Notes under the pieces: model-generated
Database searches by the model: none
Told to the model about the DNA's origin: nothing
What the model saw: the letters and a program-made list of their open reading frames with translations, nothing else
Source of the DNA: Candidatus Shapirobacteria bacterium
GTDB taxonomy: Bacteria; Patescibacteriota; Microgenomatia; UBA12405; BS750m-G30
Assembly (NCBI GenBank): GCA_016783425.1
Contig: JADHWP010000003.1
Coordinates: 1-41,320 of the forward strand
Direction: 5' to 3'
Length of the DNA stretch: 41,320 nucleotides
In this document: one piece after another, positions 1 through 41,320 of the stretch
Layout: each line of letters opens with the position of its first letter
How positions within the stretch are numbered: the stretch's first letter is position 1
Position numbers and translations under genes: made by a program

Positions 1-96
1 CTCGTAAAGGCAATTTTTACACCTTAATTTGCTCCTTCTTATTGTCCAAAACCTTTTTTTGCCGCACCGTTTACATTTTCGCCTAACCATAGCCAT
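1..96 (-). CDS. N-terminal fragment of zinc-ribbon protein, possibly IS1595-like transposase (runs off left edge)
   Basis: Reverse strand from ATG at 96 reads MAMVRRKCKRCGKKRFWTIRRSKLRCKNCLYE, with two CxxC knuckles; continues past the window edge. Confidence 0.45.
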   Translation of the reverse strand, partial: MAMVRRKCKRCGKKRFWTIRRSKLRCKNCLYE

Positions 97-134
97 GATC
101 TTATCATTTCTAGTGGCTAATTTCGAACTTTACC

Positions 135-632
135 CTATCTTTTCAATAATCTAACTAAATGGCTAACGCCAATCATGGGTGCTTCTTGCGCCTCTTTAAT
201 TAATTCCATTTGTTCTGATTTCAATTTGGATTTTTCTGGATTTTCCAAAAAGCGACACAAAGAAGCAAAATCTTGTCTTATTTCTCTTGCCTTTCCTAAT
301 GGCCCCATTTCTTGATAAGCAGTTATCGATTGATTAACATGGAGAGCAAGAATTAGCTGGCCAGGCCTTACAACAAAAACTTTTGTGCCATTGTGAATTA
401 TGTCATAGTCTTCAGGAGCGTTATACCGAAGCAGTTTGACCCCAAAACAACCGAAAATAATACCTGTTTCTGAAACAGGCTGCTTGCCTTCTTCTCGGTC
501 AATACGAGAAAAACCCCCTTTAATTCGATGGGCCACTAAAGAAGGAGCTGATAAAAGAAACGTCCCATATGGATGGCCCTGCTCCTTTAACTTTCTAACT
601 ACAGGGACCTTAAGAGCGAGCCTTTCACACAC
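135..632 (-). CDS. Hypothetical protein (165 aa)
   Basis: Uninterrupted ORF; no family recognised. Confidence 0.5.
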   Translation of the reverse strand: MCERLALKVPVVRKLKEQGHPYGTFLLSAPSLVAHRIKGGFSRIDREEGKQPVSETGIIFGCFGVKLLRYNAPEDYDIIHNGTKVFVVRPGQLILALHVNQSITAYQEMGPLGKAREIRQDFASLCRFLENPEKSKLKSEQMELIKEAQEAPMIGVSHLVRLLKR

Positions 633-876
633 AGAAAGTGCCGGTTTTGCTATTTCTGTATCTATTGGTTTATTTTATCAAACCCCTGCTTTCTTCGCGA
701 ATAATAAATCCTGGGTTTGCCGAAGCACCATGAAAAAATCTCATTGACCAGGCCGGCCAAGCCCCAAACTGCCCCGCCCAAATTCCTGGGGTATGGGGAA
801 AGTGAAAACTCTCCGTCCTGCCTACTCTTTAACCAAAATGGTACTTGACAACCAGAATAACCCTGCTAAAATAGAC

Positions 877-1302
877 TTACTTGCCAAGTTTAGTTTTCAG
901 CTTCTGTAAAAACTTTGTGCTACCCTCCGGAAAACCATCTTCAGAAAGAACCTCTTCAAGTGTCAATTTAATTTTACCTTCACCTTCACTAATTTTGGCC
1001 TTCCCTAATCTTAAGGTTATTGGAGAAAGAAAAACGTGACAGGTTATAGTCCATCCTTTATACCTCCCTTCCTTTTCCCACTTGTAAGAATCTTTTAACC
1101 AATACTCAAGTTTTTCTGGAATATAGCCAATTTCCTCAAGGAGTTCTCTTTTAATTGCACTTTCCGGAGTTTCACCTTCTTCAATTCTCCCACCGAAAAA
1201 ACCATATTTTTCCCCCAACCTAGAATGTTCCCCTCTTTCTTGAACGAGGATGTTTAAATCATTGTCGTAAAAAACAGCAATAGCTACACTTCTAACCTTC
1301 AT
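877..1302 (-). CDS. NUDIX hydrolase
   Basis: Nudix box GRIEEGETPESAIKRELLEEIGY matches GX5EX7REUXEEXGU. Confidence 0.93.
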   Translation of the reverse strand: MKVRSVAIAVFYDNDLNILVQERGEHSRLGEKYGFFGGRIEEGETPESAIKRELLEEIGYIPEKLEYWLKDSYKWEKEGRYKGWTITCHVFLSPITLRLGKAKISEGEGKIKLTLEEVLSEDGFPEGSTKFLQKLKTKLGK

Positions 1303-1401
1303 ACTTTTATTCTACCAAATCTGGGTTCGGCAGGAAGCTTGCCTCTTAATTATCCTAATATCTTGACTAAGGCTTCCCGTTAGGCTAATCTTTTACTAGA
1401 A

Positions 1402-1908
1402 ATGAGTAAAAATTCCCAGAAAAAACTCGAAAATACCATTCTTTATCTGTCTTCCAAGTCAAAGTTTAATTGCTATAAAAAATTAGCAAAATTACTTTAC
1501 TTTGTAGACTTCACTTATTACGAATACGCTTCCAAACCAATAACAGGCTTGAAATATCAGAAATACACACATGGCCCTATTCCTTTTGATTTCTACAAAA
1601 TTCTAAGCAATATGGAAAAAGAGGGACTTATAGAGATTAAAGAAAAGGCGTTCTCTTTAGGAAAAATCAAAAATGTTGTTTCTAAAAAAAAGCCTGATCT
1701 AAAAGTATTCTCTAAGGAAGAGCTCGAAATTTTGCGTTCCATAACTGAAAAATACAAAAACTCAATGGCGGGCGAATTAGAGAAGGACGCAAAGGATGAA
1801 GCTCCATACATTATGGTAGAAAGCAAAGAAGAAATACCCTATCACCTTGCCTTTTACAGAAATACTTTTGGAGAAATGGATTTAGAAAATGAAAATTCTC
1901 ACTCATAA
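1402..1908 (+). CDS. Panacea (DUF4065/SocA-like) domain protein, probable antitoxin
   Basis: KLAKLLYFVDFTYYEYASKPITGLKYQKYTHGPIPFDFYKIL pattern; TTGACT-17-TAATCT promoter upstream (~1363-1391). Confidence 0.75.
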   Translation: MSKNSQKKLENTILYLSSKSKFNCYKKLAKLLYFVDFTYYEYASKPITGLKYQKYTHGPIPFDFYKILSNMEKEGLIEIKEKAFSLGKIKNVVSKKKPDLKVFSKEELEILRSITEKYKNSMAGELEKDAKDEAPYIMVESKEEIPYHLAFYRNTFGEMDLENENSHS

Positions 1909-2257
1909 TGCAATCAAAAAAGATATTAAAAAATGTTGTAGAAAAAAATGGTATCTTGGCCTAGACAAAGAATATCCTCGAATAGTCAAACTCCTTGCGT
2001 TTAAAGGCGAACTCCCAGGAGAGTCGCCTTTTTACTATCTCCCGGAAGAGCTGTAGGGTAAAGTCTTCCATGCAAGGATTAACCTTCCCAACTCGGGCAA
2101 AGGAAAAGGGAAAGGTCCAAGAATAATATATTTTATCGAAAGAAATAAAGAAGAAATTAGAATATTGTATGTTGGCGGTCACAAAGATAGAGTTTATAAT
2201 ACTCCTAAAATCGTCAATGTGTTAGCCTCACGCTTTCTTTCTGATGATTTTACTTGA
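1889..2257 (+). pseudogene. RelE-like toxin partner of the Panacea gene, interrupted by one in-frame TAG at 2054-2056
   Basis: Frame from ATG 1889: MKILTHNAIKKDIKKCCRKKWYLGLDKEYPRIVKLLAFKGELPGESPFYYLPEEL*GKVFHARINLPNSGKGKGKGPRIIYFIERNKEEIRILYVGGHKDRVYNTPKIVNVLASRFLSDDFT; overlaps the upstream ORF by 20 bp. Confidence 0.6.
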
Positions 2258-2269
2258 CATAGCTTGTCT

Positions 2270-4192
2270 CTAAGGTGAACGAGCGCACCAGGCGGCAAGA
2301 AGGATTAATAATATCAGTAAAAAATAGAGCTTGAGTAACCCTAAGACCGGAAAAAAGAATAAACTGGTTAAAACCGCTCCTAAAAAAGCTCCGATCAGAT
2401 CAGCCGGATAAACAAGGCTAATTTTCTTTTTGTTTTTAGCCAAATCACTGACTGTCATCCCAAAAACCAGCCCGCCATTAAAACCTAAAAACCAAGCCAG
2501 CCCCCACCAAAACCAAAGAGTTTTAACTAACACCAACCCCGCCATCACCAAAACGTAACCAACCAGGGGATAACCTATTTTTCGCAAATCCCAACCCTTT
2601 TTTTCCACCAACCCTACCCCAAAACTCATCCCTAAAAGAACTAAGCCGAAAATAAAGGCCAACTGGCTGTATAAAGAGCCAAAGTTAGCTTGAAAAAGAA
2701 AAACCAACAGGACCTGGAGACTCATTAAAATAAAACTGGAAATCCCAGCCAAAACCAGCCTTTTTTCTTTTTTCTTAAACCACCCGATTAAAATTCCCAT
2801 ACTGATTAAAAAAACAATTGGCAGCCAAAAACCCAAGTGATAAATTATTTTTGGCAGTCTAAAATTAAAAAGAGTCTGCCAAAAAAGGGTTTGATAAAAA
2901 AAGCTAACCGGCCTAAGATCACGGTTAATTTGGGTCGAAGTTTTTTGCCAGCGATCCAAAACCAATTGGCGATCTATTCTCTGCCGCTGATAATCAAAAA
3001 AATCAGCTGAAAAAGCGGGGTAAATCTTTTGTAAAAATCCGAATCTTTCTCTGTTAGCCACTAATTTTTCTTTGCCTCCCAAAAGTAAAAGTTGGTCTTC
3101 TAAAAAGAAAAGCTCATTATTCTTAAAAATTGAAGTAAAAGTTTGGTAAAGACTGCTGCCCAACCTAACCGCTTCTTCACTCTGATAATTGGTCGGCAAA
3201 CTAAAAACCAAAGCTAAAACACCATCTTTGGCCAAAGAATTATGAGCCACCTGCCAAAATTCCCGGGTGTAAAAGCGATTCAGGCTTAAACTGCTGGGGG
3301 CTGGTAAAGAAAGCAAAATTAAGCCCAGTGAGTCAATTTTACCGGCCAAATGTTTTCTTAAGTCCGCCCTAATCGACTTAACAACAGGAGGCAAAAACTC
3401 TTTTTGGGCGGCTAATAATAAAGGGTCTATCTCTATCCATTTAAAAGTTTTAATTTGAGGATAAAGAGCTAAAGCAGAAGCCAGTTCGGGCTGACCGACT
3501 ACTAAAACTTGGTTTAATTGACCAACAAACGGCCAAATCAAACCAGCCAAAAGCTGACTATCGGTTTTTGCCGGCAAAGAAAAAGTTAACTGGCCGGATA
3601 AATAAAAATTTATTTGTTCTTCTTTTTCGGTTCGAATAATTTGTTGATAGGGGGAATTGGACACTTCTTTTAACTCCGGATAGATTTTTCTCAAACTACT
3701 TTGATTTATCCTTTCCGGTAAAGGAAAGGAGGTTGAGGCAAGAAAAAAACTAAAAAACAATCCGCCGACAAAAAAACCTAAAGTCTCCCAAAAATAGGCC
3801 AAATTAAAACTTAAATTCTTAAATGATTTTAGGCCGGTGATAAACAACCAGCCTAAAATTGGGGCAAAAAAAACTAAGGAAAGTGCCAGCAGTAAACCCG
3901 CTTGGCCAAAAGAAAGCAACTGTCCGGGCATTACTATTTTGGCCGCCCAAAGCCGGATACCGATCACCAGTAGCGGCAAAAGCAAGCCCAAAGCAGTTAA
4001 AAGCAGCCATAATTTTCGGGTTGAAAACTTTTTGGCTTTCCTGCCCCCAAAACCGCCCAAAGCGGCCAATAATAGCCATAAGCCCAGGGCTAAGATATAA
4101 AAAACCTCGTTGCCGTAGGAAAGATTAACAATTTCCCGTAATAAAACAATCTGGCCTAAAATCGAAATTAACCCCAACCAGAAAAAAAACAT
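2270..4192 (-). CDS. Multi-TM protein with spermidine-synthase-like methyltransferase-fold domain
   Basis: Hydrophobic N- and C-terminal halves around a Rossmann-like segment VLVVGQPELASALALYPQIKTFKWIEIDPLLLAAQKEF...DSLGLILLSLPAPSSLSLNRFYTREFW. Confidence 0.75.
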   Translation of the reverse strand: MFFFWLGLISILGQIVLLREIVNLSYGNEVFYILALGLWLLLAALGGFGGRKAKKFSTRKLWLLLTALGLLLPLLVIGIRLWAAKIVMPGQLLSFGQAGLLLALSLVFFAPILGWLFITGLKSFKNLSFNLAYFWETLGFFVGGLFFSFFLASTSFPLPERINQSSLRKIYPELKEVSNSPYQQIIRTEKEEQINFYLSGQLTFSLPAKTDSQLLAGLIWPFVGQLNQVLVVGQPELASALALYPQIKTFKWIEIDPLLLAAQKEFLPPVVKSIRADLRKHLAGKIDSLGLILLSLPAPSSLSLNRFYTREFWQVAHNSLAKDGVLALVFSLPTNYQSEEAVRLGSSLYQTFTSIFKNNELFFLEDQLLLLGGKEKLVANRERFGFLQKIYPAFSADFFDYQRQRIDRQLVLDRWQKTSTQINRDLRPVSFFYQTLFWQTLFNFRLPKIIYHLGFWLPIVFLISMGILIGWFKKKEKRLVLAGISSFILMSLQVLLVFLFQANFGSLYSQLAFIFGLVLLGMSFGVGLVEKKGWDLRKIGYPLVGYVLVMAGLVLVKTLWFWWGLAWFLGFNGGLVFGMTVSDLAKNKKKISLVYPADLIGAFLGAVLTSLFFFPVLGLLKLYFLLILLILLAAWCARSP

Positions 4193-4196
4193 TATT

Positions 4197-4682
4197 TTAC
4201 AAAGCTGGTCCTAAAGTTACTTGCGCATCAAACTCTGAAGCTTCTTCCAGGAAAGAAGCTTCGGTAGCAATTTCATAATTTTTTTCTAAATCTTCTTTAA
4301 GAAGCTCAAAATACTCTTCTTTACCCTCTTTTAGGGCAATTTCCGTTAATTCATAATCGTAAGAGTCAGCATTGGCGGTAGCCACTTCTTCATAACCCAA
4401 AGCTTCAAGCAGTTCTTTACCCTCCCCCGCCGCCCCGGGAACTCCAATCCCGTTTAAAACTTGCACTTTTAAATCTTTTCTTTCCAGGGCGGGAACCGTA
4501 GGAGCGAGGCTGGGAATGAGAGTAGGGGAAACTTCCAAAGCGCTTTCCCCTCCCAGGGGGGAGCCCAAATTAAGCTTACTTTTAGTATAGCGCCAACTAA
4601 TTAAAAAGCCCGCTCCCAAAAAAGCAATAATAACCAGAGCGGTAATTAGAGTTTTCCTTTTGTCTTTTTTATTTTCTTCCAT
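4197..4682 (-). CDS. LytR C-terminal domain protein with N-terminal TM anchor
   Basis: LKVQVLNGIGVPGAAGEGKELLEALGYEEVATANADSYDYELTEI; start moved to second Met because the first ATG overlaps a TAGAAT -10 box. Confidence 0.7.
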   Translation of the reverse strand: MEENKKDKRKTLITALVIIAFLGAGFLISWRYTKSKLNLGSPLGGESALEVSPTLIPSLAPTVPALERKDLKVQVLNGIGVPGAAGEGKELLEALGYEEVATANADSYDYELTEIALKEGKEEYFELLKEDLEKNYEIATEASFLEEASEFDAQVTLGPAL

Positions 4683-4716
4683 AACCATATTCTAACACAG
4701 AACCAAAAAACCTTCG

Positions 4717-5163
4717 CTATTTTTCTTCACCTAACACTTCCAAGATTTCTCCACATTTGACAATCATCGTTCCTAACTTAGATAACTCCTCTTGGCTCCC
4801 CTGATATCCAGATAAAGAGCCATCAGGCAATATTGTTTCCCCCCAACCCTTGGCTTGTCCATCCCCTGAACTAGTTACTTTTGTTTCGGCATCTGTGATC
4901 ATAATACCCTGAGCGTCAGGTCCCCGCTTGGCTCTTATAAAAGAGATCCTATATTTATTAACAACCTCAGGATACTCCTTGTTTGGAACATCAAGGCTAA
5001 ATTCTTGAGTTTGCTCTTTCTTGGAAGTCCAAGGAACATTAACAGTTTCAATATCAAAACCTCTCGGGGGATTTTGAAAAATTCCAACAAGTTGCCGCCG
5101 ATAATCAACAAGCTGATTCTTGGCAACTTCAATTGGTGACTGCTCGATTTCTTCTCCTGGCAT
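4717..5163 (-). CDS. Hypothetical protein
   Basis: 148-aa ORF; no family recognised. Confidence 0.55.
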   Translation of the reverse strand: MPGEEIEQSPIEVAKNQLVDYRRQLVGIFQNPPRGFDIETVNVPWTSKKEQTQEFSLDVPNKEYPEVVNKYRISFIRAKRGPDAQGIMITDAETKVTSSGDGQAKGWGETILPDGSLSGYQGSQEELSKLGTMIVKCGEILEVLGEEK

Positions 5164-5236
5164 ATATTTTTCTAACCTGATAACTTACTCAACAATTTTA
5201 ACACAAACCAAAAAAGATTATTAAATTAATTTCAAA

Positions 5237-5371
5237 CTAATATCCGCGGGCCGGACAGCCCTGACAATTTCTTAGTACGGTTCCAAACCCCCGAGCACTC
5301 ACTGTTTCTATTGATTCAGGAGGGTTGTCTTTAAAATCAGTGCAACAACTACGACAAACTCCATCGGGCAT
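5237..5371 (-). CDS. Small Cys-rich (zinc-ribbon-like) ORF, possibly a fragment
   Basis: MPDGVCRSCCTDFKDNPPESIETVSARGFGTVLRNCQGCPARGY; CxxCC and CxxC pairs; absent from supplied ORF track because short. Confidence 0.3.
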   Translation of the reverse strand: MPDGVCRSCCTDFKDNPPESIETVSARGFGTVLRNCQGCPARGY

Positions 5372-5514
5372 TGCCCAAGTTTGACATTTAGTTCGCTCTC
5401 GGGAATTAAACGGTCCCCAGAATGATCGGGATGAACACAGCTAGCAAATCTTTCTTTTTGAACCACTATTGATATTTTACCAATTTTACCCGTTAAACGG
5501 AATGATTTTGGGAT

Positions 5515-6084
5515 TTACCAATATCCACTTCCCACATATAACGTACTACTACCATTAAACACGCTCTCAAATAATTCTTGTGAATTGACTGGGGCAATCA
5601 TTCCACCATCGCTTTCCTTGAGTTCGCCATGAACATTGGTCCAGGAAAACATTCTTGGCAACAGGATAAATCCGCTTTTCTCGTGCAATTTAACAGACGC
5701 AGTATTTGATGGGTCAACTGATAAAAACGCTACTTCAACACCATTCTTTTTTAAGGATTCCATTGCATTTTTAGATACTTCAGAAGCAATTCCTTTTCTT
5801 TGATAACTGGGGTGAGTGCAAATTCCATAACCGCCCAGTTTTATCTTTTTCCCCTCAAAATCTTGTTTAGTTTCATGAACTCCCGCCCATCCAACTAATT
5901 CATTCTCTATATAAGCCAACACTTGAATCGAGACTGGATGGTAAAAATCTTCTTCTGCCTCTCTATCGTCAACCTCTGTAAACGCTAGCTTTTGCAGGCC
6001 CTTGACCGCCTCTTCTTGCTCTTTTGTCAACTTTTCAACAACGCTAACCTTTATTCTCCCAATTTTTTCTTTTAAATCATTCAT
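5515..6084 (-). CDS. GNAT-family N-acetyltransferase
   Basis: YQRKGIASEVSKNAMESLKKNGVEVAFLSVDPSNTASVKLHEKSGF acetyl-CoA-binding pattern. Confidence 0.85.
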   Translation of the reverse strand: MNDLKEKIGRIKVSVVEKLTKEQEEAVKGLQKLAFTEVDDREAEEDFYHPVSIQVLAYIENELVGWAGVHETKQDFEGKKIKLGGYGICTHPSYQRKGIASEVSKNAMESLKKNGVEVAFLSVDPSNTASVKLHEKSGFILLPRMFSWTNVHGELKESDGGMIAPVNSQELFESVFNGSSTLYVGSGYW

Positions 6085-6238
6085 ACACGGAGTATACCAA
6101 AAAAAATATGCGAAGATTCCTCAAGGCGGAACGGCAAAACCAACAGGAACACCTCCGAGGAATCAGGGCCTACCTCGCAGGAGTTCCCTCGCTTCACTTT
6201 GCCACCGCTCGAGAAAATCATTGTATAATGTGTATATT

Positions 6239-7768
6239 GTGAAAAGAGGCGGGTGGTTAATAATCTTCTTTATTTTTCTAAGCTTAATTATTGTTTTTTT
6301 GCTATCATTAACCAGGGGTAACAAAACTAAAGAAATGGCAGTTAAAAACGTAAACGAACCAGTCAGGTCAGCAGCGGTGGCCGGCGGTTTTTACCCCGGC
6401 AACAAAGAAATTCTTAGCGATCAAATCCAGGAATATTTAGATCAGGCTGAAGTTTTAAAAACGCCCGGAGAGTTAAAAATTTTATTTGTTCCCCATGCCG
6501 GCCTAATCTACTCGGGCCCTGTTGCTGCGGCCGGCTTTAAGCAAATTCAGGGCAAAAACTATACTAAAATTATTCTTCTTGGCAGTAGCCATCATTATCA
6601 CTTTAATCACGCCGCTGTTTATCTAAATGGTCTCTGGCAAACCCCCTTGGGTGAAGTTAAGGTTGACAGCGTTTTAACTGGCAAAATTATAGATGATTCT
6701 CAAAATATTTTGGCTGATGAGCAAAAACATAATCCCGATCATGTCCTGGAAATAGAGTTAATTTTTTTACAAAAAGCTTTGGACAATTTCCAAATCGTCC
6801 CCATTTTAGTAAGCAACCCTTCCGATCAATTGATTGACTCACTAGCTAAAAAAATAGCCGATAATTTCGACAACCAGACTTTACTAGTAATTAGTACCGA
6901 CCTCTCCCACTACCCTCCTTATGAACAAGCTAAAGTAGCGGACCAACAAGTCATTAACAGTATTTTGTCCGGCGACCTTAAAACTTTTGAAGAAAAATTT
7001 AAAGAGGTTGAAAATAGCAATTACCCTAATCTTGAAACTCCGGCTTGCGGTAAACAGGCGATCCGCATTGCCCTGAAAGTTAGCGCACTTTTAGGCGTTG
7101 ATCATTATCAACAAATTGCTTACCAAAACTCCGGCGATCTCCCCCAGGGCGATAAAAGCCGAGTAGTAGGGTATGCCGCCATTGGCGGCTGGGATAAGAC
7201 AACTGAAGAAGCAACCGGCAAGCCCCTCAATCAAACTGCCCAAGTTGAGGCCCTGCAAATCGCCCGCCAAACTCTGGAGAGTTATTTAAAAAAAGAGGAG
7301 GTTCCTTTGCCTCAAACTGCAAGCCCCCAACTTCAAACTAAAGCTGGCGCTTTTGTCACCTTAAATAAAAACAAAAACTTGCGGGGTTGTATCGGCTCCT
7401 TTGAAGAAAATAAACCCCTTTATCAGGTAATCCCGCAAATGGCGATTGCCGCCGCCAGCAACGACCACCGATTTCCTCCGGTTACTTTAAAAGAACTAGG
7501 GGATATAAAAATCGAAATTTCCGTACTTACTCCAAAAAAGAAAATTGATGATTGGCAAAAAGTAAAACTAGGAGTTGACGGAGTGGTGATTGAAAAAGGA
7601 GGACAATCCGGCACTTTTTTACCCCAAGTAGCCATTGAGACTAACTGGGATTTAGAAGAATTTTTAAGCCAACTTTGCGCTCAAAAAGCAGGTTTACCCG
7701 GCAACTGCTACCAAGACCCCGAAACAAACATCTACACTTTCCAGGCTCAAGTTTTTGAGGAAAAGTAA
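6239..7768 (+). CDS. Fused MEMO1-family (AmmeMemoRadiSam system protein B) + AMMECR1 (protein A), membrane-anchored
   Basis: PHAGLIYSGPVAAAGF, GSSHHYHF, STDLSHYPPYEQA, TPACGKQAI (MEMO); LRGCIGSFEENKPLYQVIPQMAIAAASNDHRFPPVTLKEL (AMMECR1); GTG start 6239 after TATAAT at 6224-6229. Confidence 0.9.
   Translation: MKRGGWLIIFFIFLSLIIVFLLSLTRGNKTKEMAVKNVNEPVRSAAVAGGFYPGNKEILSDQIQEYLDQAEVLKTPGELKILFVPHAGLIYSGPVAAAGFKQIQGKNYTKIILLGSSHHYHFNHAAVYLNGLWQTPLGEVKVDSVLTGKIIDDSQNILADEQKHNPDHVLEIELIFLQKALDNFQIVPILVSNPSDQLIDSLAKKIADNFDNQTLLVISTDLSHYPPYEQAKVADQQVINSILSGDLKTFEEKFKEVENSNYPNLETPACGKQAIRIALKVSALLGVDHYQQIAYQNSGDLPQGDKSRVVGYAAIGGWDKTTEEATGKPLNQTAQVEALQIARQTLESYLKKEEVPLPQTASPQLQTKAGAFVTLNKNKNLRGCIGSFEENKPLYQVIPQMAIAAASNDHRFPPVTLKELGDIKIEISVLTPKKKIDDWQKVKLGVDGVVIEKGGQSGTFLPQVAIETNWDLEEFLSQLCAQKAGLPGNCYQDPETNIYTFQAQVFEEK
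7739..7761 (+). repeat. Direct repeat copy A (23 bp) at 3' end of MEMO1/AMMECR1 gene
   Basis: TTCCAGGCTCAAGTTTTTGAGGA, identical to 8470-8492. Confidence 0.97.
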
Positions 7769-7772
7769 GCAT

Positions 7773-7812
7773 TACTTTACTACTTGACAAAAGTAAAGTA
7801 TTATTCTAAAAT
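7773..7812 (+). promoter_or_regulatory. Promoter and putative operator of vapB-like gene
   Basis: Inverted repeat TACTTTAC(7773-7780)/GTAAAGTA(7793-7800) brackets TTGACA (7784-7789); 17-bp spacer; TAAAAT (7807-7812); ATG at 7822. Confidence 0.75.
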
Positions 7813-7821
7813 CAAGGCATA

Positions 7822-8079
7822 ATGTTAACAACTACTCTTTCCAGTAAAAACCAAGTAACTTTACCTAAATTTTTTCTCCAAATGTTGGGATTAAGCGGAG
7901 GGGACCGACTGTTGATTGAAATAGAAGAAAACCAAATAAACCTTAAGCCAGCTAAAAAAAGCATAATTGACTTACTGGCCAAAAGTATTAAAGTGGCAAA
8001 AAGCAAAAAAGGGGTATCCTTTGAAAAGGCTTTAGCTCACACCAAAAAAACGGTTGCCCGCCAACTTGCAACTCCATGA
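7822..8079 (+). CDS. AbrB/MazE-type antitoxin
   Basis: TTTLSSKNQVTLPKFFLQMLGLSGGDRLLIEIEENQINLKP is a SpoVT/AbrB swapped-hairpin pattern. Confidence 0.85.
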   Translation: MLTTTLSSKNQVTLPKFFLQMLGLSGGDRLLIEIEENQINLKPAKKSIIDLLAKSIKVAKSKKGVSFEKALAHTKKTVARQLATP

Positions 8080-8489
8080 AAAATACTATCCTGATTGACA
8101 CTAACCTAATTCTCCGCCTCTTGATCGGTGATATTCCCATTCAACTAAAAAAATCCCAGCAGTTATTTAAAAAAATAGAAAATAAAAAAATAACTGGGCT
8201 AATTAGCATTTTAGTAATCAACGAGCTAATCTGGATTTTAGAAAAATTTTACCATCAGAAAAAATCAGAATATATTCCTTTAATTTTAAGGCTAATTTCT
8301 TTAAAAAATACTAAAATATTAGAAATCAAGAAGCAAGAATTAATTCAGATTTTAAGAAAAATGAAAGATGCAAATTTAGATTTTACTGATTTATATTTAC
8401 TTTTCTCCAGCCAAAAACTTAAAAACAAAATTGCCTCATTTGACAAAAAACTAAACTACCACTCGCGTCTTCCAGGCTCAAGTTTTTGA
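8076..8489 (+). CDS. PIN-domain toxin (VapC-like)
   Basis: ILIDTNLILRLLIGD, ELIWILEKF, DANLDFTDLYLL, IASFDKKL acidic PIN motifs; 4-bp ATGA overlap with antitoxin. Confidence 0.85.
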   Translation: MKNTILIDTNLILRLLIGDIPIQLKKSQQLFKKIENKKITGLISILVINELIWILEKFYHQKKSEYIPLILRLISLKNTKILEIKKQELIQILRKMKDANLDFTDLYLLFSSQKLKNKIASFDKKLNYHSRLPGSSF

Positions 8490-8492
8490 GGA
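8470..8492 (+). repeat. Direct repeat copy B (23 bp) downstream of VapBC module
   Basis: TTCCAGGCTCAAGTTTTTGAGGA; continuing in frame gives FQAQVFEEE* versus FQAQVFEEK* in copy A. Confidence 0.97.
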
Positions 8493-8897
8493 GGAATAAC
8501 GGGTCGGCCTGATAACAACAATGTCTTTCATCGAATAATCTTTAATATTTTTAGTAACTAATTTAAGATTGTAAAGCTTGGCGGTGGCGGCAATTAAGCA
8601 ATCCAATAAATAAACCCGTTTTTTCTTGCGGGCAAATTGCAAACGATAATCACCGGCAATTTCGGCTATTACTTCATCTATCGGCAAAACCCCAAAGCGG
8701 CTTATCAGCAAATTTAGTTTCTCTTTTTCCTCTTTAGAAGCCTTGCTTAAAATCTCTGCCACACTGACAGCGGAAATGGCAATTTCCCCTTTTTTAATCC
8801 AACCCTTGACTAGAGCGGCAACCGGTTCCCTTCCCCAAAAAGACTCCAAAATAACATTAGTGTCCAACAAATACTCAGGAGCGATGGCGATTTTCAT
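8478..8897 (-). CDS. PIN-domain toxin (VapC-like), second module
   Basis: YLLDTNVILESFWG, AVSVAEILSK, YLLDCLIAATAKLYNLKLVTKNIKDY. Confidence 0.9.
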   Translation of the reverse strand: MKIAIAPEYLLDTNVILESFWGREPVAALVKGWIKKGEIAISAVSVAEILSKASKEEKEKLNLLISRFGVLPIDEVIAEIAGDYRLQFARKKKRVYLLDCLIAATAKLYNLKLVTKNIKDYSMKDIVVIRPTRYSSSKT

Positions 8898-9162
8898 CTT
8901 TTCTTTGCTTTCGCTGCCAACTCTTAATATCAGCCACTTTTTTCCAGCCGCTTTTGCTTTTAGAAACGCTTCCTATTACGGCCTCAGCAATTAAATCCAA
9001 ATCACTTCTCTCAACCATATCTAAAACCATTCTCAAAACAGCGGCTTTGCGCAAATATTGGCTTAAACTCTCCTTTGTTAAAATTCTTTCAGCCTCAATA
9101 AGAGATCTCAATTGGGGGGAGAGGGAAATCTGAGTTCGTTGGGAATAAATAGATTGTTTCAT
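8875..9162 (-). CDS. VapB-like antitoxin, probable ribbon-helix-helix
   Basis: RTQISLSPQLRSLIEAERILTKESLSQYLRKAAVLRMV; overlaps the PIN gene start. Confidence 0.7.
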   Translation of the reverse strand: MKQSIYSQRTQISLSPQLRSLIEAERILTKESLSQYLRKAAVLRMVLDMVERSDLDLIAEAVIGSVSKSKSGWKKVADIKSWQRKQRKDENRHRS

Positions 9163-9165
9163 AAT

Positions 9166-9201
9166 TGATGTAACAATAACACATCATTTATAAAATGTCA
9201 A
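9166..9201 (-). promoter_or_regulatory. Promoter/putative operator of second VapBC module
   Basis: Reverse strand TTGACA (9201-9196), 17-bp spacer, TATTGT (9178-9173); inverted repeat TGATGT (9166-9171)/ACATCA (9181-9186). Confidence 0.6.
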
Positions 9202-9202
9202 G

Positions 9203-9589
9203 CTAAAAACCCCTTCCCTTTTTAAAAGTTCCTCTTGGCTGATAAAGGCGTTGAAAATGTTTTACTCGCTTAACCCTTTCATTGGCTTTAGTTAAATTCA
9301 TCGCCTCATTATGGGCAATCCGGTAGTAGATCCAGGAAGAAAACTTTTTTTTGACTTTAAAACCGTGGAGGTTCACAAAGGCCTTGATAAAGGTTTGTTG
9401 GACCGCATCAGCCGCCAAATTTTCATCGCCAATTAAATAGGCTACATAGCGAATTAATTTTTCCTGATACCGAACCACAATTTCCCGATACAGTTCCTGA
9501 TTTGCATTCCTGACTAAAATCACTACCTCCTCGTCACTTAAAGCCTGGAGGTTCTTGCTCATCCCTAATTGTAATACATTTTTTTTCAA
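9203..9589 (-). CDS. Sigma-70/ECF-like protein containing region 2 only
   Basis: LSDEEVVILVRNANQELYREIVVRYQEKLIRYVAYLIGDENLAADAVQQTFIKAFVNLHGF...FSSWIYYRIAHNEAMN; stops before any region 4. Confidence 0.75.
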   Translation of the reverse strand: MKKNVLQLGMSKNLQALSDEEVVILVRNANQELYREIVVRYQEKLIRYVAYLIGDENLAADAVQQTFIKAFVNLHGFKVKKKFSSWIYYRIAHNEAMNLTKANERVKRVKHFQRLYQPRGTFKKGRGF

Positions 9590-9598
9590 ATATTTCTT

Positions 9599-9985
9599 TC
9601 AATAATGGTGCTCTTTTTCTTCAGCGGCCATCGCTTGAGCGCGGGTTACGTGCACTGTTCCTTTCGGATGATTAGGCGGAGAGTAAATAGTATAAAGTTT
9701 TAAATCTGCGCTTCCGGTATTAATTATATTGTGCTCGGCTCCAGCCGGCACAATAACTGCGTCTCCGTCGCCAACCGCATACTCCTGCCCATCAGTAACT
9801 ACTTTTCCCTGCCCGGCTTCAAACCGAAAAAATTGATCCACATGATCGTGAACCTCCGTCCCAATATCCTCCCCAACTTTTAAGCACATTAGCACTAGCT
9901 GGGCGTGCTTACCGGTAAATAAAACTTGGCGGAAATTACTATTTTCTAAGGTATCTTTTTCAATTTTTGAATAAAATCCACTCAT
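9599..9985 (-). CDS. Cupin domain protein
   Basis: VGEDIGTEVHDHVDQFFRFEAGQGKVV...GDAVIVPAGAEHNIINTG; start placed at ATG after GGAGGTGAAAAA. Confidence 0.85.
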   Translation of the reverse strand: MSGFYSKIEKDTLENSNFRQVLFTGKHAQLVLMCLKVGEDIGTEVHDHVDQFFRFEAGQGKVVTDGQEYAVGDGDAVIVPAGAEHNIINTGSADLKLYTIYSPPNHPKGTVHVTRAQAMAAEEKEHHY

Positions 9986-10195
9986 TTTTTCACCTCCTTT
10001 TTTTATTAGCTTTTTAATCATAAATTAATTATATAAACTAGGTTTGCGTAAATGCAACTACATGATTTTTCCTTCCCCCCTACAACCCAGATTCAACTTT
10101 TTATCGTTAGTCATTTTTTATATTTTACCACAAATCCCTAGCCCTCTAAACAAAACTCGAACCGTCAAGATAAAAAGTGTAGAATAGGCCATTCG

Positions 10196-11860
10196 ATGAA
10201 AGGCAAAGTAACGACCATTAAAATCGTGGGGCCGGCGGGGTTGGGGATTAAAACCAGCGGGCTACTTCTTTCCCATATTCTTCTTGAGCAAGGATATAGT
10301 GTTCATGATTACAGCGAATACCCTTCTTTAATCCGCGGCGGCCACAATACCTATCAACTTTCCTTTTCAAGCACTGAAGTAAAAGCCCCTTTTTACCAAG
10401 TTAATCTTCTTTTTTCCTTAGCCAAAAATCATTTTCAACCTCATTTAGCCGAGATGAAAAGTAAAAGCTTAATTTTTTCCGACGAGCAAAATCCAAAGGT
10501 AAAATACCTTCCCTTAGAAAAATTAGCTAAAAAGGCCGGTAATCCGGTCTTTAAAAATACTATTTGCTTGGGAGTAGCAGTTTTCCTTTTAGATTTAAAT
10601 TATTCCAAAAGTCAAAAAACCCTGAAAAACTTCTTTCCTAAAAAAGTAAAAGAAAATCTCAAAGCCTTTCAGCTAGGCTATGAATATGCCAGTAAAAACT
10701 ACTCCTCGCTCAAACTAAAAATAGACAGACTTAAAAATAAAAAAGGGCTCACTTTTAACGACGGCAACGAAGCTTTTGGGTGGGGCTTTTTGAAAGGCAG
10801 GGGAGATTTTTATGCCGCTTACCCGATGACCCCTTCCACCGGCACCCTTCATTTCCTAGCCGCTAAAGCTAAAGAGTATAAAATTAATGTTCGCCACGCG
10901 GAAGATGAAATTGGGGTAGCAAACATGGCCGCGGGAGCCGCTTTTGCCGGCGCGCGTTCAGCCGTGGGTACTTCCGGCGGAGGCTTTGCTTTAATGAGTG
11001 AGTGCATTTCTTTTTGCGGTATTACCGAAATCGGAATGGTTTTTTATTTGGTCCAACGGGTCGGGCCGGCTACGGGTATGCCCACTTGGACTGCCCAGGG
11101 AGATTTACTTTTCTATGTTTTTTCCGGACACGGTGAATTTCCGAAAATAGTTTTAGCTCCCGGGGACCAAGAAGAAAGTTTTGAATTTGGCTGGAAGGCT
11201 TTAAATTTAGCGGAAAACCTGCAAACACCAATAATCGTTATTTCTGATAAATTTTTGGGCGAATCAAGTAAAACCACTCCTGATTTTAATCAAGAAAAGC
11301 CAACTATTAACCGAGGCAAACTTTTGGATAAAAAAATTTTCAAGGGCTTTGCCCGCTATGAGACAAAGTACGCCTGCGGCCGCTCTTATCGAACCATTCC
11401 GGGAGTAAAAGGAGGAGAGTTTTTGGCCAACAGCTATGAACACGATAAACAAGGATTTTCAACCGAAGATCCGCAAAAAGCCACGCAAATGATGGAAAAA
11501 AGAATGCGCAAGTTAAAGACCGCTTTAAGAATCACTCCCAAGCCCCAGCTCTATGGACCGAAAAACTATCAGCGTTTAATTATTAGCTGGGGCTCGACCA
11601 AAGGCCCTATTTTGGAAGCAATGAAACTAGCTGGTGACCAGAAACTTGCCTTTTTACAAATCCGAACTCTGTGGCCCTTACATTCGGAAGTTAAAAAATT
11701 AATAAACCAGGCCAAAAAAATAATTATCATTGAAAATAATCAAACCAGCCAACTGACCACCTTGCTTAAAGCCCAGTTTGATTTCAAACCAACCAAAAAA
11801 ATATTAAAATTTAATGGCCGGCCCTTTTTCCCGGAGGAATTATATGAGCAATTTAAGTAA
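10196..11860 (+). CDS. korA: 2-oxoacid:acceptor (ferredoxin) oxidoreductase, fused gamma-alpha subunit
   Basis: GPAGLGIKTSGLLLSHILLEQGY...YSEYPSLIRGGHNTYQLSFS (gamma) then FYAAYPMTPSTGTLHFLA...RHAEDEIGVANMAAGAAFAGARSAVGTSGGGFALM (alpha). Confidence 0.9.
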   Translation: MKGKVTTIKIVGPAGLGIKTSGLLLSHILLEQGYSVHDYSEYPSLIRGGHNTYQLSFSSTEVKAPFYQVNLLFSLAKNHFQPHLAEMKSKSLIFSDEQNPKVKYLPLEKLAKKAGNPVFKNTICLGVAVFLLDLNYSKSQKTLKNFFPKKVKENLKAFQLGYEYASKNYSSLKLKIDRLKNKKGLTFNDGNEAFGWGFLKGRGDFYAAYPMTPSTGTLHFLAAKAKEYKINVRHAEDEIGVANMAAGAAFAGARSAVGTSGGGFALMSECISFCGITEIGMVFYLVQRVGPATGMPTWTAQGDLLFYVFSGHGEFPKIVLAPGDQEESFEFGWKALNLAENLQTPIIVISDKFLGESSKTTPDFNQEKPTINRGKLLDKKIFKGFARYETKYACGRSYRTIPGVKGGEFLANSYEHDKQGFSTEDPQKATQMMEKRMRKLKTALRITPKPQLYGPKNYQRLIISWGSTKGPILEAMKLAGDQKLAFLQIRTLWPLHSEVKKLINQAKKIIIIENNQTSQLTTLLKAQFDFKPTKKILKFNGRPFFPEELYEQFK

Positions 11861-12473
11861 ATACCAGACCGGTAAAATCCCCACCTGGTGCTCAGGTTGT
11901 GGTAATTTTTTACTCATAAGCGGATTACAAAAATGCTTTGCTGATCAAAATATTGATACAGAGAATATAGTTGCTGTTTATGACATTGGCTGTGCCGGCA
12001 ATATGGCGGACTTTATTCACGCTTATGGCCTTCACACTCTGCACGGCCGAGTAGTTCCGGTAGCGATGGGAGTCAAGCTTTATAATCCTAAATTAACGGT
12101 TCTTTGTATTGGCGGGGACGGCGGAATTTACGGCGAGGGCTTAAACCATTTGATTACCGCCGCCAGAGCCAATATTGATCTTAAGGTTTTTGTTTCCAAT
12201 AATTTTCTTTACTCTTTAACCACCGGCCAAACTTCACCTACCACCCCATATCAAGCGAAAACCAAATCCACTCCCCAAGGTTCACCGCTTATTCCTTTAA
12301 GAGCAATTGAGTTAATAAAAAAAGTGAATCCAAAAGTTTTCGCCAAAACGGCGACTAACCAAAAACCAAAAGAACTTTTTGCCAAGATAAAACAAGCAAT
12401 GGAATTTAAAGGATTTGCCTTACTGGATATTGAAACTGAGTGCGTCGCCTTTGGTAAGCAGCTAAAACAATAG
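11844..12473 (+). CDS. korB: 2-oxoacid:ferredoxin oxidoreductase beta subunit
   Basis: PTWCSGCGNFLLISGLQ...DIGCAGNM...GDGGIYGEGLNHLITAARANIDLKVFVSNNFLYSLTTGQTSPTTPYQAKTKSTPQG; SD GGAGG. Confidence 0.92.
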   Translation: MSNLSKYQTGKIPTWCSGCGNFLLISGLQKCFADQNIDTENIVAVYDIGCAGNMADFIHAYGLHTLHGRVVPVAMGVKLYNPKLTVLCIGGDGGIYGEGLNHLITAARANIDLKVFVSNNFLYSLTTGQTSPTTPYQAKTKSTPQGSPLIPLRAIELIKKVNPKVFAKTATNQKPKELFAKIKQAMEFKGFALLDIETECVAFGKQLKQ

Positions 12474-12474
12474 C

Positions 12475-13365
12475 CTAATAAACCTTCTTTTTAACTCGCT
12501 TTTTGATATACCAAATGATTAGCAGTAAGGGTAGCCAGGCAATAGCATAAACGCCCAACCAAATACCCAGGGTCCCCACACTTCTAAAGGTTTTAATTAA
12601 CGAACGGGTCGCTTGCTTAAAAATCGCTTGCGGGCGCCAGGGTTGAGCGGGCGCAAAAGGCAAAGCCAGCTCATCAGTAGAAAGATAAACGGTTATTTTC
12701 ACGCTTTGCGCACTTTTTTCCAAATAATCTGCCCGGCCTTTTAGTGAATCAATTTGTTCTTGAAGCGAAATGATTTGCCGCTGAACTTCCAAAATATCCT
12801 GCACGCTAACCGCGCTCTCCAAAATCTCTTCAAATTTCAGTTTAGTTTTTTGTAAAGTAGCAATTCTTGCTTCAAGATCAACAAACTGATCAGTAACGTC
12901 CCGGCCGCTTAAACTTTCCGAAACTACCCGTACTCCCAAGCCCCGGAAATAGTCCAAAGCTTCATTAAGCTTACTTTCCGGAACTCGAACGGTAACGTTG
13001 CCACTATCTACTCCCAAAGGAGAATCAAGATAAGAGTCAACCATATAGCCTCCTAACTCTTCTGCTTTGGCGATAATCATTTTTTGGATCTCACGCACAT
13101 TTTTTACCAAAAGAGACATCCAAGAATTTTGAATTACCAGCCGCTCCTCAACCTCCAAATTCGGCGCCGCCTCCTGATAAATTCCGCCCCGACCCAGAGA
13201 AAGATCAGCCATGGGAGCCAAGCCTGTTTTGGCTGATTCTAAAGAAGAATAATTAGAAACTAAAGTCCGGGGAATCGGAGCACCACCTCTTAAAAGCAAA
13301 GCTGTCAAACCCACAATCAGTAAAAGCTGCCAATTTTTCCTTATCCAAAGTTGAACTCTACTCAT
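12475..13365 (-). CDS. DUF4349 domain protein, membrane-anchored
   Basis: GGYMVDSYLDSPLGVDSGNVTVRVPESKLNEALDYFRGLGVRVVSESLSGRDVTDQFVDLEARIATLQ; C-terminal TM. Confidence 0.85.
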   Translation of the reverse strand: MSRVQLWIRKNWQLLLIVGLTALLLRGGAPIPRTLVSNYSSLESAKTGLAPMADLSLGRGGIYQEAAPNLEVEERLVIQNSWMSLLVKNVREIQKMIIAKAEELGGYMVDSYLDSPLGVDSGNVTVRVPESKLNEALDYFRGLGVRVVSESLSGRDVTDQFVDLEARIATLQKTKLKFEEILESAVSVQDILEVQRQIISLQEQIDSLKGRADYLEKSAQSVKITVYLSTDELALPFAPAQPWRPQAIFKQATRSLIKTFRSVGTLGIWLGVYAIAWLPLLLIIWYIKKRVKKKVY

Positions 13366-13402
13366 CCCTTTAATATCTCACACCCAAAACTACTTTGCAA
13401 AT

Positions 13403-14257
13403 TTAAATATCTTCCATCACGGGCTCATCTTCAACAAATTCCGCAGGCAAACCAAGTTTTTTGAAATAATCAACCATAGCCATGCAGGCAAATTTTTCGG
13501 TCGAATAATGGGTTCCGCCCAAAATATTGATTTTATGCTTTTCAGCAAACTCATGGGCTTTTTTAGAAAAGTCATTTTTTAAAGCTACGCCAGTTACAAA
13601 AACATTTACCCCTTCTTTGGTAATCTTTTCCAGCATTTCAACCTCATTGCCGCCGCCAGTAATCAGGGCAACAACCCCATTTTTTATTTCATCATCACCA
13701 TATTTATACAAACTAACCCCATGGCCTACCGCAAACTCAAATTTTTCCTTTACCTCATAAACAGTTGCTAAATTGGTTTTTCCAAAAACTCCATACAAAG
13801 AGCCAAAATAAGGAGCAAAAGCCTTTTCCGGCTTTATCCCAAGAACTTTTGCTAAACTAACACTGGTTGAATAATCGCCAAAATTATCCAAAGGCACATG
13901 AAGGTTGTAAATAGAAATTCTTTTGTTTTTAAATTGCCGTAATAAGTCTCTGTCCATCTGCTGAAAAACTTCAGGCGCTTTTCTGATATCCCAAATAGAG
14001 GGATGGTGAACAAAAAGCATTGCGTCACAAGTACCACCAATCAAAATTTTTTGCATAACTTTTTTTGAAGGAAAAACAGCCGTGTAAACTTTATTTATCT
14101 TATTGGCAAAATCACAAACCAAGCCCATTGATCTTTTTTTAAAATTATCGCAAAGAAAATCAGCCACAGAATCCATATGCTGTGCCCATTCATCACTCAT
14201 TTTCGGAGTAATAAAATCTTTCTCAAGCTGTTGATATAATTGAGTTATTTTCATCAC
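13403..14257 (-). CDS. Nif3-like dinuclear metal-centre protein
   Basis: LFVHHPSIWD, YNLHVPLDNFGDYSTSVSLAKVLGI, GGTHYSTEKFACMAMVDYF. Confidence 0.85.
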   Translation of the reverse strand: MMKITQLYQQLEKDFITPKMSDEWAQHMDSVADFLCDNFKKRSMGLVCDFANKINKVYTAVFPSKKVMQKILIGGTCDAMLFVHHPSIWDIRKAPEVFQQMDRDLLRQFKNKRISIYNLHVPLDNFGDYSTSVSLAKVLGIKPEKAFAPYFGSLYGVFGKTNLATVYEVKEKFEFAVGHGVSLYKYGDDEIKNGVVALITGGGNEVEMLEKITKEGVNVFVTGVALKNDFSKKAHEFAEKHKINILGGTHYSTEKFACMAMVDYFKKLGLPAEFVEDEPVMEDI

Positions 14258-14303
14258 AATGTTTTGATTTTACTTTCAAACAAAGAGTGTGTCAATATAA
14301 AAT

Positions 14304-15128
14304 GTGAGACTGGGAGCTCATTTATCCATTGCGGAGGGAATTGAAAACGCTTTAAAAGACGCTAAAACCATTGGCGCTAATACTTTACAAATCTTTTCCG
14401 GCTCACCCAGAAGCTGGGAATTTCTAAAAAGAAGCAGTATAGAGCTGAAGAGATTTAGAGATTTAGCTAAAAAAAATGATGTTTCCCCCATCTTCGTTCA
14501 CGCTAAATACTTAGTTAATTTATCCAGTCAAGACCCTCAAATCAGGCAAAAATCAATTAATTCTTTAATCGAAGATTTAGATTTTTGCCAAAAAACAGGA
14601 GCCAGCGGAGTTATTTTTCATCCTCATCCCCAAAATTTATCTTTGCTAACCAAAAGCATTGAGAAAGTACTAGCCTCTACCCCAAAATCTACTTATTTAA
14701 TTTTGGAAAACTCGGCCCAGATAAAACTGGAAAAAATAGGAGAGATTATTAAAGTTATCAAAAACAGCCGTTTAAAATTTTGTTTGGATACGGCCCACGC
14801 TTATCAAGCCGGATATGATTTGGCCAAGGAAAAAGGAGTTAAGAAAGTTTTTGGGATTATTAAGACTAAAATCGGCTTTGAACGCTGGGTGGTTATTCAC
14901 GCCAACGACTCCAAAACCGACCTTGGCTCTCGTCACGATCAACACGAGAATATTGCCCAAGGGAAACTAGGGGCCTTACCGTTTACCATCCTTCTTCAAC
15001 ATCCAGTTTCCAAAAAACTACCATTTATTTTGGAAACTCCGGCGATCAGAACCGAGAGCTTGCCGGGCGGCATTAAAAATTTAAATACTTTAAGAAAATT
15101 AAGCCAGGTCAACTGGCACGTGATATAA
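14304..15128 (+). CDS. nfo: Endonuclease IV (deoxyribonuclease IV)
   Basis: RLGAHLSIAEGIENALKDAKTIGANTLQIFSGSPRSW...LILENSAQ...FCLDTAHAYQAGYDL...HANDSKTDLGSRHDQHENIAQGKLG; GTG start. Confidence 0.95.
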   Translation: MRLGAHLSIAEGIENALKDAKTIGANTLQIFSGSPRSWEFLKRSSIELKRFRDLAKKNDVSPIFVHAKYLVNLSSQDPQIRQKSINSLIEDLDFCQKTGASGVIFHPHPQNLSLLTKSIEKVLASTPKSTYLILENSAQIKLEKIGEIIKVIKNSRLKFCLDTAHAYQAGYDLAKEKGVKKVFGIIKTKIGFERWVVIHANDSKTDLGSRHDQHENIAQGKLGALPFTILLQHPVSKKLPFILETPAIRTESLPGGIKNLNTLRKLSQVNWHVI

Positions 15129-15137
15129 TTTAGTATT

Positions 15138-15214
15138 GGGCGGTTAGCTCAGTTGGCTAGAGCGTTTCTTTGACGTAGAAAAGGTCACAGGTTCGAGTCC
15201 TGTACCGCCCACCA
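15138..15214 (+). tRNA. tRNA-Val (anticodon GAC), CCA encoded
   Basis: GGGCGGT/ACCGCCC acceptor, TTTCT-TTGACGT-AGAAA anticodon arm, ACAGG-TTCGAGT-CCTGT T arm, ACCA 3' end. Confidence 0.96.
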
Positions 15215-15458
15215 CAAACCTGAATCTCTTGAAGCCCTCACTCTTTCCAAAAAGTCGGCTCGAACAGTCCCGCAAAGCGGGACTAAAAGAGAAAAGAAAA
15301 ATTTAAAAAGAGCAAAAATCAAAAAGGCAATCTGATAAAATTATCTTGGCTGTCCAAAATTAGAATTGCGTACGGTTTAAATTTAACGCATTTTTATTGA
15401 AAAATGTAAGAGGTTTTGATAAAATAATTTACAACTCTCAAAAAGGAGGTAATGAAGT

Positions 15459-15701
15459 ATGTTAATAGACATAAGTGGCTGGATCGGGATGGTGTTAATT
15501 TTAGTAGCATATTATTTAGTCTCAGGTAAAAAGGTAACCGAAGAAGCAAAGTCTTATCAGCTTTTGAATCTCTTTGGAGCAATAGGGATTGTGGTGAATA
15601 CTTACTTTTACCGAGCGTGGCCGGCGATGACATTAAATATAGTCTGGGCTTTGATAGCATTGAAAACTCTACTCTTAAGAGAACGAAAGAGCTTAAGCTA
15701 A
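15459..15701 (+). CDS. Small membrane protein, CBU_0592-like
   Basis: SGWIGMVLILVAYYLVSGKKVTEEAKSYQLLNLFGAIGIVVNTYFYRAWPAMTLNIVWALIAL; SD AAAGGAGGT; TTGAAA-17-TAAAAT promoter. Confidence 0.75.
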   Translation: MLIDISGWIGMVLILVAYYLVSGKKVTEEAKSYQLLNLFGAIGIVVNTYFYRAWPAMTLNIVWALIALKTLLLRERKSLS

Positions 15702-15714
15702 ACGAGAAGAAATT

Positions 15715-16047
15715 ATGGCCAATCCTGAAATACCAGAAACAATCTATCTTGGTTATGATCCCAAAGAAGGAAGAAAAGTTCCTCCGAGGGAATTATTAAT
15801 AAGTGTCCATCGGAACGAGTTACATCGTCTTAGAATGATAATGGATACTAAACTATGTGATGAACTCGATACTCTTGAAAGAGTTTTGGACGAAATCAGA
15901 CTACGAGGTCCTGTTACACTGCCTGGTGGACAGAAAGTGCGGGTTGATTGGGGAAGCCTTGGTATTTTAACAGCTATAGTTACGAGACAATTAACTCCAT
16001 TGCAAGTCACGGAATTAATAAATAAACGCCTTGAGGAAGTCACTTAA
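15715..16047 (+). CDS. Hypothetical protein
   Basis: 110-aa ORF co-directional with upstream gene. Confidence 0.55.
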   Translation: MANPEIPETIYLGYDPKEGRKVPPRELLISVHRNELHRLRMIMDTKLCDELDTLERVLDEIRLRGPVTLPGGQKVRVDWGSLGILTAIVTRQLTPLQVTELINKRLEEVT

Positions 16048-16140
16048 AAGACAAAAATAGTTTTTGCCTTGCAAAAACTAAAGAATTGCGTGCAATATTT
16101 GCCCGTAAGGCAAAAAGGAAAAAGCGAGGGCTAATGAGAG

Positions 16141-16482
16141 TTAAAGACTGTGAGATTTTACCAGTGTTTTCTTAGAGGCTCTTTTTTCCAACTCCTCCAT
16201 TGTTTCTAAAAAAGCTTTTTCTAAATTAACTCCGTATTTCTCGGCAATGATAATTAAACACCAAAGGCAATCAGCTAATTCGTGCTTCATTTTCTCATCC
16301 ACATCTTTAACTTCTCTTAAACCATCCTTGGCCATGGTTAGCTTAACTAAAGCGCCTACGTCTGCCGCCAAAGCTTTAGCATATTCTCCCCGATGCCATT
16401 CTTTCCCCAGTCTTTTTTTATCTGATTGAGCATATAGCTTCCAAATCCCTTTTGTTCTTTTAATTATGTCTTCAAATTCCAT
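16141..16482 (-). CDS. MazG-like nucleotide pyrophosphohydrolase
   Basis: KHELADCLWCLIIIAEKYGVNLEKAFLETMEELEKR. Confidence 0.8.
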   Translation of the reverse strand: MEFEDIIKRTKGIWKLYAQSDKKRLGKEWHRGEYAKALAADVGALVKLTMAKDGLREVKDVDEKMKHELADCLWCLIIIAEKYGVNLEKAFLETMEELEKRASKKTLVKSHSL

Positions 16483-16523
16483 GTTTTAATTTTAACACAA
16501 TTCGCCCAAGGGGCAAGAAAAAT

Positions 16524-17318
16524 TCAGCTACTTGCCGAGGTGTATTTTTTTAAGGAGAAAAACCAGAACTTTAAAGAAAAATAAGAAGCTAAAATCCCAA
16601 CTAAAAGGCTAAAAATTATAGCCATTGGGTTCAACAAACCCAGCAAAGCCTTGGCGGGAACAGTAATTAAAACAATAACCGGAACAACAAAGGTTAAGGC
16701 TATCCTTACTCCTTTGCCATAAATATCAGTGGGAAACCGAGCCATACCAGTTAAGTCCCGATAAATCCAAACTAAGTGATCAATTTTAGTAGTCAATACG
16801 CAAACACTACAAACTAAAAGATGAAAAGCAAAACCAACTAAAGTGCTGTTTATCAGCAGGAGTAAAAATAAAGCAAAACTTAATGACGAGGCTAATAATT
16901 GATGAGTAAAAATATACCAAATAGTAAAAATTAAAAGCGGAAGCAAAGTAATTAAATCCAAAATATCGGTCCAGCCGAAAAGGGGCCGAAAAAAAGAAGG
17001 CAGGGGCTTCAATAAATCTAAATCATAATTACCAGAAACAACCGAAAAACGAAAAATATAAACCCCCCGGAATAAAAACTGAATAATAATATCAACAATG
17101 TTGAAAACTAAATAAAACAAAATTACTTGCTCTTTTGAATAACCCGCTAAAGAGCCAACTCCGGACAAAACGGAAAATAGAAAAATAAAAAAGAAGAAAA
17201 AGCGGATTATTTTACCAATAAGAAAAAGAAAGCCGCCCTTAGTGGTAATCAATTGCGATTGAGCTGCAATTCCCGCCATTTTTAACCAAACTCTTAAAAA
17301 TCTTTTCATTTCTTTCAA
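16524..17318 (-). CDS. ABC-2 type permease
   Basis: Six-TM-like hydrophobic pattern; GNYDLDLLKPLPSFFRPLFGW as in ABC-2 family (DUF990-like) permeases. Confidence 0.75.
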   Translation of the reverse strand: MKEMKRFLRVWLKMAGIAAQSQLITTKGGFLFLIGKIIRFFFFFIFLFSVLSGVGSLAGYSKEQVILFYLVFNIVDIIIQFLFRGVYIFRFSVVSGNYDLDLLKPLPSFFRPLFGWTDILDLITLLPLLIFTIWYIFTHQLLASSLSFALFLLLLINSTLVGFAFHLLVCSVCVLTTKIDHLVWIYRDLTGMARFPTDIYGKGVRIALTFVVPVIVLITVPAKALLGLLNPMAIIFSLLVGILASYFSLKFWFFSLKKYTSASS

Positions 17319-18115
17319 TTACCGGCGGCGGCATAGCGCTTCAGGCCTCGCTGCCAAACTTTATTCCTTAAATACCAAATTAAAACTATCCAAAAACTCA
17401 AAATCCCCATGATTTTAAAGCTTTCTCCCAGGCCAACAGTCTGATTCCAAATTTTTAAAGGAAAATAAATTAAATAGGGAAAAGGAGTTAAACTAAAAAT
17501 ATTAGTCAAAACTTTTGGTAAAACATCTAGGGGAAAATAAACCCCGGCCATAAACTCCAAAAAAACAATCCCAAAAAGCCAACGAGGGGCCCAAACTTCT
17601 TCAATCCAAAAAGCTAAACAAGAAGAAAGAGTACCAATTAAAAAATATAAAAGAACGGATAAGGCCACCACTAGGAAAAACAGTAAATAAGCACTTAGCT
17701 GATGGGGGACATAAAAATCCAAGCCAAGAAGCTTAACTAGCAAGAAAATCTCAAAAACAACAAAAATGATATCCAGGGCCTTAGCCGCTAAATCCCGAGA
17801 AAAAAAATAACGAAAAACATCAATCGGCTTTATTAACCACTGGCTTAAATGACTTTGAACTATGGCTCCAGGCAGATCATCAAAACTGCGAGAACTCAAA
17901 ACAACCCCCCGCAAAAAAGCTACCCCAATAACATAAGCCAGCATTTGAGACTGATTATAACCAAAAAGAGTTTCTTTGCTGGTATAAATTGCTTGCCAAA
18001 AAAAAACCAAGGTTAGGAAAAAAATAAAACTGCGAAAGCGCCAAAGAATAAAATTAAGCCGGTAAACAAAATAGTCTTGAAGGGTAAGCTTAAAAACCAA
18101 CCAATATTTTTTCAC
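17315..18115 (-). CDS. ABC-2 type permease
   Basis: GAIVQSHLSQWLIKPIDVFRYFFSRDLAAKALD...FWIEEVWAPRWLFGIVFLEFMAGVYFPLDVLP. Confidence 0.8.
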   Translation of the reverse strand: MKKYWLVFKLTLQDYFVYRLNFILWRFRSFIFFLTLVFFWQAIYTSKETLFGYNQSQMLAYVIGVAFLRGVVLSSRSFDDLPGAIVQSHLSQWLIKPIDVFRYFFSRDLAAKALDIIFVVFEIFLLVKLLGLDFYVPHQLSAYLLFFLVVALSVLLYFLIGTLSSCLAFWIEEVWAPRWLFGIVFLEFMAGVYFPLDVLPKVLTNIFSLTPFPYLIYFPLKIWNQTVGLGESFKIMGILSFWIVLIWYLRNKVWQRGLKRYAAAGN

Positions 18116-18218
18116 TTTAATACATTTCTCACAATAACTTAAATAAGCTATTAGTTTGCCTGCTAGTTTATATTATAATAGAAAACTAGTGGTAAATAAC
18201 AAAGTAATAAAATAAAAA

Positions 18219-18968
18219 ATGATTTCCTGGGAAAAAGCTTTAAATCAAGTTGAAAAGAATTTAACTTCTTTCAAAGACAAGCAATACTTTCAAATTCACT
18301 CGGCTCGCTATGCTTTTGTCTTGAATAAAATTAGTAAAATCAATCCCAACCAGAGCCTGAAAATTTTAGATATTGGTTGTTTCCCTGATCATTTAAGCCA
18401 AGCTTTAAAGTTTTTAGGCCATCAAATTTTTGGGATTGCCTCTACTCATGAGCCCTTAAAAAGAAAAAATGTTTTTTTGCTTAACGCCGAAAAAGACCCC
18501 TTTCCTTTTAATAACAACTTTTTTGACTTAATTTTGCTCAACGAACTAATTGAGCATTTTCCCCAATCCCCCTTGCCAGTTTTAAAAGAAGCTTTAAGAG
18601 TAACTAAAGATAAAGGATTTTTGGTTTTAACCACACCTAACGCCGTTAGGTTAATCAACAGGCTTAAGATTGCTGTCGGCCAAAACACTGCTTGCTCTAT
18701 TGATCACTTTTTTCAAAATAAGGGCCAAGGAGGCAATCTTTATCACCGTCATAATCGAGAATATAATTTTGCAGAAGTAGAATTTATTTTGAAAAAAACT
18801 AACTGGTTAGTAGTTGAGAAAAGTTTTTTTAACGGCTATCCTCCTTACCGCAAAAAAGACAAAGCACAAGCCCTCGGTATTAAAGCCTTAAAATGGCTTT
18901 ACTTTTTAACTACCCAAGCTTATCCTGCTTTTAAAGACTCGCTTTTTTTCAAAACTCAAAAAAAATAA
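18219..18968 (+). CDS. Class I SAM-dependent methyltransferase
   Basis: LKILDIGCFPDHLSQALKFLGHQIFGIA...FDLILLNELIEHFPQSPLPVLKEALRVTKDKGFLVLTTPN. Confidence 0.9.
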   Translation: MISWEKALNQVEKNLTSFKDKQYFQIHSARYAFVLNKISKINPNQSLKILDIGCFPDHLSQALKFLGHQIFGIASTHEPLKRKNVFLLNAEKDPFPFNNNFFDLILLNELIEHFPQSPLPVLKEALRVTKDKGFLVLTTPNAVRLINRLKIAVGQNTACSIDHFFQNKGQGGNLYHRHNREYNFAEVEFILKKTNWLVVEKSFFNGYPPYRKKDKAQALGIKALKWLYFLTTQAYPAFKDSLFFKTQKK

Positions 18969-18980
18969 CTTTTTTCTTTT

Positions 18981-20099
18981 TTATTTATAACCAATTGGCT
19001 TACTGGTCGGGGCCAGCTCTAAACTTAATCTTCTTCTTTGCTGGTCAACATGCTCAATAAAGCACTTTACTTTCTCCCCAGCCTTAAGAATGGTTGTGGG
19101 TGGAATTTTGCTAATATGAATTAGGCCTTCAATCCCCGGCTCTAAATTAACTAAAGCCCCGAAATTAGTAATTTCTACTATTTTCCCAGATACTGAAGTC
19201 TCGGGTGGATACTTTTTCTTGATATCCGCCCAAGGATCAGTTATTAGTCTTTTGATCGAAAACTGAAGTTTTTCTCCTATTTTATTTAAAAGAACTACTT
19301 TTACTTTATCCCCGGCTTTATAAATCCGGTTTAAACCAGCAACTTTCTCCCAAGAAACTTCAGAAATATGAACCAGGCCTTCTAGTTCTAACTCTTCTTT
19401 TTTGATAGAAATGGTAATAAAAAGACCAAAGGGCTCAACCCGCATAATTTTAGCTTCAAACTCTTTGCCTTCTTTTAAGTCTTCCATCATCTTTTTTTCC
19501 TTGGCCACTACTTTGGGCTCAGAAACCATGCGCTCGGAAAAAACTAATCTGTTTTTAGTTTGATCTACTTCCAAAACCCTAGCCTCGACTTGCCTACCCA
19601 CTAGATTGGCTGGATCGCCCTCAAATTTTTTCCCAATTTGGGAACCAGGAATAAAACCGAAAAGACCAAAAGGAGCAATTACCACCACCCCGCCCCGATT
19701 AACCTCTTTACCTTTAATTTTAACAGTGCTTTTTTCTTTTAAACTTTTTTGAAAAAACTGCCAAGATTGTTCAAAAGCAGTTTTACGTAAAGAAAGCAAA
19801 GTTTGGCCCCGCTCGTTCTCCAATACCCGAATTTGAACTTTAATTTTGTCTCCTACTTTAAGCTGAGAGGCAAAATCACTAACTAAACCCAACTCTTTTC
19901 CCGTAATAATCCCTTCGGTTTTCCCCCCAATATCTAAAAACAAGGTTTTGGGGCGCATTTCCACTACTGTTCCAATGACAAATTCACCACGGGAAAAAGT
20001 TTTTAAAGGAGTGGAGGATAAACTTAATAGCTCCTCCATAGTTTTAGGAGTAATTGAAGCTTTTACCTTACTCTTCTTTGTTTTTTGTACTTTTGACAT
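18981..20099 (-). CDS. rpsA: Ribosomal protein S1 (about four S1 domains)
   Basis: Repeated S1 motifs: FVIGTVVEMRPKTLFLDIGGKTEGII; VVVIAPFGLFGFIPGSQI; GKEFEAKIMRVEPFGLFITI...LVHISEVSW; VSGKIVEITNFGALVNLEPGIEGLIHISKI. Confidence 0.9.
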   Translation of the reverse strand: MSKVQKTKKSKVKASITPKTMEELLSLSSTPLKTFSRGEFVIGTVVEMRPKTLFLDIGGKTEGIITGKELGLVSDFASQLKVGDKIKVQIRVLENERGQTLLSLRKTAFEQSWQFFQKSLKEKSTVKIKGKEVNRGGVVVIAPFGLFGFIPGSQIGKKFEGDPANLVGRQVEARVLEVDQTKNRLVFSERMVSEPKVVAKEKKMMEDLKEGKEFEAKIMRVEPFGLFITISIKKEELELEGLVHISEVSWEKVAGLNRIYKAGDKVKVVLLNKIGEKLQFSIKRLITDPWADIKKKYPPETSVSGKIVEITNFGALVNLEPGIEGLIHISKIPPTTILKAGEKVKCFIEHVDQQRRRLSLELAPTSKPIGYK

Positions 20100-22009
20100 A
20101 ATTCATATTTCTCCTTTCAATATTTATTTTTCAAGTAGAAACTTTTTCTACTTCTACTTATTTTACCAGGTAAGAACATATTCTTACCTTAATTGACCAA
20201 AAATCAGATTGTTGAGATTAAAAAAGAAAAATCTTGCTCGGTTGATAGGTACAGCTTGGCTTAAACTATTACTAGTCTTACACCGGCTGCCCATGCCCAG
20301 TAGTCTCCTGGGAACCTGATAATGATTCCTAATCTCGGGGTGGGCTTCCCGCTTCAGATGCTTTCAGCGGTTATCCTTTGGAAACATAGCTACCCGACAA
20401 TGCTCTTGACAGAACAATCGGTACACCAGAGGTTTCCCCAACCAGGTCCTCTCGTACTGTGGTCAGCTCCCCTCAAGAATCAACGGTTACTGCGGATAGA
20501 GACCGAGCTGTCTTACGACGCTCTGAACCCAACTAACGCGGCGCTTTAATGGGCGAACAGACCAACCCTTGGCCACTTCTTCATGGCCAGGATGCGCCAA
20601 GTCGACATCGATGTGCCGATCCGGGCCGTCTATATGGACTATCGGGCCCGACCAGCCTGTTATCCCCGGGGTAGTTTTTATCCGTTAAGCCCCATGTTTA
20701 ACCATTCAAGCATGGGGGATCACTAAGACCTGCTTTCGCATCTCTCCGACGTAACGTCGGAGTGGTATCACCTTAAATCTCTTCAATCTATTGAATGAAA
20801 GAAATAAAAGGATTAACCAGCTCGACTTGTAAGTCTCGCAGTTAGGCTAGCTTCTGGCTTTGCCCTTACAGTTCGGTTTCCATCCGAACTAAGCTAACCT
20901 TTGTACGCTCGCGCTACCTTTTAGCAAGCGGCTGCCCCAGCCAAACTGACCACCAAACACTGTCCCTGTCCGAGTATTCATCGGACTTAGGTGAGACGCA
21001 AACATGATAAAGGGTGGTATTCCACTGGTCTCCGACGTAACGTCGGAGTCCCACCTATTCTCGACAATTACCAAATTCTAATCAATGTTAAGTTTCAGTA
21101 AAACTCCACGGGGTCTTTTTGTCCTGCAGTAACTAACCGGCATATTCACCGGTATTTCAATTTCGCCGGATGAAGGGTCGAGACAGTTGCTCGGTCGTGA
21201 AGCCTTTCATACTGGTCTGAACTTACCAGACAATGGACTTCGCTACCTTTGGATCCTTAGAGTTAGGACCGTCGTTCACCAGGGCTTCAGTTTGAGGCAG
21301 GTCGAAATTTCGACCCACCACGCCCCTTAACCTTCTGGCACCGGACAGGCTTCAGCCCCTATACTTCCCCTTACGGGTTTGCAGAGACCTGTGTTTTTGA
21401 TAAACAGTCGCCGAGCACTCGTTCGCTGCGGCCCCGCAGTTGCGGGGCAAGGCATCTCCCGAAGTTACGCCTAGCTTTTTTGCCGAGTTCCTTGACCCTC
21501 CTTCTTCCGATCGTCTTAGTATACTCAACCTGCCCACCCGTGTCGGTTTTCGGTACGAACGCTATTTTTTCTCCCAACGAAGCTTTTCTGGGTACCAGAA
21601 CCCGATAGGATTTCCCAAACAAGTTTGGAATTCCGGCAAGTCTTACTTTAAAACGGAATGGCGGATTTGCCTACCACTCCTAGCTCAACTAACCGATGCG
21701 GCAATTTCACTGCCACACCCCACCTCTCCCGATACGTCCCTCCCTTGGTAGTAACGAAAAAACAACGGGGCTGGAATATTAACCAGCTGTCCATCCACTA
21801 CCCCCGCATGTTGCGGGACTCATGTTAGGCTCGCCTAACCCTCAGACGACGAACGTGGCTGAGGAAACCTTGGGCTTTCGACGATTTAGATTCTCACTAA
21901 ATTTACGCTACTCATGCCGGCATTCTCGCTTCCCAGCGCTCCACCCCGCCTCACAGCGGGACTTCACTGCCCTGGGAACGCTCCCCTACCAACTCGCTCG
22001 TAGAGCGGG

Positions 22010-22150
22010 AAATTCCAAATCACAAATTCCAAGATACAAACAATAAATTACAAATCCCCAAGTAATCCAAACTGGATGTTTAGAGATTGGAATTTGGTTA
22101 ATTGTAATTTGTCTGGAATACTTGGTACTTGGTTATTGAAATTTTTTGTT
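22010..22150 (-). repeat. AT-rich quasi-palindromic insertion in 23S, helix 45-equivalent position (IVS-like)
   Basis: CAAATTCCAA-type left half and TTGGAATTTG-type right half; flanked by stem TCGTAGA/TCTACGA; adjacent to GTTGGTAGGGGAGCG of the helix 45 region. Confidence 0.8.
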
Positions 22151-22816
22151 CTACGAACGAATTCTCCGTTTTCGGTGGTCTGCTTTAGCCTCGATAAATT
22201 TTCGGCGCAACCTATCCTCCGCCAGTTGGCGGATCGACCAGTGAGCTGTTACGCTTTCTTTAAAGGATGGCTGCCTCTAAGCCAACCTCCTGGCTGTCTA
22301 GGATCGATCACTTCCTTCCCCACTTAGCAAGACACTTAGAGACCTTAAACGGGAGTCTGGGTTGTTTCCCTTTCGCCCAACCAGCTTAGCCCGGCTGGAC
22401 TGACTACCTGATAACACTACTCGGTATTCGGAGTTTGGTTGAACACCGGAGATCGCTCCCCAAATGCTCATTCAGTCGCTCTACCCCCAAGTAGATAAAT
22501 TCAGGCGCTATACCAATATATATTTCGGGGAGAACCAGCTATTTCCAAGTTCGATAAGCATATTACCTCTAACCACAGGTCATCCGAAGGGTTTGCAGCC
22601 CCTACCGGTTCGGGCCTCCTTCCGACTTTCGTCGGAATTCACCCTGCCCATGGTTAGCTCACTTGGTTTCGGGTTTTCCGCCAGCCGCTTATATGTCGCC
22701 TTATTCAGACTCGGTTTCCCTACGCCTCCGGTTTGTAAAAACCTTAGACTTGCGGATGACGAAAACTCGCCGGCTCATTCTTCAATAGGCACGACATTAC
22801 TCGCCTGCAGGGCGAG

Positions 22817-22948
22817 AAAATCACAATATTCAAATAACAAGATCCAAACAAAATTCAAATACCAAAATTCAAACTATGAAATCTTAACATTTGAAATTTG
22901 GAAAATTGGTTATTGTTTGAGATTTGACTATTGGAACTTGAGATTTCC
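22817..22948 (-). repeat. AT-rich quasi-palindromic insertion in 23S, helix 25-equivalent position (IVS-like)
   Basis: Lies after GAACCCCGGAAGGGGAGTGAAATAGAATCTGAAAC; flanked by GCCTGCAGG/CCTACAGGC stem. Confidence 0.8.
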
Positions 22949-23015
22949 TGGTCCTACAGGCAAGCTCTGTCTGTTTGTTAGCAAATAGTTTCAGATTCTA
23001 TTTCACTCCCCTTCC

Positions 23016-23046
<31 letters not shown>

Positions 23047-23270
23047 ATACGCTATCGGTCAATAAGAGTATTTAGCCTTTCCGGATGGCCCCGGAAGATT
23101 CCCACGAAGTTTTGCGTGTTCCGTGGTACTCAGGTACTCTGGCCAAACTTAGTCAAATTTCATCTACAGGACTTTCACCTTCTTTGGTAGACCAATTCCA
23201 GGCCTTTTGATTATCTTTTCAGTTTGGACTATCAGAGCCCTACAACCCCCACCTCGCGCTCCGCGCGAGA

Positions 23271-23402
23271 AACTCCAAGCTCCAAATTCTAAATCCTAAA
23301 CAAGATCCAAATTACAAATTCAAAATTCCAAAATAATTTTTGGAAATTGAAAATTGATTATTGGCCATTGTTTGGAAATTGAAAATTGAAAATTGAAAAT
23401 TG
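23271..23402 (-). repeat. AT-rich quasi-palindromic insertion near the 23S 5' domain (IVS-like)
   Basis: Contains TTTTTGGAAATTGAAAATTGATTATTGG and GAAAATT tandem repeats; flanked by GCGCGAG/CTCGTGC. Confidence 0.8.
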
Positions 23403-23755
23403 CTCGTGCGAAGCACAAAGCAGGTTTGGGCTTCTCCCTTTTCGCTCACCGCTACTAAGGGAATAATTATTATTTTCTTTTCCTCTGGGTACTAAGATGT
23501 TTCAGTTCCCCAGCTTACCCCCCCGACGTTACGTCGGGGTCCTCCGATTCAACATCGAAGGGGGTTATCCCATTCGGACACCGCCGGATCACAGGTTACA
23601 GACACCTCCCCGACGCATATCGCCGTCTGTCGCGTCCTTCTTCGGCTCTTATCACCAAGGCATCCACTATTTGCTTCTTTGCAAGATTCTATCTTTTTTT
23701 TCAACAATCTGATTCTTTAGTCAATTACTTTACTTTTAAGTTGTCAAGGTGCGGG

Positions 23756-23830
23756 TGGACCGAGGCGGGCTCGAACCGCCGACCTGTCCGATGCAAACGG
23801 ACTGCTCTAATCCGACTGAGCTATCGGCCC
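23756..23830 (-). tRNA. tRNA-Ala (anticodon TGC)
   Basis: Reverse strand GGGCCGA TA GCTC...GTCCG-TTTGCAT-CGGAC...GGCGG-TTCGAGC-CCGCC TCGGTCC A; CCA not encoded. Confidence 0.95.
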
Positions 23831-23867
23831 CGAAAACAAATAACTTCAGTTTTCAAGTGGTTTTTAA

Positions 23868-23895
23868 TAAGAAAAAACCGGGGCAATCCCGGTTT
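23868..23895 (-). terminator. Intrinsic terminator/attenuator between promoter and tRNA-Ala
   Basis: Reverse strand AAACCGGG-ATTGC-CCCGGTTT followed by TTTCTTATT (8-bp perfect stem, U-tract). Confidence 0.7.
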
Positions 23896-24027
23896 CTAAA
23901 CTTTATGAAGACACACGCTTCCTACATAATCAATATTTTTTTGGTTAAGAATTGTGTTTTTCTTCTCATTAAGTCGAATGCCGGGACTAAGCCCGAAAAA
24001 ACTACTCTTTTTTAAAAGAGTGTCCTT

Positions 24028-24056
24028 ATTATATAGAGGCAAGCCTACCCTGTCAA
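24028..24056 (-). promoter_or_regulatory. Perfect-consensus sigma-70-type promoter
   Basis: Reverse strand TTGACA (24056-24051), 17-bp spacer, TATAAT (24033-24028). Confidence 0.9.
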
Positions 24057-24099
24057 CTGGAATCTCTATGTAGTATTACTTCTCAATTATCCTCTTGGT

Positions 24100-24307
24100 T
24101 TAACGTCTCAATTGTCTACTTTAAATCATCTAAAAACTTTTACGCTAATGCTAGATCCTTCGCTTACACTCAAGATGACAATTAGCCGTCATTCTGAATT
24201 CAGTTCAGAATCTTAAACAATGAAAGAATAGATCCCGAAACAAGTTCGGGATGACACTTGGCGTGGACAGTTCAGATGTCAAAAAAGGGTGACAATTGAG
24301 ACGTTAA
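24100..24307. mobile_element. TIR-bounded non-coding (MITE-like) element
   Basis: 17-bp perfect inverted repeat TTAACGTCTCAATTGTC (24100-24116) / GACAATTGAGACGTTAA (24291-24307); interior has REP-like hairpins. Confidence 0.65.
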
Positions 24308-24345
24308 GTTACATTAAAGTCTCCTTTTTTGTGCTAGAATGAAGT

Positions 24346-25104
24346 ATGGATTTAAAACAAGCTTTAATTCAACAACCTCTTTTTGCTTTTAATTTGGATG
24401 ATTTTACGATTTTTAAGGCCGTTTCCTCGGCCTTGGCTGAAAAAAAAGCTCCGGCTATTTTTCAACTATCTCCTGGCGAAGCTGATTTTTGGGGCCTGGA
24501 AAATTTTGTTAATTTATTAAAACCCCATCAAAGTAAAGGCCTTTTTTTAAATATTGACCATGGCAAAGATTTAAATCTTTTAGAAAAAGCTATTGGCCTA
24601 GGTTTTGACCTAATTCATTTTGACGGTTCAAGTTTGCCTTGGGAAGAGAATATCGGTCAAACAGCTAAAATAGTAGAGATGGCCCACGCCAAGGGCGTTT
24701 TGGTTGAAGGTGAGCCTGAACCGGAAAACACTGATCCTCAAAAAGTAGCGGAATTTGTTAGCAAAACCAAGGTTGATTTAATTGCCGTTTTTTGCGGCAA
24801 TAAGCATGGCCTTGACCCTGCCAATCCCGAAAACTTAGATCTTGAAAGATTGCGAAAAATAAAAAAAGCAGTTGGCGAAACTCTCCTTGCCTTGCACGGC
24901 GGCTCCGGCGTACCTTTAGAACAGATAAAACAGGTAATGAATGAGAGGTTAGTGGCTAAAATTAACATTAATAGCTTACTGCGAAACACCTACTTTCAAG
25001 CCCTAAAAGAACAACTAGCTCAATATCAAGGAAAAAAAGTGTACGAATTATTAAAACCAGTTTCTGAAAAAATTTCTCAAAAAGTAATAGAATTATTAGA
25101 ATAA
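24346..25104 (+). CDS. Class II ketose-bisphosphate (fructose-bisphosphate) aldolase
   Basis: LNIDHGKDLNLLEKAIGLGFDLIHFDGSSLPWEENI...VFCGNKHGLDP...LLALHGGSGVPLEQIKQ. Confidence 0.88.
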   Translation: MDLKQALIQQPLFAFNLDDFTIFKAVSSALAEKKAPAIFQLSPGEADFWGLENFVNLLKPHQSKGLFLNIDHGKDLNLLEKAIGLGFDLIHFDGSSLPWEENIGQTAKIVEMAHAKGVLVEGEPEPENTDPQKVAEFVSKTKVDLIAVFCGNKHGLDPANPENLDLERLRKIKKAVGETLLALHGGSGVPLEQIKQVMNERLVAKININSLLRNTYFQALKEQLAQYQGKKVYELLKPVSEKISQKVIELLE

Positions 25105-26042
25105 TGAGCAACACTTTTGACGCTATTACCTTTGGCTCGGCCACCATTGATGTTTTTTTGGAAAGCCCGCAATTTGGTAAAAAACTTGAGTTGGCCTATG
25201 ACTCTAAAATTGAAGTTGAGCAAAAGCTAGTTTCTTGCGGTGGAGGAAGCACTAACGTGGCAGCTGGACTATCTCGTTTGGGCTTAAAAACAGCCGCAGT
25301 AGCCCGCTTGGGCCAAGATCAATTTGCCCCCTTAGTAAAAGAGGAACTAATAAAAGAAAGAGTGGAGGTTAGGTTACTTTGTATCAAGCCCGGAGATAAA
25401 ACTGACTCTTCAACCATTTTGGTAAATTCTTCAGGGCAAAAGGTAATTTTAGTTTCCCGCGGACCCACCAGACTGGAAGCCCAGGATATTAACTGGAGCC
25501 AACTTTCGGCCAAACAGTTCCATATCGCTTCTTTAGAAGGAAATTTAAAACTCGCCTCAAAACTAATTAACTATGCCAACAACCACGATATAAAAGTATC
25601 CTGGAACCCGGGCTCCCGCGAACTGGCTCAAAAAAACAAGCTCATTACTTTGCTTAACAAAATTGATATTTTAATTCTTAATCAGGAAGAAATAGAAAAG
25701 CTAACGGGATTAAAAATGACTAACCCCTTTTTTTGGCCGGAAATTTACAAACTCCCCGTTCCCCTGCTTACTATTACCCAAGGCCAAAAAGGATGTTTTT
25801 TGGCTTTTCCCGAACAAAAGCAAAAAACTCATCTTAAGGCAATTAAAACCAAAGTAATCGAAACTACCGGCGCGGGCGATGCTTTTTGCGCCGGCTTAAT
25901 TGCCGGTTTGTTTTATCAGGAAACTGCCCAGGAAGCCGCTCTTTGGGGGCTAGCTAACGGCGCTTCGGTTGTGGCTCAATATGGAGCCAAGGCTGGTTTA
26001 CTAACTCGGGGAGGGATAAAAAAATGGTTGAAAAAACGCTAA
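25104..26042 (+). CDS. PfkB-family carbohydrate kinase
   Basis: CGGGSTNVAAGLSRLGLKTAAVARLGQDQF and ETTGAGDAFCAGLIAGL. Confidence 0.93.
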   Translation: MSNTFDAITFGSATIDVFLESPQFGKKLELAYDSKIEVEQKLVSCGGGSTNVAAGLSRLGLKTAAVARLGQDQFAPLVKEELIKERVEVRLLCIKPGDKTDSSTILVNSSGQKVILVSRGPTRLEAQDINWSQLSAKQFHIASLEGNLKLASKLINYANNHDIKVSWNPGSRELAQKNKLITLLNKIDILILNQEEIEKLTGLKMTNPFFWPEIYKLPVPLLTITQGQKGCFLAFPEQKQKTHLKAIKTKVIETTGAGDAFCAGLIAGLFYQETAQEAALWGLANGASVVAQYGAKAGLLTRGGIKKWLKKR

Positions 26043-27001
26043 GTTTTGCCAGAAAAAAACTAATTAGTCCTCAAAAAAATAAGAAAAAGAGAGATTTAAT
26101 TAAAGAGCGCAAAATTATTGGTTGGACGCTTTTAATCAGTATTGGCTTAAGCGCTCTTTTTTACCTGGCCGCTAACAAGCCAAAGGTTAATTTTAGTTTT
26201 AAACTCCCCTCCTTTTCCAGCCCTCTTCCCAAAAACCCTTCTATTGGGAAAAAGGCGCCAGCGCAACTGGAGAGTTTAGTCTTTGAAATTATTGGCCAAG
26301 ATAAAGAAAGCTGGGCCATTTGGGTAGAAGATTTAGAAAATGATTTTATCTGGAGTTATCAGGATAAAAAAATCTTTCCGGCTGTTTCTTTAATAAAACT
26401 ACCCGCCATAACCACTCTTTATCAACTAATTGAACAAAAAAAGTATCAGTTAGATCAGGAAATGATTCTAACCAAAGAGGATATTCGCGGCGGAGCGGGA
26501 AGCTTAAACAGTCAGCCAATCGGAACAAAATTAACCTTAGAAGAATTGGCCCGCCTTTGTTTAAACCAATCGGACAACACCGCCTTTGCCATGGTTAAAA
26601 GATTACTCACTAACCAAACTATTTCCAGAAATACCTTCTCTTTGGGTTTAATTAATACTTCTTTGGAGGAAAATACCACTACCGCTCAAGACATGGCTCT
26701 GTTTTTTAAACTGCTTTATCAGGGTGAGCTTTTAAACCAGGAGTTTACTAATAAGCTTATAAATCACTTGACCGACACTGCTTTTGAAAACCAAATTCCC
26801 CAGGGGGTGCCCCAGGGAATAAAAGTGGCTCATAAAGTAGACATAGAAATAGACAGCCTGGCGGATGCGGGGTTAATTTTAGTTCCCCAAAGACCAATTA
26901 TTCTCGTTTTTCTCACTAAAAGCTTAAATCAAACTGAAGTTGAAAAAACCATGGTTGATCTGACCCGCGAAATCTACTGGTTTTTGGTTTCTGCTGATTG
27001 A
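26024..27001 (+). CDS. Serine hydrolase, class A beta-lactamase-like fold, membrane-anchored
   Basis: VSLIKLPAI (SxxK), NQSDNTA (SDN), N-terminal TM. Confidence 0.8.
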   Translation: MVEKTLSFARKKLISPQKNKKKRDLIKERKIIGWTLLISIGLSALFYLAANKPKVNFSFKLPSFSSPLPKNPSIGKKAPAQLESLVFEIIGQDKESWAIWVEDLENDFIWSYQDKKIFPAVSLIKLPAITTLYQLIEQKKYQLDQEMILTKEDIRGGAGSLNSQPIGTKLTLEELARLCLNQSDNTAFAMVKRLLTNQTISRNTFSLGLINTSLEENTTTAQDMALFFKLLYQGELLNQEFTNKLINHLTDTAFENQIPQGVPQGIKVAHKVDIEIDSLADAGLILVPQRPIILVFLTKSLNQTEVEKTMVDLTREIYWFLVSAD

Positions 27002-29160
27002 TCTTCTTCTTTAGCTAAAAACCAGGAAGAGGAGCAATGTTCCTGGGGTGCGGTTCCCTGCAAAAAATATTCCTCGCCCACTTGCGGACAACCTTCGCAA
27101 GCAAGGGTGCCGGTTGAACGGCAAATGGGAATTTTAACTATATTTTCCGGTGTTTCCCAGCCGGTGTTGGGATATGCTTCCAGCATTAGATCAGTAATTC
27201 TTCTCCAAATAGGAGTAGCGCCGGTAATCCCCGAGGCAATCCGACTCATGGGAGTATTGTCGTTATTGCCCACCCAAACCGCCACTAAAAATTCGGGCGT
27301 GTAGCCAATCGCCCAGTTATCCCGCAAACCATTACTGGTTCCGGTTTTCACCGCCACTTTCTGATTAGGAATATTAAGCAGGGAATTTAAGCTAAAAGCC
27401 CGAGCTCGAGCATAATTATCGGAAAGAATATCATTAAGCAAAAAGGCTACCCCGGAATCTAAAACTAACTCTTTCTGGCCTTGATTTTTTAACTCATATA
27501 ATTTTTTTTCTCCGACCGAAGGCTTAACGGTTAAAAAGGGAGTTAACTCAACCTTGTTTCCCAAATTGGCCAAAACACTATAAGCTTGAGCCAAATCAAT
27601 CATTTTCACTTCTCCGCCCCCTAAGGTTAAAGAAAGGCCAAAGCGGGAGCGATCCGCCCAGGTAGTAATTCCCATTAGCTCTCCCTGTTTAATCATTTCT
27701 TCTACTCCCAAAGCGGCCAACACTTTTACCGCCGGAATGTTAAAAGAAGAAGCTAAAGCGGTGCGCAAAGAAACATTGCCATGGTATTGGCCATCATAAT
27801 TTTGGGGCGAATAAGGCTCCTGGTAAGGCAAGTGAAAGGTAATAGCCGTATCCGGAATAATGGTGGCCGGGGTAAAACCGCTTTGCAAGGCTTTAGCGTA
27901 ATTAATCACCTTGATCGCCGAGCCAGGCTGACGCGAACTTAAGGTAACATTAACATTCCCATCATTGGTAAAATCAAAATAATCTTTACTCCCCGCCATG
28001 GCCAAAATCTCCCCGGTTTTGGGCCGAATAATTAAAGCCGCCCCGTTCCCCACTCCTAAATGGGCAATATGACCTAACTCTTCTTTAATAATCTGCTCAA
28101 CTTGTCGTTGCAGATCCAGATCCAAACTGGTGACTACTTCCAGGCCCCCCTCCTCTAAAGTTTGCTCTCCCCATTTCTCCACCAGCAAATCCTTAACATA
28201 AAAAACAAAATGGGGCGCTTTTAAAGAATCATTGCTTAAACTTAAACGCAAAGGCTCTTGAGTCGCATTCTCTGCTTCACTTTCGGTTAAATAACCCGTT
28301 TCCACCATCGCCGACAACACCCGTCCTTGTCTTTCTTTAGCTAAAGTAGGGTAAGCCCCAAAAGGAGAAAAGCGGGTGGGCCCGGCGGGCAAACCAGCAA
28401 GTAAAGCGCCTTCGGCCAAATTAACATTTCGTACCGATTTGGCAAAATATTTTTGCGCCGCCTCTTCAATCCCGTAAGCAGTTCCGCCGTAAGACACTTC
28501 ATTAAAATACATTTGCAGAATCTCGTCTTTGGAAAAGCGCTGTTCTGCTAAAATAGCTAAAATCGCTTCCTTTATTTTTCGCCGCCAACTTTTTTCAAAA
28601 TCCAAAAGGGCGTTTTTCACCAGCTGTTGGGTAATGGTGGAACCGCCCACCGGCGCTTTTTGAGGATTGGTCAAATTGTGCTTTACCGCTCTTGCTATTC
28701 CTCGCCAGGACAAACCACTGTGATTATAAAATTCCCGGTCTTCAACCGCAATGGTCGCCTCAATTACAAAATCCGGAATCTCGTTCAAAGGGATTAAGGT
28801 TCGATTTTCCTCATGGTAAATTTTGTAAAGCAAATTTCCCTTACGATCGTAAATCTTGGTGGTTAGCGCCAAAGGGCGATCAATTAACTTTTGCGGAGAG
28901 GGCAAATCTTTTAAGATATTTAAGTAAAAGCCCCAAAAAGTAATCAGAGCCAGAGTAACGCCCAAAAACAAACTTAACCAGGAGCGCCGAAAACTAACCT
29001 TAGGAAAAGGGATCTTCGGGAGGAAAGAAAACAAGGGAAGCAAAATCAAACTGCCGACTTTTTGAAAAGTTACCAAAGCAAAACGCAAAAAAAGATAAAT
29101 AGGCCGACCGAGCCAATTTAATATTTTTATTATAAACAGTAAAAAGGGTGAGAAAAACAT
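26974..29160 (-). CDS. Penicillin-binding protein 1A (transglycosylase/transpeptidase)
   Basis: AVEDREFYNHSGLSWRGIARA, GGSTITQQLVKNALL (GT51); RQPGSAIKVINYA, KTGTSNGLRDNWAIGYTPEFLVAVWVGN. Confidence 0.95.
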   Translation of the reverse strand: MFFSPFLLFIIKILNWLGRPIYLFLRFALVTFQKVGSLILLPLFSFLPKIPFPKVSFRRSWLSLFLGVTLALITFWGFYLNILKDLPSPQKLIDRPLALTTKIYDRKGNLLYKIYHEENRTLIPLNEIPDFVIEATIAVEDREFYNHSGLSWRGIARAVKHNLTNPQKAPVGGSTITQQLVKNALLDFEKSWRRKIKEAILAILAEQRFSKDEILQMYFNEVSYGGTAYGIEEAAQKYFAKSVRNVNLAEGALLAGLPAGPTRFSPFGAYPTLAKERQGRVLSAMVETGYLTESEAENATQEPLRLSLSNDSLKAPHFVFYVKDLLVEKWGEQTLEEGGLEVVTSLDLDLQRQVEQIIKEELGHIAHLGVGNGAALIIRPKTGEILAMAGSKDYFDFTNDGNVNVTLSSRQPGSAIKVINYAKALQSGFTPATIIPDTAITFHLPYQEPYSPQNYDGQYHGNVSLRTALASSFNIPAVKVLAALGVEEMIKQGELMGITTWADRSRFGLSLTLGGGEVKMIDLAQAYSVLANLGNKVELTPFLTVKPSVGEKKLYELKNQGQKELVLDSGVAFLLNDILSDNYARARAFSLNSLLNIPNQKVAVKTGTSNGLRDNWAIGYTPEFLVAVWVGNNDNTPMSRIASGITGATPIWRRITDLMLEAYPNTGWETPENIVKIPICRSTGTLACEGCPQVGEEYFLQGTAPQEHCSSSWFLAKEEDQSAETKNQ

Positions 29161-29289
29161 GGTAATTTTTAAAGGGCAATAAAAATATTATACCGCCAAA
29201 AACAGAAAAATAATACAGGTAGTTTGGGAAAAAGGGGTTCTAAAATCTATTTCTTCTTAACACGGTTAAGCATTTTTAAGTATTCTTCT

Positions 29290-30588
29290 TTACTGGCTTA
29301 ATTCTTCCAGGTCATTATCAGAAATGCCTAATTGATTTAAAATCCAAATATGTCTAGGATTTGCCGGATCATATTTACCAATTCTGAATCTTAACAATTC
29401 TTCGGGGTTTTCCCTTATAACAGCCCACACCCCTATATTTCCCTCCCTGTAAATAATATCTTTTTCAAGACATACTCCCCGAGTAGCGCAATTTGTTCCC
29501 CGGAAAGTTCTCACACACCTTTTCCAGGCATTTCTTTGAGCAGCGGCTAAAGCATCAGCTGAGTTTTTCCCAGATACTAATTTTTCGAGATAAAAATATT
29601 TTTCCATTATTTCATATACTCCCCGAAAATCTCTTGGCTGACCATCTAGCCCTTTGGCCAAACCTATAGCTAAATGACCCAACAACCCTGAAAAATCTTC
29701 TACCTTGCCATCCAAAGCTTGCTCCCTTGTGGCTGCCACGCCCTCCTCACCTTTTTCATAACGGTCAAATCCCAATCCCAATAATTGCAAACGGCTCCTT
29801 TCTCCATTAACTCTTCTGGTTACATGAGTGCCAACTTCATGAGCCACTAATTTTTGTAATTTAGCAAAAGCCAACCTTCTTGATTCTGGAACTTTTATTA
29901 CCTTGTGTTCTTGATCAATACCAACTGCAGTCCTACTTCCAGTATCAACCACAACACTCCAACCCTCGGCTCCTAGAGCATTAAGAGCCTCTTGAAAAAT
30001 GTCACGTATTTCCTCGGCAGCATATTGTTTTCCTTCCTCTGGGGGTTCAATATTTATTAAATCCCCCAGTTCCAGAAGTGTTTGAGCGCGAGCAGTAGCG
30101 ATATCATTATCGCTTGGCAACTCTTGTATTGACACTTTAGGTAAATCTGAAGGTAATAGATCAGCCAGCTCTTCTGCAGCCTTTTTAATATCAGGATCTT
30201 CAGAAGATAAATGAGGCTTAATACTGCTTCTTATATTTTGAATGGTATAGGCAAATATTTCTAAAGACGGTTTTCCATAAATAAATTCGGAATATCCCCG
30301 AAATCTTATCATGTCACCATCTTTTGCCGCCCGCAACATTCTAACTTCTGCAATTTTTACGTTTATTTTCCATCGATACAACTGCCTAATTACCTCGTTT
30401 GGCTCTCCGCTAATAACATCCCTTTTTAACTGGAGAAGAGCTGCCTCATCTGCCGATAACCTCTCTTTATCAATCTCTGGATAATCTAAAGTCGGATTAA
30501 GATTTTCGCCACTAAGAAACTGTTGTTTTTGCTTTTCTCTATCCGATGCATCACCTTCCAAATATTCATAAGCCTCAAAAGAACCCAC
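29290..30588 (-). CDS. DUF1704-like (MATCAP-type) zinc metalloprotease homolog
   Basis: KLVAHEVGTHVTRRVNGERSRLQLLGLGFDRYEKGEEGVAATREQAL: HExxTH followed by EEG. Confidence 0.7.
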   Translation of the reverse strand: MGSFEAYEYLEGDASDREKQKQQFLSGENLNPTLDYPEIDKERLSADEAALLQLKRDVISGEPNEVIRQLYRWKINVKIAEVRMLRAAKDGDMIRFRGYSEFIYGKPSLEIFAYTIQNIRSSIKPHLSSEDPDIKKAAEELADLLPSDLPKVSIQELPSDNDIATARAQTLLELGDLINIEPPEEGKQYAAEEIRDIFQEALNALGAEGWSVVVDTGSRTAVGIDQEHKVIKVPESRRLAFAKLQKLVAHEVGTHVTRRVNGERSRLQLLGLGFDRYEKGEEGVAATREQALDGKVEDFSGLLGHLAIGLAKGLDGQPRDFRGVYEIMEKYFYLEKLVSGKNSADALAAAQRNAWKRCVRTFRGTNCATRGVCLEKDIIYREGNIGVWAVIRENPEELLRFRIGKYDPANPRHIWILNQLGISDNDLEELSQ

Positions 30589-30667
30589 TCTTTTAAATCT
30601 TTCATGCCACTTTACATCTAAAATTTCTGCTTGGCTTTAAGGAAGTATTTCAGGTTCGTTCATAGTT

Positions 30668-30946
30668 TTAAAAAATAATTTTTCTCTTGACCTTGGCAAC
30701 ATCTTCCGCTTTTTTTATAAACTCAAAACGAGGCACTTTTTTGCCATCTATCCTAACATTTTCCATAAACATCTTTTTTGGTCTAACCCACATAGTATTT
30801 GCGCCTTTACCCTTAATCGGATCCGGGTGATTGTAAACCACCATTTCTTCCAAAGTTTCACTGTGCAAAGCGATACCAATTACTACCACAAGTGTCCCCT
30901 TGTAGTGTCGATATGTTCCCGGCTTAATTTCTTTCATGTTCAGCAC
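30668..30946 (-). CDS. DUF1653 domain protein
   Basis: IKPGTYRHYKGTLVVVIGIALHSETLEEMVVYNHPD. Confidence 0.8.
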   Translation of the reverse strand: MLNMKEIKPGTYRHYKGTLVVVIGIALHSETLEEMVVYNHPDPIKGKGANTMWVRPKKMFMENVRIDGKKVPRFEFIKKAEDVAKVKRKIIF

Positions 30947-30951
30947 ACTAA

Positions 30952-31560
30952 CTACTCAATTATTTTTGCTTTTCCGTTAACAACTGATAATGCCTGATTA
31001 TTTGTTAATGGAATAATTTTATATTGCGACTTTTTCTTAAATTCATCAATAATCAATTTTTCTTTTTTACAATAATGAGGGGAAATAATTACATTAGTTA
31101 AATTTAATCCGGTTAAATCAGTTAAATTGACATCATTTTCATCAAAAGGACCGGCAATCTCAATATTTGGACCAGCCAAAATACTACCGGCGCTTACTCC
31201 AAAATAAAGTTTGCCGGCTCTTACAAGCTTAATAACTACCTGATCAAAGCCGGTTTCCCTGACCTTTTTAAGCAAGTAAAAAGTATTCCCGCCGCAAACG
31301 TAAATAACATCAAAATCCTCAACCTCTTTAAACGAAACAGGTTTATCCAGACTCAAGGTTTTTATGTTCTTTTTGAAAATACCTAAATCCAGAAGTTCTT
31401 TTTTCGATTCATCAACATATTTTAATTCTTCTTCATTTCTGGCCGCCGCGGGAACAAAAATGATTTTAATTTGGGAAACTGGCTTGTCAATCAATTGTAA
31501 AAACTGATTCGCGATATTTTTGCTTGCCAGCCCTGTAGACGTTAATAGTAATTTTGTCAT
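30952..31560 (-). CDS. Peptidase E-like (S51) protein
   Basis: DVIYVCGGNTFYLLKKVRETGFDQVVIKLVRAGKLYFGVSAGSILAGPNI. Confidence 0.88.
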   Translation of the reverse strand: MTKLLLTSTGLASKNIANQFLQLIDKPVSQIKIIFVPAAARNEEELKYVDESKKELLDLGIFKKNIKTLSLDKPVSFKEVEDFDVIYVCGGNTFYLLKKVRETGFDQVVIKLVRAGKLYFGVSAGSILAGPNIEIAGPFDENDVNLTDLTGLNLTNVIISPHYCKKEKLIIDEFKKKSQYKIIPLTNNQALSVVNGKAKIIE

Positions 31561-31687
31561 AGTTTAGAAATTTCGCCTAACCAGCCATTATCTAAAAATA
31601 TTTCATAAAACTATCTTGATTTTAGCAGAAGCCTTAATTTTCTTCAATATAAAAATGGTGGTGGTCGTGCTTCCGAAAAAGCTCTGT

Positions 31688-32032
31688 TTAAAATTTTTCT
31701 TTTTCTATGATTTCTTGAACTTCTTTCTTTAAATCCCTGATATCACGAGTTGAAGCATCCCAAATAAGCCCCATGTTGACCCCAAAATAACCGTGAATCA
31801 AAACATCTCTCATGCCAGCAATTTTTCTCCACGGAATTTTTGGATATTTATCCTTAAGTGAAATTGGAATATTCTTTGTGGCTTCACCGATAATTTCTAA
31901 TCTCCTGACAACAGCGTCTTGAATTTGGGTAGACCTTGAAAATTCGTCTTCAGAAACACCCTCAAGATACTTCTCAATTTCAGAAATGCTCTCTAAGATA
32001 TGGGAAAGAAAAATTTTAGGATCTTTTTTCAT
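31688..32032 (-). CDS. hepT: HepT-like (DUF86) toxin
   Basis: RX4HXY motif RDVLIHGY; overlaps the nucleotidyltransferase gene. Confidence 0.88.
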   Translation of the reverse strand: MKKDPKIFLSHILESISEIEKYLEGVSEDEFSRSTQIQDAVVRRLEIIGEATKNIPISLKDKYPKIPWRKIAGMRDVLIHGYFGVNMGLIWDASTRDIRDLKKEVQEIIEKEKF

Positions 32033-32309
32033 AAATTATTTCTTGCTCTTTTAAAATAATGTCTTTAAGCAGCGGATGAATACATCCATAGGTTAACAAG
32101 TCAACCCTTCTTTTTAGCATATCTTCAAGATCTAGCTTTAAGCCCACCAAATCCAACAAACTCTTTCTTTCACCATACTCTATTAATAAATCAATATCGC
32201 TGCTTTTTTTCGTATCGCCCCTTGCGCATGATCCAAAAATGGCCGCCTTAACAACTCCTTGGCTTTTTAAAGTAGGAATGATCTTGGCGCTAATATCCTG
32301 GATGGTCAT
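32016..32309 (-). CDS. mntA: MntA-like nucleotidyltransferase antitoxin
   Basis: FGSCARGDTKKSSDIDLLIEYG minimal nucleotidyltransferase motif GS..10..DxD. Confidence 0.88.
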   Translation of the reverse strand: MTIQDISAKIIPTLKSQGVVKAAIFGSCARGDTKKSSDIDLLIEYGERKSLLDLVGLKLDLEDMLKRRVDLLTYGCIHPLLKDIILKEQEIIYEKRS

Positions 32310-32382
32310 AGATAAATCTTAACATATAACAACCGCAAAACAAATTAAAAAAAGTCCTTGTAGCGAATTTTTAGCAAAAACC

Positions 32383-34584
32383 TTAATTTTCTTCAATAAT
32401 CGCACCGGGGGCAACAAAAGGATCGAGGTTGTTGGGAACGTAAATGTTGGTAGTGGGCCAGGGCTGGTCGGTATTTTCAATGTTCGCCGGGCAGTCAAAA
32501 CAAAAAATAGTTCCGAGCGGATCTCTGTTCATCATGTGCTCCTGCCACTCCAGGTTTTCTTTTTGTTCTCCTGGTTGCACTGGTTGATTAGTATCTTTCT
32601 GGATTAGTACTGGTTGACGCAAAGCCACTGATTTTACCGGCTCGGTTCCCTTAATAAAATATTCATAGCGGCCGGCGCACCCTCCTTCGGGGGGCAGCAT
32701 CCCGGTTTCATTGCAAACGGTTTTTCCCACCACTGTATCCGGCCGAGCCGGAAAACGCTGGGGTTTGTCTTTTAAAACAAAACTGATAATTTTGTTCCAG
32801 ATCGGGGAAGCGCCGGTTACCCCGGAAGCGACCGCGCTCATGAAAGTATTGTCATTGTTGCCCACCCAAACGGTCACCACTATTTCCGGGCTATACCCCA
32901 CCGTCCAGTTGTCCCGCTTGTCATTGGTAGTTCCGGTTTTTACCGAAACCTCGGGATGATCCTCAACCACCAGCAAAGAATTTGACCCAAAAGCGGCGCT
33001 GCGGGCCCCATTATCCAGCAAAATATCATTAATTAAATAAGGAACCTCGGGAGGCAAAACCCTTTTTCCCAAAGTAGATTTCTTTTGCGCCAAAACCTCT
33101 CCGTTGCGGTCCTTTACTTCCAAAATAGAAACCAGATCCTGGCGAATACCTAAATTGGCCAGCACCCCAAAAGCCGTCGCCATCTCCGTCATTTTTACCT
33201 CTCCACCCCCTAAAGTTAAAGACAGACCGTAATTTTCCGGATCAGCAAAACTCTCAATTCCCATCGCCGAAGCGGTGGCGATAAAACTTTCCAGTCCGTT
33301 AACAGCCAGCATTTTTACCGCCGGCACATTAAAAGAGTTGCCCAGCGCGTAGCGCAACTGCACCACTCCGTGAAAAAGCCCGTCGTAATTGCGCGGGCAA
33401 TACCCTTTCTGCCCGGGAACGGAAAAGCAAGTAGGCACGTCATTAAAAGTAGTCGCCGGCGTTACCCGGCCGGTCACCAACCCGGTCGCGTAATTAAGGG
33501 GCTTAATCGCCGAGCCCGGCTGACGCAAAGCGGTAGTGACGTTAAACTTGCCATCAATATCATCGGCAAAATAATCTTTACTGCCCACCATCGCCAAAAT
33601 TTCCCCGCTTTTGGGCTCGGTCACCAAAACCGCGCCGTTGGAAACATGGGCTCTTTGCAATTTGGCTACTTCGGAAGCAACCGTACTTTGGGCAAAATCC
33701 TGAATAGTTAAATCCAAACTGGTTTTTACCCGCAACCCCCCCTGATCGACCATGGCCTGACCATATTCTTCTACCAACTGTTCTTTAACGTAAAAAACAA
33801 AATGCGGGGCTTTAATTTTGGCGCCCGGAAAAGCGAAATTTAATTCTTCTTCCCGGGCTTGCCTGGCTTGCTCTTCATTAATAAAACCGCCTTCCCTCAT
33901 TTCGCTTAAAACCAAATATTGACGGCTTAAAGCTACATCCGGGTGAGCAAAAGGAGAAAAGCGGGTGGGTGAGGCGGGCAAACCGGCAAGCAAGGCGCTT
34001 TCGGCCAAAGTTAAATTGGCCACATTTTTATCAAAGTAAGTTTTGGCGGCCGCTTGAATCCCCCAAGCTGTTCCCCCGTACGGAGTTTGGTTAAAATACA
34101 TTTCCAAAATTTGCTTTTTGCTGTAAATTACCTCCGTGGCAATGGTTAAAATCGCTTCTTTAATTTTTCTCCTCCAAGTCCGCTCGGGCGTCAGCAAAGC
34201 ATTTTTTACCAACTGCTGGGTAATGGTGGAGCCGCCCTGAAGCTTCTTTTTAAAAACAATGTTGTAAACCGCCCGGGATATTCCTTTTAAATCAAAACCA
34301 AAATGCTTGTAAAAGCCCCGATCCTCAATCGCCAGCGTCGCTTGAATTAAATGTTCGGGTACTTCCTCTAGCTTTACCGGCACCCGGTTTTTTTCAGTAT
34401 AAATTTCATAAAGCAAACTGCCATTTCGGTCGTAAATTAAAGTAGAAGCCGGGTAGGGGAAAGTGCTTAGCCTGGTTGGGGAAGGTAAATAGGCAATTAC
34501 CAGACCAAAGCCCGCCAAAACCAACCCCAAAAAAGAAAAAATAATTATTCTTCTCAATTTTTTGGGAATCGCCCTGAATTTCAT
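32383..34584 (-). CDS. Penicillin-binding protein 1A (second paralog)
   Basis: AIEDRGFYKHFGFDLKGISRA, GGSTITQQLVKNALL, RQPGSAIKPLNYATG, KTGTTNDKRDNWTVGYSPE; start moved to second Met since TATAAT (34596-34591) overlaps the upstream GTG. Confidence 0.95.
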   Translation of the reverse strand: MKFRAIPKKLRRIIIFSFLGLVLAGFGLVIAYLPSPTRLSTFPYPASTLIYDRNGSLLYEIYTEKNRVPVKLEEVPEHLIQATLAIEDRGFYKHFGFDLKGISRAVYNIVFKKKLQGGSTITQQLVKNALLTPERTWRRKIKEAILTIATEVIYSKKQILEMYFNQTPYGGTAWGIQAAAKTYFDKNVANLTLAESALLAGLPASPTRFSPFAHPDVALSRQYLVLSEMREGGFINEEQARQAREEELNFAFPGAKIKAPHFVFYVKEQLVEEYGQAMVDQGGLRVKTSLDLTIQDFAQSTVASEVAKLQRAHVSNGAVLVTEPKSGEILAMVGSKDYFADDIDGKFNVTTALRQPGSAIKPLNYATGLVTGRVTPATTFNDVPTCFSVPGQKGYCPRNYDGLFHGVVQLRYALGNSFNVPAVKMLAVNGLESFIATASAMGIESFADPENYGLSLTLGGGEVKMTEMATAFGVLANLGIRQDLVSILEVKDRNGEVLAQKKSTLGKRVLPPEVPYLINDILLDNGARSAAFGSNSLLVVEDHPEVSVKTGTTNDKRDNWTVGYSPEIVVTVWVGNNDNTFMSAVASGVTGASPIWNKIISFVLKDKPQRFPARPDTVVGKTVCNETGMLPPEGGCAGRYEYFIKGTEPVKSVALRQPVLIQKDTNQPVQPGEQKENLEWQEHMMNRDPLGTIFCFDCPANIENTDQPWPTTNIYVPNNLDPFVAPGAIIEEN

Positions 34585-34668
34585 CTTTCTATTATACACC
34601 GCGTTCTAAATCCTAAACTCTAAACACTAAACTCTAATAAATGACTAAATCTTAATCACTAAACAAGA

Positions 34669-34722
34669 GTCATTCTGATCCCGCCAACGGCGGGGGAAGA
34701 ATCTGGCGTTAGCGTAAAAGAT
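34669..34722. repeat. REP-like palindromic repeat related to the interior of 24100-24307
   Basis: GTCATTCTGATCCCGCCAACGGCGGGGGAAGAATCTGGCGTTAGCGTAAAAG; reverse complement shares CTTTTACGCTAAYGCYAGATYCTTC with 24138-24162. Confidence 0.7.
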
Positions 34723-34823
34723 TAAACTGAAACAGTCGTTGCCTTTGAATTGGCCAGCTTATCAAAACCCACCTCGGGGGTGTTTTTTGATCAAGGCTCA
34801 CCTCTCCCGAGAGGAAACTCCTC

Positions 34824-37800
34824 TCACTCTTGAGATGTTTGTGGACCACTTAAAGATGGCGTGACTGGCTCTGATTGCCCTATTACTGGTGTCGGTGTTG
34901 ACGGTTGCGGCGTTAGTGCTGGTGGTGCCGAAGGCAGTGCTGGTGGCGCTACCTGCATCGGCGGCTCTGCTGGCTGGGGCTGCGCCGCTTCCTGGGCTTC
35001 TTTTAATTTGCGCTCCTCTTCTTTCCTTTTTAAAATCTCTTTCGGATCCGAAGTAATTAGTTTGTGCTCCTGGGGAGAAGCAATTATTCTAATGGCTACG
35101 TGATTTTGGCCGGCAAAGAAAATCCCCTCCCCAATGTTAGCGGCCAGCAAAAACTGCCGCTCTCCCTGGGAAAGGTAAAAAAGGTCCCCCACCTGATCAA
35201 TCGCCGCCGGATGCTGTTTAAGTAAAATCTGAATGGAAGAGTTTTTTACAATCGCCCCGCCGTATTTAGAAGTCAAAAAATCATCCACATCTTGAGTAAC
35301 CGTGGTCAAGCCCAAATAATATTTTCGCGCTCTTTTGGCCACCCCAAAAAGAAAACGGGCCGAATCCGGGTAGCGCATCAAATACCAGGCCTCATCAATC
35401 ACCAAAACCCGGCGTTTCAGCTCTTTTCTCACCTTGTTCCAAATAAAATCCAAAATAATGTGCATCGCAATCGGCCGCAGCGCCTCTTCCAAATCCTGGG
35501 TCCCAAAAACCACTAATTTATTTTCAATATTAATATTGGTTTGAGTATTAAAAAGGCCGGCAAAAGCGCCTTTAATAAATTTTTCCAACCGGGCGGCTAA
35601 CGAAGCGGCGGTCTCCTCTTCCATCCCAATCAGCACCTTATAAAGGTCTTCAATCAAGGGCATTTCTTTACCAGTTTGAGTTTCCGGGTCCATAGTAATT
35701 CCCTGGTTTTTATAGGTGGCTACTAAGCCTCTGTCTAAAATCGCTTCTTCTTGAGGAGACATTTTGCCCATAATAATCCGAAACAAAGCATACAAGGAAA
35801 GGATTTTACGGGTCAGCTCATTTTCCCCTTCTTCGGGCTTGATTAGCTCTAAATCAAAGGGATTAATTTTGGCCGGAGAGTTAAAGCCAAAAGTGATGTA
35901 TTGGCCGCCCAAAGCTTGACACAAAGTTTCATACTCATTTTCCGGATCAATCACCATCACTTCAGTATCAAACATTAACGAGCGCAAAGTCTCTAATTTG
36001 ATCATATACGAGTTATGAACAAACATTCCTCCCCGGCCGGCTAAAAAGACCCCGTTATCAACAGTTAAATCATAAACCCAGGGCCGATTATTTTTTAATT
36101 TTTTAACCTTAGTAATCGGGTCCCAAAAAAGACTACTTTCAGCCAAAGTTCGCAACTGGCTTAGAATCATTTTTGCTTTTTGAATCTTTTGCTTTCTTTC
36201 TTCCCAGGTTTTTAAAACATATTTTTTGGCTAAAAATACTTTCTGGTAAGTAAGGTTTGCGTTAGGATTTCTGTTTAAAGCAGAGAAAAATCCTTTGCTA
36301 AAATCTTTCTGATAAACTCCCAAGACCTTAAACGACTCTTTAATATCGCTAACTACCTGGTTAGGAGTCAAGTAAGTTTGAACGGCAATTCTAGAAACAA
36401 TTAAAGCGTTTTTTAATTTTGGCTTAACCTTTTTCTTTTTAGTTACTGCCCAGGAAGAGCCTAAGGCTTGCCAGGCTTGAGCATTAAGCTCCTTATCATT
36501 ACTAACAAGACCAATCATTTCTTCAATAGCCGGCAAATTCTCCAGGCGAGGCTTAACTAAAGTTTGCCATTTTTCTAGTTCATCAATGCGCTTTTCGCAA
36601 TCTTTAATTACTCTCTTTAAAAAGGCGGGAGAAGGATTAAACGCTCTTCTTTTTAAAGCCGAAATGGCCGTGGGAATAGCCACGTTGGTAGTGGGGTAAA
36701 GAATTTTAGCCAACTTACTAAATAAACTTTGGAGCTCGGGAACAATATCAACATTAGTGTTTTCCAGCTTAGTTAAAAGATTAGCCAGGGCCTTCTTTTT
36801 TCTTTGGCTAAAAAAGCTAATATTATCGACAAAATTTTGTAAATGTTTTTTCCCGGAAACAGTTAATTGCCAATAAGTTCGCTTCTTGGGTTTTTTAGAA
36901 CCAACCGCCTGCTTTCTTACTTTTCTAATTCGCGAGACAATACCAAAATAATTAAGCAGATAGCTAAGCTGGCTAATTAATTCTTTTGATTTTGATGTGG
37001 CTGAAACTTGGTGAGCCTCTACTGTTCCATCGCCCTCAAAATAACCTTTGATAAGCTCTGCAATAATTTCTTTAGGTGAAGAAAAAATAACTTCAGGAAC
37101 TTTTTTATTGCCTGCTTTTTGACCAATTCCCAGGCTAATTACTATCTGGGCCAAAAGCCGGCTGGCAAAACGAATCTCTTTATCATGAGGCGAAAAAGAA
37201 TTAAAGCCCAGTTTTCTTCCAATAGCAGCCGCTTTTTTAAGGAGCTTTTTGTCACCCGAGCTAATCGCTATCATTGACGATTGAACGGTTCCCTCGGCCA
37301 CAATCAAACCCAAAAAGAAAGCCAATTCTTTGTCAATCTTCAGCTGGCAACTTAAGCATTTATTTTGCTTAACCCGGGGTCCTAAATAAATATCTTTTAA
37401 TTGATTTTTACTTAACTTAATTTGGGTTTGCTCGCAACACCAATTAAAAAAGCTAATTGGCACTCCTCGATCCTGAACATATTTATAAAAATAACAAAAC
37501 AAGGAATGCTTTTTACCTTTTAATTGCTCCCTAAATTGAGTCATTAAAGGAACAGCATTATAAACAAAAAGATTAGGACTTTTTTCCAAAAGCTTTAAAA
37601 GATTAACCTTTTGAAAAAGAGAAGCGCTTGTTCCAATTTGGCGCGCTAAAGGAACAAATTCCCCCGTCGTAACTGCTTCTCCCTTGCTTAAATTCAGTTC
37701 TCCATTTTTTAAAACCACTAAATTATGATCGCCGGTAATCGTCATTTGCCGGCCGGAGGCGGTAGTAATTTGATAAAGATCGTCAGGAGCTACTTTTCGC

Positions 37801-38771
37801 GCGGCAACCGTTACCTTTGACCACTCGGTTTTAAGTTTAGAGTTAAAAGTATAGACCTCCAAACCCGGCGGGAAAATTACTCCCTTTATTTCCTCATCTA
37901 TGCTGACTGTTTTATGTTTTTTCATCAGCTTATTAATTAAAGGGCCAATGGCGGTTAGTTTTATTTCCCCGTCTTGGCGAATCAACACCGGCTCAAATCC
38001 AGCCAGACTTTTCCCCGCCCCGGATTTGGCAAAAACCACGGTATTGTAATTCTCCATGGTAAACCGGTCAAAAACGACTAAAGAACCGTTGTGCTGATTA
38101 ATTCCGTACATAATCCCTTTATCATCAGAAAGCTCCGAAGAAACAAAGGGGAAAGTGGTTGATAGCGTAGCGGTGGGCATGTTTCGGGTGACATTTAGAT
38201 CGTCCTTGCACAAAGGAAGCACGGTTCTAAACCCTTCTTCCATTTCCAAAATGGCTGTTTTCGGAATAATCATCAAGGCCCCCAGCGAGGCCTGCAACTC
38301 TTTGCTGATCCGGTCCAGTTCAGCCACTGATTCCGCCGAAACGGTAATGTAAAGCCCAAATTGAAAAAACTTTTCCACCCCTTTGGCCAACTTTTCCTGC
38401 AAAGACAGCGCATCTTCCAACTTGGCCTGGGTCGTGGGATCAACTACTTTGCCTCGCTGGATATCAGTAGAAATTTCTGCTTCCATCCGGGCAATAGTTT
38501 TGCGCATTTCGTCCAAAACCCCCTTGCCTTCCACCGGGTAAATATACATCGCAATATCCAGCTCCCGATCAAAATTAACTAAAGGAGAGAGCCAGTTGGG
38601 CGAAACATACCGCGGGTAATTAACCACGTAAAAAGTGCGGTGAAAACGATTATTAATCCGCAAGTAGTTAAAGTCTACTTCTACGGCCGAGGGAGCGATT
38701 ATGTCCTTAATCGTGACCAGGCCCGGAGCCAGGGCTGAAGGCGGAAGTACAGCCTTATCCTTAAATTTCAT
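34824..38771 (-). CDS. VirB4/TraC-type T4SS ATPase precursor containing an intein
   Basis: N-extein VVFAKSGAGK / C-extein SYMIKLETLRSLMFDTEVMVIDPENEYETLC...VLVIDEAWYLMRYPDSARFLFGVAKRARKYYLGLTTVTQDVDDFL. Confidence 0.95.
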   Translation of the reverse strand: MKFKDKAVLPPSALAPGLVTIKDIIAPSAVEVDFNYLRINNRFHRTFYVVNYPRYVSPNWLSPLVNFDRELDIAMYIYPVEGKGVLDEMRKTIARMEAEISTDIQRGKVVDPTTQAKLEDALSLQEKLAKGVEKFFQFGLYITVSAESVAELDRISKELQASLGALMIIPKTAILEMEEGFRTVLPLCKDDLNVTRNMPTATLSTTFPFVSSELSDDKGIMYGINQHNGSLVVFDRFTMENYNTVVFAKSGAGKSLAGFEPVLIRQDGEIKLTAIGPLINKLMKKHKTVSIDEEIKGVIFPPGLEVYTFNSKLKTEWSKVTVAARKVAPDDLYQITTASGRQMTITGDHNLVVLKNGELNLSKGEAVTTGEFVPLARQIGTSASLFQKVNLLKLLEKSPNLFVYNAVPLMTQFREQLKGKKHSLFCYFYKYVQDRGVPISFFNWCCEQTQIKLSKNQLKDIYLGPRVKQNKCLSCQLKIDKELAFFLGLIVAEGTVQSSMIAISSGDKKLLKKAAAIGRKLGFNSFSPHDKEIRFASRLLAQIVISLGIGQKAGNKKVPEVIFSSPKEIIAELIKGYFEGDGTVEAHQVSATSKSKELISQLSYLLNYFGIVSRIRKVRKQAVGSKKPKKRTYWQLTVSGKKHLQNFVDNISFFSQRKKKALANLLTKLENTNVDIVPELQSLFSKLAKILYPTTNVAIPTAISALKRRAFNPSPAFLKRVIKDCEKRIDELEKWQTLVKPRLENLPAIEEMIGLVSNDKELNAQAWQALGSSWAVTKKKKVKPKLKNALIVSRIAVQTYLTPNQVVSDIKESFKVLGVYQKDFSKGFFSALNRNPNANLTYQKVFLAKKYVLKTWEERKQKIQKAKMILSQLRTLAESSLFWDPITKVKKLKNNRPWVYDLTVDNGVFLAGRGGMFVHNSYMIKLETLRSLMFDTEVMVIDPENEYETLCQALGGQYITFGFNSPAKINPFDLELIKPEEGENELTRKILSLYALFRIIMGKMSPQEEAILDRGLVATYKNQGITMDPETQTGKEMPLIEDLYKVLIGMEEETAASLAARLEKFIKGAFAGLFNTQTNINIENKLVVFGTQDLEEALRPIAMHIILDFIWNKVRKELKRRVLVIDEAWYLMRYPDSARFLFGVAKRARKYYLGLTTVTQDVDDFLTSKYGGAIVKNSSIQILLKQHPAAIDQVGDLFYLSQGERQFLLAANIGEGIFFAGQNHVAIRIIASPQEHKLITSDPKEILKRKEEERKLKEAQEAAQPQPAEPPMQVAPPALPSAPPALTPQPSTPTPVIGQSEPVTPSLSGPQTSQE
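36012..38009 (-). other. Intein (about 666 aa) with LAGLIDADG/DOD homing endonuclease, inserted in VirB4 Walker A
   Basis: Ser1 SLAGFEPVLIRQDG (block A), TITGDHNLVVL (block B), FFLGLIVAEGT and GYFEGDGTV (DOD), PWVYDLTVDNGVFLAGRGGMFVHN|S (blocks F/G); both junctions are in frame. Confidence 0.93.
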
Positions 38772-39501
38772 CCTCTGCCTCCCCGCTTTCTATTTTACTA
38801 TTTATGTCCTTCACTAATACCACCGGCACCTCTCCTTCTTTTAAAGGCAAATCATTAGTACTAATTTTCTCTTGATTATAAACGCTGTAGAAAAAAGCGA
38901 CCAACTGCGGTGTTTTTAACTGCCGGACTCTTAAACCCAAGCTTCCCAGAGCGCGAATGATATGCTCTTTTTTCGGCTCTAAATTGGCTCTGGCCCGATC
39001 AATTAGGCTTTTTTTATCAATGGGCAGCCCCTCTTTTTGCTTTGGTTTTAAAAAAGATAAAAAGGGAATCGCGCTTTTAACCGCGCTTACTCCCAGTTCT
39101 AAGCTGGAGAAAGGAATGGCCACGTAAAAAGATTTAGTTAAAACATTATTTTTTTCCACCATTTGAGAAACAAACTGACGGTAATGAGCAATTTGCTTTT
39201 TCACCAAAGGATCGGTTTTTTTCTGCTCCCAGGTCAGCAGGTGCTCTAAATAAGAAGTAACGTCTTTTAAGGCCGAGTGAATAAAAATCTGAAGAGGAAA
39301 GGAAAGAGAATTGATCAGCGAAGCATAAGCGTAAATCATTGCTTCCTGCTCGCGCTCGGAAAGCAGGTCAAAATTAACTGAAGAGACCTCAAAAATATAA
39401 GTACAAGAGCCATCTTTTAAAATGACCATATTATCGGTAATATCCTCAATCGGAAGGTGTTGCTGGGTTGTTCCTTTTAAAGCGTTTTTCTTAACATCCA
39501 T
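38761..39501 (-). CDS. TraC-like/VirB4 N-terminal-domain-like T4SS protein
   Basis: ITDNMVILKDGSCTYIFEVSSVNFDLLSEREQEAMIYAYASLINSLSFPLQIFIHS; directly upstream of VirB4 with 11-bp overlap. Confidence 0.7.
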   Translation of the reverse strand: MDVKKNALKGTTQQHLPIEDITDNMVILKDGSCTYIFEVSSVNFDLLSEREQEAMIYAYASLINSLSFPLQIFIHSALKDVTSYLEHLLTWEQKKTDPLVKKQIAHYRQFVSQMVEKNNVLTKSFYVAIPFSSLELGVSAVKSAIPFLSFLKPKQKEGLPIDKKSLIDRARANLEPKKEHIIRALGSLGLRVRQLKTPQLVAFFYSVYNQEKISTNDLPLKEGEVPVVLVKDINSKIESGEAEDEI

Positions 39502-39516
39502 GGGCAGAGTTTCTTT

Positions 39517-40344
39517 TCAAACCAGCGCCGTCTTTTTGGCTTGAATCTGTAACGGCGCAATAATTTTACCCTCGGCTTGAATTTTAATTATAGCAAAGGC
39601 GTAAGGATCTTTTTCTACCAAAACCAAGTATTGCCCATTGGGCAAGGGGGTAGCGGTTTGGAACTGGCCCAAAAAGCTGGTGCGCATCGCCCTGATCGGG
39701 TTTCCTTCCAGATCCTGAATTTCGACAATTGCTCCTTCTATCGCTCTGCCTTCCGAATCCATTACCAAACCATTAATAATATTGGGAGTGGTGGGAGTCG
39801 CGGGCAAAACCATTTTTAAGTACTCTGGAAAAGTAGAAATAATCTCTCCCCTGGGAGTACCGCCCTGTTTAATCATTTGAATAATTTCTTCAGAAGAGGG
39901 AGTAACTGGCTGTTCTCGCGTTACTGGCGCTGTGGCTACTGGCTTTTCTTTTTTAACCGAAGCTTTTACCCCGGCATCAGCAGTTTTAATCGAAGGCGCA
40001 AATACCTGAACAGGAGCAGGAACGGGCAGAGCCTTATAAGCTACCGGTTGAGGGGAAAAGGGTTTTTTCCAGGTAAAAATGGTGGGCGAATAAGCCGCTC
40101 TGAAAAAAGAAAGCAGCCAAAACTCCAGGGGTTTTTCGTTAAAAGGGATAAAGGCGGTCCCAATTCCTAATAATAATAAAGTTAAACTTAGGGGAATTTT
40201 TAAAATAAAAGTCAAGCCGGAGCGAAAAACAAGGTAAGAAAATACCAGGCCGGCCGCCAGTTTTAAAAACTGCTTTAAAGTCATGCTTCCTACCAGCCGA
40301 AACTCGTAAGAAGATATTTCCTGCGGTATTGGACACTGCTCCAT
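39517..40344 (-). CDS. PrgI-family protein fused to C-terminal carboxypeptidase-regulatory-like (Ig-like) domain
   Basis: IPQEISSYEFRLVGSMTLKQFLKLAAGLVFSYLVF...FIPFNEKPLEFWLLSFFRAAYSPTIFTW (PrgI) and NIINGLVMDSEGRAIEGAIVEIQDLEGNPIRAMRTSFLGQFQTATPLPNGQYLVLVEKD. Confidence 0.8.
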   Translation of the reverse strand: MEQCPIPQEISSYEFRLVGSMTLKQFLKLAAGLVFSYLVFRSGLTFILKIPLSLTLLLLGIGTAFIPFNEKPLEFWLLSFFRAAYSPTIFTWKKPFSPQPVAYKALPVPAPVQVFAPSIKTADAGVKASVKKEKPVATAPVTREQPVTPSSEEIIQMIKQGGTPRGEIISTFPEYLKMVLPATPTTPNIINGLVMDSEGRAIEGAIVEIQDLEGNPIRAMRTSFLGQFQTATPLPNGQYLVLVEKDPYAFAIIKIQAEGKIIAPLQIQAKKTALV

Positions 40345-40349
40345 TATTT

Positions 40350-40384
40350 AAAGTTAAAAGTTAAAAGTTAAAAGTTAAAAGTTT
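40350..40384. repeat. 7-bp tandem repeat (GTTAAAA)n directly upstream of PrgI start
   Basis: aaagttaaaagttaaaagttaaaagttaaaagttt, four to five units. Confidence 0.9.
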
Positions 40385-40459
40385 TTTCTTACTCATACTT
40401 AATTCATATTACAATAGTAACTCCTCGCCTTCAAGATGAGCGCAGAGGGGCAAGCACGC

Positions 40460-40545
40460 CCAAATTCTAAAATCTTATTATTTTGGAAATTGAAAAATTG
40501 ATTATTGCTTGGAGCACTTGTTATTTGGAGCTTGGAAATTTCTCC
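40460..40545. repeat. Intergenic AT-rich quasi-palindrome related to the 23S insertions
   Basis: TTTTGGAAATTGAAAAATTGATTATTG nearly identical to part of 23271-23402. Confidence 0.7.
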
Positions 40546-40664
40546 TCGGGAGGCGCTTCAGAATTTTTTAAAATTGTATACCCTGCCAAAAATTGGTAAA
40601 ATCAAAAATAAAATAGTTATTAAAATTTTGGCAATTAATATTTGAAAGGAGGTGGAAAAAGAAT

Positions 40665-41054
40665 ATGACTGAACAACCACAACCACGAGAAAAAACTGCT
40701 ATAGCTCTTGAATTTTTGCAAGAAGAGCCCAGCCCCGAAGACTTAATGCATATTGAAAAAAAATATAGTGGTAAACACCTAGTTGATGTTATTATTGAAT
40801 CAATGACCATAGGACTTACTAGGCCAGAAACGATTAGAGACTTTCTTTCAACGGTGCCTGATAGCTTAATGACTCCCTATATGCGATATGGCTGGCTTTC
40901 TGCTGCATGTGGGCGTTACGTTAGCGAAGGTACTAAACATTCTCAAGATATGATTCCGCCTCAAGATGTTAAAAAATATGGAGGTTTAAAAGAAAGTTTT
41001 GCGTTATTAGCACATCAAGAAAAAATAAAACTCGAAGCTCCAGCAGGAGAGTAA
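40665..41054 (+). CDS. Hypothetical protein
   Basis: 129-aa ORF with SD GAAAGGAGGT upstream. Confidence 0.65.
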   Translation: MTEQPQPREKTAIALEFLQEEPSPEDLMHIEKKYSGKHLVDVIIESMTIGLTRPETIRDFLSTVPDSLMTPYMRYGWLSAACGRYVSEGTKHSQDMIPPQDVKKYGGLKESFALLAHQEKIKLEAPAGE

Positions 41055-41320
41055 AACTCACCTCTAAGGAGAAACTCCGCCAGGAATGATAGAATTCAAC
41101 TAATAAAGGGTGGATTTTTAATTCAGGAGGCGTTTTTGCCGTGGTTGCGAGCTTACTCCCTATTTTTAGGAATTTGTAAAAACTACTTTTCTTTTTTTTG
41201 AAAAAAGGACATTGAAGGCCTCCAAAAAACCAAGCCTCCCCATCAGGGGAGGAACTTCGTCACTATCCAAAACCGCTAAGGGTATTTTTTTCTTCCATTT
41301 ACCTAAGCGAATAGGAAATT

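Follow-up and report, generated by a model that had tools for sequence, protein, structure and literature searches.

The locus examined here raises the question of how a toxin-antitoxin (TA) operon devoid of a recombinase gene came to be enclosed by two copies of the 3' end of its neighboring gene. The window, i.e., the whole stretch of 41,320 nucleotides that was analyzed, belongs to a draft genome of 33 contigs from a Candidatus Shapirobacteria bacterium, which, like its named relatives, is probably metagenome-assembled. It contains TTCCAGGCTCAAGTTTTTGAGGA as an exact 23-bp direct repeat at 7739-7761 and 8470-8492 with a start-to-start period of 731 bp, and extending the pair to 30 bp yields identity at 27 of 30 positions. 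These coordinates and the degree of identity had been reported in a first-pass annotation and were reproduced. The 731-bp cassette named there, which was said to be bracketed exactly, requires adjustment: the figure is the repeat period, while the DNA between the copies measures 708 bp, and the operon is indeed bracketed, except that copy B encodes the last six residues and the stop (LPGSSF and stop) of the plus-strand PIN protein. Because the last codons and the stop of the toxin thus lie inside copy B, the core cassette is taken as 708 bp. The features of the locus are as follows.

6404-7768, plus strand: Memo and AMMECR1 fusion gene (PF01875, PF01871), the target, with its end (FQAQVFEEK and stop) from copy A; C-terminus single-copy in the relatives G001 and G004
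7739-7761, plus strand: first unit of the direct repeat (copy A; 23 bp, 27/30 if prolonged to 7768), which serves as the present 3' end of the gene
7762-8469, plus strand: core cassette of 708 bp between the copies
7769-7821, plus strand: putative promoter/operator region (CTTGACA..., AGTAA/TTACT repeats), read from the sequence, directly past the target's stop
7822-8079, plus strand: AbrB/MazE-type antitoxin, 85 aa (PF04014, E=1.6e-8)
8076-8489, plus strand: PIN (VapC-like) toxin, 137 aa (PF01850, E=7.6e-11), last six codons and stop in copy B
8470-8499, plus strand: copy B, displaced 3' end of the target (FQAQVFEEE and stop), presumed original host end
8478-8897, minus strand: second PIN toxin (VapC2; PF01850, E=3.2e-20), convergent, its C-terminus running antisense through copy B
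8875-9162, minus strand: small open reading frame (ORF) upstream of VapC2, presumed antitoxin, called as an ORF only

Copy A constitutes the C-terminal coding end of the Memo and AMMECR1 protein, and copy B encodes the corresponding FQAQVFEEE and stop in the same frame. In antisense orientation, copy B also provides the last residues of the opposing PIN protein, as the first-pass annotation had pointed out. The core cassette has a GC content of 30.4% compared to 41.9% in the target gene, and the antitoxin gene overlaps the start of the toxin gene at 8076. By their families and gene order, the AbrB/PIN pair is of the VapBC type and would be expected to act as antitoxin and toxin, the acidic residues D8, E50, D105 and D123 of the PIN protein being invariant among 11 homologues. 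A Pfam scan of the ORF at 8875-9162 detected no antitoxin family above the cut-off, and neither the ORF list nor the Pfam matches of the window cassette include a recombinase gene. Both repeat copies are unique, since no further copy occurs in the whole genome with up to three mismatches. Given the composition of the window, the expected number of exact 23-mer pairs is about 3e-5, and 100 Markov shuffles of the window produced none. A chance origin of the repeat is hence excluded.

In relatives lacking the cassette, the gene end is present only once: AMMECR1 possesses a single C-terminus in G001, a member of the same family, as well as in G004, which belongs to the same order, and no second AMMECR1 C-terminus was found within 3.5 kb in either genome. 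This comparison is accordingly one at family and order level. The cassette-free relatives thus carry one copy each, in contrast to the two that would have spoken against an insertion. G001 is syntenic with the window, and its AMMECR1 and korA genes are 0.3 kb apart compared to 2.4 kb in the window, with differing gene content in this interval. G001 lacks both TA pairs, and a genome in which AMMECR1 directly abuts the minus-strand vapC gene (VapC2) was not found. Since copy B is continuous with the second VapBC pair, it is plausible that this pair was resident before the AbrB/PIN cassette arrived. Elsewhere in the window (34824-38771), an intein equipped with a LAGLIDADG endonuclease domain splits a VirB4/TraG-like ATPase gene and is missing from the G001 orthologue. 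In addition, the 23S rRNA gene (20228-23688) extends over about 3.46 kb and thus exceeds the 2.9-kb model, which hints at insertions.

When 512 of the 624 kb of the genome were scanned for long repeats on both sides of short intervals, further units of this kind emerged. Within the window, a TA pair of the MNT/HepT type is bracketed by a 30-bp repeat (28/30 identical, period 749) at the point where a penicillin-binding protein gene ends, so that 31620-32398 reproduces the architecture of the AMMECR1 case:

31620-31649, minus strand: displaced copy of the penicillin-binding protein gene end (28/30)
31688-32309, minus strand: MNT/HepT (nucleotidyltransferase/HEPN) TA pair between the 30-bp repeats (PF18765/PF01909, PF01934)
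32369-32398, minus strand: 30-bp repeat copy across the stop codon of the penicillin-binding protein gene, which is intact (32383-34599)

On contig C27 (L216, 9427-9998), the 3' end of dnaN is duplicated around a 142-aa ORF without Pfam match; the repeat comprises 47 bp and both copies encode SWLHVIMPVRLEEE followed by a stop. On contig C3 (L135, 1320-3859), a LexA-DNA-binding/S24-peptidase domain fused to a DNA methyltransferase lies beside an ORF without assigned function, and at the 5' end of a lon-like gene this pair is bracketed by a 45-bp repeat (44 identical). Contig C6 (L201, 2224-4362) harbors a second MNT/HEPN-like pair together with a 317-aa gene between exact 67-bp repeats, which are promoter-like and of which a third, partial copy is located upstream.

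The arrangement recurs within the class. Homologues of the PIN protein were searched in 374 genomes, and the left and right flanks were compared at the 130 loci where they were readable, a locus being regarded as bracketed at a local-alignment repeat score of 42 or more. Bracketing was observed at 16 of 130 PIN loci, while 0.34 were expected from flank permutation, and at 12 of 459 control gene intervals from the same stretches (Fisher p=4e-5). The window's own MNT/HepT pair and a DUF433/DUF5615 pair count among the scoring controls, which makes their rate conservative. Among the PIN loci retrieved once the hypothesis stood, 12 of 57 were bracketed. An earlier count with strict spacing, which is less sensitive than the local-alignment flank test, had given 4/77 PIN loci versus 11/818. 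At about 85% of the PIN loci a repeat is undetectable. At the peptide level (score of at least 28), the C-terminus of the upstream gene reappeared past the toxin in 7/94 and 6/66 cases, with 0.59 and 0.42 expected. All of these matches concern upstream co-directional genes (88 tests), and oppositely facing neighbor genes gave a C-terminal match in 0 of 72.

Taking DNA and peptide evidence together, about 16 loci have the 3' end of the upstream gene as near copy, and the targets are AMMECR1, fmt (three), rpiB (two), sortase (two), FtsH, RNase J, MgtE, a PD-(D/E)XK protein, a FemAB protein (L071), a predicted sugar-nucleotide epimerase and two unnamed genes. Fmt, sortase, RNase J, rpiB, PD-(D/E)XK, MgtE and FtsH were named by Pfam, while FemAB and the above-mentioned dnaN show the matching pattern. 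Those hosts that public records name are Microgenomates (Gottesmanbacteria, Microgenomatus and others). The expectation of the first-pass annotation that such cassettes would be found at other gene 3' ends with matching repeats was thus borne out at many loci. The ends of rpiB (L086, L074), fmt (L263, L107, L250) and sortase (L245, L280) are occupied in more than one genome; these genomes are related, and each set may go back to one old event, so that independence is not assured. Four loci were left out as unconvincing, i.e., L103 (neighboring tRNAs), L259 (gene copy), L100 and L230. At L066, L282 and L135, the duplicated part is the 5' end or promoter of a gene, and the 3' end is therefore not the sole target.

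The cassettes share a common anatomy. The near copy usually ends about 45-62 bp ahead of the antitoxin start, where the promoter/operator begins, a stretch of 54-57 bp in the window cassette and several sister cassettes, and in most cases the far copy begins 21-51 nt past the conserved Phe-Asp codon of the toxin. Cassette length is 659-797 bp in 16 of 17 cases, with ends within tens of bp of the TA operon, and in 8/17 the stop of the toxin resides inside the displaced copy. These tight ends imply that the mobile unit consists of the TA operon and little else. In agreement with the absence of a recombinase noted in the first-pass annotation, none was present in any sister cassette examined. A core sequence common to the targets was not found either, as every target repeat differs across about a dozen gene families.

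Repeats of other kinds were encountered as well. Those of L128, L133, L066 and L071, which originate from three different genomes, form imperfect hairpins with CGATCG in the loop. This hairpin was considered as a shared recombination core and set aside as a separate phenomenon, because it is missing from the window repeat; possibly, it represents a separate dispersed element that flanks cassettes. Eight copies of AACTAGCAACTATNCGA occur on contigs C8, C9, C10, C19 and C26 of the window genome (L192-L199), mostly as gene-bracketing pairs, and a tyrosine recombinase gene is situated beside one of them (C19). In another genome (G281, contig C1), an array of TA or accessory genes (L082; 9258, 10053, 11326) is spaced by copies of ATAATCCCGCCCC[AG]TGAAAAAA. 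An integron-cassette reading of the arrays in G281 and on contig C10 of the window genome was considered and not adopted.

Insight into the origin of the two copies comes from their divergence. Between the dnaN copies there are six synonymous differences and one nonsynonymous one, among them a TAA/TAG exchange at the shared stop; in-frame stops are likewise found in both copies of MgtE. At one fmt locus (L263), the copies agree over 37 bp and then run into two different ends. Since the C-terminal peptide scan favors synonymous divergence by design, the excess was examined again in a set restricted to DNA-detected cases, where 43 of 117 coding differences were synonymous compared to 21% expected (p=5e-5, frameshifted copies included); frameshifts are present in two displaced copies. 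Because the copies often differ by synonymous changes, one of them is probably foreign and seems to have been shaped in another lineage, where it served as a working gene end. Such two-allele divergence speaks for a cassette bringing its own gene end rather than for host DNA duplicated anew. In the window, the copies match throughout 23 bp and differ at three positions beyond, and hence fit a carried-in end and a plain duplication alike. The fmt gene of L263 (G295, contig C30) contains about 24 in-frame residues (237-260) that are missing from fmt of most relatives; this segment matches unrelated places in other genomes with up to 92% and resembles a small in-frame repeat element.

Insertion of a TA cassette at the 3' end of AMMECR1 with regeneration of that end, as initially suggested, is well supported and best fits the data, given the single copy in cassette-free relatives and the recurrence elsewhere. 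As to the route, we are moderately confident that a minimal mobile TA cassette carried in an AMMECR1 end and recombined by a crossover within that end. The chain of evidence comprises the repeat, its single copy in cassette-free relatives, recurrence, polarity, tight ends and coding-like divergence. The identity of the copies (incoming versus host), the crossover route and the form of the DNA are what we infer from these data. The 708-bp unit, which would consist of its own promoter/operator, the AbrB-type antitoxin, the PIN toxin and almost nothing more, would have arrived joined to an AMMECR1 3' end from an earlier residence. Either a circular intermediate could have integrated by a single crossover within the shared end, or linear DNA taken up by natural transformation could have recombined by a crossover on one side and been end-joined on the other. 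Copy A, as the incoming end, would then complete the host gene, the host's own end (copy B) would be displaced to the far side, and copy B would in turn give the toxin its last codons and stop. Insertion with long target duplication may account for the first joining of a cassette to a given gene end, and addiction would help to retain the cassette in place. Saccharibacteria have been shown to be naturally transformable, and the conservation of com genes extends across the CPR phyla (PMC10633639); moreover, homology-facilitated illegitimate recombination is a known process (PMC3240628). Against a crossover it weighs that 20-70 bp of homology is short for RecA. For the type II TA operons of Microgenomatia in general, the odds appear evenly balanced that they are recombinase-free mobile units joined to a target 3' end, which enter by a crossover of fixed polarity, swap the gene end and often borrow its stop.

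The most serious rival is a plain insertion with target duplication, which renders a carried-in gene end unnecessary and which we regard as possible, though rather unlikely. The exact 23-bp identity in the window would be its natural outcome, the methyltransferase pair of the same genome with its 45-bp repeat (44 identical) at the 5' end of the lon-like gene points in the same direction, and long, variable target duplications are known for restriction-modification (RM) systems (PMC3031569, PMC3874152). However, many sister copies have diverged with a synonymous excess while both in-frame stops were kept (dnaN, MgtE), and at the fmt locus L263 two ends follow 37 identical bp, all of which is unlike neutral decay after a duplication. 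The strong polarity is not predicted by such a process either. Improbable by comparison is site-specific integration by a tyrosine recombinase acting in trans, for which gene 3' ends would serve as att sites as in genomic islands. The att-like anatomy would suit this reading, and the genome encodes three proteins of the phage integrase family, all on contigs other than that of the window; however, one of these genes adjoins a different repeat family, no cassette examined contains a recombinase, and a trans-acting recombinase is unlikely because the targets, about a dozen gene families, share no core.

Copy B could also be conceived as the relic of a second AMMECR1 gene left by tandem duplication and subsequent deletion, which would likewise leave two 3' ends around a gene pair. 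This is very improbable, as it would require the deletion, around a TA operon each time, to halt within 30-100 bp of the stop in about a dozen genes unrelated to each other, and longer remnants were not seen in any relative. An artefact, be it a chance repeat or a metagenome misassembly at a short repeat, might be suspected in a draft of 33 contigs that is probably metagenome-assembled, yet it has next to no credibility: chance is excluded and the architecture recurs in several separate public assemblies (Gottesmanbacteria, Microgenomatus and others).

Chromosomal insertions of TA pairs are known, e.g., between folA and apaH in E. coli O157. TA modules are regarded as highly mobile in a 2020 review, which describes the integration mechanism as unelucidated (PMC7167474). 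HEPN-MNT modules present in one strain only were noted as insertions in another study (PMC2701414). These examples resemble the present cassettes in that TA pairs lie between conserved genes, and a duplicated gene end is unmentioned in the sections concerned (PMC7167474, PMC2701414). In the literature, mainly outside subscription journals, no account of TA cassettes with exchanged gene 3' ends was found. With its defined ends, polarity and target copies, such a footprint renders TA integration testable by genome comparison and transformation, and the recombinase-free cassette reading, if true, would explain in concrete terms in what way chromosomal TA modules travel. The footprint further suggests that the ends of housekeeping genes (fmt, dnaN, ftsH, RNase J) in ultrasmall bacteria may have been exchanged as a by-product of TA movement.

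Genomic islands and prophages also integrate at gene 3' ends, where the arriving DNA completes the host gene and pushes its former end aside. Unlike these, the cassette described here comprises only two genes on about 0.7 kb and lacks an integrase as well as a common att core. The minimal mobile elements of Neisseria are similar in being small whole-gene cassettes exchanged between conserved genes via homologous recombination; on the other hand, neither a duplicated nor a replaced end of the flanking gene forms part of their definition as given in PMC3082526. The closest known kind is the insertion with long target duplication of RM systems, followed by the minimal mobile elements. The RM insertions were reportedly described by Nobusato in 2000 and Furuta in 2010. 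Long direct repeats of locus-specific sequence flank the present cassette, too. According to later papers, RM systems generate long, variable target duplications upon insertion (PMC3031569, PMC3874152), and as far as these accounts go, the RM insertions and the present ones both involve an addictive gene pair, no transposase or terminal inverted repeats, and direct repeats that are long, variable and locus-specific. In contrast to the RM insertions portrayed there, the payload at the loci analyzed here is a TA operon, the two copies frequently represent diverged alleles and not newly made duplicates, and the cassettes are strongly polar at gene 3' ends, where the toxin can borrow the stop codon of its target.

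Follow-up and report, generated by a model that had tools for sequence, protein, structure and literature searches.

A probably active homing-endonuclease intein in the P-loop of a VirB4-type ATPase of Candidatus Shapirobacteria, with relatives in VirB4 and UvrB of CPR bacteria

The window considered here, a 41,320-nt stretch of the Candidatus Shapirobacteria contig JADHWP010000003.1 in whose positions all coordinates are given, holds an intein that interrupts the Walker A motif of a VirB4, the single one that the genome was found to contain. We read it as a class-1-type intein with a nested LAGLIDADG endonuclease and an accessory domain, for which we infer homing and splicing from the sequence, and we put the probability of this reading at roughly 0.88; that there is a homing intein in the P-loop we take as real, and its activity as probable. 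The precursor, a VirB4-type ATPase with its intein, is a 1315-aa ORF (34824–38771) assigned by Pfam and NCBIfam profiles; it lies on the minus strand, as do all its parts and the two genes upstream of it. Residues 255–920 make up the 666-aa intein (36012–38009), which splits the Walker A motif between the invariant Lys and the Ser. The N-extein (38010–38771) ends in ...VVFAKSGAGK, and the C-extein (34824–36011) starts with SYMIKLE and contains the remainder of the ATPase domain. The intein itself starts with SLAGFEPVL and ends with GGMFVHN; its excision restores SGAGKSYMIKLE in frame, and the joined flanks read NTVVFAKSGAGKSYMIKLETL. Although Ser is present on both sides, the junction is unambiguous, since the intein has to end with its terminal Asn.

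An earlier note, made from the DNA letters, had proposed a homing-endonuclease intein at just this place in a CPR VirB4-type ATPase, and the profiles, the motifs and the exact junction all bear it out. On the precursor, the Pfam profiles Intein_splicing (50.2 bits, cut-off 35.8), LAGLIDADG_3 (83 bits, cut-off 22.5) and Hom_end (27.6 bits, cut-off 21.1) all match, P-loop_TraG and both NCBIfam profiles intein_Nterm and intein_Cterm exceed their cut-offs; the Hint-domain matches above cut-off are those of PF14890, TIGR01445 and TIGR01443. The VirB4-like profile conju_CD1110 (NF045971) reaches 356 bits against a cut-off of 325, the Walker A motif is intact (SGAGKS) once the insert is removed, and the alignment with 4ag5, the nearest solved VirB4-like chain, spans both exteins. 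Since intein and VirB4 profiles of Pfam and NCBIfam match above their cut-offs, chance is excluded. The N-terminal part of the Hint (splicing) domain (37635–38009) contains block B, TGDH, at intein residues 92–95, with GDHN at 93–96; the C-terminal part (36012–36113, residues 633–666) contains blocks F and G and the terminal VHN. Between them lie the LAGLIDADG endonuclease core (36765–37331, residues 227–415) and a helical accessory domain (36114–36764, residues 416–632). The two LAGLIDADG motifs, GLIVAEG (residues 234–240) and GYFEGDG (322–328), provide the acidic residues E239 and D327, PF14528 matches, and I-DmoI is matched with a target TM-score of ~0.7. The class 1 splicing set is complete, with Ser1, T92 and H95 of the block-B TxxH, H665/N666 and the +1 Ser; the catalytic residues on which the earlier proposal depended are retained, and the P-loop Ser it had named as the +1 nucleophile is present at the VHN|S junction.

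The gene immediately upstream (38761–39501) overlaps the start of VirB4 and gives a weak TraC_F_IV match below the cut-off, and the following one (39517–40344) encodes a PrgI-like protein whose match falls just below the cut-off; the context is that of T4SS genes. The G+C content is 0.376 in the intein and 0.461 in the exteins. A search of the genome itself found a single VirB4, along with a TraG/VirD4-like protein on a separate contig. As no second VirB4 was detected, any VirB4 function in this organism should depend on splicing. We note several other features of the window in their own right: a MATCAP match (PF08014, the microtubule-associated tyrosine carboxypeptidase family; E 7e-23) in this bacterial host at 29290–30588, two class A penicillin-binding proteins (26974–29160 and 32383–34599) with a beta-lactamase-family protein (26024–27001) alongside them, and a 23S rRNA gene (20228–23688) of ~3.46 kb compared with the 2925-position model, a surplus probably due to an insertion of the kind reported for rRNA genes in CPR.

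Relatives of the host gene show what the uninterrupted site looks like. VirB4 homologues were sought in 56 genomes, the window's own and its relatives, and 54 gave a match; in nearly all of these, the query aligned in two pieces meeting at 255|921. The intein-free CPR homologues align straight across GAGK|S, the comparison that the earlier note had suggested, and all 28 empty relatives inspected have an uninterrupted GxGKS P-loop. The insert is in frame, at an exact point and missing from homologues. On the VirB4 tree (50 sequences) the window copy stands among 26 empty VirB4s of its own order, adjacent to its nearest intein-free homologue, with which it shares 82% identity.

When 382 genomes of the window's class were searched by profile, VirB4 inteins turned up in 17, the window counted, and UvrB inteins in 2; a phylum-wide sample added one VirB4 intein and four UvrB inteins. 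The assembled set comprises 22 VirB4 and 6 UvrB inteins, every one from CPR bacteria, and among 85,462 scanned species genomes the strong matches were restricted to CPR records, the others being weak, partial and mainly to the endonuclease part. An origin from a plasmid or phage was considered and dropped: in 72,556 plasmid and 50,697 phage records, nothing matched over 80% of the intein's length. All 28 inteins sit at GK|S or GK|T junctions: 19 of the 22 VirB4 inteins at GxGK|S (site b), the other three, all from Gottesmanbacteria, at a position displaced upstream by five codons, FGK|SGxGKS (site a), and the six UvrB inteins at GSGK|T. T92 and H95 are retained in 28/28; the class 1 splicing residues are kept in the relatives as in the window copy, with Cys1 in one site-b copy (L052). 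E239 is retained in all but one intein with a filled column, and D327 in all but one. Neither LAGLIDADG motif survives in one copy, L106, as would fit a decaying endonuclease, and in another, L054, the first acidic residue is replaced by Lys. For the intein pairs that allowed a dS estimate, dN was far lower (dN << dS, 0.06–0.2), a ratio that is only indicative because synonymous sites are near saturation. In one pair (L057 and L065) the VirB4 exteins are 96% identical and the inteins just 82%, and L065 has a deletion of ~85 aa in the accessory domain; this contrast suggests faster intein evolution or replacement. Separately, the 0.62-Mb host genome (G000) contains at least five intein-bearing ORFs. 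Endonuclease-bearing inteins occur in its GyrA (contig C19, L110; RY|C...HN|TEARM) and FtsH (C10, L109; VVAA|S...HN|SNRGDL), and inteins without a LAGLIDADG match occur on C12 (L108, a 1208-aa ORF from base 3897) and C6 (L107, a 1518-aa ORF). The latter are repeated insertions in a repeat-rich surface-fibre-like protein, each at KLHVEG(Q/E)|C...AHN|TY, with two inteins in the one ORF on C12 and one whole intein plus the start of another on C6.

The AlphaFold model of the window intein has a mean pLDDT of 77, with high confidence in the endonuclease and the accessory domain and low confidence at residues 95–130 and 650–666. The structural expectation holds overall, the best PDB matches being the solved inteins PI-TkoII and the P-loop-inserted TliVMA intein, and is left at low confidence for those two stretches of the splicing domain; the domain arrangement is not to be taken from the model, because global TM-scores are low and the rmsd is large. 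Residues 416–632 are modelled as an all-helical accessory domain (pLDDT 85) with a motif, N..LW..LG.[ST]W, found in 18 of the 22 VirB4 inteins; in L062, L063, L065 and L106 the domain is shortened, with its motif-bearing part lost. At the corresponding position the UvrB inteins have an Xre-type helix-turn-helix (HTH_3, E 1.8e-12), to which the first third of the VirB4-intein domain aligns with an hhalign probability of 96%, partly through a common NTNVDxIP motif. The earlier note had suggested that ~220 extra residues might bind DNA; this is plausible, given that match of the first third, but beyond it the segment is without a detectable relative, and a PDB search with the whole domain found no fold relative at E < 0.001. 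A division into three tandem helix-turn-helix units, made by eye, gained no support when the profiles of the second and third units were compared with the first. We regard the ~220-aa segment as a conserved helical accessory domain.

The intein would act as follows. Translation would yield the complete precursor; splicing would then be carried out by Ser1, the TxxH of block B, His665/Asn666 and, at +1, the P-loop Ser, and the ATP-binding loop would be rebuilt only afterwards. Near GGNAAR|TC, the endonuclease would cut VirB4 alleles that lack the intein, and repair would copy the intein into the cut allele. The evidence for such homing into empty alleles is indirect, a patchy distribution and one conflict between the intein and extein trees; repeated loss in the relatives, rather than gain in the window lineage, is possible. 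It is also conceivable, if rather unlikely, that the intein is an inactive fossil in which splicing persists because it must and the endonuclease no longer cuts. The copy without both motifs and the one with Lys for the first acidic residue show that such states occur in the family; the window copy, however, keeps both acidic residues in an endonuclease core modelled at high confidence, and dN is far below dS in other copies. A domesticated intein, in which splicing would be a regulated switch and VirB4 would become active only in response to a redox or metal signal, is harder still to credit. The P-loop position, which probably leaves the unspliced ATPase inactive, and the lack of a detected second VirB4 in the genome speak for it, and zinc- or oxidation-conditional splicing is described for mycobacterial DnaB inteins (PMC7360933, PMC6195587). 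The sensor would be the CC...CxxC cluster of the window copy (37347–37439, within intein residues 191–221; cysteines at 191–192 and 218–221), for which the earlier note had considered a regulatory role. Its cysteines, C191, C192, C218 and C221, along with C172, are essentially private to this copy and missing from the 27 other family inteins, so that there is no support for a redox or zinc switch conserved in the family, and the cluster was dropped as a family feature. Moreover, close relatives live intein-free, and the endonuclease decay and accessory-domain loss in other copies are what a homing cycle, rather than a conserved switch, would leave. We therefore keep to the active homing intein as the preferred reading.

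On the intein tree, VirB4 and UvrB inteins form separate clades (100/100). For one copy, L059, forcing the intein into its own VirB4 extein clade is rejected (p-AU 0.003), and its same-family VirB4 sister is empty; the tree conflict together with the empty sister supports horizontal acquisition, as for a mobile element. A transfer of the window intein between classes was also considered and set aside, as a single clade for all inteins of the window's class is not rejected (p-AU 0.457).

The two VirB4 sites need a separate accounting. The site-a trio forms a single clade (100/99) nested inside site b, where a 98/94 branch unites it with two site-b copies, so that one 15-bp shift is the simplest account. 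The nearest site-b relatives of the trio carry GKSGxGKS, that is, two GK|S sites, and such a sequence would perhaps offer the intein identical −2/−1/+1 residues at either place. Independent invasion of the two sites by unrelated inteins, with no shift, has a precedent in the separate TerL1-a and TerL1-b inteins at neighbouring P-loop sites (PMC5050341); it appears very improbable here, since the three upstream-site inteins are nested among the main-site ones on supported branches (98/94, 100/99) and all 22 VirB4 inteins form one clade against UvrB (100/100). The choice of site may be written in the serine codons. The +1 Ser codon is TCN at all 22 occupied VirB4 sites, and in alleles with a double GKS the occupied Ser is TCN in 9/9 and the free one AGY in 8/9. 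The class has 121 empty alleles with two GKS sites, and the combination of AGY upstream and TCN downstream occurs in 0 of them, compared with 5 of 6 alleles occupied at site b (Fisher p 2e-8, with alleles counted as if unrelated). Let us suppose that the lineage moves between adjacent GK|S sites of one P-loop and between unrelated P-loop genes, that a synonymous serine choice, TCN being cut and AGY immune, decides which site is occupied, and that infected alleles retain AGY at the free GKS, out of reach of their own endonuclease. We hold such a scenario to be unlikely. Somewhat better than even, in our estimate, are the chances that the serine codons adjoining the intein simply travel along by co-conversion and play no part in targeting: neighbouring extein codons are reported to be carried along in intein homing (PMC10643990), and four of the five occupied AGY/TCN alleles belong to one extein clade, so the pattern may reflect a single event. 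Against this stands the reciprocal pattern, occupied TCN and free AGY, which is also seen in the upstream-site clade and in 8/9 double-GKS alleles overall. Among eight empty alleles of another class, one has the AGY/TCN haplotype and three have AGY at the upstream Ser; with these counterexamples and the single clade behind four of five cases, the pattern was downgraded from a proof of targeting, and we treat it as a testable lead. An AGC-to-TCG change in the window lineage, at one time taken as evidence of co-conversion, was dropped, being ambiguous on the tree.

Insertion between Lys and Ser/Thr of a P-loop is called classic in PMC5050341, and the kind of intein is for that reason already known. 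The archaeal VMA-b inteins (TliVMA, 7qss; PhoVMA) and PI-TkoII (2cw7) share the order of Hint, LAGLIDADG and accessory elements; the VMA-b inteins likewise sit in a P-loop (PMC8966425), and these are the best profile and fold matches of the window intein, which differs from them in its host gene, in an identity of just 17–21% and in a longer helical accessory domain. TerL1-a and archaeal MCM-a occupy the same Walker A position between Lys and Ser/Thr (PMC5050341, PMC10643990), whereas the host here is VirB4 and the members found here are all from CPR; in the known P-loop alleles VMA-b, TerL1-a and MCM-a, only the P-loop position is common with the VirB4 intein. The TerL1-a and TerL1-b inteins of mycobacteriophages use two adjacent P-loop sites in one gene family, as in VirB4; those sites are one residue apart, and the portion of PMC5050341 consulted makes no statement of descent of one intein from the other, unlike the VirB4 sites, which are five apart with one lineage nested in the other. 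Closest are the CPR UvrB inteins, the sister clade, with a common FVHN end and ~31% identity, distinguished by a +1 Thr, an unrelated host gene and the Xre-type accessory domain. We found no report of inteins in VirB4, UvrB or CPR/Patescibacteria/Parcubacteria in a literature search in which subscription papers were thinly covered, and the family has apparently not been described before.

VirB4, the T4SS motor of DNA transfer, and the repair protein UvrB are thus added, from CPR bacteria, to the intein-colonised P-loop proteins. The distribution over two sites is unusual: in nature, a single intein lineage occupies positions separated by 15 bp, and its sister lineage lies in a P-loop gene unrelated to VirB4. 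Through its HTH-like accessory domain, the P-loop TliVMA intein can cut an alternative site at a distance of 52 bp, and accessory domains have been proposed, from engineered VMA inteins, as a route to alternative sites near the homing site (PMC8966425). The VirB4 family makes this proposal directly testable, and the serine-codon pattern supplies a precise prediction for target choice.
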